From Betaproteobacteria bacterium (lineage in GTDB: Bacteria > Pseudomonadota > Gammaproteobacteria > Burkholderiales > Burkholderiaceae_C), in assembly GCA_947453725.1 (NCBI GenBank), contig CANGHH010000011.1:1-64000 (forward strand): a stretch of DNA of 64,000 nt. Direction: 5' to 3'. The notes under the pieces were generated by a model. It saw only the letters and a list, made by a program, of their open reading frames with translations. It did no database searches and had not been told where the DNA came from. This document shows, piece after piece, positions 1 through 64,000 of the stretch; within the stretch, counting starts at the first letter, position 1, and every line of letters begins with the position of its first letter. Position numbers and translations under genes: made by a program.

Positions 1-1956
1 CTGCCCGGCCGGTGCCGTCGGAGCGGCCGGCGCCGGCGGCGTTGCCACCGGGGTGCGCGGTGTCACCCCGGCGGCCGGCACGGCGGTGGCGCCCGCCGGC
101 GCTGCGCTGGCGCGCGGCGGCTGCGCCTTGACCACCGACAGCGGTTCCAGCCGCAGCGGCCGGTCGCGCAGGCTGCCTTCGCTGCCCGACCAGGCGTCGG
201 CGTTGCGCAGATCGGGCTGGGCCTGCGGACGGATGATGTGCGGCGTGATCGAGAGCACGATCTCGCGCTTGCTGCTGTCGTCGGTGTGGTTCGAGAACAA
301 GCGCCCCAGCACGGGCAACTGGCCGATGGCCGGCACCTTCTGCGCCGCCTTGCGGTCGTCGTCGCTGATCAGGCCGGCCAGGATCTGCGTCTCGCCGTCA
401 TGCAGGCGCAGCGAGGTCTGCGCGCTGCGCGTGCCGATCTGGTAAGCCCGTCCGCCCTGGGTGACGATGGTGTCGCTGACGTTGCTGACCTCCAGGTTCA
501 GCTTGATGCCGACGTCGCCGTCGGCGTAGACCTGGGGTTCGACCTCCAGCTTGATGCCGACGTCGACGTACTGGATCGAGCCGGTCAGCACGTTGGCCTG
601 GCCGGCCTGCTGCGGCGAGATGATGTTGGTGATGACGGGCAGCTTGTCGCCGACCAGCACGCGCGCCTTTTCCTTGTTGCGCGAGCGGATGCGCGGCCGC
701 GCCAGGATGTTGGTGTCGCCGTCCTGCAGCATCAGGTTCAGGCTGGCCGACAGCGGCGTCGCCAGCAGGCTGTTGCGTCCCAGCGCGCGCAGCGCGCCCA
801 GCGTCAGGCCGCTGCCGTCGGCACCCGCCGTGGGCGTGCTCAGCGTGAACGAGTTCGGCAGCTTCAGGCCGATTTCGCTGGCGTGGGTCGACGAGATTTC
901 CAGCACCTCGACTTCCAGCATCACCTCGGGGTCGGGCTGGTCGTTGGCGGCGACCAGGCGCTCGGCCAGTGCGATCGCCTCGGGCGTGTCGCGCATCACC
1001 AGGGTGTTGGTCTTGGCGTCGGTGACGATGTCCTTGGTCTTGAGCATGGTCTTGACGATGTTGGCCATGAAGCCGACTTCGACGTTGCTCAGCTGGAAGG
1101 TGCGGATCTTCAGCTCGGCCAGTTCCTTCTGCTTGGCCACTGTGGCGGGGTAGACCAGCAGCGAGTTGCTGTTCAGCACGCGCTTTTCCAGCTGGTTCTG
1201 CAGCAGGATCACGTCCAGCGCATCCTCGATGGACGCGTCCTTGACGAACAACGTGGTCCGCGCATCGGCCTTGACGTCGCGGTCCAGGATGACGTTGATG
1301 TTGCCGGCGCGGGACAGCGCTTCGAGCACCATGCGCAGCGTGGCGTCGCGGAACTGCAGCGTCACCGGACGCTTGAAGGCGGCGCGCGCGGCCAACTGGT
1401 CCTCGCGGGCCGCGCGTTCGGTTTCGGTGCGTTCTTCGAGCTGACGGCGCAGCTCCAGCGCACGCGGCTGCTGCGGCGTTTCGCGCAACACGACGCGCAA
1501 CTGCTCGAGCGCCTGCTCGGTCTGGTTGGCCTGGATCAGCCGGTCCACCGCCAGCAACTGCGTCTGGGTGCGGCGCTCGGCCTCCAGCGCCGCCAGACCG
1601 GCCTTGGCCCTGTCGTTGCTGCTGTCGATGCGCGTGGCTTCGCGGTAGCGCTGGGCGGCGACGTCGCTCTGCCCTTGGCGGCGCGCCTCGTCACCCTGGT
1701 CGACCAGCGCGAAAGCGACGCTGCTGCGCTGCTTCAGGTAGTCGACGCGGTAGCGGCCGTTGTCCGGCTCCAGGCTGTTGGCGCGGCGCAGGCTTTCCAC
1801 GGCTTCGACGGACTTGCCGTCGGCCAGCAGCGCCAGGCCGTTGCGGTGTTCGAGCTGCGCGGCACAGCCGCCCAGCAGGGCCAGCCCCAGCGACAGGGAC
1901 AGCGCCAGCGGCGTCAGCCGCCGGCCCGGCTGCGGGTTGCGTTGGGTTTGATTCAC
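1..1956 (-). CDS. Secretin, GspD/MshL-like lipoprotein (C-terminus cut by window edge)
   Basis: Outer-membrane secretin, the gated channel of a type II secretion or type IV pilus-like machine. At least 652 residues are present and the C-terminus lies beyond base 1. The N-terminus is a lipoprotein signal ending in LLGGC with Cys31. A TPR-like, Arg/Gln-rich stretch (about 35-170) replaces the usual N-terminal secretin domains. An N-domain follows (about 190-350), then the secretin core with the signature KVPAIGQLPVLGRLF. The tail is Pro/Ala-rich. The GTG start shares bases with the upstream TGA (GTGA), which argues for translational coupling and decides the start. The TPR-plus-lipobox design resembles MshL more than classical GspD. 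Confidence 0.88.
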   Translation of the reverse strand, partial: MNQTQRNPQPGRRLTPLALSLSLGLALLGGCAAQLEHRNGLALLADGKSVEAVESLRRANSLEPDNGRYRVDYLKQRSSVAFALVDQGDEARRQGQSDVAAQRYREATRIDSSNDRAKAGLAALEAERRTQTQLLAVDRLIQANQTEQALEQLRVVLRETPQQPRALELRRQLEERTETERAAREDQLAARAAFKRPVTLQFRDATLRMVLEALSRAGNINVILDRDVKADARTTLFVKDASIEDALDVILLQNQLEKRVLNSNSLLVYPATVAKQKELAELKIRTFQLSNVEVGFMANIVKTMLKTKDIVTDAKTNTLVMRDTPEAIALAERLVAANDQPDPEVMLEVEVLEISSTHASEIGLKLPNSFTLSTPTAGADGSGLTLGALRALGRNSLLATPLSASLNLMLQDGDTNILARPRIRSRNKEKARVLVGDKLPVITNIISPQQAGQANVLTGSIQYVDVGIKLEVEPQVYADGDVGIKLNLEVSNVSDTIVTQGGRAYQIGTRSAQTSLRLHDGETQILAGLISDDDRKAAQKVPAIGQLPVLGRLFSNHTDDSSKREIVLSITPHIIRPQAQPDLRNADAWSGSEGSLRDRPLRLEPLSVVKAQPPRASAAPAGATAVPAAGVTPRTPVATPPAPAAPTAPAGQ

Positions 1957-2519
1957 AAGGGTTCTCCGTCGACCGCCAGACGGACGGTCAGGTTGCTCTG
2001 CTGCTGCAGGAAAGTCAGTTCTTTGGCACTGATGGTCTTCAGCTGGTAGCCGCCTTCCAGCACGTCGCCGGGTCGGGCGTCGATCAGCGTTTCGCCCAGC
2101 GCCAGGTAGACGCTGGACGGCTTGCCGTTCTCGCTCAGCAGGCCGACGAAGCGGTAGGGCAAACGCGGCGGCGGTGGCGCTGCCGGCGGGCGCGGCGGCG
2201 CGCTGGCGGCGACCACCGGCGGCGGCGGCGGCGGCGGCGCCTTGACGACCACGCGGGGCGCGGCGAAGGGGTCGGCGCCACCGCCGACCAGGGCCTCGCG
2301 CAGGGGCAGGGTCTGCAGGGTCGGCCCCGCGCTCGGCGCCGCAGCGACGGTCCGGGTACTGCTTCCCGTGCCGGTGCCAGGCGGACGGGCGTCCGCGCCG
2401 GGCGCGCGGCGCACCGGGCTGACGCCGAGTGTGTCGTCGGTGTTGACGAACTGGCTGCGCGCCAGCCACAGGCCCAGGGCGGTGGCGGCCAGCGCCAGCA
2501 AACGCGAACGCGGGCTCAT
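1953..2519 (-). CDS. PilP/GspC-like periplasmic linker protein
   Basis: Inner-membrane-anchored periplasmic protein of 188 residues, likely linking the inner-membrane platform to the secretin. It has one N-terminal hydrophobic segment (about 5-20), then a long Pro/Ala-rich linker with a run of eight prolines (about 95-102). A compact C-terminal domain (about 120-188) contains YRFVGLL and RPGDVLEGGYQLKTI, typical of the PilP/GspC homology region. It overlaps both neighbours by four bases (ATGA upstream, GTGA into the secretin). Assignment rests on domain architecture and position; sequence identity to PilP or GspC is low by eye. Confidence 0.65.
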   Translation of the reverse strand: MSPRSRLLALAATALGLWLARSQFVNTDDTLGVSPVRRAPGADARPPGTGTGSSTRTVAAAPSAGPTLQTLPLREALVGGGADPFAAPRVVVKAPPPPPPPVVAASAPPRPPAAPPPPRLPYRFVGLLSENGKPSSVYLALGETLIDARPGDVLEGGYQLKTISAKELTFLQQQSNLTVRLAVDGEPL

Positions 2520-3082
2520 GGTGCACCTCGGCGGAAGAACAGGCTCAGGCGCATCTGGCCGCTCAGCGCCTTGTCGTCGTCGGCTTGCTGTTCCAGCTCC
2601 AGGCCGTCCAGTGCCGCGTTCGGCAGGCCGTCGAGGATCGTCGCCACCAGCTTGCGCGCCTGGCCGTAGCTGCCGTTCAGTGGCACGGTCACGCGCAAGC
2701 GCATCAGGCCGGGCTCTTGCGCTTCGGCGACATAGTCGGCCGTGTCGGCGGTCAGCGGTGAGGCATGGAGCAAGGCCATCAGCTTGACCACCGTGACGCT
2801 GCGCTGCCCGTCAGCGGGCAGCGCGTCGAGCCAGTCTTCGCGTGGGTCGCGCTGGCTCGCCGCCAGGTGGGCCTGGGTCAAGCGGGCCGCGGCCTGCTCA
2901 CGCTGGCTGCTGGCGCTCACCGCCACGACCCGCGCGCTTTCTATCGCCGGCCGCACCGCTTGCAGCAGCGTGGCCGCCGCGAGCAGCAGGGCCAGCGCCG
3001 CCAGGCCCGGACCGCCCAGGTGCAGGCGCCACCACCAGCGCAGTCGGCGCAGCCTGGCCTTCATGTCGGGGGCGCGCTTCAT
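2516..3082 (-). CDS. PilO/GspM-like inner-membrane assembly protein
   Basis: A 188-residue bitopic protein: a basic N-terminus, one membrane segment (about 24-42), a short coiled-coil-like stretch rich in Glu/Gln/Ala, then a ferredoxin-like domain with VKLMALLHASPL and LRVTVPLNGSYGQARKLVATI, the pattern seen in PilO and GspM. It presumably forms the periplasmic platform with the PilN-like protein encoded immediately upstream. An alternative Met lies seven codons in, but the four-base overlap with the upstream stop favours the first ATG. Assignment is by architecture and gene order. Confidence 0.62.
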   Translation of the reverse strand: MKRAPDMKARLRRLRWWWRLHLGGPGLAALALLLAAATLLQAVRPAIESARVVAVSASSQREQAAARLTQAHLAASQRDPREDWLDALPADGQRSVTVVKLMALLHASPLTADTADYVAEAQEPGLMRLRVTVPLNGSYGQARKLVATILDGLPNAALDGLELEQQADDDKALSGQMRLSLFFRRGAP

Positions 3083-3642
3083 CGCCCGGCTCCGGCTGTG
3101 GTGGTCGTTGCGGTGGCCGGGTCGCTGGCCGTGGCCCAGCCGGCGGCCAGCGTGAATTCGATGTCGCCGGTGTCGTCGTCCTGAACGCGTTCGTGGTGGC
3201 GCAGCATCACGCCGTTCAGGCGCTTGTCGCCTTCCAGGGCCCGCAGGTAGGTGCTCAAGGCCTCCACGCTGCGCGCGCGGCCCCGCACCTCGACGCGGGC
3301 CTCGGCCGCGTTCGGCTCGAAGCGCAGCAGGCGCAATTGCGGCGAGGCATGGGATTCGAACAAGGCCAGCAGCGGGCCCCAGGGCGTGGCCAGGTAGTGG
3401 GTCAGCTTGTCGATCTGCTGCAGGCGGTTCTGCGCCGCCGCGCTCAGCGCGGGCAGGCGCGCGGACGCAGCCGGCGCCGCAGTCCCGGCGGCGCGGCCCC
3501 GCAGCAGCCGCACGGCATCGGATTCGCGCCAGGCTTGCGCGCCTTGCCAGCCAGCGCAGGCCAGCGCGGCCAGGGCCAGCGCCAGGCCGGCCGGGGGCCA
3601 GCGGTGGCTGGCCAGGAAATTCAGTCGCAGGTCAGTGGCCAT
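3079..3642 (-). CDS. PilN-like inner-membrane assembly protein
   Basis: A 187-residue bitopic protein. The short cytoplasmic start MATDLRLNFL is the kind of N-terminus by which PilN contacts PilM. A single membrane helix (about 17-36) and a periplasmic domain follow, with VEVRGRARSVEALSTYLRAL, a PilN/GspL-like ferredoxin fold. I chose the ATG at 3642, seven bases after the stop of the PilM-like gene. An earlier in-frame start would extend the protein by 11 residues into that gene. The C-terminus is Thr/Ala-rich. Confidence 0.62.
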   Translation of the reverse strand: MATDLRLNFLASHRWPPAGLALALAALACAGWQGAQAWRESDAVRLLRGRAAGTAAPAASARLPALSAAAQNRLQQIDKLTHYLATPWGPLLALFESHASPQLRLLRFEPNAAEARVEVRGRARSVEALSTYLRALEGDKRLNGVMLRHHERVQDDDTGDIEFTLAAGWATASDPATATTTTAGAGR

Positions 3643-3649
3643 GGTTCGT

Positions 3650-4423
3650 TCAGCGTTGGGCCACGTCGCGCGCAAGGACCTGCCAGCCGAGCATCGGGCT
3701 CAGCATCTGCAGCGCGGCGGCTTCTTCTTCGTGTTCGGGCACCAGGATCACCGGCACCGTGCTGCCGGGGTCGCTGTCTTCGCGGTCCGCCGACAGGCGT
3801 TCGAGGCAGGCCTGCACGCGGGCGCACCACAGCTCGGGCTGGCTGACGTCGCAGCGCTCCCAGACGATGCTGTGCACGGCGCCCGACAGCACGCCCAGGC
3901 ACATCACGCCCTGGTCGCGCATCAGCACGATCAGCGCGTCTTCCAGCGGCCACGCCAGCTGCCATTGCCACAGGTCCTCGAACAGGCCCGGGCGCAGCTC
4001 GCTGAGCGTCACGCCCTGCGCGGCCAGCGTCTGGCGCCAGCCGTCGACCAGCGCGGCATCGACCGCCACGGCCAGCCACTGGCCGCCGTCGGGCGACAGT
4101 TGCAGCGTCACCAGCAGTTCGTCGTCGCCCAGGCTGTCGGCGAAGCAGGCCCGGGCCTGGGCCTGGGCGTGCTGCCACGAGCCTTCGGCCGGCAGCACGG
4201 CGAAATACAGGAATTCATCACCGACGCAGATCGTGGCCTTGCGGGGCAGGGCCTGACCCTGGTCGAGCAGGGCGTCGAGTGCCTGCTCGAGCAGCGCGCC
4301 GTCGGCGCCTCGAACACGGACCTCGGCAGCCGGGCGGCGCGGCCAGCCGGCGCGCCAGACCTCGGCCTCGCAGCCTTGTGCGCCCATGCGGACGCGAAGT
4401 TCATTCTTCAGCAGCAGTGACAC
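3650..4423 (-). CDS. PilM/GspL-like cytoplasmic platform protein
   Basis: A 257-residue soluble protein with no membrane segment, placed between GspE and the PilN-like gene. Position and length fit an actin-like PilM or the cytoplasmic half of GspL, which docks the ATPase to the platform. The match is weak: I see no clear PilM nucleotide-binding motif, only a patchy region around FLYFAVLPAEGSW and VTLSELRPGLFEDLW. Start is GTG, overlapping the end of gspE by 23 bases. Treat the function as positional inference. Confidence 0.5.
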   Translation of the reverse strand: MSLLLKNELRVRMGAQGCEAEVWRAGWPRRPAAEVRVRGADGALLEQALDALLDQGQALPRKATICVGDEFLYFAVLPAEGSWQHAQAQARACFADSLGDDELLVTLQLSPDGGQWLAVAVDAALVDGWRQTLAAQGVTLSELRPGLFEDLWQWQLAWPLEDALIVLMRDQGVMCLGVLSGAVHSIVWERCDVSQPELWCARVQACLERLSADREDSDPGSTVPVILVPEHEEEAAALQMLSPMLGWQVLARDVAQR

Positions 4424-6083
4424 GGTTGGCCTCCTCGAGTGTGGTTGCGCCGGTGGCCACCAGCGCCAGCGCGGCGTCGCGCAGGGTTTGCAGGCCGCGC
4501 GCCCGCGCGGCCTCGCGCAGCTTGGCGGGGCTGGCCCGCTCGGCGATCAGGCTGCGCAGTTCGACGTCCAGCGCGAGCGTCTGCGCGATGGCGCGGCGGC
4601 CGCGGTAGCCCGTGCCGCGGCATTGCGCGCAGCCCAGCCCGCGCATGAAGTTCCAGCCGGCGGATTCGGCCGGCAGGCCCGCGGCCTCGCGCTGCTCGGC
4701 GCTGGGGTGTTCCGGCGCGGCGCAGGCGTCGCAGACCTGGCGCATCAGGCGCTGGGCCAGCACGCCGTTCAGCGCCGACACCAGGTTGTAGGGGTCGACC
4801 TGCATCGTCGACAGGCGGCCGATGACGTCGAACACATTGTTGGCGTGGACGGTGGCGAAGACCTGGTGGCCGGTCAGCGCGGCCTGGATGGCGATCTGCG
4901 CCGTTTCGGCGTCGCGCATTTCGCCGACCATGATCTTGTCCGGGTCGTGCCGCAGGATCGAGCGCAGGCCACGCGCGAAGCTCAGGCCCTTGGCCTCGTT
5001 GACCGGGATCTGCAGGATGTCGGGCACCTGGTACTCGACCGGATCTTCGATGGTGATGATCTTGTCCAGCCCGGTGTTGACCTCGGTGAGCACGCCGTAC
5101 AGCGTGGTCGTCTTGCCGCTGCCGGTCGGGCCGGTGACCAGGAACAGGCCGTAGGGCATGGCCGCCATGCGGCGGATGAAGGCGGCCTCGGTCGGGCTGA
5201 AGCTGAGGTGCTTGATGCTGAGCTGCTGGTCGGCGGCGATCTGGTAGCGGTCGAGGATCCGCAGCACCGCGTCTTCGCCGTGCAGGCTGGGCATGATCGA
5301 GACGCGCACGTCGATCGAGCGGCCGCCCAGGCGCAGTTTCAGGCGGCCGTCCTGCGGCACCCGCCGCTCGGCGATGTCGAGGTCGGCCAGCACCTTGACG
5401 CGCGAGATCACGCGTTCGGCGAAGTCACGGCCTTCCGGGCGCGTGATGGCCTGCATCACGCCGTCCAGCCGGTACTTGACCGCCAGGCCGGCGGCGCCGC
5501 ATTCCAGGTGGATGTCGCTGGCGCGGGCCTTCAGCGCGTCGTAGAGCGTGCTGTTGACGAAGCGCACCACGGGGCTCTCGTCGGAACTGATGTCGGCCAG
5601 CGACAGCTGGATCACGTCGGCGTCGCGCTCGGCGTCGGGCAGGCCCGCCGGGCCGGCGCCCTGGCCGTCGAGCGCCCGCATCTCGACTTCCAGGCGCGAA
5701 AAGAAGGCCGCCAGCTCTTCGGGCTCGGCCACCGACCAGTGGGTCGCCGGCCGGCCACCGCCGCGCAGGCGCGCTTCCAGCCACATCCGGGTGGCGGCGT
5801 CGAAAGGGTCGGCGATGACGATCTCGACCACCCCGTCGGCCAGCCGCAGCGCGGCGCACAGCCGGCGCTGGCCGTCGGCGAAGGGCACCAACTGGGTGTC
5901 GACGTCGTCGGTGTGCCATTGCGCCAGGCGCGCCAGCGGCATGCCGCTGGCCCGCTCGAGCCAGGCGCCGAGGCTGCCTTCGACCGGCGGGCGTGCCGCG
6001 GCGCGGCGGGCCTGCAGTGCGGCCGACAGGCTCTGCACATGGCTGGGCAAGGTCGGCCCGGGGGCCAGGGTGCTGGGTTCCAT
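4401..6083 (-). CDS. gspE: GspE/PilB-type assembly ATPase
   Basis: Hexameric traffic ATPase of 560 residues that drives pseudopilus or pilus assembly at the inner membrane. An N-terminal MshEN/GspE-N-like part (about 35-130) precedes the AAA core. Walker A GPTGSGKTTT lies near residue 318, the Asp box has IITIEDPVEYQV, Walker B is around IMVGEMRDAETA, and a His box TGHQVFATVHANN follows. A zinc-binding region (CDACAAPEH, then CAQCRGTGYRGR) supplies the four cysteines typical of GspE. Start shares a base with the stop of gspF. Catalytic motifs look complete. Confidence 0.93.
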   Translation of the reverse strand: MEPSTLAPGPTLPSHVQSLSAALQARRAAARPPVEGSLGAWLERASGMPLARLAQWHTDDVDTQLVPFADGQRRLCAALRLADGVVEIVIADPFDAATRMWLEARLRGGGRPATHWSVAEPEELAAFFSRLEVEMRALDGQGAGPAGLPDAERDADVIQLSLADISSDESPVVRFVNSTLYDALKARASDIHLECGAAGLAVKYRLDGVMQAITRPEGRDFAERVISRVKVLADLDIAERRVPQDGRLKLRLGGRSIDVRVSIMPSLHGEDAVLRILDRYQIAADQQLSIKHLSFSPTEAAFIRRMAAMPYGLFLVTGPTGSGKTTTLYGVLTEVNTGLDKIITIEDPVEYQVPDILQIPVNEAKGLSFARGLRSILRHDPDKIMVGEMRDAETAQIAIQAALTGHQVFATVHANNVFDVIGRLSTMQVDPYNLVSALNGVLAQRLMRQVCDACAAPEHPSAEQREAAGLPAESAGWNFMRGLGCAQCRGTGYRGRRAIAQTLALDVELRSLIAERASPAKLREAARARGLQTLRDAALALVATGATTLEEANRVTAAEE

Positions 6084-7186
6084 CAGATGCTCGCGGCGAG
6101 TTGGAAGATCGGCAGGTACATCAGCACCACGATGCCGCCGACGACCAGGCCGATGCCCAGCATCAGCAGCGGTTCGATCAGGCGGCTGACGCGGTCCAGC
6201 GTGCGTTCCAGCGCGCGGTCGTGGACGTCGGCCAGGCGTTCCAGCGCGGCGTCGAGTTCACCGGTCTGTTCGGCCACGCGCAGCACGCGCAGGCCCAAGG
6301 TGTCGACCAGTTGCTGGTCGTGCAGCGCCTGGGCCAGCGGGGCGCCGGCCGAAGCCACCGCCAGCGCGCGGTCCAGGCCCTGGCGGTCGGCGCCGACCAG
6401 CAGGTCACGGCACATGCGCAGGGCCTTCAGCGCCGGCACGCCCGAGCGCACCAGCATCGCGGTGCTGCGCGCGAACTGGCTGTGGCCGAAAGCCCGCACC
6501 ACATCGCGCACGCCGGGCACGCGGGCGGCCAGGTCGGTCAGCCTGGCCTCGAGCCGGCGTTCGCGGGCGGCGCGGACCAGCGACACCACGCCCCAGACGG
6601 CCGCGGCGGCCAGGCCCAGCCAGGCCAGGTCGGGCACGCCGTTCAGCGCGCGGCCGACGGTGATCAGCGCCCGCGAGGTGGCCGGCATGTCGTGCCCGCT
6701 GGATTCGAGGACCAGCGCGAAGCGCGGCACCACGAAGATCAGCAGGAAGATGACGACGCAGGTCGCGACGCTGACCAGCATCGCGGGGTAGACCAGGGCC
6801 GACACCAGGCGCGAGCGCAACACCCTGACGCGGGCAGCATTGGCGGCGTAGCGCTGCAGGCTGTCGGCCATGTCGCCGGTCATCTCGCTGGCCTTGACGC
6901 AGGCCACCAGCGCGGCTTTGCAGCCGCCGGCCTGGGCCAGCGCCGCCGACAGGGTCTCGCCCTGGCTGAGTTGCACGATGACGGCGTTGAGCCGGGCGTT
7001 GGCGCCAGCCACCGCGCGTTCGCGCAGGGTCTTCAGGCTCTCCAGCAGCGTCAGGCCCGACTTCAGCATCAGGCTGAGGTCTTCGGCCAGGCGCTCTTCA
7101 TCGATCGGCGCGCCGACCTGGCGCACCGCCTTGCGCAGGCCGGCTGCGGCCTGCGGCTTCAGCGCGGCTTCACCAGGACGTGACAT
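6083..7186 (-). CDS. gspF: GspF/PilC-type inner-membrane platform protein
   Basis: Polytopic platform protein of 367 residues with two GspF repeat domains (about 25-145 and 225-345). Hydrophobic segments lie near 150-175, 200-220 and at the C-terminus. The conserved features LSLMLKSGLTLLESLKTLRE and MLVRSGVPALKALRMC are recognisable as T2SSF repeats. It would couple the GspE ATPase to pseudopilin movement. It overlaps the end of gspG by 17 bases. Confidence 0.9.
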   Translation of the reverse strand: MSRPGEAALKPQAAAGLRKAVRQVGAPIDEERLAEDLSLMLKSGLTLLESLKTLRERAVAGANARLNAVIVQLSQGETLSAALAQAGGCKAALVACVKASEMTGDMADSLQRYAANAARVRVLRSRLVSALVYPAMLVSVATCVVIFLLIFVVPRFALVLESSGHDMPATSRALITVGRALNGVPDLAWLGLAAAAVWGVVSLVRAARERRLEARLTDLAARVPGVRDVVRAFGHSQFARSTAMLVRSGVPALKALRMCRDLLVGADRQGLDRALAVASAGAPLAQALHDQQLVDTLGLRVLRVAEQTGELDAALERLADVHDRALERTLDRVSRLIEPLLMLGIGLVVGGIVVLMYLPIFQLAASI

Positions 7187-7616
7187 CGCTGGCCTCGCCT
7201 TCGCCGCCGGGCTGACCGTCCGAGCCCAGGCTCAGCAGGTCGTAGTCGCCGTGCTGACCCGGCGCCTTGTACTGGTAGGCCAGGCCCCAGGGGTCCAGCG
7301 GCACGTCGCGCTTCAGGTAGGGGCCGCGCCACTTGGGCACGTCAGTCGGCGCGATCCGCAGCGCCACCAGGCCTTGTTCCGACGTCGGGTAGCGCCCGAC
7401 GTCCAGCCGGTACTGGTCCAGCGCCTGGCCCAGGGCCTCGATCTGCGCCCGCGCGACCTTGACGTTGCTCTTGCCGATCTGGCCGAAGTACTGCGGCGCG
7501 ATGATGCTGGCCAGCAGGCCGATGATGACCATCACCACCAGCAGTTCCAGCAGGGTGAAGCCCGACGGGCGGCGTGCGCTGCGGGGGCGGCAGAGAGGGT
7601 TGGCGGGGTGCTTCAT
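7170..7616 (-). CDS. gspG: Major pseudopilin GspG
   Basis: Type II secretion major pseudopilin. The prepilin-peptidase site is SGFTLLELLVVMVIIGLLAS: cleavage after Gly, N-methyl Phe +1 and Glu +5, preceded by a 19-residue basic leader. The C-terminal part has the GspG hallmarks GRYPTSEQGLVAL, WRGPYLKRDVPLDPWG and a SLGSDGQPGGEG calcium-loop region. This pseudopilin argues for secretion rather than a true pilus. The start is uncertain: ATG at 7616 or an in-frame GTG at 7631 (five codons longer), neither with a good ribosome-binding site. First gene of the operon; no minor pseudopilins (H-K) are seen here. Confidence 0.92.
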   Translation of the reverse strand: MKHPANPLCRPRSARRPSGFTLLELLVVMVIIGLLASIIAPQYFGQIGKSNVKVARAQIEALGQALDQYRLDVGRYPTSEQGLVALRIAPTDVPKWRGPYLKRDVPLDPWGLAYQYKAPGQHGDYDLLSLGSDGQPGGEGEASDVTSW

Positions 7617-7758
7617 GACATCGGCGCTCACTGGATGTTTCGGGCTGCGGGACAGTCGCGCGGCGGTTGCCGTGCGGCCGTCCTCCAGGCGAGGCGCAAG
7701 TGTTGATCGCGCGGGTTAAGCCACCCTTAAAGACGGGGAGATTTACCCACCGGGGTGT

Positions 7759-7775
7759 GGGGTAGGTCCTACCCC
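7759..7775. promoter_or_regulatory. Palindrome in the gspG / aminopeptidase divergent intergenic region
   Basis: A 17-base inverted repeat with 8-base arms (GGGGTAGG and CCTACCCC) around one central T lies between the divergent gspG operon and the M18 aminopeptidase gene. Its symmetry and lack of a T-tract fit an operator better than a terminator. No regulator gene is adjacent, so the binding protein is unknown. Confidence 0.4.
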
Positions 7776-7895
7776 TGCGACATGTGTCACGAATGCCGAG
7801 CGCGTACCAGGCCGCCGGCGGCCCCGCAGCGTTGCGGCTAGCATGCGGCCGTAGCCACGCTGGGCCGTGGCACCTTGTTTGCATCGGACGCCGTG

Positions 7896-9353
7896 ATGGA
7901 ATGGAACTGCCGTTTGAAGTCGTGGGCCTGCTGGGCCCTCGGATCCCTGATCGCCACCACCGCGCTGGCCCAGGACAGCGCGCCGAACGGCAGCGCCTGG
8001 GGCAGCAAGAAGTCATCCTGGCTGTTGCTCCAGGGCGGCCAGCGCGAGGACGTCTTCGCCTTTGCCGAGCGCCTGAAGGACTACCTGAACGTGGCCCGCA
8101 CGGCGCAGACCTCGACCACCGAGCTGCTGCGCATGGCCAAGGCCGCCGGCTTCGCCGAATTCACCCGGCCCGACCAGGTCAAGCCCGGCGCCCGCCTGAT
8201 CCTGCCGGCCCGCGAACGGGCGCTGGTGCTGGCGGTGATCGGCAGCCGGCCGCTGACCGAAGGCTCGCGCCTCGTCGGCACCCACCACGACAGCCCGCAC
8301 ATCGACCTCAAGCCGCGCCCGGTCGTCCCGGCGGCGCAGGGCGGCCTGGCGCTGTTCAAGACCATGTACTACGGCGGCATCAAGAAGCACCAGTGGGCCA
8401 ACGTGCCGCTGGCGCTGGTCGGCCGCATCGACACGCCTGACGGTCGCCACATCGACGTCTCGATCGGTCTGGCCCCGGGCGACCCGGTCTTCGTGATCGG
8501 CGACAACGCCCCCCATTCCGACCGCGACCTGCGCACCCGGACCTACCAGGACGTGTTCAAGGGCGAGGAACTCGACCCCGTCGTGGGCAGCGTGCCGGCC
8601 GAGAAATCGGGCGTGGTGGCCGAGGTGCTGCGGGCCCTGAAGGACAAGTACGCCATCCAGGAGGAAGACTTCGTCAGCGCCGACCTGCAGCTGGTGCCCG
8701 CGACGCTGCCGCGCGACGTCGGCATCGACCGCGGCCTGCTCGGCGCCTACGGCCAGGACGACCGCCTCAGCACCTACTGCGCGGCGCAGGCCGTGATGGC
8801 CGTCGCCGGCACGCCGGCCTTGACGGCGCTGGCCTACGTGTCGAACTTCGAGGAGGTCGGTTCGATCAACAACACCGGCGCCGCTTCGCAGGTGCTGAAC
8901 GGCGTCTACGCCCGGCTGGTCGGCGCGCAGCGCGCCGGCGCCTACAGCGACCTCGACCTGCGGCAGGCACTGCGCCGCGCCCAGGTGGTCAGCGCCGATA
9001 CCAACGACGGCCTGAACCCGCTGTTTCCCGAGACCAGCGAGCCCTCGAACTCGGCCAAGGTCGGCTACGGCGTGACGATCAAGCGCTACGGCCGCGGCTT
9101 CGACGCCAATTCCGAATACACGGCCTTCGTCCGCGGCATCCTCGACCGCGCGGGCATTCCCTGGCAGACGCAGACGCCCAAGGTCGACGTCGGCGGCGGC
9201 GGCACCATCGGCGGCTTCATGTCGCGCGAGGAGATGGAGGTCATCGACCTCGGCGTGCCGCTGATCAGCATGCATTCGACCTTCGAGATGTCGAGCAAGG
9301 TCGACGCCTGGAACTTCTTCCGCTTCATGAAGGCCTTCTACGCGGCACCCTGA
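7896..9353 (+). CDS. Exported M18-family metallo-aminopeptidase
   Basis: Zinc aminopeptidase of 485 residues that looks like the bacterial M18 aminopeptidase-1 type. Metal and catalytic residues are visible in order: GTHHDSPHID, a bridging Asp in GQDDRLSTYC, the Glu pair in FEEVGS, VSADTNDG and the late HSTFEM. Unusually for M18 it begins with a Sec-type signal peptide (residues 1-27, hydrophobic core then TALA before QDSAP), so it is predicted periplasmic or secreted. I chose ATG 7896 because it gives a clean signal peptide; an upstream in-frame TTG adds seven residues. It faces away from the secretion operon, so it might be a substrate, but that is inference. Confidence 0.85.
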   Translation: MEWNCRLKSWACWALGSLIATTALAQDSAPNGSAWGSKKSSWLLLQGGQREDVFAFAERLKDYLNVARTAQTSTTELLRMAKAAGFAEFTRPDQVKPGARLILPARERALVLAVIGSRPLTEGSRLVGTHHDSPHIDLKPRPVVPAAQGGLALFKTMYYGGIKKHQWANVPLALVGRIDTPDGRHIDVSIGLAPGDPVFVIGDNAPHSDRDLRTRTYQDVFKGEELDPVVGSVPAEKSGVVAEVLRALKDKYAIQEEDFVSADLQLVPATLPRDVGIDRGLLGAYGQDDRLSTYCAAQAVMAVAGTPALTALAYVSNFEEVGSINNTGAASQVLNGVYARLVGAQRAGAYSDLDLRQALRRAQVVSADTNDGLNPLFPETSEPSNSAKVGYGVTIKRYGRGFDANSEYTAFVRGILDRAGIPWQTQTPKVDVGGGGTIGGFMSREEMEVIDLGVPLISMHSTFEMSSKVDAWNFFRFMKAFYAAP

Positions 9354-9386
9354 CCCGGGCCCGGGCGGCGCCGCGGGCCGTCCCGG

Positions 9387-10490
9387 CTAGCGGGCGCGCA
9401 GCGCCTGGTCGAGCTGCGCGAAGGCGGCCATCAGCGCCGCTTCGTCGGCGGCCAGCAGGCGGTCGCCGATGTAGATCTCGGACAGGCTCCAGCCTGGCAC
9501 CTCGGCCGGCCGCACGCGGTCGAACAGCCAGCAGCCGCTGTCGGCGGCGATCCGGTCGCGCAGGTCCATCACGGCCTCGGCCGGGGCGTCGAAATGCAGG
9601 TGGAACATATTGACCGGCGGCTGCGGCGGGTTGACGCGCCAGGCCGCGAAAGGCGCCAGGCTGGCCGCCAACCGGCCGGTGCGTTCGACCAGCGCCGGCA
9701 TCAGCGCCAGCCGTTCGTCGAAGCGCATGGCCGCCGAGGCGACCATCGGGCTCAGGTGGACCAGGGTGCCGCCCATGCGGCGCCGCCACAGCCGGGCCTG
9801 GTCGATGAAGTCCTCGGACCCCGCGAGCACGGCGCCGGCCACCGCGCCGATGCCCTTGTAGACCGACACGTAGACCGAGTCGAAACCGGCTGCGATCGCG
9901 GCATAGGGCTTGCCGTAATAGGGTGCGCATTCCCACAGCCGGGCGCCATCCAGGTGCAGCCGCAGGCCCCGCGCCAGGGCCGCAGCCTTCAGCGCCGCCA
10001 GTTCGTCCCAGGTCGGCAACTGGCCGCCGGCTTCGCGGATCGGCAATTCGACCAGCAGGCAGGCCAGCGGCTGGTGGCAGGCTTCGAGGTCGCTGGCGAC
10101 GATGGGCCGCAGGCGGTCGCCGACCGGCACGGCGTGCAGCTGCAGCAGCGCCTGGTGCGCCTCTTCCTCGTGCAGCGCCAGGTGCGAGGTGGGGTGCAGG
10201 CCGAAGCGCGGCAGGCCGGCAGCCTCGGTCCAGATGCGCAGCGCGCTGAGCTGGGCCATGATGCCGCTGGGCATGAACACGGCGGCGGGCTTGCCGAGCA
10301 GCGCGCCGACCTTGCGCTCGAAGTCCCCGACCCACGGCGCGTCGCCATAGACGTCGTGCTCGGCGCCCTGGGCTTCGCACCAGTCGGCGATCTGCCGGAA
10401 GTCATCGGCTGCACTGCCGGTGGCGAAGCCCGGGACGATCAGGGTGCAGGCCTTGCGCAGCTGCTGGCGTTGGAGGGGGGTGAGGCGCAT
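9387..10490 (-). CDS. Low-specificity L-threonine aldolase family (beta-eliminating lyase), PLP-dependent
   Basis: Fold-type I PLP enzyme of 367 residues, likely cleaving L-threonine or allo-threonine to glycine and acetaldehyde in the cytoplasm. Evidence: GAEHDVYGDAPWVGDFERK, AVFMPSGIMAQLSAL, LHLDGARLWE (the PLP-pyridine Asp) and SVYKGIGAVAG, which holds the Schiff-base lysine. It ends just after the M18 gene, convergent with it. It diverges from the next small gene, leaving about 67 bases for both promoters. Substrate specificity cannot be read from sequence. Confidence 0.85.
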   Translation of the reverse strand: MRLTPLQRQQLRKACTLIVPGFATGSAADDFRQIADWCEAQGAEHDVYGDAPWVGDFERKVGALLGKPAAVFMPSGIMAQLSALRIWTEAAGLPRFGLHPTSHLALHEEEAHQALLQLHAVPVGDRLRPIVASDLEACHQPLACLLVELPIREAGGQLPTWDELAALKAAALARGLRLHLDGARLWECAPYYGKPYAAIAAGFDSVYVSVYKGIGAVAGAVLAGSEDFIDQARLWRRRMGGTLVHLSPMVASAAMRFDERLALMPALVERTGRLAASLAPFAAWRVNPPQPPVNMFHLHFDAPAEAVMDLRDRIAADSGCWLFDRVRPAEVPGWSLSEIYIGDRLLAADEAALMAAFAQLDQALRAR

Positions 10491-10557
10491 GCCGCCGATT
10501 CTCGCGCCTGCGGCAGCGCCGACAATCGGCCGATACCGACAGTCCCGGAGACCCTGT

Positions 10558-10794
10558 GTGAAACCCTATGAAATCGAAGTCCAGCGCCTGAAGTCGATGC
10601 GTCACGACAAGGGTCTGATCGAAGTCAACATCGATGCGCTGGTGATGTCGCGCGCTGTGCGCGACGACGAGTCCGCCAGCAGCTGCCTGCGCCTGCCGGT
10701 GGAACACGCCCGCACCTTGCTGATCCTGTTGAAGCAGCAGCTGGCCGAACTCGACAAGTCGCAACCGCGCAGCCGGCGTTCAGGGCGCTGCTGA
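10558..10794 (+). CDS. Small conserved-looking protein of unknown function
   Basis: A 78-residue soluble protein starting at GTG, preceded by a GGAG ribosome-binding site seven bases upstream. It contains IEVNIDALVMSRAVRDDE and LRLPVEHARTLLILLKQQL, mixing a short strand region with one amphipathic helix, and ends basic. No cysteines form a metal site and there is no signal peptide. I do not recognise the family. Its last 15 bases overlap the end of the convergent PEP-CTERM gene. Confidence 0.6.
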   Translation: MKPYEIEVQRLKSMRHDKGLIEVNIDALVMSRAVRDDESASSCLRLPVEHARTLLILLKQQLAELDKSQPRSRRSGRC

Positions 10795-11373
10795 GCGCAA
10801 GGCCCGCCTGATCCGGAAGGCGGCCGCGCCCAGGCCGGTCAGCATCATCGCGTAGGTTCCGGGTTCGGGCACCGGCGTCGCCGGCGTCAGGGTGAGTGCG
10901 CCGTAGTAGGCCGAACCGCCCGGGCTGTAGGTGGAACCGGTGATGGAGATCGTGTGCGGGCCGGCGGCGATCTGGAAGGTCTGGTTCAGGCCCAGGGCGA
11001 GGGTCTCGCTCGGGTAGATATCGATGAATCCACCGATGGGGCCGCTCAGCGTCAGCACCTTGGTGCCGTCGATGTTCGCGGCGAAGCTGCTGATGCCGCC
11101 TTCGTAGCCCTGGGTGGGCGAAATCAAGGAATCGGTACCCCAGTCGACCGCATCGTTGAACAGCGCCACGCTGACCGTGGCCCCGACGCTGGTCGTGAAC
11201 GTGAAGGAATCCGAGAAAGAGGCACCATCCAGGGCGCTCACGAGCTGCGGGATGGCGGGGATGGAGGTGGTGGACGACACCGGAAGCGCGCCAAGACCAA
11301 AGGTGCTTGCGCAGGCACCGACCGATGTGGCCAGGGAAACCAGCGCGATGGCGACCGATTTGAGTTTGAACAT
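10780..11373 (-). CDS. FxDxF-type PEP-CTERM surface protein
   Basis: Exported protein of 197 residues. It has a Sec signal peptide (about 1-23, ending GACAS), a beta-rich body starting with the FSDSFTF motif (FxDxF), and a C-terminal PEP-CTERM sorting tail: VPEPGTYAMMLTGLG, hydrophobic helix, then RIRRALR. Such proteins are processed by an exosortase/archaeosortase-like system and go to the envelope or exopolysaccharide matrix; no exosortase is in this window. GGAGAG lies before the ATG. It has a tandem paralogue directly upstream, 26 bases away. Confidence 0.85.
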   Translation of the reverse strand: MFKLKSVAIALVSLATSVGACASTFGLGALPVSSTTSIPAIPQLVSALDGASFSDSFTFTTSVGATVSVALFNDAVDWGTDSLISPTQGYEGGISSFAANIDGTKVLTLSGPIGGFIDIYPSETLALGLNQTFQIAAGPHTISITGSTYSPGGSAYYGALTLTPATPVPEPGTYAMMLTGLGAAAFRIRRALRSAAP

Positions 11374-11399
11374 GTCACTCTCCGAAATCTGAATCGAAC

Positions 11400-11936
11400 T
11401 CAGGCTTGACGCCGGCGTGCGGACAGCAGACCGACCACCCCGAGACCGGCCAGCATCAGCGCGTAGGTCTCGGTTTCCGGCACGGGCGCTGCGACCAGGT
11501 TGAACGAGCCGTTCAAGGTCGCCGCCTTGACCGCCGTACCCGAAATCAACAGGTGATGCAGCGGATTCCCGGCGGCCAGGACCAGCGCGTTGCCGGCGCT
11601 GTAGCTCAAGGTGTCCGTGAAGGCAGTCCGGTTGCCGATCAGGCTGGTACCGCTCGACGCCGCGAAGGCCTGACCGTCGATGCTTGCCGAGAAGCTGCTG
11701 AGGCCGCTGGTCGCGCCCAGGACCTTGTAGCTCAGGGCGTCAGCCGAAAAGATGTCCGCAACCGAGGTCGTGAACGTGAAGTCGTACGAGAAGCTGCCGA
11801 CCTCGATGGACTGGCTGGGCAAGGTCTTGGTTTGCGGGGTGCTCAGGTTCCCCAGGCTGACCACCGTGACGGCCTGCGCGCTGGCCGCTGCGAACAGCGC
11901 GACAGCGGCGGCGATGAGTTGGGACCGGTAGGGCAT
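11400..11936 (-). CDS. FxDxF-type PEP-CTERM paralogue with a PET variant signal
   Basis: Exported protein of 178 residues and apparent paralogue of the next gene: signal peptide (1-22, ending SAQA), FSYDFTFTTS motif, Ser/Ala-rich beta body, and a sorting tail VPETETYALMLAGLG followed by a helix and ARRRQA. The usual PEP triplet reads PET here. I chose ATG 11936 because AGGAG sits seven bases upstream and the signal peptide begins there; a longer frame upstream has no such support. The roughly 200 bases upstream hold its promoter region; I saw no clear operator. Confidence 0.82.
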   Translation of the reverse strand: MPYRSQLIAAAVALFAAASAQAVTVVSLGNLSTPQTKTLPSQSIEVGSFSYDFTFTTSVADIFSADALSYKVLGATSGLSSFSASIDGQAFAASSGTSLIGNRTAFTDTLSYSAGNALVLAAGNPLHHLLISGTAVKAATLNGSFNLVAAPVPETETYALMLAGLGVVGLLSARRRQA

Positions 11937-12144
11937 GGGGAACTCCTGAAAGTCGGTATGGGCTGAGAGGCGCTGCCGTATCAGCGCGATGCTCAACCGC
12001 AACCGCCAGCCTGCTGCAGCGGATGACAAACCATGCAGCCATCGTAACGGAGATGATCATCCTGGCTCAGGTCCCCGTTCGATGGGGGGGACATTGGGCC
12101 CAGGCCCATTCATCCGTAGCCGCCCGTCAGCGCGCCGGCGGTCC

Positions 12145-13923
12145 TCATCGGCCGTAGACCCGGCGGCCGGCGACCCAGGTCTGCAAGACCCGGGTGCGGC
12201 CGATGTCGTGCAGGTTCATGCGGAACAGATCCTGGTCGATGATGACGAAGTCGGCCCACTTGCCCGGCTCCAGCGTGCCCAGCTGCTGGTCCTGCCCGGC
12301 CGCGTAAGCCGCGTCCAGCGTGAAGCAGCGGAAGGCTTCCTTCAGCGACATCTGCTGGTCGGGGTACCAGCCGCCCAGCGGCAGGCCGTCTTCGCCTTCG
12401 CGCGTCACCGCGGCGTGCAGGCCCAGGAAGGGGTTGGCGTACTCGACCGGGAAATCCGATCCGCAGGCCAGCTTCGAGCCTTGCAGCAGGAAACGCCGCC
12501 AGGCGTAGGCGCCGCGAATGCGCTCGCGGCCGACGCGGCTTTCGGCCATGTTCATGTCCGAGGTGGCGTGCGTCGGCTGCATCGACGCGATGACGCCCAG
12601 CTGGCGAAAACGCGCGATGTCGTCCAGCGCCACGACCTGCGCGTGTTCGATGCGGTGGCGCCCGCTGGCCACCGGATAGCGCGCCGACAGCTGTTCGAAG
12701 GCGTCCAGCACCTGGCGGTTGCCGGCGTCGCCGATGGCGTGCACCGATACCGCATAGCCCTGCTTCAAGGCCTTCTCGATGCTGGCCTTGAGCACGGGCT
12801 GGCCCTGGAAGAGCAGGCCGCGGCTGGCCGGCGCGTCGCTGTAGGGCTCGATCAGCGCCGCGCCCCGACTGCCCAGGGCGCCGTCGGCGTAGAGCTTGAC
12901 GGCCCGCAGGTCGTAGAGGTCGGCCGCGTAGGACTTCAGCGGACCCTGGCGCGAGAGGGCGTCGAAATCGGCGCCTGCGCCGTCGATGGCGGCGTGGATG
13001 CGTGTGCTCAGGCGGCCGCTGTCGGCGTACTCGCGGTACAGCTGGTCCTGCACCGGGCCGATGCCCATGTCGTGCACGCTGGTCAGCCCCAGCTCGCGCA
13101 GCTGGGCCAGCGCGGCGTCCAGCGCCTGGCGGTTTTCGGCGTCGGTCGGCGCCGGCATCACGCGCGTCACCAGTTCCATCGCGGCGTCCACCAGCACGCC
13201 GCTGGGCTGGCCCTGGGCGTCGCGTTCGATGTGGCCGCCTTGCGGGTCGGGCGTGTCGCGGTCGATGCCGGCCAGTTTCAGCGCGCGGCTGTTGGCCCAG
13301 CCGGCATGGCCGTCGATGCGCGACAACCAGGCCGGGCGGTCGGCCACGACCTGGTCGAGTTCGGCCGCCGTCGGGAAGCGGCCGAGCTGCCAGATCACCT
13401 GGTTCCAGCCGCCGCCGCGCAGCCACGGGCTGGCCGGCTGCTGGCGGAGATGGGCGGCGATCTGCGCCTGGGCCGCGGCCAGCGTGGCGCTGCCGGTCAG
13501 GTCCAGCGAAATCAGCGAGCGGCCCAGGCCCATGACATGGCCGTGGGCGTCGATCAGGCCGCTGATCAGTGTGCGGCCCCCGCCGTCCACGTGGCGGGCC
13601 GCCGGGGCGCGCGCCGCCGTCTCGGCCGCCGTGCCGGCCCACAGCACGCGGCCCTGGGCGTCGATGGCCAGCGAGGCGAACTGTTGCAGATCGCCGGCCG
13701 TGGTCAGGGTGTAGCCGGTGACCTGGTCGATGATGGTGCCGGCTGTCGTTGCGGCTGTCGTTGCGGCTGTCGTCGCAGGTGCTGCGGGCTGGGCGGTGGC
13801 GGGCCCGGCGAGCGCGACCGTCGCCAAGGCCAGGCCGGCCAGCCTGGTCAGGCCCGGCTGGCACGGCCGGCCCGTCTGGCGCAGCCCGGCCGGGCGATGG
13901 CTTGCTTCGAGGCTCTTCTGCAT
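12145..13923 (-). CDS. Exported YtcJ-like amidohydrolase (amidohydrolase 3 family)
   Basis: Metal-dependent hydrolase of 592 residues on the amidohydrolase fold. Ligand motifs: LISGLIDAHGHVMGLG near the N-terminus, SVHAIGDAGNRQV, RIEHAQVV and a late LACGSDFPVEYANPFLG, matching YtcJ-like enzymes that act on amide or ester bonds of unknown substrates. A signal peptide (about 20-45, ending PATAQ) predicts export. Just after it come tandem ATTA-type residues encoded by a 12-base repeat. I chose ATG 13923 because the longer frame upstream is low-complexity and runs into the promoter of the divergent sulfurtransferase. Confidence 0.82.
   Translation of the reverse strand: MQKSLEASHRPAGLRQTGRPCQPGLTRLAGLALATVALAGPATAQPAAPATTAATTAATTAGTIIDQVTGYTLTTAGDLQQFASLAIDAQGRVLWAGTAAETAARAPAARHVDGGGRTLISGLIDAHGHVMGLGRSLISLDLTGSATLAAAQAQIAAHLRQQPASPWLRGGGWNQVIWQLGRFPTAAELDQVVADRPAWLSRIDGHAGWANSRALKLAGIDRDTPDPQGGHIERDAQGQPSGVLVDAAMELVTRVMPAPTDAENRQALDAALAQLRELGLTSVHDMGIGPVQDQLYREYADSGRLSTRIHAAIDGAGADFDALSRQGPLKSYAADLYDLRAVKLYADGALGSRGAALIEPYSDAPASRGLLFQGQPVLKASIEKALKQGYAVSVHAIGDAGNRQVLDAFEQLSARYPVASGRHRIEHAQVVALDDIARFRQLGVIASMQPTHATSDMNMAESRVGRERIRGAYAWRRFLLQGSKLACGSDFPVEYANPFLGLHAAVTREGEDGLPLGGWYPDQQMSLKEAFRCFTLDAAYAAGQDQQLGTLEPGKWADFVIIDQDLFRMNLHDIGRTRVLQTWVAGRRVYGR
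13741..13776. repeat. Three tandem 12-base units inside the amidohydrolase gene
   Basis: Three consecutive copies of GGCTGTCGTTGC, the last with one change (T to C), lie in frame just downstream of the signal-peptide region of the amidohydrolase gene. On the coding strand they give repeated Ala-Thr-Thr-Ala residues. Unit length is a multiple of three, so copy-number change would keep the frame. Confidence 0.75.
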
Positions 13924-14117
13924 GGCGGGCTCAGCGGCGCTGCGGGCGCCTGTCGTTTCAGGTTCGCCTGCATGGTAACGGGGGCTGGCGGGGGCTGGCG
14001 GGGTGGCTGACGCAGCGGCCGGGCGCCCCGCCAACGCGCCGACTGCGGTACAAAGCCGCCACGATGGCGGGCGTGGCGGCCTGCCGCGCCCGCCCAGCAA
14101 CCCACCCCGGAGCACCG

Positions 14118-14975
14118 ATGACCCCGCAACCCCTGATTGCCGCCGCTGAACTGCAGCAGGCCCTGCAAGGCGCCGCCACCGACCTGCTGGTGCTGGACTG
14201 CAGCTTCGACCTGGCCGACCCGGCCGCCGGCCGCCGGGCCTACGCGGCGGGCCATATTCCCGGCGCGCTCTACGTGTCGCTGGACGACACGCTGAGCAGC
14301 GCCAAGACCGGCCGCAACGGCCGCCACCCGCTGCCCGAGCGCGCCATCTTCGCCCGCGCGATGGCCGCGCTCGGCGCCAACGCCGACACCGCCATCGTGG
14401 TCTGCGACAACGCCGGCGGCATGTTTGCCGCGCGCCTGTGGTGGATGCTGCGCTGGTGCGGCCATGCCGATGTCCGCGTGCTCGACGGCGGCATGGCGGC
14501 CTGGCAGGCGCAGGGCGGGGCGCTCGAGGCCGATGCCCCGGCCGCCCGCGCCGCTGGCCGCTTCGCGCTGCGCGACAGCCTGGTGGCCACCATCGGCTAC
14601 GCCGACCTGCTCGCCCAGTTGGGCAGCGGCGAACGGCTGGTTGTCGACGCCCGGGCGGCTGACCGTTTCCGCGGCGAAAACGAAACCCTGGACCCGGTGG
14701 GCGGCCACATCCCAGGGGCCGTCAACCGTTTCTTCCGCAGCAACCTGGGCGCCGACGGCTGCCTCAGGCCGGCCGCCACATTGCGCGCCGATTTCCTGGC
14801 GCTGCTCGGTGACCGCACGCCGTCCAGCGTCGTCAGCCAATGCGGGTCGGGCGTGACCGCCTGCCACAACCTGCTGGCGCTCGAAGTCGCCGGCCTGCCC
14901 GGTGCAGCGCTCTACCCGGGTTCGTGGAGCGAGTGGTGCGCCCAGCCGGGAGCGCCCTTGGCCAGCGGCGCCTGA
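14118..14975 (+). CDS. sseA: Rhodanese-type sulfurtransferase (thiosulfate / 3-mercaptopyruvate)
   Basis: Two-domain rhodanese of 285 residues. The N-terminal domain is inactive (AAGHIPGALYVSLDD). The C-terminal domain has the cysteine loop SQCGSGVTACHN with the persulfide-forming Cys in CGSGVT, the form typical of 3-mercaptopyruvate sulfurtransferases, after FRGENETLDPVGGHIPGA. No signal peptide from the chosen ATG, which has GGAG five bases upstream. Likely a cytoplasmic sulfur-transfer role. It ends 19 bases from the convergent beta-lactamase gene. Confidence 0.88.
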   Translation: MTPQPLIAAAELQQALQGAATDLLVLDCSFDLADPAAGRRAYAAGHIPGALYVSLDDTLSSAKTGRNGRHPLPERAIFARAMAALGANADTAIVVCDNAGGMFAARLWWMLRWCGHADVRVLDGGMAAWQAQGGALEADAPAARAAGRFALRDSLVATIGYADLLAQLGSGERLVVDARAADRFRGENETLDPVGGHIPGAVNRFFRSNLGADGCLRPAATLRADFLALLGDRTPSSVVSQCGSGVTACHNLLALEVAGLPGAALYPGSWSEWCAQPGAPLASGA

Positions 14976-14994
14976 ACGGCCGCCAGCCAGCGGC

Positions 14995-15819
14995 TCAAGG
15001 GTCCGGCCAGGCCTGGATGGACCGCAGGATGCTGCGCGTGATGGCCTGGCGCTGCGGCAGGTCGGCCAGGCGCTTCGGGGTGTCGATGTTCAGCGCGAAG
15101 AACACCGGCCCGGCGGGCCATTCCACCCAGCCGACCCACCAGCCGAGTTGGCCGGTCCACCCGGTCTTGGCGCGCAGGATCCAGTCGCGGCCGGCCTCGT
15201 TGACCATCACGTCCTTGACCAGGCGCTGGTGCTCGACCCGAAAGGGCAGTTCGTTGCGGTGCAGCCGGCGCAGGAAAGCGATCTGTTCGTGGGCCGAAAT
15301 CGCCAGTTCGCCTTCGACCCAGAACGGCTGCTCGCCGCGCACGCTGGCGTTGCCGTAGCCGGTCTGCTGCAGGTAGGCGCTTTCGCGCGCCTCGCCCAGC
15401 TGCTGCGCAAAGCGGCTGTAGACCCAGACCGTCGAGGCCCGCATCGCCGAGCGCAGGTCCTGGTCGCGGTCCCAGGCGGGGTTGTCGCGCTGCACGCCGT
15501 CCCAGGGGATGCGCTGGAATTCGTCGCGCAGCAAGCCGGCGTCGAGCGCGAACAGGCTGTGCGGAATCTTGAAGGTCGATGCCGGCGAATAGCGGCGGGC
15601 GGCGCGTTCCGCGTCGTGCACCCAGACGGTCTCGGGCTGTGCCCGGGCGTCGACGACCACGATGGTGCCGCGGGCCTGGACTTCGGCGAAATGGCGGGCC
15701 CAGTCCGGGCGCGGCTGCACCGCCGGCGCCGGGTCGGCAGGGGCGGCCTGGCTGGGCCAGGCCCAGGGGGCCGAGGCTGCAGCCAGGAACTGTCGGCGCT
15801 TGCGCAGCGTGGGGCTCAC
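14995..15819 (-). CDS. Class D (OXA-type) beta-lactamase, Tat-exported
   Basis: Serine beta-lactamase of 274 residues. Class D motifs are all present: STFK with Ser81 and carboxylatable Lys84, a following S-x-V box in STVWVYS, YGN, and KTGW. The N-terminus RKRRQFLAAASA is a twin-arginine signal, so the enzyme would be exported folded. The GTG start overlaps the stop of the upstream unknown gene (GTGA), which fixes the start and implies translational coupling. Whether it hydrolyses penicillins, oxacillin or carbapenems cannot be inferred. Composition matches its neighbours, so it looks chromosomal rather than recently acquired. Confidence 0.9.
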   Translation of the reverse strand: MSPTLRKRRQFLAAASAPWAWPSQAAPADPAPAVQPRPDWARHFAEVQARGTIVVVDARAQPETVWVHDAERAARRYSPASTFKIPHSLFALDAGLLRDEFQRIPWDGVQRDNPAWDRDQDLRSAMRASTVWVYSRFAQQLGEARESAYLQQTGYGNASVRGEQPFWVEGELAISAHEQIAFLRRLHRNELPFRVEHQRLVKDVMVNEAGRDWILRAKTGWTGQLGWWVGWVEWPAGPVFFALNIDTPKRLADLPQRQAITRSILRSIQAWPDP

Positions 15820-16505
15820 GGTGGAATGGCTTCCAGGCGCGCGGCCTCGCGCGGGGCGACGTACTGGATCACCGCGCGCTGCCCGGGCACCACGGTGGCG
15901 TTCAGGCCCAGCGCCGGGTAGCTCAGCAGCGCGGCGCCGGCTGCCAGCGGGCGCACGCGGGCTGGCGCGCCGAAGCGCTGGCGCAGGTCGGCCTCGCTGA
16001 GCCGGGCGACGGGTATGAAGCTGAGGCCCGTCACCCGCGCCTGTTCGGCCTCGGCCTGGTCGGCCGCTCGCAAGTCGAAGCGCCGCACGCCGCCTTCCAT
16101 CGGCGTGCTGCTGGTGCTGGCGCCGCGCCAGCGGTCCAGGGTGGCGGCCGGCACGTCGAAGGCCACAACCAGCCTGCCGGCGACGAAGCCGGCGTTGAAG
16201 GGCTCCGCCAGCGCTTCGAGCACGCCGACTTCGCCCAGCCGCGCGACCAGCGCCACCTGCAAGGTCTCGGCGGTGCGGGCCCGCACGTCGGCCAGCGTGG
16301 CCACGCCCAGGTGCAGGCCCAGCGCGCGCGAACTGCCGTCGGCCAGCACCTCGACCTGCCAGGGCAGACCCTGGCTGGCGGCGGCCTGCGCCGACGGCGC
16401 GGCCTGCGGTGCCGGCGCTTGCAGCAACTGCCGGCCCAGCGCCACCCCGATGGCCGCCACGAGCAGCGCCGCGGCGGCAACCCGCCATCGAATCCTGGTT
16501 GTCAT
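15816..16505 (-). CDS. Membrane-anchored periplasmic protein of unknown function, coupled to the beta-lactamase
   Basis: A 229-residue protein with an N-terminal anchor or uncleaved signal (about 8-24), an Ala/Pro/Gln linker, and a periplasmic domain of about 180 residues. The domain contains GLHLGVATLADVRARTAETLQ and LRQRFGAPARV; the repeated pattern of a predicted helix after a Gly-rich turn recalls lipoprotein-type SmpA/DUF folds, but I cannot name the family. It is translationally coupled to the class D beta-lactamase, which suggests joint function. It lies 72 bases after the MFS gene on the same strand. Confidence 0.7.
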   Translation of the reverse strand: MTTRIRWRVAAAALLVAAIGVALGRQLLQAPAPQAAPSAQAAASQGLPWQVEVLADGSSRALGLHLGVATLADVRARTAETLQVALVARLGEVGVLEALAEPFNAGFVAGRLVVAFDVPAATLDRWRGASTSSTPMEGGVRRFDLRAADQAEAEQARVTGLSFIPVARLSEADLRQRFGAPARVRPLAAGAALLSYPALGLNATVVPGQRAVIQYVAPREAARLEAIPP

Positions 16506-16577
16506 GGCCCGATTGTCGGGCCGCTGCAGCTGCCGCCGGCCTATCGGCTCAGCCCGGCTGATGAGTGCCGTGGCGGC

Positions 16578-17759
16578 TCACGGCGTGGCCAGGCCGCGCG
16601 ACTGGCGCTGGCGCAGCGCCAGCCACAGCAGGGCGCCGCCCAGCAGCGCCAGCGGCACCAGCGCGCCCAGGTTCATCGCCTGCCAGCCGCCGGTGGTGAC
16701 CAGCGCGCCCGAACCGAAGGCGGTGAAGGTCATCGTCGTGTAGACGCAGAAATCGACGGCGGCCTGGGCGGTGGTGCGCTCCTCGGGCCGGTAGGCCTGG
16801 GTGGCCAGTGTGGTGCCGCCGATGAACAGGAAGTTCCAGCCGACACCCAGCGTGACCAGCGCGGCCAGGAAGTGCATCAGGTCGACGCCCGACAGCGCGA
16901 TCAGCACGCAGGCGACATTCAGCGCCAGCCCGGCGACCATCACCGGCAGCGGGCCGAAGCGCTGGATCAGGCTGCCGGTGAAGAAGCTGGGCGCGTACAT
17001 GCCGACCACATGCCATTCCAGCACCAGCGCCGCCGACGAGAAGGGGTGCGCGCACTGGGCCATCGCGATGGGCGTGGCCGCCATCAGCAGGTTCATCACG
17101 CCATAGCCCAGCGCGCAGGCCGCCGCCGCGATGATGAACACCGGCTGGCGGGCGATCTCGCGCAAGGGCCGCCCCGCCACTGGCTGGCTGCCGGGGGCGT
17201 TCAGCGGCGGGAATTCGATGCGCGACATCACCAGCAGCGCCAGCAGCGCCACGCCGACCAGCGCCGCGTAGGCCCCGGCGAAAGGCTGGGGCAGGGCGTC
17301 GCGCGTGAAGGTCGCGAGGTTGGGGCCGACGATGGCGCCCAGGATGCCGCCGGCCAGCACCCAGGAGATGGCCTTTTCCTTCATCGACGGGGCGACCAGT
17401 TCGGTTGCCGCGAAGCGGTACAGCGAGGCGTTGGCGTTGTAGTAGCCGGCCAGCAGCGTGGCGCCGACCAGCAGCCAGAAGGTGTGCGTGACGGCCGCCA
17501 CCGCGCACAGCGAGGAGGCCAGCATGGCCACCACCAGGCCGAGCTGGAAGGTGCGGCGCCGGCCCCAGGCGCGCTGGTGGCGGGCGACCAGCGGCGCCGC
17601 CAGCGCACCGCCGGCGACATAGCCGGCCACCGGCAGCGTGGCCATCCAGGCCTGCGGCGCCAGCGCCAGGCCGACCAGGCCGTTGATGGCGATGAAAGTG
17701 ACGTTGTTCGACAGGAACAGGCCCTGGCACAGCGTGAGCAACAGCAGTTGGGGGTTCAT
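16578..17759 (-). CDS. Major facilitator superfamily transporter
   Basis: Inner-membrane carrier of 393 residues with about 12 hydrophobic segments. The MFS motif A-like loop is LVARHQRAWGRRRTFQLGLV between TM2 and TM3. Start ATG 17759 overlaps the stop of the preceding membrane-protein gene (ATGA). It belongs to a minus-strand row with the LVIVD protein and two envelope proteins, so its substrate may relate to theirs. No family-specific signature (drug, sugar, nitrate) was visible. Confidence 0.82.
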   Translation of the reverse strand: MNPQLLLLTLCQGLFLSNNVTFIAINGLVGLALAPQAWMATLPVAGYVAGGALAAPLVARHQRAWGRRRTFQLGLVVAMLASSLCAVAAVTHTFWLLVGATLLAGYYNANASLYRFAATELVAPSMKEKAISWVLAGGILGAIVGPNLATFTRDALPQPFAGAYAALVGVALLALLVMSRIEFPPLNAPGSQPVAGRPLREIARQPVFIIAAAACALGYGVMNLLMAATPIAMAQCAHPFSSAALVLEWHVVGMYAPSFFTGSLIQRFGPLPVMVAGLALNVACVLIALSGVDLMHFLAALVTLGVGWNFLFIGGTTLATQAYRPEERTTAQAAVDFCVYTTMTFTAFGSGALVTTGGWQAMNLGALVPLALLGGALLWLALRQRQSRGLATP

Positions 17760-19246
17760 GTCGGGGTCCGCAGCGAGAGAGGGGGGATTGTGGTGGCAGT
17801 GTCTGCCGCGGCGGCCTGCGGCAGCACCATCGGTTCGGCGATCAGCAGCAGGCTGACCGCGGTGTAGGCCAGCATCAGGGCCGTCAGCGGCAGCAGCCCC
17901 CAGGCCGCGCGACGCGGCGGCACGCCGGCCGCCAGCACCACGCGGTGCGACCACCAGATCGCGGCCATGTGGCCCCCCACGATGGCCGTCACGGCCACGT
18001 TCCAGGTCAGCCGCGCATCGACGAGGCCGATGTCCGGGTGCCAGCGTGCCGTGCCGAACAGGTCCCACTGCCAGCCGAAGGGGTCGGACAGCAGCTGGAA
18101 CACGGTCTGGCCCTGGATGAACAGGCCCGAGAAGTTGTGCGCCAGGTTGTAGGCCGCCGCGATCGGCACCAGCGTCAGCGCCAGCTGCGCCGCCAGCAGG
18201 CGGGCCGGGACGGCCGGCTGCAGCAGCGCCAGGCTGAGGCCCAGCGTGGCCCGGTAGGCCAGCCTGAAGCCGGCCCAGACGGCGATCAGCCCCGCGGTGC
18301 CGACGAAGCGGCCGTTGAGGTCCAGCCAGGCCGCGGGCACGGCGGCGCGCAGGGCCTGCTCGAAGGTGTTCCAGGCCGCGCTGCCGTGCAGGCCGTCGAA
18401 GACCACGGTCGACAGCATCGCCATCACGAAAGCCGCCTGGCCGGCGCTGGCGGGCGGCGGCGGGACCGGCGCCTCACCCGGCAGGCGCAGGCGCAGCGGC
18501 GCCAGGCGGCCCAGGGTGGCGAAGACGATGGCGAAGACATCGGCCTGCGCCTGCCAGGTGGCGCGGCCGAAGGCGGCCATGCCGGCCAGGTTGACCGCCG
18601 TCCACAGCAGCGCCGCGCAGCCCAGTCTGAGGGGCGAACTGGCCAGCGGGTGCACCACCTCGAGCCAGCACCAGGCCAGCAGCAGCCCGGTGGCCGGCCA
18701 CAGCCCCAGCCATGCCGGCCAGCGCCAGCCCAGGCTCAGACCGGCCGGCCGCCCGGCGCGGCGGGCCAGCGCGTCGAGGGCCTCGAAGGCGCTGCGCCAG
18801 GGGTCCAGCGCCGGCCACAGGTTGCACAGCAGCGCGGCGACGAAGGCCCCGCCGACCCACCAGACGATCCACACCAGCGTCGGCGCCAGGTTCATCAGCG
18901 GGTCGCTGCTGCCGAGCAGCGCGGCGGCCACGGTCAGCACGAAGAGCAGGCCGGCGGCGGTGCGCGTGGCCCACAGCACGCCGCGCGGCACGGCGATTTC
19001 GCGGCCCCATGGCTGCGTCGATCCGGCCGCCACGGGCCGCGCGAAAAGCGCCGCCGCCAGGAAGCTCAGCGCCACCGCCGCGCAAGCCGCGCCGACGACC
19101 AGCGACAGCGGCACCGGCAGGTCGTAGCGTTCGTCGAAGCCGTGGGCCCGCGCGGGCTGCGCGGCGGCCATCGCCAACAGGGCCAGCAGCGTCTGCAGCG
19201 CCGCCGGCCGCCGCCACCGCCCCGGCGGCGAGCGGGTGGCGCTCAA
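17756..19246 (-). CDS. Large polytopic membrane protein (possibly FedB-like)
   Basis: Membrane protein of about 496 residues with roughly 12 hydrophobic stretches. It opens with a signal-like helix, PARAHGFDERYDLPVPLSLVVGA, then has conserved-looking loops NLWPALDPWRSAFEALDAL and AYNLAHNFSGLFIQGQ with paired His/Asn. I recall similar HGF-x-RYDLP membrane proteins being annotated as fenitrothion hydrolase subunits, but could not verify this; no hydrolase motif is evident. I chose the TTG at 19246 because it overlaps the upstream TGA; a longer reading enters the upstream gene. The TTG start is uncertain. Confidence 0.65.
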   Translation of the reverse strand: MSATRSPPGRWRRPAALQTLLALLAMAAAQPARAHGFDERYDLPVPLSLVVGAACAAVALSFLAAALFARPVAAGSTQPWGREIAVPRGVLWATRTAAGLLFVLTVAAALLGSSDPLMNLAPTLVWIVWWVGGAFVAALLCNLWPALDPWRSAFEALDALARRAGRPAGLSLGWRWPAWLGLWPATGLLLAWCWLEVVHPLASSPLRLGCAALLWTAVNLAGMAAFGRATWQAQADVFAIVFATLGRLAPLRLRLPGEAPVPPPPASAGQAAFVMAMLSTVVFDGLHGSAAWNTFEQALRAAVPAAWLDLNGRFVGTAGLIAVWAGFRLAYRATLGLSLALLQPAVPARLLAAQLALTLVPIAAAYNLAHNFSGLFIQGQTVFQLLSDPFGWQWDLFGTARWHPDIGLVDARLTWNVAVTAIVGGHMAAIWWSHRVVLAAGVPPRRAAWGLLPLTALMLAYTAVSLLLIAEPMVLPQAAAADTATTIPPLSLRTPT

Positions 19247-19623
19247 CGCGGGCGAACTTCGAGCAGCGCCAGCGGCGCCGCGTGGTGGTCGGCCGGCGGC
19301 GCAGCGCCCGGCACCGCACCCGGTGATTTGGCGGCGTGCCACTCGAAGCGGAAACGGCCGCTGGCGTGGGCCGTGAAAGCCAGTTCGGCCGGCTGCCCGG
19401 GCTGCAGCGCCAGGCTCAGGCGGTAGGCATGCAGATGCAGTTCGCCGGCCTGGTTGCTGCTGATGCGCAGCCGGACCGCGTCGCCCTTCAGCGCGCGGAT
19501 CAGGCGTTGTTCCGGCGGCAGCACACCGTTCACCAGCTGCAGTTCGTGCAGGGTGGCAACGGGCTCGGCTGCGGCACCGAACGCCAGCGCCAAGCTCCCG
19601 ACCAGCGCCCAGGCAGGCCGCAT
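19243..19623 (-). CDS. Small exported protein, partner of the polytopic membrane protein
   Basis: Exported protein of 126 residues: signal peptide (1-20, ending FGAAAEP), then a beta-rich domain, with LKGDAVRLRISSNQAGELHLHAY and LAFTAHASGRFRFEWH. The order resembles small cupredoxin-like beta sandwiches, but the copper ligands are not evident. A His pair near the end (ADHHAAP) could bind metal. It lies ten bases after the LVIVD gene and overlaps the next gene, so the three are one transcription unit. ATG 19623 is preferred over the adjacent GTG because GAGG is then eight bases upstream. Confidence 0.65.
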   Translation of the reverse strand: MRPAWALVGSLALAFGAAAEPVATLHELQLVNGVLPPEQRLIRALKGDAVRLRISSNQAGELHLHAYRLSLALQPGQPAELAFTAHASGRFRFEWHAAKSPGAVPGAAPPADHHAAPLALLEVRPR

Positions 19624-19633
19624 CACCGCTGCC

Positions 19634-21100
19634 TCATTCAGTGACAGCCGCCTTCCAGTTCGCGACGTTGCGCGCCGCTCCGGTCAGCTCCAGGATGTGC
19701 ATGCCGGTGTTGGCGCGGTCGACGATGTAGATGTAGCCGCGCTCGTCGACTTCGACGTTGTTGGTCTGGATCGCGCGCTTGTTCGCCGCTTCGGTGTAGG
19801 GCAGCTTGGTGGCCTGGCCGGTGGGCGTTTCCAGCACCACGGTGTTGGCGTTCATCGGCGGGATGAAGTAGGCGATTTCCTTCGGGAAGAAGGGGTCGCG
19901 CACGTCCAGCGCGCGCACGCCGGCGTTGAAATGGGCGAAGAACATGATGCGTTTGAAGAACACCGGCGCGTAGCTCTCGTTCGACGAGTGGGTGCCGAAA
20001 CGGCCGCCGCGCGCGCAGAAGTTGCCGCTGGCCTCGGGCACCGTCCAGCTGGCCACGCCGAAGGGCTTGGTCTCGGTCGTGATGTCGACGAACCAGACCA
20101 TCTGCCGGCCTTCCAGGCACTCCTTCTGGATCGCCTCGTCGGTGACGACGATGAAGTCGCGCTTCCTGCCCAGCAGGTTCTTCTCGAACTCGGGCACGTC
20201 CACGTTCAGCATCGGGAACACCGTGTGCGCGCCGTGCATCGGCGGCAGGTCGAGCCGCGCCACCTGCGGGTAGAGCAGGTTTTCGGGTGTCGGCTCCTTC
20301 GGGCCGCTCAGCAGCTTCTCGCGGTCGACGATCTGCAGCACGCCGTCGGTGTTGGTGCCGTAGCCGAAGAAGACGCGGTTGCCTTTGGGTCCCGTTGAAA
20401 TCGGACCGTGCAGCTGGATGGGCGTGGGCCCGCCGGCGCCGGGCTGCTGGCCGATCAGGCCGAAGTCGCGGATGAAGACCGGCTTGGCGGGGTCGCTCAG
20501 GTCGTAGATCTGCGTCATGCGCGTGGTGCGCCACATCGGATTGCCCGACACCAGGTAGGCGATGCCGGTTTCGCATTCCCAGAAGTTCTTGTGCGTGCCC
20601 TTCAAGCCCTTGCCGATGACGGTGATCAGCGCCGGCTTGGCCGGTTCGGTGACATCCCAGACCTCATGCGCCTGGTTGCCGAAGACGCGCAGCATGTAGA
20701 ACTTGGACTTGTCGGCCTTGGGCAGTTGTTCGCCGCTGCACACGCGAACCATCTGCGCGCCGCCCTGTTCGGCCTTGCCTTCTTCGCCCGGGATGTGGGC
20801 CAGGTATTTCGGCGCTTTCGGGTCGGTGACGTCGAGGATCGACGTGCCGTTGTCTTCCTGCCTGCCGGTCAGCGGGTTGAGCTTCTTGTCGCCGTGGTGG
20901 CCGACGTAGGCGATCCAGCGCTTGCCCTGCTTCTGGATCGTCGGCTGGTAGGCGGTGCGGGCCTGCAGGTCGCTGTAGCCGACCAGGCGCATGTTCAGCG
21001 CTTCGGGGGCGGCTTGGGCCTGAGCTTGGGCATGAACCCCGCCGCACAACAAGGTGCCGAGCAGGGTGGCCAGCCGGAACGGCTGCAGAAGGGTGCGCAT
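19634..21100 (-). CDS. Exported LVIVD-repeat beta-propeller protein
   Basis: Secreted protein of 488 residues with a signal peptide (1-25, LLCGGVHAQAQA). The body is built from repeats of the type TSILDVTDPKAPKYLAHI, HEVWDVTEPAKPALITVI, TQIYDLSDPAKPVFIRDF and VRALDVRDPFFPKEIAYF, the LVIVD propeller pattern. His- and Cys-bearing loops (LHGPIS, GTHKNFWECETG, GTHSSNESY) could form an active or metal site. GAGGAG sits eight bases before the ATG. First gene of the row with the small exported protein, membrane protein and MFS carrier; function unknown. Confidence 0.8.
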   Translation of the reverse strand: MRTLLQPFRLATLLGTLLCGGVHAQAQAQAAPEALNMRLVGYSDLQARTAYQPTIQKQGKRWIAYVGHHGDKKLNPLTGRQEDNGTSILDVTDPKAPKYLAHIPGEEGKAEQGGAQMVRVCSGEQLPKADKSKFYMLRVFGNQAHEVWDVTEPAKPALITVIGKGLKGTHKNFWECETGIAYLVSGNPMWRTTRMTQIYDLSDPAKPVFIRDFGLIGQQPGAGGPTPIQLHGPISTGPKGNRVFFGYGTNTDGVLQIVDREKLLSGPKEPTPENLLYPQVARLDLPPMHGAHTVFPMLNVDVPEFEKNLLGRKRDFIVVTDEAIQKECLEGRQMVWFVDITTETKPFGVASWTVPEASGNFCARGGRFGTHSSNESYAPVFFKRIMFFAHFNAGVRALDVRDPFFPKEIAYFIPPMNANTVVLETPTGQATKLPYTEAANKRAIQTNNVEVDERGYIYIVDRANTGMHILELTGAARNVANWKAAVTE

Positions 21101-21311
21101 CGCGGGTCTCCTCGTGACGCGGGCTCTCGGTGTGTGGGCCCGCTGGGCGCGATGATGGCTGCGCTTCGCAGGCGCTTGAAGCCTCCGTGGACCCGTGCTT
21201 TCCCCGAGTTTCCGCACAGCAGAACGCTGGGCCTGATCGGGCCGCCGACGTCGCCATGCCGCTTCCGAAGTCCCGAGCAGGGCCGGCCCGACGGCCAGGC
21301 TGACCGGGTTG

Positions 21312-22001
21312 CTAGGGGCCTCGGCCGGGGCCTGAGGCCTGCAGCCGCGCGATGTCCTGGCTCAGCCGAGCGGCGATCAGGTGCATCACTTCGAGGCCGA
21401 ATTCGGGGTTCTGGTAGACCAGCTGCTTGAAGGTGTCTTCGTCGATCGACAGCACCGTGCAGGGGGTGATGCAGCAGGCCGCGCTGCTGCGCCAGCGGTC
21501 GGGCGCGAAGAAGGCGATTTCGCCGAAGATCTGCCCCGCTTCCAGCGTGCGGCCGACGTCAGGCAGGGCGATGCGGCCGTCGGCCAGGAAGTAGATGCGG
21601 TCGGCCTTCGATCCGCGCTTGAACAGCGTGGCGCCGGCCCGGTAGCGCCGGCTGCGCATATAGGGCCGCAGCCAGATGCCGAGCTGCCGGTCGTCGGCGC
21701 CCGTGGCCGACAGATGGCGCGTGATCTGCACCATCTGGCGCACCCGCCAGAGGTTCACCGGCAGCAGCACGGCATGCAGCAAGACCAGCAGCGGGTTGGG
21801 CTGTGCCAAGCCGTAACAGATGAAACCGATGTTGCTGCCGACCGCCAGCCAGCGCAGCGGAATCATCGTGCGCACGAAGGCGCTGACGATGACCAGCGCG
21901 GCCGCGATGCCTGCCGAGGCGTAGGCCAGCAGGTGCCGCGGGTCGGACAGCGGGCTGCCGAAGTCCGGCAGCAGCGCGGCCCAGCTCACCGGATCGGTCA
22001 T
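21312..22001 (-). CDS. Membrane protein with a C-terminal cyclic-nucleotide-binding domain
   Basis: A 229-residue protein: two or three membrane segments (about 25-95), then a cNMP-binding beta-roll (about 110-215) containing RYRAGATLFKRGSKADRIYFLADG and AGQIFGEIAFFAPDRWRSSAAC. The GEIAFF element with RWRSSA corresponds to the phosphate-binding cassette (normally GE(I/L)AL..x(7)-RxAS), so binding ability is plausible but not assured. The layout resembles bacterial Popeye-like membrane sensors rather than CRP, since no helix-turn-helix follows. The 210 bases upstream, toward the LVIVD gene, show no evident feature. Confidence 0.75.
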   Translation of the reverse strand: MTDPVSWAALLPDFGSPLSDPRHLLAYASAGIAAALVIVSAFVRTMIPLRWLAVGSNIGFICYGLAQPNPLLVLLHAVLLPVNLWRVRQMVQITRHLSATGADDRQLGIWLRPYMRSRRYRAGATLFKRGSKADRIYFLADGRIALPDVGRTLEAGQIFGEIAFFAPDRWRSSAACCITPCTVLSIDEDTFKQLVYQNPEFGLEVMHLIAARLSQDIARLQASGPGRGP

Positions 22002-22079
22002 CGGGCCGGGCGCCGTGGCGCGCGCTGGCGGGTCAGGCCGGTCTGCCCGCCGGCACCGCGGCCAGCCTGGCGCGCGGCA

Positions 22080-23054
22080 TCACATCGGCGCTTCATCGCT
22101 CGCGGTTTCGCCGCCCTTGCGGATGCGCACAGGCGCCTTGCGCACCGGCGCGGCGACCGCTTCGACGAAAGCCTGCGCGGCGTCGGCCGTCGGCTCGCCG
22201 ACCGGGCCCGGCGCAGCCGCTGCCGAAGCGGGCGCGACCGGATCGCTGATGACCCGCGTGTAGGGCGTCAGGATCTGCACCAGCTGGCCGTAGACCCGCG
22301 GGTTGCCGGCCACCACTTCGCGCTGGTGCAGGAAGTCGGACTCGCCGGTGAAGTTGCCGATCAGGCCGCCCGCCTCGGTGATCATCAGCGAACCGGCGGC
22401 GATGTCCCAGGGCTGCAGGCCGGTCTCGAAGAAGCCGTCGTAGTAGCCGGCAGCGACGTAGCAGAGGTCGAGCGCGGCCGCGCCAGGCCGGCGCAGGCCG
22501 GCGCAGCTCTGCATGACCTCTTCGAACATCTTCACGTAGCGCTTGAAGTTGTCGCCCTTGCGGAACGGGAAGCCGGTGCCGATCAATGAATCGGCCAGGC
22601 GCGTGCGCTTGGATACGCGCAGGCGGCGGTCGTTCAGGAAGGCGCCGCGGCCCTTGCTGGCGTAGAACATGTCGTTGCGCGTCGGGTCGTAGACGACGGC
22701 CTGCTGCACGACGTTGCGGTGCGCCAGCGCGATCGACACGGCGTAGACCGGGAAGCCGTGCAGGAAGTTGGTGGTGCCGTCCAAGGGATCGATGATCCAG
22801 ACGTATTCGCTGTTCTGCGCGCCGTGTTCGCGCCCGGATTCCTCGGCCAGGATGCCGTGACCCGGGTAGGCTTCGAGCAGGATGTTGATGATGGCCATCT
22901 CGGCCGCACGGTCGACCTCGGAGACGAAGTCGTTCGGCCCCTTGCGGCCGATCTTCAGCACGTCCAGGTCGAGCGCCGCCCGGTTGATGATGGAACCTGC
23001 CGCGCGCGCCGCCTTGATGGCGATGTTCAGCATGGGGTGGAGCGCTTGCGACAT
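22080..23054 (-). CDS. suhB: Inositol-1-monophosphatase family protein SuhB, with a C-terminal extension
   Basis: Magnesium-dependent sugar phosphatase and rRNA-transcription cofactor in related bacteria. Motifs: [24 protein letters not shown] (metal-binding DPLDGT) and [17 protein letters not shown]. The catalytic domain ends near residue 265. About 58 more residues are Ala/Pro/Val-rich and end with basic [15 protein letters not shown], longer than the usual 265-270-residue protein. I chose ATG 23054 ([12 protein letters not shown]) as it matches the family start. Divergent from trmJ, with only 58 bases between. Confidence 0.93.
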
Positions 23055-23094
23055 GGGCGGCCTGGGATCGTGCGTTGAAGGGGGTAAAGAACGT

Positions 23095-23113
23095 CGCGGT
23101 GACAATCACCGCG
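23095..23113. promoter_or_regulatory. Perfect inverted repeat at the trmJ start, suhB-trmJ divergent region
   Basis: CGCGGTGA and TCACCGCG form perfect 8-base arms around CAA. The right arm ends on the first base of the trmJ GTG start codon. A bound protein would cover the trmJ initiation region and sit about 40 bases upstream of suhB. In RNA it would be a short hairpin (3-base loop) occluding the start. Either reading suggests regulation; I cannot tell which. Confidence 0.45.
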
Positions 23114-23934
23114 TGGATATCCCGAGTTTAACGGCAGCGCCTGCCCCGATTGCGGCGCCCGACCCGACCCGCTTCGTGTTGATCGGCACCAGCCATCCCG
23201 GCAATGTCGGTTCGACCGCGCGGGCCATGAAGGTGATGGGCTTCAGCGACCTGGTGCTGGTGGCGCCGCGTTTCGGCGACGTGCTGCAGCGCGAGGAAGC
23301 CCTGGCGATGGCCAGCGGCGCCACCGACATCCTGGCCGCCGCGCGCGTCGTGCCGACGCTGGCCGACGCGCTGGACGGCATCGGCTGGGCCTGCGCCACG
23401 GCGATGACACCGCGCGACTTCGGCCCGCCGACGCTGGCCCCGCGCGACCATTTCGCCACCCTGGCGGCCAGCCCGCAGCGCGTGGCCTTCGTCTTCGGGC
23501 CCGAGCGCACCGGGCTGGCCAATGAGGACGTCTACCGCTGCCACGCCTGCATCTCGGTGCCGACCAACCCGGGCTACGGTTCGTTGAACCTGGCACAGGC
23601 GGTGCAGCTGATTGCCTACGACTGGCGCATGGCGCTGGGTGGCTACGCCGTGCAGCCGCGCACCACGGACCCGCAGCTGGCCGACGGCGCGGCCATCGCC
23701 GGCCTGCTGGCGCACTGGCAGCAGACGCTGGAGCAGATCGGCTTTCTCGACCCGGCCGCGCCGAAGAAGCTGCTGCCGCGGCTCAACCAGCTGCTCAACC
23801 GGGCGCAGCTCAGCGCCGACGATGTGCACATCCTGCGCGGCATCGCCCGCGCCGCCGCGAGGAGTCCCAACCCAGCTTCCGCCCGCGGAACCGGCTCTGC
23901 CGGGCCGCCAGGCGACGGCCCCCTCGGGGGGTAG
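23113..23934 (+). CDS. trmJ: tRNA (cytidine/uridine-2'-O-)-methyltransferase TrmJ
   Basis: SPOUT-fold methyltransferase of 273 residues, methylating the ribose of position 32 in tRNA from S-adenosylmethionine. Visible motifs: RFVLIGTSHPGNVGSTARAMK (motif 1), AFVFGPERTGLANEDV (motif 2) and ISVPTNPGYGSLNLAQAVQ (motif 3, the knot). A C-terminal four-helix extension with LLPRLNQLLNRAQL is TrmJ-like. Start is GTG at 23113, inside the palindrome, giving a short Ala/Pro N-terminus. The last 25 residues are low complexity. Confidence 0.9.
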   Translation: MDIPSLTAAPAPIAAPDPTRFVLIGTSHPGNVGSTARAMKVMGFSDLVLVAPRFGDVLQREEALAMASGATDILAAARVVPTLADALDGIGWACATAMTPRDFGPPTLAPRDHFATLAASPQRVAFVFGPERTGLANEDVYRCHACISVPTNPGYGSLNLAQAVQLIAYDWRMALGGYAVQPRTTDPQLADGAAIAGLLAHWQQTLEQIGFLDPAAPKKLLPRLNQLLNRAQLSADDVHILRGIARAAARSPNPASARGTGSAGPPGDGPLGG

Positions 23935-23937
23935 CGG

Positions 23938-23965
23938 CCGACAGGGCGCTTGGGGGGGCTAAAAT
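23938..23965 (+). promoter_or_regulatory. Candidate promoter placing the cysE transcript start at its ATG
   Basis: CCGACA (23938-23943) and TAAAAT (23960-23965), 16 bases apart, precede cysE. The TAAAAT box ends only six bases before the ATG, so the predicted start point falls at or next to the A of ATG. The mRNA would be leaderless. The -35 match is partial. Confidence 0.4.
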
Positions 23966-23971
23966 TTACTG

Positions 23972-24751
23972 ATGTTTGCCCGACTGCGCGAAGACATCGC
24001 CTGCATCCTCGAACGCGACCCGGCGGCGCGTTCCAGCTGGGAGGTCCTGACCTGCTACCCCGGCCTGCACGCGCTGGTCCTGCACCGCCGCGCCAGCTGG
24101 TGCCGCCGCCATGGCCTGCACTGGCTGGCGCGCTTCATTTCGCACCTGGGCCGCTTTCTGACCGGCATCGAACTGCACCCGGGCGCGACCATCGGCCACC
24201 GCGTCTTCATCGACCACGGCATGGGCGTGGTGGTCGGCGAAACCGCCGAGATCGGCGACGGCTGCACCATCTACCAGGGCGTGACGCTGGGCGGCACCTC
24301 GCTGGCCAAGGGTGCCAAGCGCCACCCGACGCTGGGCAAGGGCGTCATCGTCGGCGCCAATTCGCAGGTCCTGGGCGGTTTCACGGTCGGCGATGGCGCG
24401 CGCATCGGCAGCGGCGCCGTGGTCGTCAAGCCGGTGCCTGCCGGCGCCACCGCGGTCGGCAACCCGGCGCGCGTGATCCAGGCCGACAGCGAAGCCGCGC
24501 GCGAAGCGGCGGCGGCCAAGATGGGTTTTTCGGCCTATGGCGTGACCCAGGGTGACGACCCGGTGTCGCAGGCCATGAAAGGCCTGATCGACAACGCCTC
24601 GGCGCACGAACACCAGGTCATGCTGCTGTGGCAGGCCATCGAGAAGCTGTCGGCGCGGACGCGGGAGCTGCCGCTGGGCGACTGCGTGCCGCTGGACGCA
24701 CAGACCACCGAGGTCTTCGACGCCGAGCGGATGAGCCGCCTCGTCAAGTAG
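23972..24751 (+). CDS. cysE: Serine O-acetyltransferase
   Basis: Makes O-acetylserine from serine and acetyl-CoA, committing carbon to cysteine. The protein has 259 residues: an N-terminal helical region (1-60), then left-handed beta-helix hexapeptide repeats from about 65, with the catalytic-site stretch [18 protein letters not shown] and the acetyl-CoA site [20 protein letters not shown]. The longer C-terminal tail (after about 170) is as in IscR-linked/EpsC-like betaproteobacterial forms. It starts 37 bases after trmJ and could be cotranscribed, but an own promoter is likely. Confidence 0.92.
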
Positions 24752-24757
24752 GCCGGT

Positions 24758-25384
24758 TCAGGCGCGGCCCGGCGTGCGCATCGCGCCTTCGGCGCGCACC
24801 GCGGTCTTGGGTCTGAAGGCCTTGCACAGCGCGTCGTCGCTGGCCATGTAAGGCCCGCCGATCAGGTCCACGCAGTAGGGCACCGCCGCGAAGATGCCGG
24901 GCACCGGCGGGCTGGCCATCGGCAGGCCTTGCAGCGTTTCGGCGATCGCCTTGGGCTGGCCCGGCAGGTTGATGACCAGCGCCTGGCCGCGGATCACGGC
25001 GACCTGCCGCGACAGGATGGCCGTCGGCACGAAGCTCAACGAGATCTGCCGCATCTGTTCGCCGAAACCCGGCATCACCTTGTGCGCGACGGCCAGCGTG
25101 GCTTCGGGCGTCACGTCGCGCAGCGCCGGGCCGGTGCCGCCGGTGGTCAGCACCAGGTCGCAGCGCAGGCCGTCGACCAGTTCGATCAGCGCGGCGCTGA
25201 TGCCGTCCTGTTCGTCGGGGATCAGCCGCTCGTGCCACTCGATGGGGTTGCGCAGCGCGCGGCCCAGCCAGTCCTTCAGCGCCGGGATGCCCTGGTCCTG
25301 GTAGACGCCGGCCGATGCGCGGTCGCTGATGCTGACCACACCGATGCGGACCGGGTCGAAGTCGCTCATTTCGAGGTCACTCAT
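24758..25384 (-). CDS. mog: Molybdopterin adenylyltransferase (Mog/MoaB family)
   Basis: Adenylylates molybdopterin before molybdenum insertion, a cofactor needed by the nitrate reductase encoded 11 kb away. The 208-residue protein has the MoCF fold motifs IGVVSISDRASAGVYQDQG, LVLTTGGTGPALRDVTPEAT and GQALVINLPGQPKAI. The ATG at 25384 overlaps the stop of darP (ATGA), supporting the longer start over a Met five codons in. Convergent with cysE, six bases apart. Confidence 0.9.
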   Translation of the reverse strand: MSDLEMSDFDPVRIGVVSISDRASAGVYQDQGIPALKDWLGRALRNPIEWHERLIPDEQDGISAALIELVDGLRCDLVLTTGGTGPALRDVTPEATLAVAHKVMPGFGEQMRQISLSFVPTAILSRQVAVIRGQALVINLPGQPKAIAETLQGLPMASPPVPGIFAAVPYCVDLIGGPYMASDDALCKAFRPKTAVRAEGAMRTPGRA

Positions 25385-25968
25385 TTCGCCGCCAGGAAAG
25401 GTTTGATGAAGTGGAAGAGCTCGCGGTGACTCTTCGGCTGGCGCGCCTCGGGCACCAGGTCCTTGGCGTCGCGGCGCGCGGCGCGCACGAGGCTGCGCAG
25501 CTGCTGGGTGTCGGTGTCGGGGTATTCGTTCAGCCAGGTCGTCAGCGCCTCGTCGTCGGCGATCAGCTCGGCCCGCCAGCGCTCGGTCTCGTGCAGCATC
25601 AGCGTGTCCTTGGCCGAACCCAGCGTGGCGCTGGCCACGGCTTCCCGCAGCGCTTCCTCGTCGGCATGGCGCATCAGCTTGCCGACGTACTGCATCTGCC
25701 GGCGCCGGCCTTCGTGGCTGCGGGTGCGGCGGAATTCGGTGATCGCGTCGCGCAGGATCTCGGGCATGGCGATGGCCGCGAAGCGTTCGGCCGACAGCTG
25801 CGATACCGCATTGCCCAGGGCCTGCAGTTCGTGCGAATGCTGCTTGAGCCGGGTCTTGCTCGGGCCGGTGTCGACCCAGGCACCGGCTTCTGCGGTTTCG
25901 GCGGCGCCGAGGCCGGCGTCGCCGTAGTGCGCATCGGTTCCGCGGTGTGGTGCGGCGCGTCGGGCCAT
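25381..25968 (-). CDS. darP: Ribosome-associated protein DarP (YjgA/DUF615 family)
   Basis: Basic, helical 195-residue protein that in Escherichia coli joins late 50S assembly. Recognisable stretches: SKTRLKQHSHELQALGNAVSQL near residue 30, the family's signature, then RRRQMQYVGKLMRH and an Arg/Lys-rich C-terminus. I chose ATG 25968 (MARRAAPHRG); an upstream extension would reach the divergent pmbA. Overlaps mog by four bases. Confidence 0.9.
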   Translation of the reverse strand: MARRAAPHRGTDAHYGDAGLGAAETAEAGAWVDTGPSKTRLKQHSHELQALGNAVSQLSAERFAAIAMPEILRDAITEFRRTRSHEGRRRQMQYVGKLMRHADEEALREAVASATLGSAKDTLMLHETERWRAELIADDEALTTWLNEYPDTDTQQLRSLVRAARRDAKDLVPEARQPKSHRELFHFIKPFLAAK

Positions 25969-26059
25969 GGTGTGGGTTGGACGGAGGACCGTCTCTGCAA
26001 GGGGGCGCCCATTATCATCGGCGACCGCTATCCGCAGCCCTTCTTGGATCACCGCCCCG

Positions 26060-27433
26060 ATGACCACCACCCGTGCCGAACAGGGCTTTGCCTACCGCCA
26101 GGATCAGTTCCAGCAAATCGTCGAGGACACCCTGAAGCTGGCCCGGGGTCTGGGCGCCAGCGACGCCGGGGCCGAAGTCTCGGAAGGCGTGGGCCTGTCG
26201 GTGTCGGTGCGCAAGGGCGAACTCGAGAACGTCGAGCGCAACCGCGACAAGAGCCTGGGTGTCAGCGTCTACCTGGGGCAGCGGCGTGGCAATGCCAGCA
26301 CCAGTGATTTTTCGGTCGCCGCGCTGCGCCAGACCGTGCAGGCCGCCTACGACATCGCCCGCTTCACGGCCGAAGACCCGGCCGCCGGCCTGCCCGACGC
26401 CGCCGACCTGGCCACGCCGGCCGAAGTGGCGCGCGACCTGGACCTGTTCCACCCCTGGGCCATCGATGCCGCCGCCGCCGCCGAACTGGCGCGCCGTTGC
26501 GAAGACGCGGCACTGCGCGTGGACCGCCGCATCACCAATTCCGAAGGCGCTGGCGTGTCGGCACAGCAGGCCCATTTCTGGGCCGGCAACACGCGGGGCT
26601 TCCGCGGCGGCTATGCCAGTTCGCGCCACTACCTGTCGGTCTCGCCGATCGCCGGCAAGGGCCGCGACATGCAGCGCGACGGCTGGTTCAGCTCGATGCG
26701 CGACGCCGCCGACCTGGCGGCGCCCGAAGCCGTCGGTCGCTACGCCGCCGAACGCGCATTGTCGCGCCTGAAATCGCGCCGCGTACCCACCGCGCAGGTG
26801 CCGGTGCTGTTCGAGTCGACGGTGGCCGCCGGCCTGCTCGGCGCCTATGTGCAGGCCACGTCGGGCGGCGCGCTGTACCGCAAGACCACCTTTCTGGTCG
26901 ACAGCCTGGGCAAGAAGGTGCTGCCCGCGCACGTCGACATCGTCGAGAACCCGCATGAGTTGAAAGGCAAAGGCAGCGCGCCCTTCGACGACGAAGGCGT
27001 GCGCACGACGCCCCGCCAGGTGGTGCAGGGCGGCGTGGTGCAGGGCTATTTCCTCAGCACCTACTCGGCGCGCAAGCTGGGCATGCACACCACCGGTCAC
27101 GCCGGCGGTTCGCAGAACCTGCACATGACCAGCCGGCGGACGAAGCAGGGCGACACGCTGGACGCGATGCTGGCCAAGCTGGGCCGCGGCCTCTTCGTCA
27201 CCGAACTGATGGGGCAGGGCGTCAACTACGTCACCGGCGACTACTCGCGCGGCGCGGCGGGCTTCTGGGTCGAGGACGGTCGCATCGCCTACCCGGTTCA
27301 CGAGGTGACCATCGCCGGCAACCTGAAGCAGATGTTCAAGGGCATCCAGGCCATCGGCGCCGACGTCTACGTGCAGGGCAGCAAGGCTGTGGGCTCGGTG
27401 CTGCTGAGCCCGATGCAGCTGGCCGGTTCCTGA
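26060..27433 (+). CDS. pmbA: Metalloprotease-like protein PmbA (TldE)
   Basis: The TldD/TldE (PmbA) pair degrades certain peptides such as microcin B17 and the CcdA antitoxin; PmbA itself lacks the zinc motif. The 457-residue protein has the family signatures EVSEGVGLSVSVRKGELENVERN, the C-terminal SGGALYRKTTFLVDSLGKKV, and GQGVNYVTGDYSRGAAGFWVE. No HExxH is present, so it is the E rather than the D subunit; no tldD is in the window. ATG 26060 is the start aligned with the family; the frame is open further upstream. Confidence 0.93.
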   Translation: MTTTRAEQGFAYRQDQFQQIVEDTLKLARGLGASDAGAEVSEGVGLSVSVRKGELENVERNRDKSLGVSVYLGQRRGNASTSDFSVAALRQTVQAAYDIARFTAEDPAAGLPDAADLATPAEVARDLDLFHPWAIDAAAAAELARRCEDAALRVDRRITNSEGAGVSAQQAHFWAGNTRGFRGGYASSRHYLSVSPIAGKGRDMQRDGWFSSMRDAADLAAPEAVGRYAAERALSRLKSRRVPTAQVPVLFESTVAAGLLGAYVQATSGGALYRKTTFLVDSLGKKVLPAHVDIVENPHELKGKGSAPFDDEGVRTTPRQVVQGGVVQGYFLSTYSARKLGMHTTGHAGGSQNLHMTSRRTKQGDTLDAMLAKLGRGLFVTELMGQGVNYVTGDYSRGAAGFWVEDGRIAYPVHEVTIAGNLKQMFKGIQAIGADVYVQGSKAVGSVLLSPMQLAGS

Positions 27434-27469
27434 GCCCGCGAGCGCTGCACCGCCCGCAGCGCGCCGGCC

Positions 27470-28213
27470 ATGCGCATCGCCCTGGTCACCGACCTGCACG
27501 CCAACCGCGAGGCGGTGCAGGCCGTGCTGGACCATGCCGCCGCGCAGGGCGTCGACCGCCATGCCTTTCTGGGTGACCTGGTCGGCTACGGTGCGGACCC
27601 CGGCTGGGTGGTCGACCGCGTGCGCGAACACGTGGCCCGCGGCGCGGTGGCGGTGCAGGGCAACCACGACGCCGCGGTGGCCAGTGCGGCCTCGCCGACG
27701 ATGCGTCCCGAGGCGCGCCGCGCGGTCGAGTGGACGCGCGAACAGCTGGACCGCTCGCAGCTCGAGTTCCTGGCCGGCCTGCCCATGCAGCAGCGCAGCG
27801 GCGAGCTGCTCTTCGTCCACGCCAATGCCTTCGACCCGCCGGCCTGGGACTACATCCAGGGCCGCGCCGAGGCCGTGCGCAGCATGCACGCGACGACCGC
27901 CCGCGTCACCTTCTGCGGCCACACGCACGAACCCCGGCTGTACCACCTGTCGGGCCTGGGCAAGGCCGGAGAATTCGAGCCGGTGGCCGGTGAAGCCATT
28001 CCGCTGCTCGGCTCGCGCCGCTGGCTGGCCATCCCGGGTTCGACGGGGCAACCGCGCGACGGCAACCCGGCGGCCTGTTACGCGATCTACGACGACAGCC
28101 AGGCCGAGCTGACTTTCTGGCGCGTGCCCTACGACGTCGAGGCGGCGGGCTCACGCATCCTGGACGCCGGGCTGCCGTCGGCCCTGGCCGCAAGGCTGCG
28201 GGATGGACGCTGA
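27470..28213 (+). CDS. Calcineurin-like metallophosphatase
   Basis: Dinuclear-metal phosphoesterase of 247 residues. Ligand motifs in order: VTDLHANREA (D-x-H), FLGDLVGYGADP (GDxxG), QGNHD, LLFVHAN and FCGHTHEP. This is the YfcE/MJ0936-like bacterial group; substrates may be phosphodiesters or phosphoproteins. Its last 11 bases overlap the Ser/Thr-kinase gene, which makes a kinase-phosphatase couple attractive. No signal peptide, so cytoplasmic. It follows pmbA by 36 bases. Confidence 0.88.
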   Translation: MRIALVTDLHANREAVQAVLDHAAAQGVDRHAFLGDLVGYGADPGWVVDRVREHVARGAVAVQGNHDAAVASAASPTMRPEARRAVEWTREQLDRSQLEFLAGLPMQQRSGELLFVHANAFDPPAWDYIQGRAEAVRSMHATTARVTFCGHTHEPRLYHLSGLGKAGEFEPVAGEAIPLLGSRRWLAIPGSTGQPRDGNPAACYAIYDDSQAELTFWRVPYDVEAAGSRILDAGLPSALAARLRDGR

Positions 28214-29669
28214 GCGGGCTGTTCCGGCGCCGAGCCCGCTGCGGCCGGGCCAGCTCATCGACGGCTGGCGGCTCGAAGAGAAGCTGCACACCGGCGGCAT
28301 GGCCCACCTCTGGCGGGTGGTGCGTGACTCTTCGGCGGCGCCGCTGCCGCCGGCCGCCGCCGAACTGGCCGCCAGCCTGCCGCTGATCATGAAAGTGCCG
28401 CGCCTGAAGGGTGGCGAGGACCCCGCCGCCATCGTCGGCTTCGAGGTCGAGCAGATGATCCTGCCAGCGCTGCGGGGACCCCACGTGCCGCGCTTCGTTG
28501 CGCGCGGCGATTTCACGCGCCAGCCCTACATCGTGATGGAGCGCATCGAAGGGCCGACGCTCAGGCCGCGGCTCGACGAGGCCCCGCTGGCCGTCGACGA
28601 GGTCATCGAGATCGGCGCCCGCGTCGCCGCCGCGCTGCACGAGCTGCACAAGCAGCACCTGGTGCACCTGGACGTCAAGCCCAGCAACATCATGCTGCGG
28701 CCCGATGGCACCGCCGTGCTGGTCGATTTCGGCCTGTCGCACCACGACCGCCTGCCCGACCTGCTCGACGAGGAGTTCACGCTGCCGATGGGCACCGGGC
28801 CCTATATGTCGCCCGAGCAGGTGCAGTTCGTCCGCACCGACCTGCGTTCGGACCTTTTCGCGCTGGGTGTGATGCTCTACCACTTCACGACCGGCGAACG
28901 GCCTTTCGGCGCGCCCGAATCGGTGCGCGGCTTGCGCCGCCGCCTGTATGTCGACCCGGTGCCGCCGCGCGCCCTGCGCGCAGACTGCCCCCCCTGGCTG
29001 CAGGAGGTGATCCTGAAGTGCCTGGAGGTGCGGCCCGAGCGGCGCTGGCAAAGTGCCGCCCAGCTGGCGATGGCGCTGCAGGACCCGGGCCAGGTGCCGC
29101 TGACGGCGCGCGCCGACAAGCTGCAGACCCAGGGCCTGGTGCTTCGCCTGAAACGCTGGTTCTTCGCGGTCGGCGCCGAACCCCGCCGCGCGGCGGCCAC
29201 CCCCCTGGTCAGCCAGGTGATGCACAGCATCATCATCGTCGCGGCCATCGATGTCGACAGCGCCACGCCCGAGCTGCTGGAACACCTGCGCGAGACGGTG
29301 CAGCGCATCGTGCTGACCGAACCCGGCGCGCGGCTGGCCTGTGTCAGCGTCATGAAGACCGCACGCATCGGCATGGACGAGCTGGTGGATGCAGCGGGCC
29401 GCAGCCTGCACGTCAGGCAGCTCGTCGGCCTGAAGCACTGGGCGCGGCCGATCAGCAAGGCGCTCGACCTGAACGACGGCCGCATCACCTTCCACGTGCT
29501 CGAAGCGCCCGATGCGGCCGCCGCCATCGTCGAATTCGCCGATCGCAACCAGGTCGACCACATCGTGATGGGCGCGCGCGGCACCTCGACGATCCGGCGC
29601 TTCCTGGGCAGTGTCAGTTCGCAGGTGGTGGCGCAGTCGTCCTGCACCGTGACGGTGGTGCGCGTCTGA
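28203..29669 (+). CDS. Ser/Thr protein kinase fused to a universal-stress-protein domain
   Basis: A 488-residue two-domain protein. The kinase domain (about 20-290) has Lys64 in LIMKVP, a catalytic loop HLDVKPSN (Asp157, Lys159, Asn162), DFG at 175-177, and GPYMSPEQ. The glycine loop is unusual (LHTGGMAHLW) and the Arg of HRD is Leu. After a basic linker (305-335) comes a UspA-like domain (about 340-488) with IIIVAAIDVDS and a C-terminal MGARGTSTIRRFLGSVSS; the spacing in this ATP-binding loop is one residue shorter than the usual G-x2-G-x9-G. No membrane segment. It likely phosphorylates in response to a nucleotide or stress signal, counteracted by the overlapping phosphatase (inference). 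Confidence 0.85.
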   Translation: MDAERAVPAPSPLRPGQLIDGWRLEEKLHTGGMAHLWRVVRDSSAAPLPPAAAELAASLPLIMKVPRLKGGEDPAAIVGFEVEQMILPALRGPHVPRFVARGDFTRQPYIVMERIEGPTLRPRLDEAPLAVDEVIEIGARVAAALHELHKQHLVHLDVKPSNIMLRPDGTAVLVDFGLSHHDRLPDLLDEEFTLPMGTGPYMSPEQVQFVRTDLRSDLFALGVMLYHFTTGERPFGAPESVRGLRRRLYVDPVPPRALRADCPPWLQEVILKCLEVRPERRWQSAAQLAMALQDPGQVPLTARADKLQTQGLVLRLKRWFFAVGAEPRRAAATPLVSQVMHSIIIVAAIDVDSATPELLEHLRETVQRIVLTEPGARLACVSVMKTARIGMDELVDAAGRSLHVRQLVGLKHWARPISKALDLNDGRITFHVLEAPDAAAAIVEFADRNQVDHIVMGARGTSTIRRFLGSVSSQVVAQSSCTVTVVRV

Positions 29670-29691
29670 GCCGCAGGGGCTGCCCTCGCGA

Positions 29692-29705
29692 ACGGGTAAA
29701 CCCGT
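29692..29705. promoter_or_regulatory. Palindrome upstream of dctP
   Basis: ACGGGT-AA-ACCCGT is a perfect 14-base inverted repeat, about 23 bases upstream of a TAGAAT -10-like box (29729-29734) and 80 bases from the dctP start. It fits an operator for the TRAP binding-protein gene. The regulator is not in the neighbourhood. Confidence 0.4.
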
Positions 29706-29786
29706 CTGAAGGGCGCCCCGTGCCGGCCTAGAATTTTGGCAGCCTGGGGCCTTGTGCCCCCCATGTGATCAACAGGAGAGAACCCC

Positions 29787-30869
29787 ATGGAACGTCGTTC
29801 CTTCGTCCACGGCGCCGGCTTGGCGGGCGTGCTGGCCGCCGGTGTTGCACCGGCCATCGTGCATGCCCAGGCCAACATCCGCTGGCGCCTGGCATCGAGC
29901 TTCCCGAAGTCGCTGGACACGCTGTTCGGCGGCGCCGATGTGTTCGCGAAAAAGCTGAACGAGTTGTCGGGCGGCAAGTTCCAGATCAGCACCCATGCCG
30001 CCGGCGAACTGATGCCGGCCTTTGGCGTGGTCGACGGCGTGCAGAACGGCACCGTCGAGATCGCGCACACGGCACCCTATTATTTCGTCGGCAAGGACGA
30101 AACCTTCGCGCTGGGCTGCGCCATCCCCTTCGGCTTGAACTCGCGCCAGATGACGGCCTGGATGTTCGAGGGCAACGGCCTGAAGCTGATGCGCGAGTTC
30201 TATGCGAACTACAACATCATCAGCTTCCCCGGCGGCAACACAGGGGCGCAGATGGGCGGCTGGTACCGCAAGCCCATCAACAGCCTGGCCGACCTGAAGG
30301 GTTTGCGTTTCCGCACCGTGGGTGTCACCGGCAAGGTGCTGGAACGCCTGGGCGTGGTGGTGCAAGCCATTCCTGGCGGCGAGATCTACCAGGCACTGGA
30401 AAAGGGCACCATCGACGCGGCTGAATGGGTCGGCCCTTACGACGACCTGAAGTTGGGCTTCAACAAGGTGGCGCCGAATTACGCTTACCCGGCCTTCTGG
30501 GAAGGCGGCCCGCAACTCGACTTCTTCATCAACACCAAGGCCTACAACAGCCTGACGCCCGAGTACAAGGCCATGCTCGAAGCAGCGACGATGATCGCTC
30601 ACGTCGATCTGCAGGCCAAGTACGACGTCCGCAACCCCGGCGCGCTGAAGACCTTGGTGGCCGGCGGCACCAAGCTGTTCCGTTATCCGAAGGACGCGAT
30701 GGACGCGGCTTTCAAGGAAGCCAACGCGCTGTACAGCGAGATCGGCGCCAAGAACGCGAACTGGAAGAAGGTCTACGAGGACTTCACCAAGTTCCGCGCC
30801 GAGCAGAACCTGTGGTTCCGTTTTGCTGAAGCCGGCTTCGACGACTTCATGCAGGCGCAGAAGCTGTAA
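29787..30869 (+). CDS. TRAP transporter solute-binding protein (DctP family)
   Basis: Periplasmic binding protein of 360 residues with a Tat-like signal (ERRSFVHGAG, cleavage after VHAQA). The sequence FALGCAIPFGLNSRQMTAWMF, GGEIYQALEKGTIDAAEWVGPYDD and FWEGGPQLDFFINTKAY is the TakP/2-oxo-acid-like group, so a keto acid or hydroxy acid such as lactate is a likely ligand. The ligand-clamping Arg lies in RFRTVG. AGGAG lies in ACAGGAGAGA upstream. Its permeases lie convergently beyond a shared terminator, not in the same transcript. Confidence 0.9.
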   Translation: MERRSFVHGAGLAGVLAAGVAPAIVHAQANIRWRLASSFPKSLDTLFGGADVFAKKLNELSGGKFQISTHAAGELMPAFGVVDGVQNGTVEIAHTAPYYFVGKDETFALGCAIPFGLNSRQMTAWMFEGNGLKLMREFYANYNIISFPGGNTGAQMGGWYRKPINSLADLKGLRFRTVGVTGKVLERLGVVVQAIPGGEIYQALEKGTIDAAEWVGPYDDLKLGFNKVAPNYAYPAFWEGGPQLDFFINTKAYNSLTPEYKAMLEAATMIAHVDLQAKYDVRNPGALKTLVAGGTKLFRYPKDAMDAAFKEANALYSEIGAKNANWKKVYEDFTKFRAEQNLWFRFAEAGFDDFMQAQKL

Positions 30870-30890
30870 ACGGCCACCGTTCCGACCAGA

Positions 30891-30916
30891 CAAAGAGGCC
30901 CCTCGGGGCCTCTTTG
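30891..30916. terminator. Bidirectional hairpin terminator between dctP and dctM
   Basis: A perfect 12-base stem (CAAAGAGGCCCC and GGGGCCTCTTTG) with a two-base loop separates convergent dctP and dctM. Both strands end the stem in T-rich sequence, though with only three T, so termination may be shared and incomplete. Confidence 0.8.
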
Positions 30917-30938
30917 CATGGGTATGCATTTCCCTGGA

Positions 30939-32498
30939 TCAGGGCTTTTTCTGGTCCTGGTCGGCGGCTCGGCGAAAGACCTCCATCGGGTCTTCCTTTT
31001 CGCTGGATGAGGCGGCGCCGCTGGCGGCGTCGGCCGCTGAGGGCCTCAGCGGATCGGGCCTGGCTTCGCCGCGCCCGCCACCCATCTGCTGCAGGTCGTC
31101 GCCAGCCTTCTTCAGGTCCAGCACCTGGGCCTTGTCGAGGAAGATCGTGACCGTCTGCGGCACGAAGATCACGATGGCCACCAGCACCAACTGCATCACG
31201 ACCCAGGGAATCGCCCCGAGGTAGATGTCGCTGGACTGGATCTTCTGCGGCAGCGCCTTGTTCTTGAACAGCGTGTCGGCGATGCCGCGCAGGTAGAACA
31301 GCGCGAAGCCGAAGGGCGGGTGCATGAAGCTGGTCTGCATGTTCACGCACAGCAGCACGCCGAACCAGATGCCGTTGATGCCCAGCTTCTCGGCCACCGG
31401 CCCCAGCAGCGGCAGGATGATGAAGGCGATCTCGAAGAAGTCGAGGAAGAAGGCCAGAAAGAAAATGAAGAGGTTGACGACGATCAGGAAGCCGATTTGT
31501 CCGCCCGGCAGGTTGGACAGCATGTGCTCGATCCAGCGGCCGCCGTCGACACCCTGAAAGACCAGCGAGAACACGCGCGAGCCGATCAGGATGAACACCA
31601 CCATGGCCGTGATGCGCATGGTGCCGACGCCGGCCTCCTGGATCAGCGCCCAGTTCAGCCGGCGGTGGATGGCGGCCAGCACGAAGGCACCGACCGCGCC
31701 CATCGCACCAGCTTCGGTCGGGGTGCAGATGGCGGTGTCGATGCCCGGCAGGCCGCCCATGCTGCCCAGCACCGCGAAGATCAGGATGGCCGACGGAATG
31801 ATCCCGCGCAGGCACTTGGCCCACAGCGCCAGACCGTGCAGCGTGCGCGCCGATTTGGGCACGCCCGGCACGTGCTCGGGCTTGATGCGCGACAGCACGA
31901 AGGTGTACAGCGCGAAGATCAGCACCTGCAGGATCGATGGTCCCCAGGCGCCCTTGTACATGTCGCCGACCGACTGGCCCAGCTGGTCGGCCAGCACCAC
32001 CAGCACCAGGGACGGCGGCACCAGCTGCGTGATGGTGCCCGAGGCCGCCAGCACGCCGGTGGCGTAGCGCATGTTGTAGCCCCAGCGCTGCATCACCGGC
32101 AGCGAGATCATCGCCATCGCGATGACCTGGCCGGCCACGGTGCCGGTGATGGCGCCGAGGATGAAGCCGACGATGATGACCGAGTAACCGAGGCCGCCGC
32201 GTATCGGTCCGAACAGCTGGCCCATGGAATCCAGCATGTCTTCGGCCAGGCCGCAGCGCTCCAGGATGGTCCCCATCAAGGTGAAGAAGGGAATGGCCAG
32301 CAGCAGGTCGTTGCTGAGGATGCCGAAGACATTCAGCGGCAGTGCCGACATGAACGACGCCGGGAACCAGCCCATATAGACCGCAAAGAAGCCGCAGCCC
32401 AGTCCCAGCGCCGACAGCGAAAAGGCGACCGGGAAGCCGATGAGCAGCGTCAGGATCAAGCCCGCGAACATCAGCGGGGCGAAGGACTCCATGCTCAT
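30939..32498 (-). CDS. dctM: TRAP transporter large permease DctM, with a hydrophilic C-terminal tail
   Basis: Membrane protein of 519 residues with about 12 hydrophobic helices; the transport subunit that uses the sodium gradient. Motifs: LLAIPFFTLMGTILE, GTVAGQVIAMAMISLP, and HPPFGFALFYLRG late. The final 50 residues (after VLDLKKAGDD) are charged and low complexity, ending DQDQKKP, longer than typical DctM of about 430 residues. ATG 32498 overlaps the dctQ stop (ATGA). Confidence 0.9.
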   Translation of the reverse strand: MSMESFAPLMFAGLILTLLIGFPVAFSLSALGLGCGFFAVYMGWFPASFMSALPLNVFGILSNDLLLAIPFFTLMGTILERCGLAEDMLDSMGQLFGPIRGGLGYSVIIVGFILGAITGTVAGQVIAMAMISLPVMQRWGYNMRYATGVLAASGTITQLVPPSLVLVVLADQLGQSVGDMYKGAWGPSILQVLIFALYTFVLSRIKPEHVPGVPKSARTLHGLALWAKCLRGIIPSAILIFAVLGSMGGLPGIDTAICTPTEAGAMGAVGAFVLAAIHRRLNWALIQEAGVGTMRITAMVVFILIGSRVFSLVFQGVDGGRWIEHMLSNLPGGQIGFLIVVNLFIFFLAFFLDFFEIAFIILPLLGPVAEKLGINGIWFGVLLCVNMQTSFMHPPFGFALFYLRGIADTLFKNKALPQKIQSSDIYLGAIPWVVMQLVLVAIVIFVPQTVTIFLDKAQVLDLKKAGDDLQQMGGGRGEARPDPLRPSAADAASGAASSSEKEDPMEVFRRAADQDQKKP

Positions 32499-33034
32499 TG
32501 CAGCGGTCTCTCGTAATGGAAGTCGGCTTCGTAGCGGTGCGTCAGCCAAGCCAGGCGCTTGATGATCTCCGACAGACCCTGCAGCAGGACCAGCGTGAAA
32601 CCCAGCGGCAGCATCAGCATGGCCGGCCACCGGATCAGGCCGCCGGCGTTGCTGGACATCTCACCGGTGAGCAGCATCTTCACGAACAGGGGCCAGGCGA
32701 AATAGATCATCACGACCATCACGGGCAGCAGGAAGCAACACAGGCCGGCCAGGTCCAGCAGGGCCTGGATGCGACCGCTGAAACGGCCGTAGATCACGTC
32801 CACGCGCACGTGTTCGTTGACGCGCAGGACCTGCGCGGCGCCCAGCATCACGCAGGCGGCGAACAGGTACCACTGAATCTCCAGCAAGCCGTTGGAACTG
32901 AAGCCGCCCAGGTAGCGCACCGCGGCATTGCCGGCGCTGATCACGCAGGACAGGAGCACCGCCCATTTCGCGATCCAGGCGAATCGGTCGTTGATTCCGT
33001 CGATCCACAGCGACAACTTCAATAGACCATTCAT
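32495..33034 (-). CDS. dctQ: TRAP transporter small permease DctQ
   Basis: A 179-residue inner-membrane protein with four hydrophobic segments. The family stretch is SSNGLLEIQWYLFAACVMLGAAQVLRVNEHVRVDVIYGR. It bridges the binding protein and DctM. ATG 33034 was chosen because it begins the typical short cytoplasmic lead (MNGLLKLSLWID) and CTGGAG precedes it. Between its start and the next gene (33035-33182) I see no feature. Confidence 0.88.
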   Translation of the reverse strand: MNGLLKLSLWIDGINDRFAWIAKWAVLLSCVISAGNAAVRYLGGFSSNGLLEIQWYLFAACVMLGAAQVLRVNEHVRVDVIYGRFSGRIQALLDLAGLCCFLLPVMVVMIYFAWPLFVKMLLTGEMSSNAGGLIRWPAMLMLPLGFTLVLLQGLSEIIKRLAWLTHRYEADFHYERPLQ

Positions 33035-33182
33035 CCAGGGCTCCAGAACTCGGCAAGCTGCCTGCGGGACACAGGGAAATGTAGCCTTCGCCACCCGGCA
33101 CCGCGCGCTTGCCGCGGCCGTCTCGGGTAAGCCCCAGGATGCGCCCGGGTTGGCGCCCCAGCGGTCCTGGCAGCGGGCTGGG

Positions 33183-33527
33183 TCAGGCGTTGACGGCCTG
33201 GATGTACAAATTGGTCGAGCGCGCGCCGGAGCGGCAGAAGGCCAGGATCGGCCGCGGCAACTCCTGCAGCAGGCGGGCGAAGGCCGCGATCTCTTCGGGC
33301 GACTGGTAGCCGCCGCTGACCGGCAGGTAGCGGTATTGCAGGCCGGCGGCCAGCGCAGCGGCCTGCATCTCGGCGCTGCTGGGCTGGCCCGGGCCGTGCT
33401 CGAAGTCGGGTCGGTTGTTGACGACGCTCTTGAAGCCGGCCGCTGCGGCTTCGGCCATGGCCTCGGGCGTCAGTTGCGGGGCGACGCTGAGGCCGTCGGC
33501 GATGGGGCGGGTGGGCAGCATGCTCAT
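33183..33527 (-). CDS. TIGR01244-type rhodanese/phosphatase-like protein
   Basis: A 114-residue cytoplasmic protein with a cysteine phosphatase-like loop FCRSGARST (C-x5-R) and the N-terminal motif ISVAPQLTPEAMAEAAAAGF-like, of the family often found fused to or next to metallo-beta-lactamase sulfur enzymes (Blh). It may act in sulfide/persulfide handling or as a small phosphatase; sequence alone cannot decide. ATG-start choice: MSMLPTRP at 33527, with a second Met two codons in. It lies in a same-strand row with yqeY and rpsU. Confidence 0.75.
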   Translation of the reverse strand: MSMLPTRPIADGLSVAPQLTPEAMAEAAAAGFKSVVNNRPDFEHGPGQPSSAEMQAAALAAGLQYRYLPVSGGYQSPEEIAAFARLLQELPRPILAFCRSGARSTNLYIQAVNA

Positions 33528-33554
33528 GGTTCCGACTTTGCCATCGGTTCGCGC

Positions 33555-34004
33555 TTATCGGGCGAGGGCCTGCTTGACCGCCGCGGAGACCAGGCCCATC
33601 TCGGCCTTGCCGGTCAGCTGGGCCTTGGCCGCCGCCATCACCTTGCCCATGTCACCGGGGCCGCTGGCGCCGATGTCGGCCACGATGGCGGCGATGGCCG
33701 CGCCGACCTCTTCGGCCGACAGCCGCTGGGGCAGGTAAGCTTCGAGCACCTTCACCTCGGCGGCTTCCTTCTCGGCCAGATCGCTGCGCCCGCCTTGCTG
33801 GAAGGCGGTGATCGAGTCCTTGCGCTGCTTGATCAGCTTGTCCACCAGGGCGACGACGGCGGCATCGTCGAGCACGATGCGCTCGTCCACTTCGCGCTGC
33901 TTGCAGGCCGCCAGCAGCATGCGGATGGTCGACAGCCGGTCGGCGTCCTTGGCCCGCATGGCGGTCTTCATGTCGTCGGTGACGCGGTCTTTGAGGGTGC
34001 TCAT
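33555..34004 (-). CDS. yqeY: GatB/YqeY domain protein
   Basis: A 149-residue helical protein related to the tRNA-binding tail of GatB amidotransferase. Typical stretches: LKDRVTDDMKTAMRAKDADRL, ITAFQQGGRSDLAEKEAAEV and LEAYLPQRLS. It follows rpsU, as in many proteobacteria where the order rpsU-yqeY-dnaG-rpoD is found; dnaG and rpoD are not here. Role in the cell poorly defined. Confidence 0.9.
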   Translation of the reverse strand: MSTLKDRVTDDMKTAMRAKDADRLSTIRMLLAACKQREVDERIVLDDAAVVALVDKLIKQRKDSITAFQQGGRSDLAEKEAAEVKVLEAYLPQRLSAEEVGAAIAAIVADIGASGPGDMGKVMAAAKAQLTGKAEMGLVSAAVKQALAR

Positions 34005-34056
34005 GGCTTGCAGGCGGTCGGAAGTGGGCGGTCTGGATCGACCGTCATAAGGTGAA

Positions 34057-34087
34057 CAAGCCCGCTGCGGTGTCCCGCGCGGGCTTG
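34057..34087 (-). terminator. Hairpin between rpsU and yqeY, possible partial terminator
   Basis: Nine-base perfect arms CAAGCCCGC and GCGGGCTTG enclose a 13-base loop. On the minus strand the stem is followed by TTCACCTT, a weak T-tract. Its position after rpsU recalls the partial terminator after rpsU in the Escherichia coli rpsU-dnaG-rpoD operon. Confidence 0.6.
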
Positions 34088-34138
34088 CTGTGTCAGCGGT
34101 CGATTCGCCAGCGACTGCTTGCGCAGCCGCTTCGGCGA

Positions 34139-34351
34139 TCAGTACAGCTTCTTGGGCAGCTGCATGCTCCGCACGCGCTTGAAGTGGCGCTTCACAGCCG
34201 CAGCCTTCTTGCGCTTGCGCTCGGCGGTGGGCTTTTCGTAGAACTCGCGGGCGCGCAGTTCGGTCAGCAGGCCGATCTTCTCGATGGTGCGCTTGAAGCG
34301 GCGCAGGGCAACATCGAAAGGTTCGTTCTCTTTGACGCGGATGGTGGTCAT
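34139..34351 (-). CDS. rpsU: 30S ribosomal protein S21
   Basis: Small basic 70-residue ribosomal protein that helps base-pair the mRNA ribosome-binding site. Sequence [20 protein letters not shown] and [20 protein letters not shown] is diagnostic. The upstream leader (about 100 bases) lacks a strong Shine-Dalgarno; GGGATTCC is the nearest purine run. Promoter assigned separately. Confidence 0.96.
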
Positions 34352-34459
34352 GTAATCTGGAATCCCGAAAGTTTGCGCCCGCGATCTTTGGGCGGTTTGT
34401 GCCGTGCAGTCTTGCAGGTGCAGCAAATCGATAGGCCGGTGTTGCCAGCAAAGCCGGTC

Positions 34460-34490
34460 ATTATAGACCGGGAAACCGAGGTCGCCGCAA
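34460..34490 (-). promoter_or_regulatory. Promoter of rpsU
   Basis: On the minus strand TTGCGG (34485-34490) and a perfect TATAAT (34460-34465) are 19 bases apart. A transcript would begin near 34453, leaving a leader of about 100 bases before rpsU. The -10 box is consensus; the spacer is slightly long. Confidence 0.65.
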
Positions 34491-34504
34491 GTGTTGAAAA
34501 CACA

Positions 34505-35308
34505 TCACGCCACATGACGTTCGGGCGTGGCCAGCGCGGCGCGGGCTTGCAGCACGTCACCGATGACCACGATGGCCGGGCTGCCCAGGCCGTGGGCCTG
34601 CACGGCGGTCACCAGCGTGCCCAGCGTGCAGTCGCAGGCGCGCGCTTGGGCCGTCCCGGCAGCCTGCACCACGGCGGCCGGCGTGTGCCCGGGCAGGGCG
34701 CGCAGCAGGCCGGCCTGCACCGCCGTCAGGCGGGCCATGCCCATGTAGATGATCAGCGTCAGGCCTTGCGCCGCTGCCGCGCCCAGAACGGCCCAGTCGG
34801 GGCCCGCAGCGCCCTCACGGGCGTGGCCGGTGACCAGCATCACGCCGTGAGCGTGGTCGCGGTGCGTCCATGGCACGCCCAGCGCGGTGCTGGCCGCCAG
34901 ACCCGAGGTGATGCCGTTGATGACCTCGACCGCGATGCCCTGCGCGCGCAGCGCCTCGGCCTCTTCGCCGCCGCGGCCGAAGACGAAGGGGTCGCCGCCC
35001 TTCAGGCGCACCACGCGTTCGCCGGCCAGCGCGGCGCTGACCATCAGGCGTTCGATGAAGGCCTGCGGCGTGCTCCTGCAGCCACCGCGCTTGCCGACGT
35101 GGACCACGCGTGGCGGCTGGCGCCGGCCGCGCAGCGCCAGCGCCAGCACCGCGTCCGACACCAGGTCGTCGACCAGCAGCAGCGTGGCCCGACGCAGCGT
35201 GCGCAGGGCTTTCAGGGTCAGCAGTTCAGGGTCGCCGGGGCCCGCGCCGACGAGGGCGCAGCGCGGCGTGCGGGCCGGTGTGCGGCTGCAACGGGGGCTG
35301 GTCGTCAT
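34505..35308 (-). CDS. cobA: Uroporphyrinogen-III C-methyltransferase (SUMT)
   Basis: Methylates uroporphyrinogen III twice to give precorrin-2, precursor of siroheme, the cofactor of nitrite reductase NirB encoded in the same row. The 267-residue protein has CALVGAGPGDPELLTLKALR, VVHVGKRGG, VRLKGGDPFVFGRGGEE and GLAASTALGVPWTHRD. It lacks the CysG dehydrogenase/ferrochelatase domain, so other enzymes must finish siroheme. ATG 35308 overlaps the ybiB stop (ATGA). Confidence 0.92.
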   Translation of the reverse strand: MTTSPRCSRTPARTPRCALVGAGPGDPELLTLKALRTLRRATLLLVDDLVSDAVLALALRGRRQPPRVVHVGKRGGCRSTPQAFIERLMVSAALAGERVVRLKGGDPFVFGRGGEEAEALRAQGIAVEVINGITSGLAASTALGVPWTHRDHAHGVMLVTGHAREGAAGPDWAVLGAAAAQGLTLIIYMGMARLTAVQAGLLRALPGHTPAAVVQAAGTAQARACDCTLGTLVTAVQAHGLGSPAIVVIGDVLQARAALATPERHVA

Positions 35309-36258
35309 GCGCCGGGCCCCGCCGTTTGGCGGGCCTGCAAGGCGGCCGCGGCGGCGATGACCAGACCGGCCTGGCGGGCCAGTGGCGTCGGCGCCGGCCG
35401 CATGCCGCTGAGCACCTCCTGCACGTAGATGGCGGTGCTGGCGGCATCGGTTTCGCGTGGCAGCAAAGGCAGTTCGGTGAGCACGCCTTCGTGGGCCGGC
35501 AGCGACAGCTCGGGGCGCAGCGTGCCGCCCAGCCAGGTGTCGATCCGCGGCTGGCGGCGCGGGTCGGCCACCGGTTCGCCTTCGGTGCCGCGCAGCAGCA
35601 TGGCATCGATGCCCTCGCGCTGGGCCCAGGCGCTCATCAGCGCGCCAAATTCGGGGTGGGTGTGGTTGACCAGGCGCAACACCGGCGCGCCTTGCACCGG
35701 GTTCATCATCTTGGCCACCGTGTGGCCCGGGCCACGCAGGCCGATCACGCGGCGCAGGTCGAGCAGCCGCTGCAGGCTGGGGCACAGCACCTCGGTGGGC
35801 ACGAAGGCCGGTTCGCGGCGGGACCAGGCGCGCTCGATGTCCTGCAGGTTCAGGATCGGCGCGATCCCCAGGTCGTGCAGGATGGCCGCCGTGGTCACCC
35901 GCCCGGGTTCGGCCAGCGGGCCGTGCACCAGCACCGGCAGGCCCTCGCGGGCCAGCCACAGCGCCAGCAAGGGCGTCAGGTTGGGCAACTTGCGCGAACC
36001 GTTGTAGGAGGGCATCAAGACCACGGGCTGCGTGCTCGGCACCGTCACGCCGATTTCCTGGACCGCCCGCAGGAAACCGACCAGCTCGTCCAGCGTTTCG
36101 CCTTTCATCCGCATGGCCATCACGAATGCGCCGACCGCCGGCGCGGGCGCGCCCCCGGACAACACTTCGCGCATCAAGGCGTGCGCCGCCGGCACGCTGA
36201 GCGCACGCGAACCCGCCGCGCCGCGGCCGATGTCCTTGAGGTAAACGGCGATGCTCAT
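35305..36258 (-). CDS. ybiB: YbiB/TrpD2-like nucleic-acid-binding protein
   Basis: A 317-residue member of the anthranilate-phosphoribosyltransferase-like (nucleoside phosphorylase III) fold. Evidence: a helical N-domain with GAFVMAMRMKGETLDEL, LPVLVHGPLAEPGRV, LRRVIGLRGPGHTVAKMMNP and LRLVNHTHPEFG. The family is reported to bind DNA/RNA rather than act in tryptophan synthesis. In this window it lies between nasA and cobA, an arrangement that suggests cotranscription with nitrate assimilation genes (inference). Confidence 0.82.
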   Translation of the reverse strand: MSIAVYLKDIGRGAAGSRALSVPAAHALMREVLSGGAPAPAVGAFVMAMRMKGETLDELVGFLRAVQEIGVTVPSTQPVVLMPSYNGSRKLPNLTPLLALWLAREGLPVLVHGPLAEPGRVTTAAILHDLGIAPILNLQDIERAWSRREPAFVPTEVLCPSLQRLLDLRRVIGLRGPGHTVAKMMNPVQGAPVLRLVNHTHPEFGALMSAWAQREGIDAMLLRGTEGEPVADPRRQPRIDTWLGGTLRPELSLPAHEGVLTELPLLPRETDAASTAIYVQEVLSGMRPAPTPLARQAGLVIAAAAALQARQTAGPGA

Positions 36259-36332
36259 GTTTTGATCTTCCCTTGCACAGCGCGCCGCAAGTTCTGGGCC
36301 CAGATTGGGCCGGCCCTCCATCCGTTGATGGA

Positions 36333-39050
36333 TCAGCCGGGCTGAGGCTGCAGGTCGACCAGGCGCTTCAACGCCGGCCGGCAGGACCCGCACTGGGTGC
36401 CGCAATGCAATTCGGCCTGCAGCGCCGCCAGGCGGGCTGCGGGCGGTCCCGCGCAAGCCGCCAAGGTCTGCACGATGGCCCGCTCGCTGACGTCGAAACA
36501 ACTGCACACCTGGGGCGAGCGCAGCGTTGCCGGGCCGGGCGGTGTGGCGCCGGGTGCCAGCAGAAAACGGCCATGGGCCTGGACCGGCAGGGATTGCTGC
36601 AGCAGCGGCGCGATCCAGCCCTCGGCACGCGTGTCGCCGGCCAGCAGCATGGCTTCCAGATGCTGGTCGCCGCCCTTGCGCGACAGCCGCAGGCTGCGAC
36701 GCTGGCCGCGCTGCGGGTCGGCGTAGCTCAGCGTGTCAGCGCCCTGCAGCCCGAAGAGCGTGGCGATCTGCGCCTGCAACTCGGCCGGCGCGGGCTCGGC
36801 GGCCGCCGCGCGGAACAGCACGCCGCTGCGCTCGCGGCCGAAAGGCACACAACTGGCGTAGCCGAAGCCGTCGAACAGCGGTCGCAGGGCCGCTCGCAGC
36901 TGCAGTGCCTGCGCTTCATTGCACCACGCCAGTGCCACCAGGCGCCAGGGCAGATCGGCGCGTGCGATCTGCACGGCCGCGTGCTTCAACTCGGGTTGCC
37001 GGGACTGGGGGCAGACCGCTGGCGAGGTCAAGGTGTTGACGCCGCCAAGCAGCGTCTCGTCGCCCCAGTGCATGGCCACGAAGGCCTGTGTCGGCGCCAC
37101 GCTGTCGGTGCCGCGCACAGGCAGCACCAGCGCACCGCGGCGCGAGCGTACCGTGGCCAGGTCGCCGTCCGCCAGGCGCAGGCGCAGCACATCCTGCGGG
37201 TGCAGGTCCAGTGTCGGTTCGGGCGTGTGGCCAAACAAACGGCCCAGCGTGCCGGTGCGGCTCATGCCGTGCCACTGGTCGCGCAGGCGGCCGGTGTTCA
37301 GCGCGAAGGGGAAGCGCGCGTCGCGCGGCTCGGCCACGGCGCGGTAGGTCACCGCGGCAAAGCACGCTCGGCCGTTGGCGGTGGGGAAGGTGCCGTCGGC
37401 GTAGAGCCGCTCCTGGCCCTGGGTCGCGCCCTCGGGGAAGGGCCAGCACTGCGCGCCTGCGTCCAGCCGGTCCCAGCTCAGGCCGGTGATGTCGAGGTCG
37501 CGCCCGCGCGTGCTTTCGCGGTGCTCGTTCCAGATCGACTCGGCATCGGCGTACGGGAACAGCGTCGGCGCGCCGGGACGCAGGCGCTGTTCGACGCGCC
37601 GGGCGAAGTCGCAGACGATGGCCCAGTCGGCTCGCGCCTGGCCCGGCGCCGGCACCGCGGCCCGCACGCGGCTGATGCGGCGTTCGCTGTTGGTGACCGT
37701 GCCGTCCTTTTCGCCCCAACTGCTGGCCGGCAGCAGCAGGTGCGCGTGGCGCGCGGTCGCGGTCGAGGCAAAGGCCTCTTGCAACACGACGAATTCGGCG
37801 CGCTCCAGCGCGCGCTTCACCGTGACCTGGTCGGGCAGGCTTTGCGCGGGGTTGGTGCAGGCTATCCACAGCGCCTTGATCTCGCCGTCGGCGGCGGCCT
37901 GGAACATCTCGACGGCGGTCTTGCCGGGTCGCGCGGGCACGTCCGGCAGGCCCCACAGGCGGGCGACTTCGGCGCGGTCTTCGGCCTTGCCCAGGTCGCG
38001 GTGGGCCGACAGCAGATTGGCCATGCCGCCGACTTCGCGCCCGCCCATCGCGTTGGGCTGGCCGGTCAGCGAAAACGGCCCGGCGCCGGGCTTGCCGATC
38101 TGCCCGGTGGCCAGGTGCAGGTTGATCAGCGCGGCGTTCTTGGCCGTGCCGCTGCTGCTCTGGTTCAGACCCTGGCAGTACAGCGACAGCGTGGCTGCCG
38201 ACTCGCCCCACCAGCGCGCGGCCTGCACGATGGCTTCTTCCTTCAAGCCGGTGATGCGCGCCGTCACCGCCGGCGTGGAGTCGCGCACGATGGCCTTCAG
38301 CGCCTCGAAGCCTTCGGTGTGCGCGGCGATGTAGCGCGCGTCGATCTGGCCGTCCCACAGCAACAGGTGCAGCATGCCGTTGAACAGCGCCACGTCGGTG
38401 CCCGGCAGCAGCGGCAGGTGCAGGTCGGCCTGCTCGGCGGTCTCGGTGCGCCGCGGGTCGACGGCGATGACCTTCATCAAAGGGTTGGCCAGCCTGGCGT
38501 CCTCGATGCGCCGGTACAGCACCGGGTGGGCCCAGGCCACGTTGCTGCCGGTGATGAACAACAACTGCGCGTGCTTGACGTCGTCGTAGCAGGTCGGCGG
38601 CGCGTCGGCGCCCAGCGTCAGCTTGTAGCCGGCCACCGCGCTGCTCATGCACAGCCGCGAATTGGTGTCGACGTTGTTGGTGCCGAACAGGCCCTTGGCC
38701 AGCTTGTTGAAGACGTAATAGTCCTCGGTCAGCAATTGGCCCGAGATGTAGAAGCCCAGTGCATCGGGGCCGTGTTCGCGGGCGATCGCGGTGAAGCGAT
38801 CGGCGGCGGTGTCCAGGGCGCTTGCCCAGCTGACGTCCTGGCCGTGCAGTTGGGGCGTGCGCAGGCGCTGGTGCAGCGTGATCGGCGCGCTGGCCGTCAG
38901 GTGCAGGGTCTGGCCCTTGGTGCACAGACGGCCGAAGTTGGCCGGGTGCTCGGGGTCGCCGCGCACACCGGTGATCTGGCTGCCTTGGCTCTCGATGAGC
39001 ACCCCGCAGCCGACGCCGCAGTACGGGCAGGTGGACCGCGTCTCCTTCAC
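36333..39050 (-). CDS. nasA: Assimilatory nitrate reductase, catalytic subunit with C-terminal [2Fe-2S] domain
   Basis: Reduces nitrate to nitrite in the cytoplasm with a Mo-bis-MGD cofactor and a 4Fe-4S cluster. The 905-residue protein has the cluster ligands Cys8, Cys11, Cys15 and Cys43 (CPYCGVGC...LC), Mo ligand Cys134 in LCMSSAVAG, and NQSSSGTAKNAALINLHLATG. The end (about 830-900) is a BFD-like [2Fe-2S] domain with CSCFDVSE and HCGTQCGSCRPALKRL, which receives electrons. It overlaps nirD by four bases. No separate electron-transfer subunit is in the operon. Confidence 0.94.
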   Translation of the reverse strand: MKETRSTCPYCGVGCGVLIESQGSQITGVRGDPEHPANFGRLCTKGQTLHLTASAPITLHQRLRTPQLHGQDVSWASALDTAADRFTAIAREHGPDALGFYISGQLLTEDYYVFNKLAKGLFGTNNVDTNSRLCMSSAVAGYKLTLGADAPPTCYDDVKHAQLLFITGSNVAWAHPVLYRRIEDARLANPLMKVIAVDPRRTETAEQADLHLPLLPGTDVALFNGMLHLLLWDGQIDARYIAAHTEGFEALKAIVRDSTPAVTARITGLKEEAIVQAARWWGESAATLSLYCQGLNQSSSGTAKNAALINLHLATGQIGKPGAGPFSLTGQPNAMGGREVGGMANLLSAHRDLGKAEDRAEVARLWGLPDVPARPGKTAVEMFQAAADGEIKALWIACTNPAQSLPDQVTVKRALERAEFVVLQEAFASTATARHAHLLLPASSWGEKDGTVTNSERRISRVRAAVPAPGQARADWAIVCDFARRVEQRLRPGAPTLFPYADAESIWNEHRESTRGRDLDITGLSWDRLDAGAQCWPFPEGATQGQERLYADGTFPTANGRACFAAVTYRAVAEPRDARFPFALNTGRLRDQWHGMSRTGTLGRLFGHTPEPTLDLHPQDVLRLRLADGDLATVRSRRGALVLPVRGTDSVAPTQAFVAMHWGDETLLGGVNTLTSPAVCPQSRQPELKHAAVQIARADLPWRLVALAWCNEAQALQLRAALRPLFDGFGYASCVPFGRERSGVLFRAAAAEPAPAELQAQIATLFGLQGADTLSYADPQRGQRRSLRLSRKGGDQHLEAMLLAGDTRAEGWIAPLLQQSLPVQAHGRFLLAPGATPPGPATLRSPQVCSCFDVSERAIVQTLAACAGPPAARLAALQAELHCGTQCGSCRPALKRLVDLQPQPG

Positions 39051-39403
39051 GCTGCAGCCGGGTTGCCGTGCGCCGCGCGCGTGGCCAGTTCTTCGGCGTC
39101 CAGGAACACCTCGCCGGCGTCGACCAGGAGGCTGAAGCGCGCGGTGCAGCCTTCATCGGGTGCGCGGGCTTCGCCGGTCGCCAGGCCGATCGTCCAGTTG
39201 TGCAGCGGGCAGGCCACGCTGTCACCGAAGACGATGCCCTGGCTCAGCGGGCCGCCCTTGTGCGGGCAGCGGTCGAGCAGCGCGAAGACCCGGTCCTCGG
39301 CGTTGCGAAAGATGGCGACAGCGTGGCCGGTGGTCCGCGCCACACGGCGCGAGCCCAGCACGGGGATGTCGTCAACGCGGCAAATGCGGGTCCAGTTGGC
39401 CAT
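39047..39403 (-). CDS. nirD: Nitrite reductase small subunit NirD (Rieske-type)
   Basis: A 118-residue small subunit of NADH-nitrite reductase with a Rieske-like fold and the ligand pattern CPHKGGPLSQG and CPLHNW. It supports NirB in reducing nitrite to ammonium. ATG 39403 shares a base with the TAA of nirB; it overlaps nasA by four bases. Confidence 0.94.
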   Translation of the reverse strand: MANWTRICRVDDIPVLGSRRVARTTGHAVAIFRNAEDRVFALLDRCPHKGGPLSQGIVFGDSVACPLHNWTIGLATGEARAPDEGCTARFSLLVDAGEVFLDAEELATRAAHGNPAAA

Positions 39404-41859
39404 TACAGCGCTCCCATTTCTGCCACCGGGCTGAACTGCCGCGTGTCCACGCGGGCCTTGTCGAATTCGAACCACGGGTCGGGTTCGCCATCCAGGCTGA
39501 ATTGCAATTTGGCCCACAGCGCCTGACGGCCTTCGTGGTCTTCCAAAATCTTCTTCTTCACGTAATCCAGACCGACGCGGTTGACGTAATGCACCGTGCG
39601 TTCCAGGTACCAGCCTTCCTCGCGATAAAGCTGGCAGAAAGCACCGGTGTATTCCAGCACTTCTTCTGCCGTCTTCAGCTTGGTGAAGAAGTGCGCCACT
39701 TCGGTCTTGATGCCGCCGTTGCCGGCCACGTACATCTCCCAGCCGCTGTCCACGCCGATGATGCCGACGTCCTTGATGCCGGCCTCGGCGCAGTTGCGCG
39801 GGCAGCCGCTGACGGCGAACTTCACCTTGTGCGGCGCGTACATGCGCCACATCGCGCGCTCCAGGTCCTTGCCCATCTGCGTGCTGTCTTGCGTGCCGAA
39901 GCGGCACCACTCTGAACCGACGCAGGTCTTCACGGTGCGCAGCGCCTTGGCGTAGGCGTGGCCGCTGGGCATGCCGATGTCCTGCCAAACTGCCTGAAGG
40001 TCTTCCTTCTTGACCCCCAGCAGGTCGATGCGCTGGCCGCCGGTGACCTTCACGGTCGGAATCTTGAACTTGTCCACCGCGTCGGCAATGCGCCGCAATT
40101 CGCTGGACGTCGTCTCGCCGCCCCACATCCGCGGGATCACCGAGTAGCTGCCGTCCTTCTGGATGTTGGCGTGGCTGCGTTCGTTGATGTAGCGGCTTTG
40201 CGGGTCGTCCACCGCCTCTTTCGGCCAGCTGCTGATCAGGTAGTAATTGACCGCCGGGCGGCAGCTGCTGCAGCCGTTGGGCGTGCGCCAGCCCTGGTGG
40301 CGGTAGACGCTGTCGATCGTCAACAGATGCTCTTGGCGGATGGCCTGCCGCACGTCTTCGTGGCTGGCGTCGGTGCAGCCGCACATCGCCTTCTTGGTCG
40401 GTGCTTTCGAGTAGTCGCCGCCGGCGGTGAACATCAGCAGTTGTTCGACCAGTCCGGTGCACGATCCGCAACTGGCGCTGGCCTTGGTGTGCTTGCGCAC
40501 CTCGTCCAGCGTGAACAGGCCCTTGTCCTTGATGGCCTTGCAGATGGTGCCTTTGGTCACACCATTGCAGCCGCAGACTTCGTCGGTGTCCTTCAGCAGA
40601 GCTGCGCGGCTGTGGCCCTGGTGGCCGACGTCGCCGATGTTGCTTTCGCCGAACATCAGCTTGTCGCGGATGTCGTTGATGCTGCGGCCCTCGCGCAGCA
40701 ATTTGAAGTACCAGCTGCCGTCGACCGTGTCGCCGTACAGGCAGGCGCCGATCAGCTTGTCGCCGCGGATGACCAGCTTCTTGTAAACGCCCGCGTAGGG
40801 GTCGGACAGCACGATCTCTTCGGTGCCTTCGCCGCCGGTGAAGTCGCCGGCGCTGAAAAGGTCGATCCCCGTCACCTTGAGCTTGGTGCTGGTCAGGCTG
40901 CCGGTGTAGCGGCCGATGCCGAATTGCGCCAGGTGCGTCGCGCAGACCTTGGCCTGTTCGAACAGCGGCGCCACCAGGCCGTAGGCGATGCCGCGGTGCG
41001 CCGCGCATTCGCCCACCGCGTAGATGCGCGGGTCGGTGGTGGTCTGCAGGGTGTCGCTGACCACGATGCCGCGGTGGCAGTGGATGCCGGCCTTTTCGGC
41101 CAGCGCGGTGTTCGGGCGGATGCCGGCGGCCATCACCACCAGGTCGGCCGGGATCTCGGTGCCGTCCTTGAAGCGCACCGCCATCACCCGCCCGGCCTTG
41201 TCGGGGATCAGCGCTTCGGTTTGCGCGCCCATGCGGAACTTCAGACCACGCTGTTCCAGCGACTGCTGCAGCAGTTTGCCGGCAGTTTCATCGAGCTGGC
41301 GTTCCATCAGCCACGGCATCAGATGCACGACCGTGACCTGCATGCCGCGCAGCATCAGGCCGTTGGCCGCTTCCAGGCCCAGCAGGCCGCCGCCGATGAC
41401 GACAGCGTGCCGGAATTTCGTCGCGGTATCGATCATCGTCTGCGTGTCGGCGATGTCGCGGTAGGCGATGACGCCCTGCAGGTCCTTGCCGGGCACCGGC
41501 AGGATGAAGGGCGTGGAGCCGGTGGCGATCAGCAGGCGGTCGTAGTCGGCCCGGACTTCGCCGCCCTGGCCGTCGCTGGCGATGACCACGCGCTTCACGC
41601 GGTCGATGCCCGTGACGGTCTTGCCGAGGTGCAGGGTGATGCCCTGGTCGGCGTACCAGCCCAGCGGGTTCAGCACGATCTGCTCGATCGTTTGCTCGCC
41701 GGCCAGCACGGGGCTCAGCAGGATGCGGTTGTAGTTGGGGTGGGGCTCGGCGCCGAAGACGGTGATGTCGTAGAGATCGGGGGCGATCTTCAGCAGTTCT
41801 TCGAGGGCGCGGACACCGGCCATGCCGTTGCCGATCAGAACCAGACGTGATTTTTTCAT
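39403..41859 (-). CDS. nirB: NADH-dependent nitrite reductase large subunit
   Basis: Reduces nitrite to ammonium with FAD, [4Fe-4S] and siroheme. The 818-residue protein has an N-terminal FAD/NAD domain (LVLIGNGMAGVRAL, VVIGGGLLGLEAANGL), a BFD-like [2Fe-2S] region (CGCNGVTKGTICKAI, CGSCTGL), then the sulfite/nitrite-reductase half with siroheme-cluster ligands CVGSEWCRFG and CPRNCAEAGIKD. GGAGG lies eight bases before ATG. First gene of the row nirB-nirD-nasA-ybiB-cobA. Confidence 0.95.
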   Translation of the reverse strand: MKKSRLVLIGNGMAGVRALEELLKIAPDLYDITVFGAEPHPNYNRILLSPVLAGEQTIEQIVLNPLGWYADQGITLHLGKTVTGIDRVKRVVIASDGQGGEVRADYDRLLIATGSTPFILPVPGKDLQGVIAYRDIADTQTMIDTATKFRHAVVIGGGLLGLEAANGLMLRGMQVTVVHLMPWLMERQLDETAGKLLQQSLEQRGLKFRMGAQTEALIPDKAGRVMAVRFKDGTEIPADLVVMAAGIRPNTALAEKAGIHCHRGIVVSDTLQTTTDPRIYAVGECAAHRGIAYGLVAPLFEQAKVCATHLAQFGIGRYTGSLTSTKLKVTGIDLFSAGDFTGGEGTEEIVLSDPYAGVYKKLVIRGDKLIGACLYGDTVDGSWYFKLLREGRSINDIRDKLMFGESNIGDVGHQGHSRAALLKDTDEVCGCNGVTKGTICKAIKDKGLFTLDEVRKHTKASASCGSCTGLVEQLLMFTAGGDYSKAPTKKAMCGCTDASHEDVRQAIRQEHLLTIDSVYRHQGWRTPNGCSSCRPAVNYYLISSWPKEAVDDPQSRYINERSHANIQKDGSYSVIPRMWGGETTSSELRRIADAVDKFKIPTVKVTGGQRIDLLGVKKEDLQAVWQDIGMPSGHAYAKALRTVKTCVGSEWCRFGTQDSTQMGKDLERAMWRMYAPHKVKFAVSGCPRNCAEAGIKDVGIIGVDSGWEMYVAGNGGIKTEVAHFFTKLKTAEEVLEYTGAFCQLYREEGWYLERTVHYVNRVGLDYVKKKILEDHEGRQALWAKLQFSLDGEPDPWFEFDKARVDTRQFSPVAEMGAL

Positions 41860-42078
41860 GGCGGTACCTCCGTGAGGACGTGCAGTGATCCCGTCCGCCG
41901 GGACAGCCGGCGAAACGGAACAGGATCTGCGCACGTCGCTGTGCACGGGGCCCGGCTGAACACGCAGCCAACGCCCTGATGTGGCGCGCCATCGCGCCAC
42001 CGCGTGCAAGGAAGCATAAAATGTGCCCGTGTCTGGCGCCCATCGGCCCCGCAGCGTCGGGTCAACTTAGGGGCCAAA
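41860..42078 (-). promoter_or_regulatory. Structured nirB leader and divergent promoter region
   Basis: Between nirB (minus) and the PAS-GGDEF gene (plus). On the nirB strand three hairpins follow one another: GTGGCGCG-ATGG-CGCGCCAC (41981-42000), GGCTG-CGTGTT-CAGCC (about 41954-41969), and a longer imperfect one closing CGCCGG-CTGTC-CCGGCG (about 41893-41917). A TATGCT -10-like box lies near 42015. The third hairpin is not followed by a T-run, so it is not a clear terminator. It may be a regulated leader. Confidence 0.45.
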
Positions 42079-43215
42079 ATGTCGAAGACGCTTGATCTCG
42101 CCGCAGCACGCCACCAAGATACGGCGCCGGCCGCAGATTGGTGCAGTCTCCCAGAGGACTTTTCGGTGCAGAGCGAGCCAACCACGACCCCCAACCCCGA
42201 GACAGCCCGCCTGCCCGCGTGGCCGGACGCTGAACTGCAGGCCTTGCAGGCGGCCTTGTTGCCAGCGGTGCTGCAAGGGCGTGGCGATCTGCTGGCAGTC
42301 AAAGACCTGCACAGCCAGCGCTACGTCCACATCAACGAAGCGATGGCCGACTTCCTGCAGCGACCGGCCGCCGAGGTGCTGGGGCGCACCGATACCGAGG
42401 TCTTCGAGCCGGTGCTGGCTGCTTCGATGCGCGCCGCCGAACAGACCGCGCTGGCCCATGGTGCCCCCTTGACCACCGAGCAGCGCTTCGAATGGGCCGG
42501 CGGCCGGCGTGAGTTCTCGGTGTTGCGCCTGGTCAGTGAGGACCGCGCCCTCGGCCGGCGTCACCTGTGCAGCGTCTGGACCGATCTCGCCCCCGAGCGT
42601 CAGCGCGAGGCGCAGTTGCGCCTCGCGCTGGTGCAGATCGAACAGCAGCAACGCGCCAACGAGGCCTTGCGCCTGGAACTGTCGGACCAGGCGCTGCGCG
42701 ACCCGATCACCGGCCTCTACCGGCGCGCGCACTTCGAGGACCAGTTGCGCCGCGAAGTCGACTTGTCGACGCGCGAACACCGTGAATTCGCCGTCGTCTT
42801 CATCGAGATCGACCCACTGCCGGCCAAGGTGCGGGCGCTGGGCGAAGCCGGCGAGCGCAGCCTGCTGGAGGCGGTCGGGCGCCTGCTGCGCAGCGGCACG
42901 CGGGCGATGGACGCTTCGTGCCGCCACAGCGAGCGGCGCTTTGCCGTGCTGCTGTCGGGCGTCGGCCTGGCCACCGCCCACGCGCGCATGGAAGGCCTGC
43001 GCCGCAAGAGCGTGGCGCAGATCGTTGTCCATGGCGGTCAGGAATATGGTTTCAGCGTGGCCGTGGGCGTGGCCAGCTTCCCGCACACCGCGCAGACGCA
43101 CGAGGCGCTGATCGAGGCCTGCAGCGCAGCGCTGGCTGAAGCGCAGCGGCGGGGCGGCAACCAGGTCACGCTGGCGGCCATCCGCTTCGAGGCCGCGGGC
43201 CCGTCGGGCGTTTGA
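42079..43215 (+). CDS. PAS domain protein with a degenerate GGDEF domain
   Basis: A 378-residue cytoplasmic protein. A PAS-like sensor (about 65-190) holds RYVHINEAMADFLQRPAAEVLGRT, then a short coiled coil (about 195-225), then a GGDEF fold starting DPITGLYRRAHFEDQL. The catalytic GGDEF motif reads SERRF here, with no DxD metal site, so it should not make cyclic di-GMP; it may bind GTP or c-di-GMP or act as a protein-interaction domain. It diverges from nirB. AGGGG lies seven bases before ATG. Confidence 0.82.
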   Translation: MSKTLDLAAARHQDTAPAADWCSLPEDFSVQSEPTTTPNPETARLPAWPDAELQALQAALLPAVLQGRGDLLAVKDLHSQRYVHINEAMADFLQRPAAEVLGRTDTEVFEPVLAASMRAAEQTALAHGAPLTTEQRFEWAGGRREFSVLRLVSEDRALGRRHLCSVWTDLAPERQREAQLRLALVQIEQQQRANEALRLELSDQALRDPITGLYRRAHFEDQLRREVDLSTREHREFAVVFIEIDPLPAKVRALGEAGERSLLEAVGRLLRSGTRAMDASCRHSERRFAVLLSGVGLATAHARMEGLRRKSVAQIVVHGGQEYGFSVAVGVASFPHTAQTHEALIEACSAALAEAQRRGGNQVTLAAIRFEAAGPSGV

Positions 43216-43224
43216 ATCGGGGGT

Positions 43225-43403
43225 GTCCGCCGTGGGGCGTGAACCCGGTGCCTGAACCAAGGGGGAGTTCAGGTGGGCGAGGTCAGCCTGGCTTCGGGTT
43301 CATCTGACGCGAGACGCTCACACCAACCAGGCGATGTTCCAAGCCCTTGGTCATAGACCATCGGCTCAAGGACATAAAAGGCTCATCGACCCACAGCGGA
43401 CGG
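43225..43403 (-). ncRNA. ssrS: 6S RNA
   Basis: About 179 bases directly downstream of zapA on the same strand, the conserved place for ssrS. The ends pair: GTCCGC-T-GTGGG with CCCAC-G-GCGGAC. Internal blocks match the Escherichia coli RNA by eye: CCTTGAGCCGATG, GGTTGGTGTGAGC, CACCTGAACTCCC and TTGGTTCAGGCACC. A TAGAAT box (43408-43413) sits just upstream of the 5' end. The RNA mimics an open promoter and binds sigma-70 holoenzyme. Ends are estimated. Confidence 0.88.
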
Positions 43404-43447
43404 GTTCATTCTAGGCCGGACCAGGTGGGTGCGCGGTGCGCCGCAAG

Positions 43448-43756
43448 TCACAGAAGCTGGCCGTCTTCGCCCAGGGCATCGTCGACCCGGCGCAGCAGGG
43501 CGTCGAGGTCGACGCCTGGGGCGGCCAAAGCAGCGGTCGCGCAGGGCGGTGTTGCCGCTCGCTCGGCCAACTGGTAGGCGACGTTCAGTGCCGCCAGCAC
43601 CGCGATGCGCTCGCGCGCCTTGACCTTGCCGGCGTCGCGGATGGTGGTCATTTCCTTGTCGACGCTGGCCACCGCGGCGTTCAACAGGGTTTCACCGCCG
43701 TCGGGGCAACCCAGCATGTAAACCTGACCGAGGATCGAGACTTCGACCTGCTTCAT
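43448..43756 (-). CDS. zapA: Cell division protein ZapA
   Basis: A 102-residue FtsZ-bundling protein: MKQVEVSILGQVYMLGCPDGGE, then a coiled-coil with ARERIAVLAALNVAYQLAE. It stabilises the Z-ring. ATG overlaps the stop of the upstream zapB-like gene (ATGA). Its tail is Ala-rich. The 6S RNA gene follows. Confidence 0.92.
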   Translation of the reverse strand: MKQVEVSILGQVYMLGCPDGGETLLNAAVASVDKEMTTIRDAGKVKARERIAVLAALNVAYQLAERAATPPCATAALAAPGVDLDALLRRVDDALGEDGQLL

Positions 43757-43977
43757 GGCGCGCTCCGGCGTTCCGCATCGCTGGCGCCGTCGGCCGGGAT
43801 GCGTTCCAGCAATGCGTCGATGCGCGAGCGTGCCGCCGCCAGGCGCGAGCGCAGGCTGTCGCGCTCGGCTGAAACGGCGGTCAACTGCTGCTCGATCAGC
43901 GCGCTGCTGCGCTTGAGTTCCTGGTGCCGCAGCACCAAGCGGTCCACCCGTTCAGCAAGGTCTTCGAGCTTGGCCAT
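43753..43977 (-). CDS. ZapB-like coiled-coil protein
   Basis: A 74-residue coiled-coil protein with heptad-like Leu spacing from MAKLEDLAERVDRLVLRHQEL through RSRLAAARSRIDALLERI. Short coiled coils of this type precede zapA in betaproteobacteria (TIGR02449 or ZapB-like). The place beside zapA supports a division role. Confidence 0.75.
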   Translation of the reverse strand: MAKLEDLAERVDRLVLRHQELKRSSALIEQQLTAVSAERDSLRSRLAAARSRIDALLERIPADGASDAERRSAP

Positions 43978-44628
43978 TCAGCGTGTCTCCCCAGGTTGGA
44001 TTGTAGAAGCGCCGGTGTCGCACCACGCACGGACGGCGCATTCCCGGCAGCGCGGGCTGCGCGCCAGGCACAGGTAGCGGCCGTGCAGGATCAGCCAGTG
44101 GTGGGCGTCGACGAGGTACTTCGCCGGGATGCGCTTCAGCAGTTTCAGCTCGACGTCCAGCGGCTTGGCGCCAGGCGCCAGACCGGTGCGGTTGCTGACC
44201 CGGAAGACATGCGTATCGACGGCCATCGTGGCCTCGCCGAAGGCCACGTTGAGCACCACATTGGCCGTCTTGCGGCCCACCCCGGGCAGGGCTTCCAGGG
44301 CTGCTCGCGAGCGCGGCACCTGGCCGCCGTGCTGGTCGACCAGGATGCGGCAGGTCGCCACCAGGTTCCTGGCCTTGTTGCGGAACAGGCCGATGGTGCG
44401 GATCAGCTCGGTGACGTTCTCGACGCCCAGGTCGAGCATCTTTTGCGGCGTCGGCGCCAGCGCGAAGAGGCGTTTGGTGGCCTTGTTGACGCTGACGTCG
44501 GTGGCCTGCGCCGACAGCAGCACCGCGGCCAGCAGTTCGAAGACGCTGGTGTATTGCAGCTCGGTCTGCGGACGCGGGTTGGCGGCGGCCAGCGTGGCGA
44601 AGAAGGACTCGATGGCCTCAGGCTTCAT
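43978..44628 (-). CDS. nth: Endonuclease III
   Basis: DNA glycosylase and AP lyase for oxidised pyrimidines; 216 residues. HhH motif [13 protein letters not shown] with the catalytic Lys, then [12 protein letters not shown] with the catalytic Asp. The 4Fe-4S ligands are [17 protein letters not shown] (C-x6-C-x2-C-x5-C). Stop is adjacent to the zapB-like start; the start overlaps rsxB by 11 bases. Confidence 0.95.
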
Positions 44629-45325
44629 CGTCGCCGGATCGCTTGCGAGTGGCCGCGCGCTGCAGTGCCGCTTCGATGACGGCGCGCTTGGCGGCCAGCG
44701 TGGCCGGGTCGGTGTGCAGGCTGTGGCTGGCCAGGTCGGCCAGCTTCAGCTGGGCCTTGGCCGCCAGGCGCTCGTCGTTTTCGCGCTCGTCGCGTTCGAT
44801 GCGGAGGCGGTGGAAGTCGTAACGGCCGCGGGCTTCCGCGGCCTGCGGTGCGCTCCAGGCGTCCCAGCCCGTCTTCGGCGCCGTCACCGGCAGCATCGCG
44901 ATGCAGTCGACCGGGCAAACCGGCAGGCACAACTCGCAGCCCGTGCATTGCGCGCCCATGACGGTGTGCATCAGCTTGGACGCGCCGACGATGCAGTCCA
45001 CCGGGCAGGCCTTGATGCACAGCGTGCAGCCGATGCACCAGGCCTCGTCGATGACGGCGACCGCGCGCGGGCTCTCGGCGCCGTGGGCCGGGTCCAGCGG
45101 GATGACCGCTCTGCCGGTCAGCGCCGCCAGGCGGGCGATGCCTTCGGCGCCACCGGGTGGGCAGCGGTTGATGGCGGCATCGCCCGCTGCCATCGCCACC
45201 GCGTAGCGGCGGCAATCGGGGTAGCCGCAACGCGTGCACTGCGTCTGCGGCAGGGCATCGTTGAGCGCTTCGGCCAGGGCAGTCTGGGCGCCAGCGGCGG
45301 TCGGGGTGGGGGCGGTGGTGGTCAC
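44618..45325 (-). CDS. rsxB: Electron-transport complex protein RsxB/RnfB
   Basis: Iron-sulfur protein of 235 residues. The N-terminal Fe4S4 region has [15 protein letters not shown] and later NRCPPGG; then two ferredoxin-type clusters, [16 protein letters not shown] and [16 protein letters not shown]. It lacks the usual N-terminal membrane anchor, as in RsxB-like soluble forms of betaproteobacteria. Start is GTG at 45325, with a weak ribosome-binding site, so a shorter start is possible. No other rnf/rsx gene is nearby. It may reduce nth or other iron-sulfur proteins (inference only). Confidence 0.88.
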
Positions 45326-45333
45326 CGCCTGGA

Positions 45334-46650
45334 TTATCGGCCGCGCGCCTTGGGGCTGGTCTTGGCCGACGTGGTGATCGGCGTCACCTTGTCCGACAGC
45401 GCCTCCTCGGCCCCATTGAAGCGCGTGATGAAGGCCTTCACTTCCGGGTAGACCTTTTCGCGCCAGCGGCGGCCCGAGAAGATGCCGTAGTGGCCGGCAC
45501 CGACGGCGTCGTAGTGGAAGGCGCGCGACGCCGGGATACCGGCGCACAGGCCGTGCGCGGCCCGGGTCTGGCCCGCACCCGAGATGTCGTCGAGTTCGCC
45601 TTCGATGGTCAGCAGCGCCGTGCCGGTGATGTCCTGCGGCCGCACCGCTTCGCCCTTCACGACCCAGGTCCCGTTGACCAGCGCAAAGTCCTGGAACACG
45701 GTCTTGATGGTGTCCAGGTAGTACTCGGCGGGCATGTCCAGCACCGCGTTGTACTCGTCGTAGAACTGGCGGTGCGACTCGGCGCTTTCGTCGTCGCCCT
45801 TGATCAGGTCCTGGAAGTAGTCGTAATGGCTGGTGGCGTGGCGGTCGGGGTTCATGGCCACGAAGCCGGTGTGTTGCAGGAATCCCGGGTAGACGGCACG
45901 GCCTGAACCGGGGAAGTTCTGCGGCACGCGGTAGATCACGTTGTTCTCGAACCAGGCGTAGGGCTTGTTGGTTGCCAGGTTGTTGACCGAGGTCGGACTC
46001 AGGCGGGCGTCGATGGGGCCGCCCATCATGGTCATCGTCAAGGGCGTGGCTTCACCGCGGCTGGCCATCAGCGACACGGCGGCCAGCACCGGCACCGTGG
46101 GCTGGCAGACCGAGATGACGTGTACCTTCGGGCCGATGTGGCGGATGAAGTCCTGCACGTACTCGACATAGTCGTCGAGGTGGAAGGCGCCTTCGGTCAG
46201 CGGCACCATGCGGGCGTCGGTCCAGTCGGTGATGAAGACCTTGTGGTCCTGCAGCAGGGCCTTGACGGTGTCGCGCAGCAGCGTCGAGTGGTGGCCCGAC
46301 AGCGGTGCCACGACCAACACCGTGGGCTGGCCCTTCATCAGGTCCAGCGCCTTGAGGTTGTCGGTGAAGCGCTTGAAGCGCAGCAGCCGGCAGAAGGGTT
46401 TGCTCAGTGCCACCTGCTCCTGCACGGCGATGTCGACGCCGCCGACCTGGGCCGAGGTGATGTCGAAACGCGGCTTTTCGTATTCCTTGGCCAGGCGGTG
46501 CATCAGGTCCAGGCCGGCTGATACGCGCTGCGCCATCGGCGTGTGCGAGAAGGCCGACAGCGGGTGGCTGTACAGCTTGGAAGTGGCCGAGGCAAATTCC
46601 GAAAAGGGCGCCATCAGGGCGCGCTGGGCTTCGTAGATCTGGTAAAGCAT
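45334..46650 (-). CDS. phaZ: Intracellular polyhydroxyalkanoate depolymerase
   Basis: Mobilises stored polyhydroxybutyrate inside the cell; 438 residues. It begins [16 protein letters not shown] and carries [11 protein letters not shown], in which Cys replaces the usual lipase serine, as in the PhaZa1 class. The acid and base lie in GELDDISG and GHYGIFSG. I chose ATG 46650, matching the family start. Signals granule storage by the organism. The 206-base gap upstream to tyrB shows no clear element. Confidence 0.93.
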
Positions 46651-46856
46651 AGACCGTCTCCGTTGGGGGGTGCAGACCCGATGCGTCATCTTGACGCCGT
46701 TTGCTGACCCCGGGCCGACTGTAGACCTATTTTTGCTGCGGTGCAGCAATCTAGAGGCGCCTGACCGGCCATCCTGCGCCCAAGCCGGTCTGGCCGCGCG
46801 CCGAACAGGCCGCCTCGGGCGGCGCAGTTCAAGCGTTCAGATCGCAGCGCGCCGCC

Positions 46857-48071
46857 TCACATCACCTGGGCAATGGCCGCGGCGATGGCCTCGATGTTGC
46901 CGTCGTTGATGGCCGCCACGCAGATGCGACCCGAGTCCACGCCGTAGATGCCGAACTCGCTGCGCAGGCGCTGCATCTGTTCCTTCGACAGCCCCGAGTA
47001 GCTGAACATGCCGACTTGCTGGGTGATGTAGGACAGGTCGCCCTGCACGCCGGCCGCTGCCAGCTTGTCGACCAGCGCGTGGCGCATGGCCTTGATGCGG
47101 TCGCGCATGCCGGCCAGTTCTTCCTCCCACATCGCGCGCAGCGCCGGGGTCGTCAGCACGGTCGCCACGACCTGGGCGCCGAAGGTCGGCGGGTTGCTGT
47201 AGTTGGTGCGGATCACGATCTTCAGCTGCGACAGCACGCGGCCGGCTTCCTCGGCGCTGCTGCAGACCACGCTCAGCGCCCCGACGCGTTCACCGTAGAG
47301 CGAGAAGCTCTTGCTGAACGAGGTGGAGACCAGGAATTGCACGCCCGTCGCCAGGAAGCATTGCACCGCCGCGCCGTCTTCGACGATGCCGCTGCCAAAG
47401 CCCTGGTAAGCCATGTCGAGGAAGGGCACCACGCCGGCGGCTGCGCAGGTGGCAGCGACCTGTTCCCATTGCGTGGCTGACAGGTCGCAGCCGGTGGGGT
47501 TGTGGCAGCAGGCGTGCAGCACGGCCACGGTGCCCGGCGCGGCGGCGGCCAGTGCGGCCAGCAGCGCCTCGAAGCGGATGCCGCGGCTGGCGGCGTCGTA
47601 GTAGGGGTAGTTCTGGACCTCGAAACCGGCCTGCTGGAAGAGCGCGCGGTGGTTTTCCCAGCTCGGGTCGCTGATCAGCACGGTGGCCGGGCCGGCGCCT
47701 GGGTGCAGCTTTTTCAGGAAATCGGCGCCCACCTTCAGGCCGCCGGTGCCGCCCAGGGCCTGGATGGTGGCGACTCGGCCGGCCTGGACCACCGGGCTGT
47801 CGGCGCCGAAGACCAGGCCCTGCACGGCCTTGTCGTAGACGGCGATGCCGTCGATCGGCAGGTAGCCCTTGGCCTTCGGTGTTTCGAGCAACTGCTTTTC
47901 GGCGGCGGCCACGCAGCGCAGCACCGGCAGCTTGCCCTTGGCGTCGAAATAAACGCCGACACCGAGGTTGACCTTGGCCGGGTTGGGATCGGCGTTGAAC
48001 TGCTCGTTCAGGCCGAGGATGGGGTCGCGCGGCGCCATTTCGACGGCGGCAAAGAGGGAGGTTGAAGACAT
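46857..48071 (-). CDS. tyrB: Aromatic/aspartate aminotransferase
   Basis: Class I PLP aminotransferase of 404 residues, subgroup Ia. Evidence: [26 protein letters not shown], the PLP Asp in [12 protein letters not shown], and [18 protein letters not shown] with the Schiff-base lysine. Such enzymes handle aspartate and aromatic amino acids; which is preferred cannot be told. Divergent from uvrB, 162 bases apart; I saw no SOS box there. Confidence 0.9.
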
Positions 48072-48233
48072 GGCGGCATTCCAGAAAGCGGTGTGTCAGG
48101 CGTGTGCGCAAACCGTGACGGACAGGACGGTCGGGCTGCGCTACGCTCGTGGGTTGTCCGGCGCATGCTCGACCCGCCGGAGTCCGCCGATTCTAAATGT
48201 CCGCCTCCAGGTGAATTTTCCAATGAGCCCCTC

Positions 48234-50354
48234 ATGAACGCGCTCGCCGAAGCTGCCGCTGCATCCGACACGCCGTCCGACCAGGGTCCGGGCGAGTTCG
48301 TCACCTTCGAAGGTTCGCCCTTCCAGCTGTTCCAGCAGTTCGCGCCGGGCGGCGACCAGCCGGCGGCCATCGCCAAGCTGGTCGAAGGCATCCAGGACGG
48401 CCTGCAGTACCAGACGCTGCTGGGCGTGACCGGTTCGGGCAAGACCTTCACGATGGCCAATGTCATCGCCCGCATGGGCCGGCCGGCCATCGTCTTCGCG
48501 CCCAACAAGACGCTGGCCGCGCAGCTGTACAGCGAGTTCCGCGATTTCTTTCCGAAGAACGCCGTCGAGTACTTCGTCAGCTACTACGACTACTACCAGC
48601 CCGAAGCCTACGTGCCGCAGCGCGACCTGTTCATCGAGAAGGACAGTGCGATCAACGAGCACATCGAGCAGATGCGCCTGAGCGCGACGAAGAGCCTGCT
48701 GGAACGGCGCGACGTGATCATCGTGGCCAGCGTCAGCGCCATCTACGGCATTGGCAGCCCGGCGGACTATCACAAGATGGTGATGACGCTGCGCGTCCAC
48801 GACAAGCTGAGCCAGCGCGACGTGATCCAGCAGCTGATCCGCATGCAGTACAAGCGCAACGAGATCGACTTCTCGCGCGGCAGTTTCCGCGTGCGCGGCG
48901 ACACCATCGACGTCTTCCCGGCCGAGCACAGCGAACTGGCGCTGCGCATCGAGCTCTTCGACGATGAGGTCGAAAGCCTGCAGCTGCTGGACCCGCTGAC
49001 CGGCCGCGTGCGGCAGAAGGTGCCGCGCTTCACGGTCTACCCGAGCAGCCACTACGTGACGCCGCGCGAGCGCGTCGTCGATGCGATAGAGACGATCAAG
49101 GTCGAACTGCGCGGCCGCCTCGACGAGTTCGTCAAGAGCGGCAAGCTGGTCGAGGCCCAGCGCCTGGAGCAGCGCACGCGTTTCGACCTCGAGATGCTGC
49201 AGGAGGTGGGCCACTGCAAGGGTATCGAGAACTACACGCGCCACCTCAGCGGCGCCAAGCCGGGTGACCCGCCGCCCACGCTGGTCGACTACCTGGCACC
49301 GGACGCGCTGATGTTCCTCGACGAAAGCCATGTGCTGATCGGGCAGTTCGGCGGCATGTACAACGGCGACCGGGCGCGCAAGACGACGTTGGTCGAATAC
49401 GGCTTTCGCCTGCCCAGTGCGCTGGACAACCGGCCGCTGAAGTTCGACGAGTTCGAACGCAAGATGCGCCAGAGCGTCTTCGTCTCGGCCACGCCGGCGA
49501 ACTGGGAGAAGGAACACACCGGCCAGGTCGTCGAACAGGTGGTGCGGCCCACCGGCCTGGTCGACCCCCAGGTTGAGGTGCGTCCGGCCGTCACCCAGGT
49601 CGACGACGTGCTGCAGGAGATCCGCGATCGCACGCTGAAGAACGAGCGCGTGCTGATCACCACGCTGACCAAGCGCATGGCCGAACAGCTGACCGAATAC
49701 CTGTCGGACAACGGCGTGAAGGTGCGCTACCTGCACAGCGACATCGACACGGTCGAACGCGTGGAAATCCTGCGCGATCTGCGCCTGGGTCTGTTCGACG
49801 TGCTGGTCGGCATCAACCTGTTGCGCGAAGGCCTGGACCTGCCCGAGGTGAGTCTGGTGGCCATCCTGGACGCCGACAAGGAAGGTTTCCTGCGGTCCGA
49901 ACGCTCGCTGATCCAGACCATCGGCCGCGCGGCGCGCAATGTGAACGGCCGGGCCATCCTGTATGCCGACAAGATGACCGATTCGATGAAGGCGGCCATC
50001 GGCGAAACCGAGAGGCGCCGCGCCAAGCAGATCGCCCACAACCTGGCCATGGGCATCACGCCGCGCAGCGTGAGCACGCGCATCCGCGACATGATCGACG
50101 GCGCGGTGTCGGACAAATCGGCCAAGGACGACCTGAGGGCCGCGCAGCAGGCTGCGGAGGTCGAGGCGATGTCCGAGAAGGACCTCGGCAAGCGCATCAA
50201 GCTGCTCGAAAAGCAGATGCTCGAACACGCCCGCAACCTCGAATTCGAGAAGGCCGCGCGGGTCCGCGACCAGTTGGCACTGCTGCGCGAGCAGGCCTTC
50301 GGCGGCAGCGGCCACGACCTCATCCCCATCATCGCGGGGCGGACTGCGGCATGA
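48234..50354 (+). CDS. uvrB: UvrABC system protein B
   Basis: Helicase-like damage verifier of nucleotide excision repair; 706 residues. Walker A is [16 protein letters not shown], the beta-hairpin region [21 protein letters not shown], later [47 protein letters not shown] and QTIGRAARN, ending in a C-terminal UVR domain ([18 protein letters not shown]). ATG 48234 gives a roughly 25-residue N-terminal extension before the conserved region. Confidence 0.97.
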
Positions 50355-50920
50355 GCTGGATCGCCCGTTGGCAGCAGTGGGTGGGGCGCGCCCTGGGGTC
50401 GGCCGGCGCGGGTGCCTCTGCCGGCGACGCGGCCGGCTTGCGCATCCTGCTGGTCTGCATGGGCAACATCTGCCGCTCGCCGATCGCCGAGGGCGTGCTG
50501 CGCGCCAAGCTGGCTGCGGCGGGGCTGGCGCAGCGGGTGCACGTCGATTCCGCCGGCACCCACGGCCACCACAGCCACGAACCGCCGGACCCGCGCGCCG
50601 TCCGCCGTGCCGCGCAGCGCGGCTATGGCCTGGCCGACCTGCGCGCCCGGCCGGTGCGGCCGGGCGACTACGGCGATTTCGACTGGATATTGGCCATGGA
50701 CGACAGCAACCTGGCCTGGTTGCAGCAGCACCGGCCCGCAGGCAGCGCCGTGCAACTCGGTCGGCTGCTCGACCACGCCTGCCGGCACCCGGGCATCACC
50801 GAGGTGCCCGACCCATATTACGGCCCCGAGTCGGGCTTCGATCAGGTGCTGGATCTGGTCGAAGACGCCTGCGACGGCGTGGTCGCCCAGGTGCGGGCGG
50901 GCGGCTGGCGCAAAGCTTGA
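50351..50920 (+). CDS. Low-molecular-weight protein tyrosine phosphatase
   Basis: A 189-residue phosphatase with the loop [14 protein letters not shown] (C-x5-R-S) and the general acid in DPYYG near the C-terminus. A 28-residue Trp/Gly/Ala-rich extension precedes the core. It overlaps uvrB by four bases, so it is cotranscribed, and its stop codon lies within the -35 element of the iscR promoter. Substrate unknown. Confidence 0.9.
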
Positions 50921-50946
50921 CTAAAATGGTCGGGTTCGGGTATACT
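50917..50946 (+). promoter_or_regulatory. Sigma-70 promoter of iscR
   Basis: TTGACT (50917-50922) and TATACT (50941-50946) are 18 bases apart, each one mismatch from consensus. The -35 overlaps the TGA of the preceding phosphatase gene. Transcription would begin near 50953, inside the IscR-like site. Confidence 0.8.
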
Positions 50947-50966
50947 TGACGGAATCAGTCGGGTTA
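50942..50966 (+). promoter_or_regulatory. Type 1 IscR-binding site overlapping the iscR promoter
   Basis: ATACTTGACGGAATCAGTCG and the next five bases GGTTA fit the type 1 motif (ATA-x3-GAC-x6-AGTC-x4-TA-like) in spacing and order. It overlaps the -10 box and start point, so holo-IscR would repress its own operon, as in Escherichia coli. Confidence 0.75.
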
Positions 50967-50976
50967 GGAGATCTTC

Positions 50977-51510
50977 ATGCGACTCACCACCAAAGGGCGC
51001 TTTGCTGTCACCGCCATGATCGACCTCGGCCTGCGTTCCAACGCCGGCCCGGTCGCGCTGGCGGCCATCAGCCAGCGCCAGCAGATTTCGCTGTCCTACC
51101 TCGAGCAGCTCTTCGGCAAGCTGCGGCGCCATGAACTGGTGGAAAGCACGCGCGGCCCGGGTGGCGGCTATTCGCTGGGTCGGGGCGCCGACGCCATCAC
51201 GGTGGCCGACATCATCGTGGCGGTCGACGAGCCCATCGATGCCACCGGCTGCGCGGGCAAGGAAAACTGCATGGGCGAGGACGGTGGCCGCTGCATGACC
51301 CACGACCTGTGGGCCAGCCTGAACGCCAAGATGATCGAGTACCTCGATTCCATCTCGCTGAAGAAGCTGGTCGACGATCAACTGGCCAAGGGCGTTTCCA
51401 TCGACGCCGCGCCGGTCAAGCGGGCCATATCCACCGTGCCGGTGGTCAAGCCCATCAAAATAACGGCGCCGAATTCGGTCTTTGCCCTCGGCAACGCCTT
51501 CAGCAAGTGA
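50977..51510 (+). CDS. iscR: Iron-sulfur cluster assembly regulator IscR
   Basis: Rrf2-family repressor of 177 residues. Winged helix starts [17 protein letters not shown]; the [2Fe-2S] ligands are in [18 protein letters not shown] (C-x5-C-x5-C with adjacent His). It senses cluster supply and controls isc expression. A good GGAG site precedes ATG. Confidence 0.95.
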
Positions 51511-51565
51511 GCCCCCGGCGGCTGGCGCGCCAGCCGCAACGTCTTCATCTTCCAGAGCATCAGCC

Positions 51566-52780
51566 ATGACGCCCCACTTCCCAATCTACATGGACTACGG
51601 CGCGACCACGCCGTGCGACCCCCGCGTTGTCGACGCGATGATTCCCTGGCTGCGCGAGCATTACGGCAATCCGGCCAGCCGCAGCCACGCCTGGGGCTGG
51701 GAAGCGGAGGCGGTGGTCGAGAAGTCGCGCGGCCAGGTCGCCAGCCTGATCAACGCCGACCCGCGCGAGATCGTCTGGACCAGTGGCGCCACCGAGTCGA
51801 TCAACCTGGCCATCAAGGGCGCTGCGCACTTCTACAGCAGCCGCGGCAAGCACCTGATCACCCTGAAGACCGAGCACAAGGCCACGCTGGACACGATGCG
51901 CGAGCTCGAACGCCAGGGCTTCGAGGTGACTTACCTCGACGTCGAAGCCAACGGCCTGCTCGACCTGGACAAGTTCAAGGACGCGCTGCGCAAGGACACC
52001 ATCCTGGTGTCGGTGCTGCTGGTGAACAACGAGATCGGCGTGATCCAGGACATCCCGGCCATCGGCACGATGTGCCGCGAGCGCGGCATCATCGTCCACG
52101 TCGATGCGGCGCAGGCCACCGGCAAGGTCGTCATCGACATGGAGAAGCTGCCGGTCGATCTGCTGAGCATGTCGGCACACAAGACCTATGGCCCCAAGGG
52201 CCAGGGCGCGCTCTACGTGCGCCGCAAGCCGCGCGTGCGCATCGAAGCGCAGATGCATGGCGGTGGCCATGAGCGCGGCATGCGCAGCGGCACGCTGCCA
52301 ACGCACCAGATCGTCGGCATGGGCACGGCCTTCGCCATTGCGCAGGCCGAGATGGGCAGCGAACTGGAACGCATTCGCATGCTGCAGAAGCGCTTGCTGG
52401 ACGGCATCTCGGGCATCGAGCAGGTCTTCATCAACGGCGACCTGGAACACCGCGTGCCGCACAACGTCAACGCGAGCTTCAACTTCGTCGAAGGCGAGTC
52501 GCTGATCATGGGCGTCAAGGGCCTGGCGGTGTCGTCGGGCTCGGCCTGCACCAGCGCCAGCCTGGAACCGAGCTACGTGCTGCGCGCTCTGGGCCGCAGT
52601 GACGAACTGGCGCACAGCAGCCTGCGCATGAGCATCGGCCGCTACACCACCGTCGAAGAAATCGACTACGCGGTGCAGACGCTGCAAAGCAACGTCGGCA
52701 AGCTGCGCGACCTGTCCCCTTTGTGGGAAATGTTCAAGGACGGCATCGACATCGCGTCGATTCAATGGTCGGCGCATTGA
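51566..52780 (+). CDS. iscS: Cysteine desulfurase IscS
   Basis: PLP enzyme of 404 residues that mobilises sulfur from cysteine for clusters and thiolation. Motifs: [18 protein letters not shown], the PLP lysine in [14 protein letters not shown], and the persulfide Cys loop [20 protein letters not shown] 51566 was chosen; it begins at the family start. Second gene of the ISC operon, 55 bases after iscR. Confidence 0.97.
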
Positions 52781-52801
52781 TTCAATTTCAGGAGTAACAC
52801 C

Positions 52802-53185
52802 ATGGCCTACAGCGAAAAAGTCGTCGAGCATTACGAAAATCCGCGCAATGTCGGTTCCTTCGACAAGGGCGACGACAGCGTCGGCACCGGCATGGTCGGC
52901 GCGCCGGCCTGCGGCGACGTGATGAAACTGCAGATCAAGGTCAATCCGGTCACCGGGCTGATCGAAGACGCGCGCTTCAAGACCTACGGCTGCGGCTCGG
53001 CCATCGCGTCGAGCTCGCTGGTCACCGAATGGGTCAAGGGCAAGACGCTGGACGAGGCGGTGACGATCAAGAACACGCAGATCGCCGAAGAACTGGCGTT
53101 GCCGCCAGTGAAGATCCACTGCTCCATCCTCGCCGAAGACGCGATCAAGGCGGCCGTGCTGGACTACAAGTCGCGCCACGCCTGA
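52802..53185 (+). CDS. iscU: Iron-sulfur scaffold protein IscU
   Basis: Scaffold of 127 residues on which [2Fe-2S] clusters are built. Ligands Cys37 ([11 protein letters not shown]), Cys63 ([11 protein letters not shown]) and Cys106 ([11 protein letters not shown]) are present, with the HscA-binding LPPVK. GGAG lies in CAGGAGTAACACC before ATG. Confidence 0.97.
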
Positions 53186-53187
53186 TC

Positions 53188-53511
53188 ATGTCCGTCACCC
53201 TGACCGAAGCCGCTGCGCGGCACGTCACACGCTACCTGGGCCGACGCGGCAAAGGCGTGGGTGTGCGCCTGGGCGTCAAGACGACCGGCTGCTCGGGCCT
53301 GGCCTACAAGCTGGAATATGCCGATGACGTGGCGCCCGAGGACGTCGTCTTCGAAGACCGCGGCGTCAAGGTGCTGGTCGACCCGAAAAGCCTGCCCTAC
53401 ATCGACGGTACCGAACTCGACTTCGTCCGCGAAGGCCTCAACGAAGGCTTCAAGTTCCTCAATCCGCGCGAGAAAGACCGCTGCGGTTGCGGTGAATCAT
53501 TCAGGGTTTGA
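53188..53511 (+). CDS. iscA: A-type iron-sulfur carrier IscA
   Basis: Carrier of 107 residues with Cys35 in [11 protein letters not shown] and the C-terminal CGCGESF pair (Cys99, Cys101). Starts two bases after iscU. Followed by a strong hairpin terminator before hscB. Confidence 0.95.
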
Positions 53512-53533
53512 AATCGGCCTGATTCATCGCCAG

Positions 53534-53563
53534 GCGCGGCTTCCAAGGCCGCGCTTTGTTTTT
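53534..53563 (+). terminator. Rho-independent terminator/attenuator between iscA and hscB
   Basis: GCGCGGC (53534-53540) pairs with GCCGCGC (53548-53554), seven base pairs with a seven-base loop, followed at once by TTTGTTTTT (53555-53563). It sits only ten bases before the hscB ATG, so partial termination would lower hscBA-fdx relative to iscRSUA. Confidence 0.85.
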
Positions 53564-53573
53564 CCCAACGTCC

Positions 53574-54098
53574 ATGAACCTTGCTGACGACGACTACACG
53601 CTGTTCGGCCTGCCGCAGCAATTCGCACTCGACCGCGCCGACCTCGATGCCCGCCGCCGCGACCTGCAGGCCCGCGTGCACCCCGACCGCTTTGCGTCCG
53701 AAGGCGCTGCGGCGCAGCGCCTGGCCATGCAGTGGGCGGTGCGCGTGAACGAGGCCTGGCAGCGTCTGAAGGACCCGCTGAGCCGCGGTGCCTACCTGTG
53801 TGAACTGCGCGGCGTGGCGATCAACGCCGAACGCAACACGGCCATGCCTGCAGCCTTCCTCATGCAGCAGATGGCCTGGCGCGAAGCGCTGGACGAGGCG
53901 GACGGCCAGACCGCCGTTGAGACCCTGGACACCGCGGTGGCCGCTGACGAAGCCGCGATGTTCGCGAAGCTGGCCGCCCTGCTGGACGAGGATCAGGACA
54001 CCCCCGCCGCCGCCGTGCAAGTGCGCGCGCTGATGTTCGTGGCCCGTTTTCGACAAGACCTCGCCCGCCGCCTGGACGCGCTGGACGCCGCACGCTGA
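53574..54098 (+). CDS. hscB: Fe-S co-chaperone HscB
   Basis: J-domain protein of 174 residues. Starts [20 protein letters not shown]-domain motif VHPDRF (HPD), and a C-terminal helical bundle that delivers IscU to HscA. The terminator precedes it; no strong Shine-Dalgarno between. Stops 13 bases before hscA. Confidence 0.94.
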
Positions 54099-54111
54099 CT
54101 ATTCCCCTCCA

Positions 54112-55980
54112 ATGGCCCTGCTACAAATCTCCGAACCGGGCCAGGCGCCCGACCCGCACCAACGCCGCATCGCGGTGGGCATCGACCTCGGCACCACGCA
54201 TTCGCTGGTGGCGGCGGTGCGCCACGGCGTGCCAGACTGCCTGCCCGATGAGCAGGGCCGCGTGCTGCTGCCATCGGCCGTGCGCTACCTGGCCGGCGGT
54301 CGCCGGCAGATCGGCTTCGACGCGCGCGCCGCGCAGGCCGAAGACGCCGAGAACACCGTCGTCTCGGTGAAGCGCTTCATGGGCCGCAAGCTGGCCGACA
54401 TCGGCGGGACGGCCAAACTGCCCTACCGCTTCGTCGACCAGCCCGGCACGGTGGCGCTGGCCACGCGCGACGGCGACAAGACGCCGGTCGAAGTCTCGGC
54501 CGAGATCCTGGCCAGCCTGCGCCAGCGCGCCGAAGACAGCTTCGACGACGAGCTCTACGGCGCCGTCATCACCGTGCCCGCCTACTTCGACGACGCCCAG
54601 CGCCAGGCCACGAAAGACGCCGCGCAACTGGCCGGGCTGAACGTGCTGCGCCTGATCAGCGAACCGACGGCGGCGGCCGTGGCCTATGGCCTGGACAACG
54701 CCAGCGAAGGCCTCTACGCCGTCTACGACCTGGGCGGCGGTACTTTCGACATCAGCCTGCTGCGCCTGACGCGCGGTGTCTTCGAGGTGGTGGCCACGGG
54801 CGGCGATGCGGCGCTGGGTGGCGACGACATCGACCAGGCGCTGGCCGACTGGGCCTTGGCACAGACCGGCACAGCGGCACTGAGCCCGCAGGACAAGCGC
54901 GCCGCACAAGTCGCGTCGCGGGCCGCGAAGGAAGCGCTGAGCGACGCCGACAGCGCGTCGTGGCAGGCCACCATCGGCGGCGAGGCCTTGAGCGTCCCGG
55001 TGAGCCGGGCGCAGCTCGAAGCGCTGGCGCAGCCCCTGATCGCCCGCACGCTGGCCGCGGTGCGCAAGGTGCTGCGCGACGCCCAGGTCGCGCGCGACGA
55101 CGTGCAGGGCGTGGTGATGGTCGGCGGCAGCACGCGCATGCCGCGCGTGCGCGCCGCGGTCAGCGAACTCTTCGGCCCGGCGTGGCAAGGTCAGGTGCTG
55201 ACCAACGTCAACCCCGACGAGGTCGTCGCCATCGGCGCGGCCATCCAGGCCAACGCCCTGGCCGGCAACGCCAAGGACGGCGAGTTGCTGCTGCTCGACG
55301 TGATCGCGCTGTCGCTGGGTCTGGAAACGATGGGCGGGCTGGTCGAGCGCGTGATCGAGCGCAACACCACCATCCCGGTGGCCCAGGCCCAGGAATTCAC
55401 CACCTTCAAGGACGGCCAGACCGCGATGGCCATCCACGTCGTGCAGGGCGAACGCGACCTGGTCAGCGAATGCCGCAGCCTGGCCCGTTTCGAGTTGCGT
55501 GGCATCCCGCCGATGGTGGCCGGCGCGGCGCGCATCCGCGTGACCTTCCAGGTCGATGCCGACGGCCTGCTCGGCGTGTCGGCGCGCGAACTGGGATCGG
55601 GCGTCGAAGCGGCGGTCACCGTCAAGCCCAGCTACGGCCTGGCCGACGAGCAGATCGCGCAGATGCTGAAGGATGGCTTCGCCCACGCCGAGGACGACAT
55701 GGCCGCGCGTTCGCTGCGCGAAGCGCAGGTCGACGCCGAACGCATGATCGCGGCCACCGCTGGCGCGCTGACGGCCGACGGCGCCTTGCTCGGCGATGCC
55801 GAGCGGGCCGAAGTCGAAGCGCTGCTCGAGGCCACGCGGCGCAGCGCCGCCGGCAGCGACGCCCACGCCATCGAAGCTGCGGTCGAAGCCTTGGCCACCG
55901 GCACCGAAGCCTTCGCTGCCGCCCGCATGAACCAGGGCATCCGCCAGGCTTTGGCCGGGCGCCGCCTCGACGAGATCTGA
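54112..55980 (+). CDS. hscA: Fe-S chaperone HscA
   Basis: Hsp70-type ATPase of 622 residues that releases clusters from IscU. ATPase motifs: [56 protein letters not shown]. Peptide-binding domain follows with [19 protein letters not shown] short N-terminal extension ([17 protein letters not shown]) is typical of HscA. Confidence 0.96.
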
Positions 55981-55987
55981 GCCCGCC

Positions 55988-56326
55988 ATGCCCATCATCC
56001 GCATCCTGCCCCACGCCGAACTCTGCCCGCAGGGCGACACCATCGAAGCGCCCGCCGGCACGTCGATCTGCGAGGCCCTGCTTGAGAACGGCATCGCCAT
56101 CGAACACGCCTGCGAGATGAGCGCGGCCTGCACCACCTGCCACGTGGTCGTGAAGGCGGGCTATGCCTCGCTCGGCGAGATCGACGAGATCGAGGAAGAT
56201 CTGCTCGACAAGGCCTGGGGCCTGACGCCGACCTCGCGCCTGTCGTGCCAGGCGATGCTGGCCGAGGAAGACGTGACGATCGAGATCCCGAAGTACACGA
56301 TCAACCACGCTCGCGAGAACCACTGA
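55988..56326 (+). CDS. fdx: [2Fe-2S] ferredoxin of the ISC system
   Basis: Adrenodoxin-type ferredoxin of 112 residues. Ligands Cys42, Cys48 and Cys51 (ACEMSAACTTCH) and a fourth Cys near 87 in RLSCQAML. It supplies electrons to cluster assembly. Starts seven bases after hscA and closes the ISC cluster; no iscX-like gene follows. Confidence 0.95.
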   Translation: MPIIRILPHAELCPQGDTIEAPAGTSICEALLENGIAIEHACEMSAACTTCHVVVKAGYASLGEIDEIEEDLLDKAWGLTPTSRLSCQAMLAEEDVTIEIPKYTINHARENH

Positions 56327-56402
56327 ACAGCGGCGCCCGGTGCGCCAGCGCTGCGTGCCCCGCTTCGGTTCATCACCTGCACCACCTCGCGCAGCCTGCA
56401 CC

Positions 56403-56436
56403 AAAAAAAAGACCTCCCCGCCGTGAAGCGGGGAGG
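56403..56436 (-). terminator. Rho-independent terminator of the nrtABD operon
   Basis: On the minus strand CCTCCCCGC (56428-56436 complement) and GCGGGGAGG form a perfect nine-base stem with a six-base loop, followed by TC and eight T (56403-56410). The orientation serves the nitrate-transport genes, about 110 bases after nrtD. The rest of 56327-56544 shows nothing else I can name. Confidence 0.9.
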
Positions 56437-56544
56437 TTACGGCGGGCTCTTGCCCTGCTGAGGAGATAGACAGACACCCCATTGCGGCGTCAGGTCAGAT
56501 GCACGCAAACGGCATGCCCGCTTTGGACTCGGGGTCTGACCGGG

Positions 56545-57363
56545 TCAGGCGCTGGCCTTTTCCACATGGCCCTGGCGCGTGTACAGGAAGTCCAGGACCG
56601 CCTTGCGGCAGTGCACGTAGTCGGGGTTCTCGGCCAGTTCGACGCGGTCGCGCGGGCGCGGCAGGTTCACGCTCAGGATCTCGCCGATGGTGGCAGCCGG
56701 CCCGTTGGTCATCATCACCACGCGGTCGGACAGCAGCACGGCCTCGTCCACGTCGTGGGTCACCATCACCACCGTGCTGCGGGTGCGGGCCACGATCTTC
56801 AGCAGTTCGTCCTGCAGCCGGGCCCGGGTCAGCGCGTCCAGCGCGCCGAAGGGCTCGTCCATCAGCAGCACCTTGGGCTCCATGGCCAGCGCGCGGGCGA
56901 TGCCAACGCGCTGCTTCATGCCACCGCTGATCTCGTGCGGGCGCTTGCTCAGGGCGTGGCTCATGCCGACCAGGTCGAGCGCAGCGGCGGTGCGGGCTTC
57001 CAGTTGAGCCTTGCTGTCCTTTGCGCCGAAGACGCGCTCGACGGCCAGGTGCACGTTTTCGGCGCAGGTCAACCAGGGCAGCAGCGAGTGGTTCTGGAAG
57101 ACGACGCCGCGTTCGGGGCCGGGCGCGGCAATCTCGCGGCGGTCGCACAGCAGGATGCCGCGGGTCGGCAGCAGCAGGCCGGCGATCAGGTTCAGCAGCG
57201 TGCTCTTGCCGCAGCCCGAATGGCCGATCAAGGTGATGAATTCGCCCTGGGCCACGCTGAGGTTGATATCGCGCAGCGCATGAAAGCGGCCCTTCCGGGT
57301 CTCGAACACCATCTCGGCGCTCTCGACCTTGATGAAGTCGGCGGCGTTGTGGTCAATCGTCAT
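56545..57363 (-). CDS. nrtD: Nitrate ABC transporter ATPase NrtD
   Basis: ATPase of 272 residues of the nitrate/sulfonate/taurine class. Walker A GHSGCGKST, Q-loop FQNHSLLPWLT, signature ISGGMKQRVGIARAL, Walker B LLMDEPFGALD, and a His switch in MVTHDVDEAV. The sequence GPAATIGEILSVNLPRPRDR is typical of NrtD/CmpD. It overlaps nrtB by 11 bases. Confidence 0.92.
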   Translation of the reverse strand: MTIDHNAADFIKVESAEMVFETRKGRFHALRDINLSVAQGEFITLIGHSGCGKSTLLNLIAGLLLPTRGILLCDRREIAAPGPERGVVFQNHSLLPWLTCAENVHLAVERVFGAKDSKAQLEARTAAALDLVGMSHALSKRPHEISGGMKQRVGIARALAMEPKVLLMDEPFGALDALTRARLQDELLKIVARTRSTVVMVTHDVDEAVLLSDRVVMMTNGPAATIGEILSVNLPRPRDRVELAENPDYVHCRKAVLDFLYTRQGHVEKASA

Positions 57364-58138
57364 ACGAAAACCTTTTCGCGATGGTGACCAGGACCTGTTC
57401 GAGCAGCAGGCCGACGACGCCGATCACGAAGATGGCGATGATGATGTGCTTGACGTTGAGGTTGTTCCACTCGTCCCAGACCCAGAAGCCGATGCCGACG
57501 CCGCCGGTCAGCATCTCTGCCGCCACGATGACCAGCCATGCCGTGCCGACACTCAGGCGCACGCCGGTCAGCATGTAGGGCAGCACGGCGGGGAACAGGA
57601 TCCTGGTGATGACCTTCCATTCGCTGAGGTTGAGCACGCGGGCCACGTTCAGGTAGTCCTGCGGCACGCGCTGCACACCGACTGCGGTGTTGATGATCAT
57701 CGGCCAGATGCTGCAGATGAAGATGGTCCAGATGGCCGCCGGGTTGGCGGCCTTGAAGACCAGCAGTCCGATCGGCAGCCAGGCCAGCGGCGACACCGGG
57801 CGCAGCAGGCTGACCAGCGGATTGACCATGCGGTTGATGAAGCTGAAGCGGCCCAGGATGAAACCCATCGGGATGCCGACCAGCGCCGCCAGGCCGAAGC
57901 CCACGGCCACCCGTTCCAGCGAGAACAGGATGTTCCAGCCTATTCCCTGGTCATTCGGTCCCTTGCGGTAGAAGGGGTCGGCGAAGAGCTTGACGGCGGC
58001 TTCAAAGGTCGCCGCGGGTGTCGGGAAGGTGCTGCTGTTCATCGTCAGCAGGCCCCACACCGCCACCAGCAGGGCGAGGCCGAAGAGTGGCGGCAGCACC
58101 GTCAGGCTGACCTCGCGCCAGTCGATGCGCGTGCGCAT
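57353..58138 (-). CDS. nrtB: Nitrate ABC transporter permease NrtB
   Basis: Inner-membrane permease of 261 residues with about six hydrophobic segments and an EAA-type loop AEMLTGGVGIGFWVWDEWN. PFYRKGPNDQGIGWNI and LLRPVSPLAWLPIGLLVFK are the NrtB/CmpB pattern. ATG 58138 was chosen, 11 bases after the nrtA stop; an upstream GTG (58147) is also in frame. Confidence 0.92.
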   Translation of the reverse strand: MRTRIDWREVSLTVLPPLFGLALLVAVWGLLTMNSSTFPTPAATFEAAVKLFADPFYRKGPNDQGIGWNILFSLERVAVGFGLAALVGIPMGFILGRFSFINRMVNPLVSLLRPVSPLAWLPIGLLVFKAANPAAIWTIFICSIWPMIINTAVGVQRVPQDYLNVARVLNLSEWKVITRILFPAVLPYMLTGVRLSVGTAWLVIVAAEMLTGGVGIGFWVWDEWNNLNVKHIIIAIFVIGVVGLLLEQVLVTIAKRFSYDD

Positions 58139-58149
58139 GGTGCCCACGC

Positions 58150-59394
58150 TCAAGCCGCCGCAGCGGCCTTGATCTTGAAGCCGTCGGCGTACTTGGCCGG
58201 CGACTGACCGTCCCAGACCACGCCGTCGATGAGCTTGCTGCTGCGCATCTCGCTCTTCGGGACATTCACCTTCAGCTGGCCCGCAGCTTCCTTGTACAGC
58301 GCGATCTGGTTGATCTGCTTGGCCACGCCCAGGTAGTCGGGGTGTTCCTTCAGCAAGCCCCAGCGCTTGTGCTGGGTCAGGAACCACATGCCATCCGACA
58401 GGTAGGGGAAGGTCACCGCGCCGTCGTTGAAGAACTTCATGTAGTTGGGGTCGTCCCAGGTCTTGCCCATGCCGTTCTGGTAACGGCCCAGGATGCGCTG
58501 GTTGATGGCGTCGACGCTGGTGTTGACGTAGCTCTTGTCGGCGATGGTCTCGGCCATCTTGTTCTTGTTCTGCAGGCCGGCGTCGATCCAGCGGCCGGCT
58601 TCCATCACCGCCATCATCACGGCGCGCGCGGTGTTGGGGTACTTCTTGACGAAGTCGCCGGTGGTGCCCAGCACCTTCTCGGGGTGGTCTTTCCAGATGT
58701 CCTGCGTGGTGGCTGCCGTGACGCCGATGCCGTCGATGATGGCGCGGTGGTTCCAGGGCTCGCCGACGCAGTAGCCGTCCATGTTGCCGACGCGCATGTT
58801 CGCCACCATCTGCGGCGGCGGCACGGTGATGACTTTGGCGTCCTTGATCGGGTTGATGCCGACCGAGGCCATCCAGTAATAGAGCCACATCGCGTGCGTG
58901 CCGGTCGGGAAGGTCTGCGCGAAGGTGTACTCGCGCTTGTCGGCGGCCATCACCTTGGCCAGGCCGGCGCCGTCCACGGCGCCCTTGTCCGCCAGCTTCT
59001 TGCTCAGCGTGATGGCCTGGCCGTTGTTGTTCAGCGTCATCAGCACGGCCATGTCTTTTTTCGGCCCGCCGACGCCCAGGTGCACGCCGTAGACCAGGCC
59101 ATAGAGCACATGCGCCATGTCGAGTTCGCCGTTGACGAGCTTGTCGCGCACCCCGGCCCAGCTGGCCTCCTTGGTCGGGATGATCTTGACGCCGTACTTC
59201 TTGTCGAAACCCAGCACGCTGGCCATCACCACGCTGGCGCAGTCGGTCAGCGGGATGAAGCCGATGCGGACTTCCTCCTTCTCGGGCTTGTCGCTGCCGG
59301 CCGCGTAGACGGCGGCCTGCAGGCCGGGGATGAGGCCGGCGGCGCCGGTGGCTGCCGTCGCGGCAGCAGCCTTCACGAGGGTGCGACGGGCCAT
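58150..59394 (-). CDS. nrtA: Nitrate-binding protein NrtA, Tat-exported
   Basis: Periplasmic substrate-binding protein of 414 residues of the CmpA/NrtA family. Tat-type start ARRTLVKAAAATAATGAAG (RR followed by hydrophobic region). Family stretches: GFIPLTDCASVVMASVLGFD, LSKKLADKG, YCVGEPWNHRAIIDGIG. The signal peptide argues for transport rather than the cytoplasmic sensor NasS, to which it is otherwise similar. AGGAC lies before ATG 59394; an upstream in-frame ATG at 59421 has no such site. Confidence 0.9.
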   Translation of the reverse strand: MARRTLVKAAAATAATGAAGLIPGLQAAVYAAGSDKPEKEEVRIGFIPLTDCASVVMASVLGFDKKYGVKIIPTKEASWAGVRDKLVNGELDMAHVLYGLVYGVHLGVGGPKKDMAVLMTLNNNGQAITLSKKLADKGAVDGAGLAKVMAADKREYTFAQTFPTGTHAMWLYYWMASVGINPIKDAKVITVPPPQMVANMRVGNMDGYCVGEPWNHRAIIDGIGVTAATTQDIWKDHPEKVLGTTGDFVKKYPNTARAVMMAVMEAGRWIDAGLQNKNKMAETIADKSYVNTSVDAINQRILGRYQNGMGKTWDDPNYMKFFNDGAVTFPYLSDGMWFLTQHKRWGLLKEHPDYLGVAKQINQIALYKEAAGQLKVNVPKSEMRSSKLIDGVVWDGQSPAKYADGFKIKAAAAA

Positions 59395-59580
59395 GTCTGT
59401 GCGTCCTGGGGTGGTGGTCATGGGCTTTGCTGGTTGAGGGCCGATAAAGCGAAAGGGCGTCCACACGTCAGCGTGCCGCGGTTCGGCACGCATCAGTGAG
59501 GACGCCCTTGTCCCGTCGGACCTGCACACACATGGCACCAGCCCGACGCTGTCGAGAAATCGGCTTTGATCTCTCTCAGG
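59395..59580 (-). promoter_or_regulatory. ANTAR-type antitermination leader of nrtABD
   Basis: Predicted RNA leader of about 186 bases read on the minus strand. P1 (59554-59575): GAGAGATC-AAAGCC-GATTTCTC, eight pairs (one G-U). P2 (59499-59514): GGGAC-AAGGGC-GTCCT, five pairs (one G-U). Both six-base loops have A1 and G4, the ANTAR-protein recognition signature. P2's loop and 3' arm (AAGGGCGTCC, 59500-59509) also form the 5' arm of a terminator whose 3' arm is GGACGCCCTT (59453-59462), with inner GCGTGCCG/CGGCACGC pairing, followed by TTTCGCTTT. Holding P2 would block the terminator. A GTCGG/CCGAC helix can bring P1 and P2 together. This fills the 307-base gap between the regulator gene and nrtA. 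Confidence 0.8.
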
Positions 59581-59590
59581 TCAGAGACCT

Positions 59591-59607
59591 TGCAAACCGC
59601 GTGCCAG
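59591..59607 (-). promoter_or_regulatory. Sigma-54 promoter of nrtABD
   Basis: Minus-strand CTGGCACG-CGGT-TTGCA matches the -24/-12 consensus (TGGCACG-N4-TTGCW) exactly. A start at about 59580 gives the leader described. Sigma-54 use implies control by nitrogen status through an NtrC-type activator; I did not find a clear activator site upstream, within the end of the ANTAR gene. Confidence 0.85.
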
Positions 59608-59701
59608 CGCAGGGGCCGCCTTTTCGGGTCCGGACCGGGTGTTGGTCCAGGGTTTGCACCAAGCCGCAGCACGCAACGCGCAGCGCTGGTGCGCTGCAGC
59701 G

Positions 59702-60334
59702 CTACATCAGCAGTTCGGCGGCGTCGACGATGCGCTGGGCGATGTCGGCCATCTTCAAGCCCTTGTCCATCGCCGCCTTGCGGATGCGCGCGTAGGCCTC
59801 GGGCTCGGCGATCTGGTGGCGCTGCATCAGCAGGCCCTTGGCGCGGTCGACCACCTTGCGGTCGGACAACTGCGTGCGCGCCTCGGCCAGCTCGCGTCGC
59901 AGCGATTCCTCGTGTTCGAAGCGCGCCAGCGCCACCTCCAGCACCGGCTTGACCCGTTCCGGTGCCAGACCCGCGACGACGTAGGCCGTCACCCCCGACG
60001 CGATGGCGGCGCGCACATGGCTGGTGTCGCTGTCCTCGGTGAACATCACGATCGGGCGGCGCGCGTCGCGCGTCGCCATCACCACGTGCTCCAGTGTGTC
60101 GCGGGCCTGGCTTTCGGCGTCGACGATGATCATGTCGGGCTGGATCTGCGCCAGCCGCTCGGGCAGGAAGGGGTCCACCGGCAACACCGCCACGATGTTG
60201 TAGCCGGCTTCCAGCAGGCCGATGCGCAGGCTGCGCGAACGCTCCATTTCGAGCGCCGTCGCCTCGTCGTCGGGCTCGCCGCCGAGTGGCTCGGGGGCCA
60301 CGATGACGATGCGGGTGGTTTCGGGAAGGGGCAT
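59702..60334 (-). CDS. ANTAR-domain response regulator (NasT-like)
   Basis: RNA-binding regulator of 210 residues. An N-terminal receiver-like domain (about 8-130) has the acceptor-region Asp in MIIVDAESQ and acidic residues near the start. The C-terminal ANTAR domain (about 148-205) has [42 protein letters not shown], here read as one conserved block (positions about 158-200) with the typical RAKGLLM and AY-R-IRK features. It lies directly upstream of the leader carrying ANTAR hairpins, so it is the likely antiterminator for nitrate uptake. No NasS-type cytoplasmic nitrate sensor is adjacent. Confidence 0.9.
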
Positions 60335-60398
60335 GGGCAGGGCCGAGCAAATTTCGCGCCGCTGCTGGCGCCGACAGCGGCAGCCTACACTCGGGCGG

Positions 60399-61445
60399 GT
60401 GAAAATTCTCGGATTCGAATCGTCCTGCGACGAGACCGGCGTGGCCCTCGTGGAGGCCGATCACCACGGCCCGCCGCGCCTGCTGGCTGAAGCCTTGTAC
60501 AGCCAGATCGACATGCACGCGGCTTACGGCGGTGTGGTGCCTGAACTGGCCTCACGCGACCACATCCGCCGTGCGCTGCCGCTGGCGCGCGAGGTGCTGG
60601 CACAGGCCGACTGCACGCTGGCCGAGGTCGATCTGGTGGCTTACACGCGCGGCCCCGGCCTGGCCGGTGCGCTGCTGGTCGGCGCCGGCATCGCGGTGGC
60701 GCTGGCGGCGGCGCTGGGCAAACCGGCGCTCGGCATCCACCACCTGGAAGGCCACCTGCTGTCGCCCTTCCTGGGTGAAGCAGCGCCGCAGTTTCCCTTC
60801 GTCGCGCTGCTGGTCTCGGGCGGCCACACGCAATTGATGCAGGTCGACGGCGTCGGCGACTACCGCCTGCTGGGCGAAACCATCGATGACGCCGCCGGCG
60901 AAGCCTTCGACAAGAGCGCCAAGCTGCTGGACCTGGGCTACCCGGGCGGGCCCGCGCTCTCGCGCCTGGCCAGCCAAGGCAACCCGGCGGCCTATGCCTT
61001 GCCGCGTCCGCTGCTGCACAACGGCAACCTCGATTTCTCGTTCGCCGGGCTGAAGACGGCGGTGATGACCCAGGCCCGCAAGCTGGGTCCTGCGATGAGC
61101 GACCAGATGCGTGCCGATCTGGCTGCGTCGACGCAGGCGGCCATCGTCGATGTGCTGGTCGCCAAGTCGCTGCGCGCGCTGAAGGACAGCGGCACGCAAC
61201 GACTGGTGGTCGCCGGCGGCGTCGGCGCCAATCTGCGCTTGCGCGAGAAGCTCAACGCCGGTGCGGCCAAGCTCGGCGCCCGCGTGTACTACCCGCCGCT
61301 GGCGCTGTGCACCGACAACGGCGCGATGATCGCGCTGGCCGCCGCGCTGCGCTGGCAGCGCGGCCTGGCACCACTCGAAACGGATGGGGCCTTCGACATC
61401 CGCCCGCGCTGGCCGCTGGCCGAATTGACCAGCACCAGCGCTTGA
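60399..61445 (+). CDS. tsaD: tRNA N6-adenosine threonylcarbamoyltransferase TsaD
   Basis: Completes the t6A37 modification of tRNAs reading ANN codons. 348 residues; metal motif [11 protein letters not shown] (HxxGH), [37 protein letters not shown] and [16 protein letters not shown] start with no Shine-Dalgarno; a TACACT box ends seven bases before, so the mRNA may be leaderless. Divergent from the ANTAR gene. Confidence 0.96.
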
Positions 61446-61482
61446 GCGGCGGCCGCGCTGGCCAGCCCCCTGAGGCCGAGCC

Positions 61483-61920
61483 TCAGTTGACCGTCAGTTG
61501 TGCCGCACTGCGGGCACTGCGCTTGGGCAGCGTCAAGGTCAGCACGCCATTTTCCAGCCGGGCCTGGGCTTCGGTCTGGTCGACTTCGGCGGCCAGCGTG
61601 AAGCTGCGCGCGTAGGCGGTGATCGATCGTTCGCGGTAGACCACGCGCTCACCCTCGCGGCGCTCATCGGCCTTCTCGCTCTGCGCCTGCACGTTGACCT
61701 GACGGCCTTCGATCGAAACCTTCACATCTTCCTTGGCCACGCCGGGCATGTCCAACTTGACGGTGTAGGCGCGGTCGCTCTCGGCAACGTCCAGTGCGGG
61801 GTTGCGGGCGGTCGATGTATCGGCCGCAGCGGTGGTCGCCGGGGCGAAATAGCGCTCCAGGGTGTCGTCGAACAGGCGCGAGAACTGGCGTGCATCACGG
61901 GTGGTGGGGACGATGAACAT
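61483..61920 (-). CDS. Small heat-shock protein, Hsp20 family
   Basis: Holdase chaperone of 145 residues. Alpha-crystallin domain (about 40-130) with LDVAESDRAYTVKLDMPGVAKEDVKVSIEGR and RLENGVLTLTLPKR. AGGAG is seven bases before ATG. No ROSE-type thermometer was searched for in the short leader. Convergent with tsaD (37 bases), divergent from the binding-protein gene. Confidence 0.93.
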   Translation of the reverse strand: MFIVPTTRDARQFSRLFDDTLERYFAPATTAAADTSTARNPALDVAESDRAYTVKLDMPGVAKEDVKVSIEGRQVNVQAQSEKADERREGERVVYRERSITAYARSFTLAAEVDQTEAQARLENGVLTLTLPKRSARSAAQLTVN

Positions 61921-61978
61921 GGTGACTCCTAGAATCAGGTTCCCGGTGCCGCAGCCCTGCGGCACCCATGCCGGTCAG

Positions 61979-63346
61979 ATGGCTTCGGCGCTGTCGTTTT
62001 CAAGCCTTTCCCCTGTTGACGTGAATCAAAGCCGACGCGCCTGGCTGGCGTTGCCCTACCTGTTGCCCGCCGTGCTTCGGTCCCTGTTGCCGGGCGCCCT
62101 GCCGCTGGCGGCGTTGAAGGCCCGTGCCGCCGCCGAGCCCGTCCGCATCGCCTTGATCGAAGCCTTGTCCGGGTCTTTCGCGAATGCCGGCGAGGCCGTC
62201 TACCGCAATCTGCTGTGGGCCACCGAGCGCGTCAACCAGCGCGGCGGCGTGCGCGTGGCCGGCGTGCTGCGGCCGCTGCAGCTGCTTCGCTTTGACAGCC
62301 AGGGCACGACCGAAGCCGCGCTGGCCCTGCTGCGTGGCGCGCTGGACGCGGGCATCAGCTTCATCGCCCAGGGCAACAGTTCGGCCACGGCGGCGGCGCT
62401 GGTCGATGCGCTGGACAAGCACAACGCCCGCGAGCCGCAGCGCCGCGCCTTGCTGCTGAACTATTCGGCGGTCGACCCGGCGCTGACCAACGAACGCTGC
62501 AGCTTCTGGCATTTCCGCTTCGACGCCCATGCCGACATGCGCCTGGACGCGCTGACCGACGTGCTGCGCGACGACCGCAGCCTGCAGCGCGTCTACCTCT
62601 TCGGCCAGGACTACAGCTTCGGCCAGCAGTTTGCACAGACCGCGCGCCGCCTGGTCACGGCCAAGCGGCCAGACATCGCCATCGTCGGCGACGAACTGCA
62701 CGCCCTGGGCAAGGTCAAGGATTTCCTGCCCTACGCCGCCAAGATCAAGGCCAGCGACGCGCAGGCGGTCCTGACGGGCAATTGGGGCAACGACCTGACG
62801 CTGCTGGTGCGGGCGCTGCGCGAAGCCGGGTCGGACGCCAAGCTCTACACCTTCTACGGCAATGCGCTGGGCGCGCCGGCGGCCCTGGGCGATGCCGGCG
62901 TCGGTCGCGTGCTGGCGGTGGCCGAGTGGCATCCGAACCTCGGCGGCCCGGCGTCCGAGGCCTTCTACGGCGCCTTCGTTCGCCGCTTCCCCGAAAGGCG
63001 TGAAGACTATGTCCACGTCCGCATGGCGGTGCTGGTCGAGATGCTGGCCCTGGCCATCGAGCGCGCCGGCAGCACCGAAGCCGCCTCGGTGGCGCAGGCG
63101 CTGGAAGGCGCGCGCTTCGACGGCCGCATGGCGGGCATGGCTGGTTTGACACTGCATCCGGCCGTGATGCGCGCTTCCGATCACCAACTGCTGCAGCCGC
63201 TGTTCGTCAGCGTGATGGAGCGCGCCGGCACAGCTGGCGTGCCGCACGAGGTCGAAGGCTCGGGCTACGGCTTCCGCACCGTGCGCAGCTATGACGCAGC
63301 GGCCCTGGCGCAGACACCGCGTTGCCGGATGGCCCGTCCCGCGTGA
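61979..63346 (+). CDS. Periplasmic ligand-binding protein, Leu/Ile/Val-type family
   Basis: Substrate-binding protein of about 455 residues of the type I periplasmic fold used by branched-chain amino acid ABC transporters and amide sensors. Evidence: RIALIEALSGSFANAGEAVYRN, RVYLFGQDYSFGQQFAQTARR, AVLTGNWGNDLTLLVRALR and FYGAFVRRFPER. It has a Tat-like QSRRAWLALP near the start; GTG 62021 is an alternative start just before it. No transporter subunits follow, so it is an orphan binding protein here. Ligand unknown. Confidence 0.8.
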   Translation: MASALSFSSLSPVDVNQSRRAWLALPYLLPAVLRSLLPGALPLAALKARAAAEPVRIALIEALSGSFANAGEAVYRNLLWATERVNQRGGVRVAGVLRPLQLLRFDSQGTTEAALALLRGALDAGISFIAQGNSSATAAALVDALDKHNAREPQRRALLLNYSAVDPALTNERCSFWHFRFDAHADMRLDALTDVLRDDRSLQRVYLFGQDYSFGQQFAQTARRLVTAKRPDIAIVGDELHALGKVKDFLPYAAKIKASDAQAVLTGNWGNDLTLLVRALREAGSDAKLYTFYGNALGAPAALGDAGVGRVLAVAEWHPNLGGPASEAFYGAFVRRFPERREDYVHVRMAVLVEMLALAIERAGSTEAASVAQALEGARFDGRMAGMAGLTLHPAVMRASDHQLLQPLFVSVMERAGTAGVPHEVEGSGYGFRTVRSYDAAALAQTPRCRMARPA

Positions 63347-63410
63347 ATGCCGATTGACGCCGATTGACGCCGAATGAAGACCGAATGAAGACCGAATGAG
63401 ACCGACGGAG
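63347..63410. repeat. Short degenerate tandem repeats before the aminotransferase gene
   Basis: After the stop of the binding-protein gene the sequence runs CGATTGACGC twice (63351-63370) then CGAATGAAGAC twice and CGAATGAGAC, ending in CGACGGAG, which carries the ribosome-binding site of the next gene. The units resemble each other (CGA-x-TGA core). Purpose unknown; possibly slippage-derived. Confidence 0.6.
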
Positions 63411-63416
63411 AACCCC

Positions 63417-64000
63417 ATGCGCCACGCCATCCAAAACCTGCCCGGCTCGCAGATCCGCCTCGTGGCCAACGCCGGCCTGGGCCGCAGCGATGTGCTGCCC
63501 TTCTGGTTCGGCGAAAGCGACGAGGTCACGCCCGAAGCCATCCGACAGGCCGCTGCCGAATCGCTGGCGCGCGGCGAAACCTTCTACTCGCACAACCTCG
63601 GCCTGCCCGAACTGCGGGCGGCCATCGCCAGTTACTGCAGCGCGGCCCACGGCGCGGTGGATGTCGATCGCGTGGCCGTCACCTCGTCGGGTGTCACCGG
63701 CCTGATGCTGGCCATGCAGTTGCTGCTGGACGCGGGCGACGAGGTCGTCGCCGTCGTGCCGGTGTGGCCCAACCTCACCGCGCAGCCGGCGATCCTGGGC
63801 GCACGGGTGACGCGGGTCTCGCTGCGCCCGGTCGACGGCGCCTGGCGCCTGGACTTGCAAGAATTGCTGGCCGCGGTGACGCCGGCCACCCGCATGCTGC
63901 TGGTCAATTCGCCGAACAACCCGACCGGCTGGACGCTGAGCCACGCCGAGCAACAGCTGCTGCTGGACCACTGTCGCCGCACCGGCACCTGGATCGTCGC
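63417..64000 (+). CDS. PLP-dependent aminotransferase (C-terminus cut by window edge)
   Basis: Class I/II aminotransferase, first 194 residues visible. Stretches: LPFWFGESDEVTPEAIRQAA, ETFYSHNLGLPELRAAIASY, VTSSGVTGLMLAMQLLLDAGDEV and LLVNSPNNPTGWTLSHAE, the NxPNNPTG substrate/PLP loop. The active-site lysine lies beyond the edge. GGAG is seven bases upstream of ATG. Substrate cannot be judged. Confidence 0.88.
   Translation, partial: MRHAIQNLPGSQIRLVANAGLGRSDVLPFWFGESDEVTPEAIRQAAAESLARGETFYSHNLGLPELRAAIASYCSAAHGAVDVDRVAVTSSGVTGLMLAMQLLLDAGDEVVAVVPVWPNLTAQPAILGARVTRVSLRPVDGAWRLDLQELLAAVTPATRMLLVNSPNNPTGWTLSHAEQQLLLDHCRRTGTWIV

Follow-up and report, generated by a model that had tools for sequence, protein, structure and literature searches.

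The nrtABD genes of the betaproteobacterium analysed here are likely controlled by a sigma-54-driven attenuation leader of the ANTAR type that carries three hairpins, the middle one probably of ANTAR descent. The leader lies in a window of 64,000 nt, the whole stretch of DNA that we analysed (Betaproteobacteria bacterium GCA_947453725.1, contig CANGHH010000011.1, positions 1 to 64,000). The minus-strand order runs from a divergent tsaD through the ANTAR gene (60334-59702) and a 280-nt gap to nrtA, nrtB and nrtD. The gap contains, in this order, an NtrC-like site, a sigma-54 element, a first hairpin, a middle helix, the hairpin P2 and a terminator. An earlier note on this DNA had placed an antitermination leader of the ANTAR type downstream of a sigma-54 promoter, and this holds: the leader is conserved with compensatory changes, and ANTAR homologues adjoin like leaders. 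Taken as a whole, that first interpretation is partly supported. The promoter, the helices, the terminator overlap and the neighbouring ANTAR gene are established by sequence and covariation. The switch itself is of a known kind, and what is new is the three-hairpin form with its altered middle tip.

The ANTAR gene, directly upstream of the leader as had been noted (59702..60334, minus strand), encodes a NasT-like antitermination protein of 210 residues with a receiver-like N-terminal part and an ANTAR domain (Pfam PF03861, E 8.5e-21). The receiver part was identified through weak NCBIfam matches and through alignment to 1s8n and 6wsh. No sensor domain was recognised, Pfam giving the ANTAR domain only, so that the protein has the domain composition of NasT. 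Its nearest solved relatives are Rv1626 (1s8n), EutV (6wsh), NasR (4akk) and AmiR (1qo0). Residues R159, K160 and R164 align, with matched spacing, with R142, K143 and K147 of EutV, which are named as RNA contacts in PMC8934654. On the other side of the leader, nrtA (58150..59421, minus strand) encodes a nitrate-binding protein (Pfam NMT1_2, 1.7e-102; NrtA 2g29 in the PDB, E 7e-80) in whose translation we read the RR signal ARRTLVK. It is followed by nrtB, a permease (57353..58138, minus strand; TIGR01183, above cut-off), and nrtD, an ATPase (56545..57363, minus strand; TIGR01184, above cut-off). These Pfam and TIGR families agree with the earlier placing of the leader before nrtABD. Within the genus (genomes G583, G656 and G486), two of three congeners have only a 46% ANTAR homologue and one has none at E ≤1e-30; the ANTAR locus may therefore be patchily distributed among, or exchanged between, members of the genus. 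In the window's own genome, another ANTAR match, a weak one, lies near 60555 on contig C8 (L002); it falls in a protein that resembles response regulators and is preceded by an ORF resembling a histidine kinase, the neighbours being judged by eye.

Sigma-54 promoters were called by the -24/-12 consensus. The exact match described in the earlier note, TGGCACGCGGTTTGCA, is present at 59606-59591 on the minus strand, and its core is conserved in both leader alignments presented below (9 and 50 leaders). By the rule of thumb for sigma-54, the transcript is predicted to start near 59580, which puts the start 5 nt upstream of the first hairpin (59575-59554). Over 144 leaders, the position of this hairpin's first base relative to the predicted start ranges from -2 to +15, with a median of +3, and the transcript should therefore include it; a start that excludes it, which the earlier note had considered, is at odds with this prediction. 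The consensus of NtrC sites is TGCACC-N5-GGTGCA. TGCTGC-N5-GGTGCA, at 59655..59671 on the minus strand, differs from it by two mismatches, so that, judged by sequence, an exact sigma-54 element is combined with an NtrC-like site. Sites of this kind (at most 2 mismatches, within 160 nt upstream of the sigma-54 element) occur in 50 of 177 leaders, the window's included, versus 2.7 expected. The sigma-54 element and the enrichment of NtrC-like sites therefore point to nitrogen limitation, with NtrC as the putative regulator of the operon.

The first hairpin (P1 in the earlier note, P0 here) reads gagagatc-AAAGCC-gatttctc (59554..59575, minus strand) and P2, in its antiterminator form, ggac-AAGGGC-gtcc (59500..59513, minus strand). 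The hexaloops AAAGCC and AAGGGC are read directly from the sequence and both have A at position 1 and G at position 4 (A1/G4), as previously stated; the two stem-loops are those expected of an ANTAR target. Both loops are closed by a C-G pair that is invariant in 9 close leaders. In these leaders all cells of the first hairpin are paired (100%) and 4 of its 8 pairs show two-sided change, and the four pairs of P2 are all invariant, hence without covariation; over 50 leaders P2 is 99% paired. The loop and 3' arm of P2 also belong to an intrinsic terminator, AAGGGCGTCC...GGACGCCCTT at 59509-59453 with the tail TTTCGCTTT to 59446 (59446..59509, minus strand). This overlap, already described in the earlier note, is found consistently in sequence, minimum-energy fold and alignment. 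The terminator is 97% paired in the 9 leaders, mostly by invariance, with two-sided change in just 3 pairs. Its U-tract is interrupted, and termination may therefore be leaky.

In order to assess conservation, we searched for homologues of the ANTAR protein and found them in 141 of 399 genomes order-wide (E ≤1e-20) and in 140 of 299 family-wide (E ≤1e-30). A GTDB contig scan gave 174 relatives, of which the best 80 were retained; these are named Burkholderiales or betaproteobacteria, except one named only Pseudomonadota. Altogether 189 of 258 ANTAR-bearing loci could be parsed into a sigma-54 element, P2 and an overlapping terminator, 177 of the 189 being distinct, and some of the 69 unparsed ones have nasS directly following (an earlier, stricter parse, with 100 loci parsed and 95 not, was superseded). 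In the 9 close leaders, the 26 pairs of the three helices are 95% paired and 13 show two-sided change, a number attained by none of 500 shuffles; when partners were slid by 1 to 3 columns, just 2 to 8 such pairs were left. A diverse alignment of 50 leaders, hand-picked from 75 thinned ones and biased toward three clear hairpins, gave a covariation score of 0.495 versus 0.07-0.16 for slid partners, and 189 cells changed on both sides versus 35-81; counted simply as pairs with two-sided change, the 12 found lie within the 8-13 of the slid controls. A1 is found in 49, 43 and 36 of the 50 first, middle and P2 loops, respectively, and G4 in 48, 49 and 50. The C-G pair below the loop is kept in 48, 42 and 50 rows.

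The other 14 P2 loops of this alignment start with G. Such loops (GACGGC, GAAGGC, GATGGC) are present in 34 of the 177 leaders (L011, L048-L054, L056-L062 and others) and bear on the strictness of A1. A rule requiring at least two A1/G4 loops out of three was dropped: 11 of the 177 leaders have one upstream A1/G4 loop together with a G-starting P2, and 4 lack any such loop upstream. To look for triple arrays beyond the order, we used a covariance model built from the 50 leaders, which matched 39 of 274 genomes, including that of the window. The non-own matches number 46 and include 29 loci from other orders, of which 22 were parsed, 4 with three loops, 11 with two and 7 with one; P2 is probably misassigned in some of the last group. 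At one locus (L074:3831-5290), a three-hairpin leader precedes an ORF that by eye resembles an MFS nitrate transporter, not nrtA.

Could the resemblance to an ANTAR target be fortuitous, the hairpins being ordinary GC-rich folding near a terminator? A1/G4 hexaloops are short motifs and the region is GC-rich, yet this explanation is extremely improbable, and the controls largely exclude it. The full leader folds at -74.1 kcal/mol (z -4.9), a value equalled by 0 of 200 shuffles; the terminator, the first hairpin and the middle helix are all formed in this fold. The covariation is described above. When the two strands of the window were scanned strictly for terminators overlapped by an A1/G4 hexaloop hairpin, 2 raw hits were returned, and this leader alone combined the overlap with a sigma-54 match and another hexaloop upstream. 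The covariance model, which is partly circular as it includes the window's leader, scores that leader at 63.6 bits; among the 150 of 4012 first-look candidates scored in the genome, no other ANTAR target exceeded 14.7 bits, the score of the next site. Anywhere else in the window, the region before nirB included, neither the strict scan nor the covariance model found another ANTAR leader. We consider the observed leader to be confirmed as real.

The earlier note had described the stretch between the first hairpin and P2 as a 39-base linker with its own helix. The helix is indeed there and covaries, and what had been taken for a plain linker is instead a third hairpin (59514..59548, minus strand) with the tip CATGTGT at 59534-59528. 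In the 9 leaders, 9 of its 14 pairs show two-sided change and 91% of the cells are paired, six of the pairs failing in 1 to 3 of the 9 rows. The tips of the eight relatives (ATCGTTT, AAGGTTT, AAGGACT, ATCGTCT, AGCGCTT, AGGGTTT, AGCGTTT and ACTGTCT) follow the pattern ANNGNNU: with the window counted, G4 and U7 are present in 9 of 9 and A1 in 8, the window lacking it. The tip is a loop of 7 bases, or of 5 if A1 and U7 pair, which is possible in 8 of 9 and occurs in several minimum-energy folds. A1 and U7 may accordingly be kept for pairing and not for protein, which leaves the conserved G4 unexplained.

To place this tip, we counted hexaloops in long leaders (span ≥78 and sigma-54 score ≥9; 141 of 177), 138 of which have a hexaloop upstream of P2. 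A third A1/G4 hexaloop was found in 74 of these 138, versus 3.8 expected from dinucleotide shuffles, and in 40 of 82 versus 2.2 expected once near-copies were thinned. ANNGNNU tips alone account for 16 of 138 versus 0.7 expected; their place differs between groups, leaders of the window's clade having them in the middle hairpin and Herbaspirillum leaders in the first. No third A1/G4 hexaloop was seen in 64 of the 138 long leaders, or in 48 if ANNGNNU tips are counted. Short leaders (span <78; 35 of 177) have exactly one hexaloop upstream of P2 in 34 of 35 cases. The middle hairpin probably derives from an ANTAR-type stem-loop whose tip is now altered.

Alternatively, this could be a canonical dual-hairpin ANTAR leader in which the middle helix is a spacer that binds no protein and serves to bring the first hairpin near P2. 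In favour of this, the middle helix lies immediately next to P2, its tip is no plain hexaloop in the window's clade, the window's own tip is without A1, and nearly all short leaders make do with a single hexaloop before P2. A spacer, however, would not obviously be expected to retain G4 in all 9 tips while the neighbouring bases vary, and in many relatives the middle hairpin is an A1/G4 hexaloop. The loop positions thus disfavour a plain spacer, which we hold to be possible but somewhat unlikely.

Removal of the 3' half of the terminator from the calculation gave a best fold that keeps the first hairpin and has neither P2 nor the middle hairpin (z -1.4; 19 of 200 shuffles as good). The 5' arm of P2 there pairs with upstream RNA. 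P2 would therefore need protein or kinetic help. The same pairing of the P2 region would suit a third hairpin that mainly insulates, preventing erroneous pairing of P2 or the terminator arm with the first hairpin or with RNA close to the promoter. This role appears quite improbable: the middle hairpin is itself absent from the truncated fold, and the A1/G4 loop positions of the relatives would be left unexplained. The absence of the middle hairpin from that fold, together with the A1-U7 match that counts as a pair in 8 of 9 leaders, also makes the explanation by three ANTAR hairpins less sure.

Under this three-hairpin explanation, we infer the following sequence of RNA binding, termination and hand-off. 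By default the leader RNA would form the terminator, and transcription would end before nrtA. The NasT-like protein made from the adjoining gene would be captured by the first hairpin or hairpins of the nascent RNA and would then hold P2, excluding the terminator, so that RNA polymerase reads on. The third loop would be a second recruitment or relay site. The middle hairpin may offer the protein an additional place of recruitment, perhaps a weakened one, and at the same time fix how far the first hairpin lies from P2; in the window, where A1 is gone, it may be mostly a structured spacer joined end to end with P2.

This arrangement can be compared with known ANTAR systems. The ANTAR target RNA described by Ramesh 2012 (PMC3369931) shares with the window the A1/G4 hexaloop stem-loops, a P2 that overlaps an intrinsic terminator and an ANTAR gene nearby. 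The EutV, NasR and AmiR leaders described there have two hairpins and a short linker, a variable linker being allowed, and ANTAR target hits in Burkholderia are mentioned; the window in contrast has three hairpins, the first lying 39 nt from P2 and the middle one having no plain hexaloop. Two stem-loops are also the form spoken of in the study of the EutV structure (PMC8934654), in work on NasR (PMC7496416), whose SELEX experiments likewise found the C-G pair under the loops, and in an actinobacterial survey in which linkers of 2 to 25 nt were retained as a matter of curation and not by definition (PMC8164766). With P2 counted as 5 bp, the 39 nt between the first hairpin and P2 fall outside that range, and we therefore file the window's leader as a variant; if the middle hairpin is counted, the linkers are 5 nt and 0 nt. 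For EutV, induction of lacZ fusions was reduced by a linker of 14 nt, and antitermination in vitro was lost when 20 nt were added (PMC3369931, PMC8934654). The long distance from the first hairpin to P2 is therefore a difficulty, unless the middle hairpin compensates for it. The structure of EutV shows a dimer bound to a single loop at a time, from which its authors propose a recruitment hairpin followed by hand-off (PMC8934654). More than two ANTAR loops in one RNA have already been noticed in EutX of E. faecalis, which has an additional single G4 hexaloop beside the dual motif (PMC8934654); EutX differs in being a sequestering small RNA of the ethanolamine system and not the leader of a nitrate operon. 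In the Paracoccus nasA leader, mutating the second named hairpin is described as having little effect (PMC5424462).

The second part of the gating claimed in the earlier note is the response to nitrate. Its first step, nitrogen limitation, is supported by the NtrC-like sites; the nitrate step via the ANTAR protein is hypothetical, as Pfam sees no domain beside ANTAR and no close NasS was found. Indeed, in this genome, which is 99.6% complete, a single NasS/NrtA-type protein was retrieved at E ≤1e-60, the RR-bearing nrtA product, and no close cytoplasmic NasS partner. The genome holds seven NMT1_2 matches, two strong (the nrtA product and a protein of contig C9 that has RR motifs and lies beside transporter genes) and five weaker, among which a diverged NasS is possible. 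The NasS-NasT systems of Paracoccus (PMC3795266, PMC5424462) and Bradyrhizobium (PMC6759348) similarly combine a NasT-like receiver/ANTAR protein with the hairpin leader of a nitrate gene; they differ from the window, where no close NasS was found and the operon under the leader's control encodes a nitrate ABC transporter with a binding protein of the NasS clade.

Without NasS, the ANTAR protein could be a constitutive antiterminator and not a nitrate switch, NtrC and sigma-54 being the sole control of the operon. The lack of a close NasS would fit, as would the constitutive expression reported upon nasS loss in Paracoccus (PMC3795266). A permanently read-through leader should decay, however, yet the hairpins and the terminator are kept across many families of the order, and the genome may encode a diverged NasS. 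We rate constitutive antitermination as unlikely.

We surveyed NasS/NrtA proteins in 40 genomes with the ANTAR-nrtA layout, using Massilia NasS as query (E ≤1e-60). Each of the 40 has exactly one match with more than 50% identity, namely the nrtA product encoded next after the ANTAR gene; 2 of them have a further match at 35-36%, and two ANTAR-nasS genomes of the survey have one match each. An RR motif of the Tat type is present in 158 of 168 NrtA N-termini, as judged with a loose pattern on frames extended upstream of the match. Its consensus, S/T-R-R-x-hydrophobic-L/I-K/Q, speaks for real signals, and some of the 10 N-termini that lack it look like cytoplasmic NasS. In a tree of 37 proteins, in which some rows are fragmentary or overlong and support is weak at 10 of the 34 inner forks, leader-controlled NrtA and NasS form a single clade (100/97) that excludes the C9 protein and the second NrtA encoded at locus L047. 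Proteins were labelled NasS according to their position behind an ANTAR gene, and this label needs at least two changes on the tree. At that locus (L047:3885-6566, a Rubrivivax MAG), an ANTAR gene and leader are followed by a NasS-like protein without RR motif and then by an NrtA-like protein with one.

The shared clade, the Tat-type motifs and the lack of a close NasS lead to the hypothesis that NrtA itself doubles as the sensor. A Tat-type signal would allow the protein to fold in the cytoplasm, bind nitrate there and hold or release NasT as NasS does, before export to the periplasm. The wider proposal, that Burkholderiales nrt operons use a three-loop ANTAR array read by NasT, perhaps with one dimer per loop, and the transporter's own NrtA as sensor, is in our view doubtful. 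In Paracoccus, released NasT has been estimated at about six monomers (PMC3795266). If the proposal were true, transport and sensing would reside in one protein, export would be part of the switch, and cytoplasmic NasS would be the same protein minus its signal. The combination of NasT, a Tat-type NrtA and no close NasS makes it testable whether a binding protein senses, in the cytoplasm, for its own operon.

The Rfam families narK RNA (RF03032) and Pseudomonas P11 (RF00625) resemble the window's leader in having a sigma-54-like element and A1/G4 loops in their consensus. The window scores 22 bits against narK RNA (gathering 43.2) and 17.1 bits against P11 (gathering 70), below both cut-offs. 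Among related loci, 14 of 20 have a narK (12) or P11 (6) match at E ≤0.05, the best reaching 40.3 bits for narK. As read from their consensus lines, both families may be ANTAR leaders and could be re-annotated. Rfam hits to the NiCo riboswitch, ASdes, HCV and MH_s15 were below gathering and taken as chance. Three-hairpin ANTAR leaders appeared in none of the literature titles and abstract openings searched, which covered few subscription papers and are weak evidence of absence. Earlier studies reportedly dealt with P. aeruginosa nirBD and A. vinelandii nasA.

The two-hairpin ANTAR model is based largely on EutV and NasR, and the use of two loops by one ANTAR dimer is still described as debated (PMC8934654). 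A natural family with two or three loops and with varied tip size and first base offers a ready means of testing recruitment and hand-off. Three-hairpin leaders could escape searches that are set for two hairpins and short linkers.

Elsewhere in the window, genes for assimilatory nitrite and nitrate reductases (nirB, molybdopterin reductase) lie at 36333-42009 on the minus strand, where we recognised no ANTAR leader. Upstream of nirB, inspection by eye revealed a sigma-54-like element, GGGCACATTTTATGCT at 42028-42013, and a hairpin with the loop AGCGAC. A 6S RNA is located at 43223-43402 on the minus strand (50 bits versus a gathering of 46.4 in Rfam).
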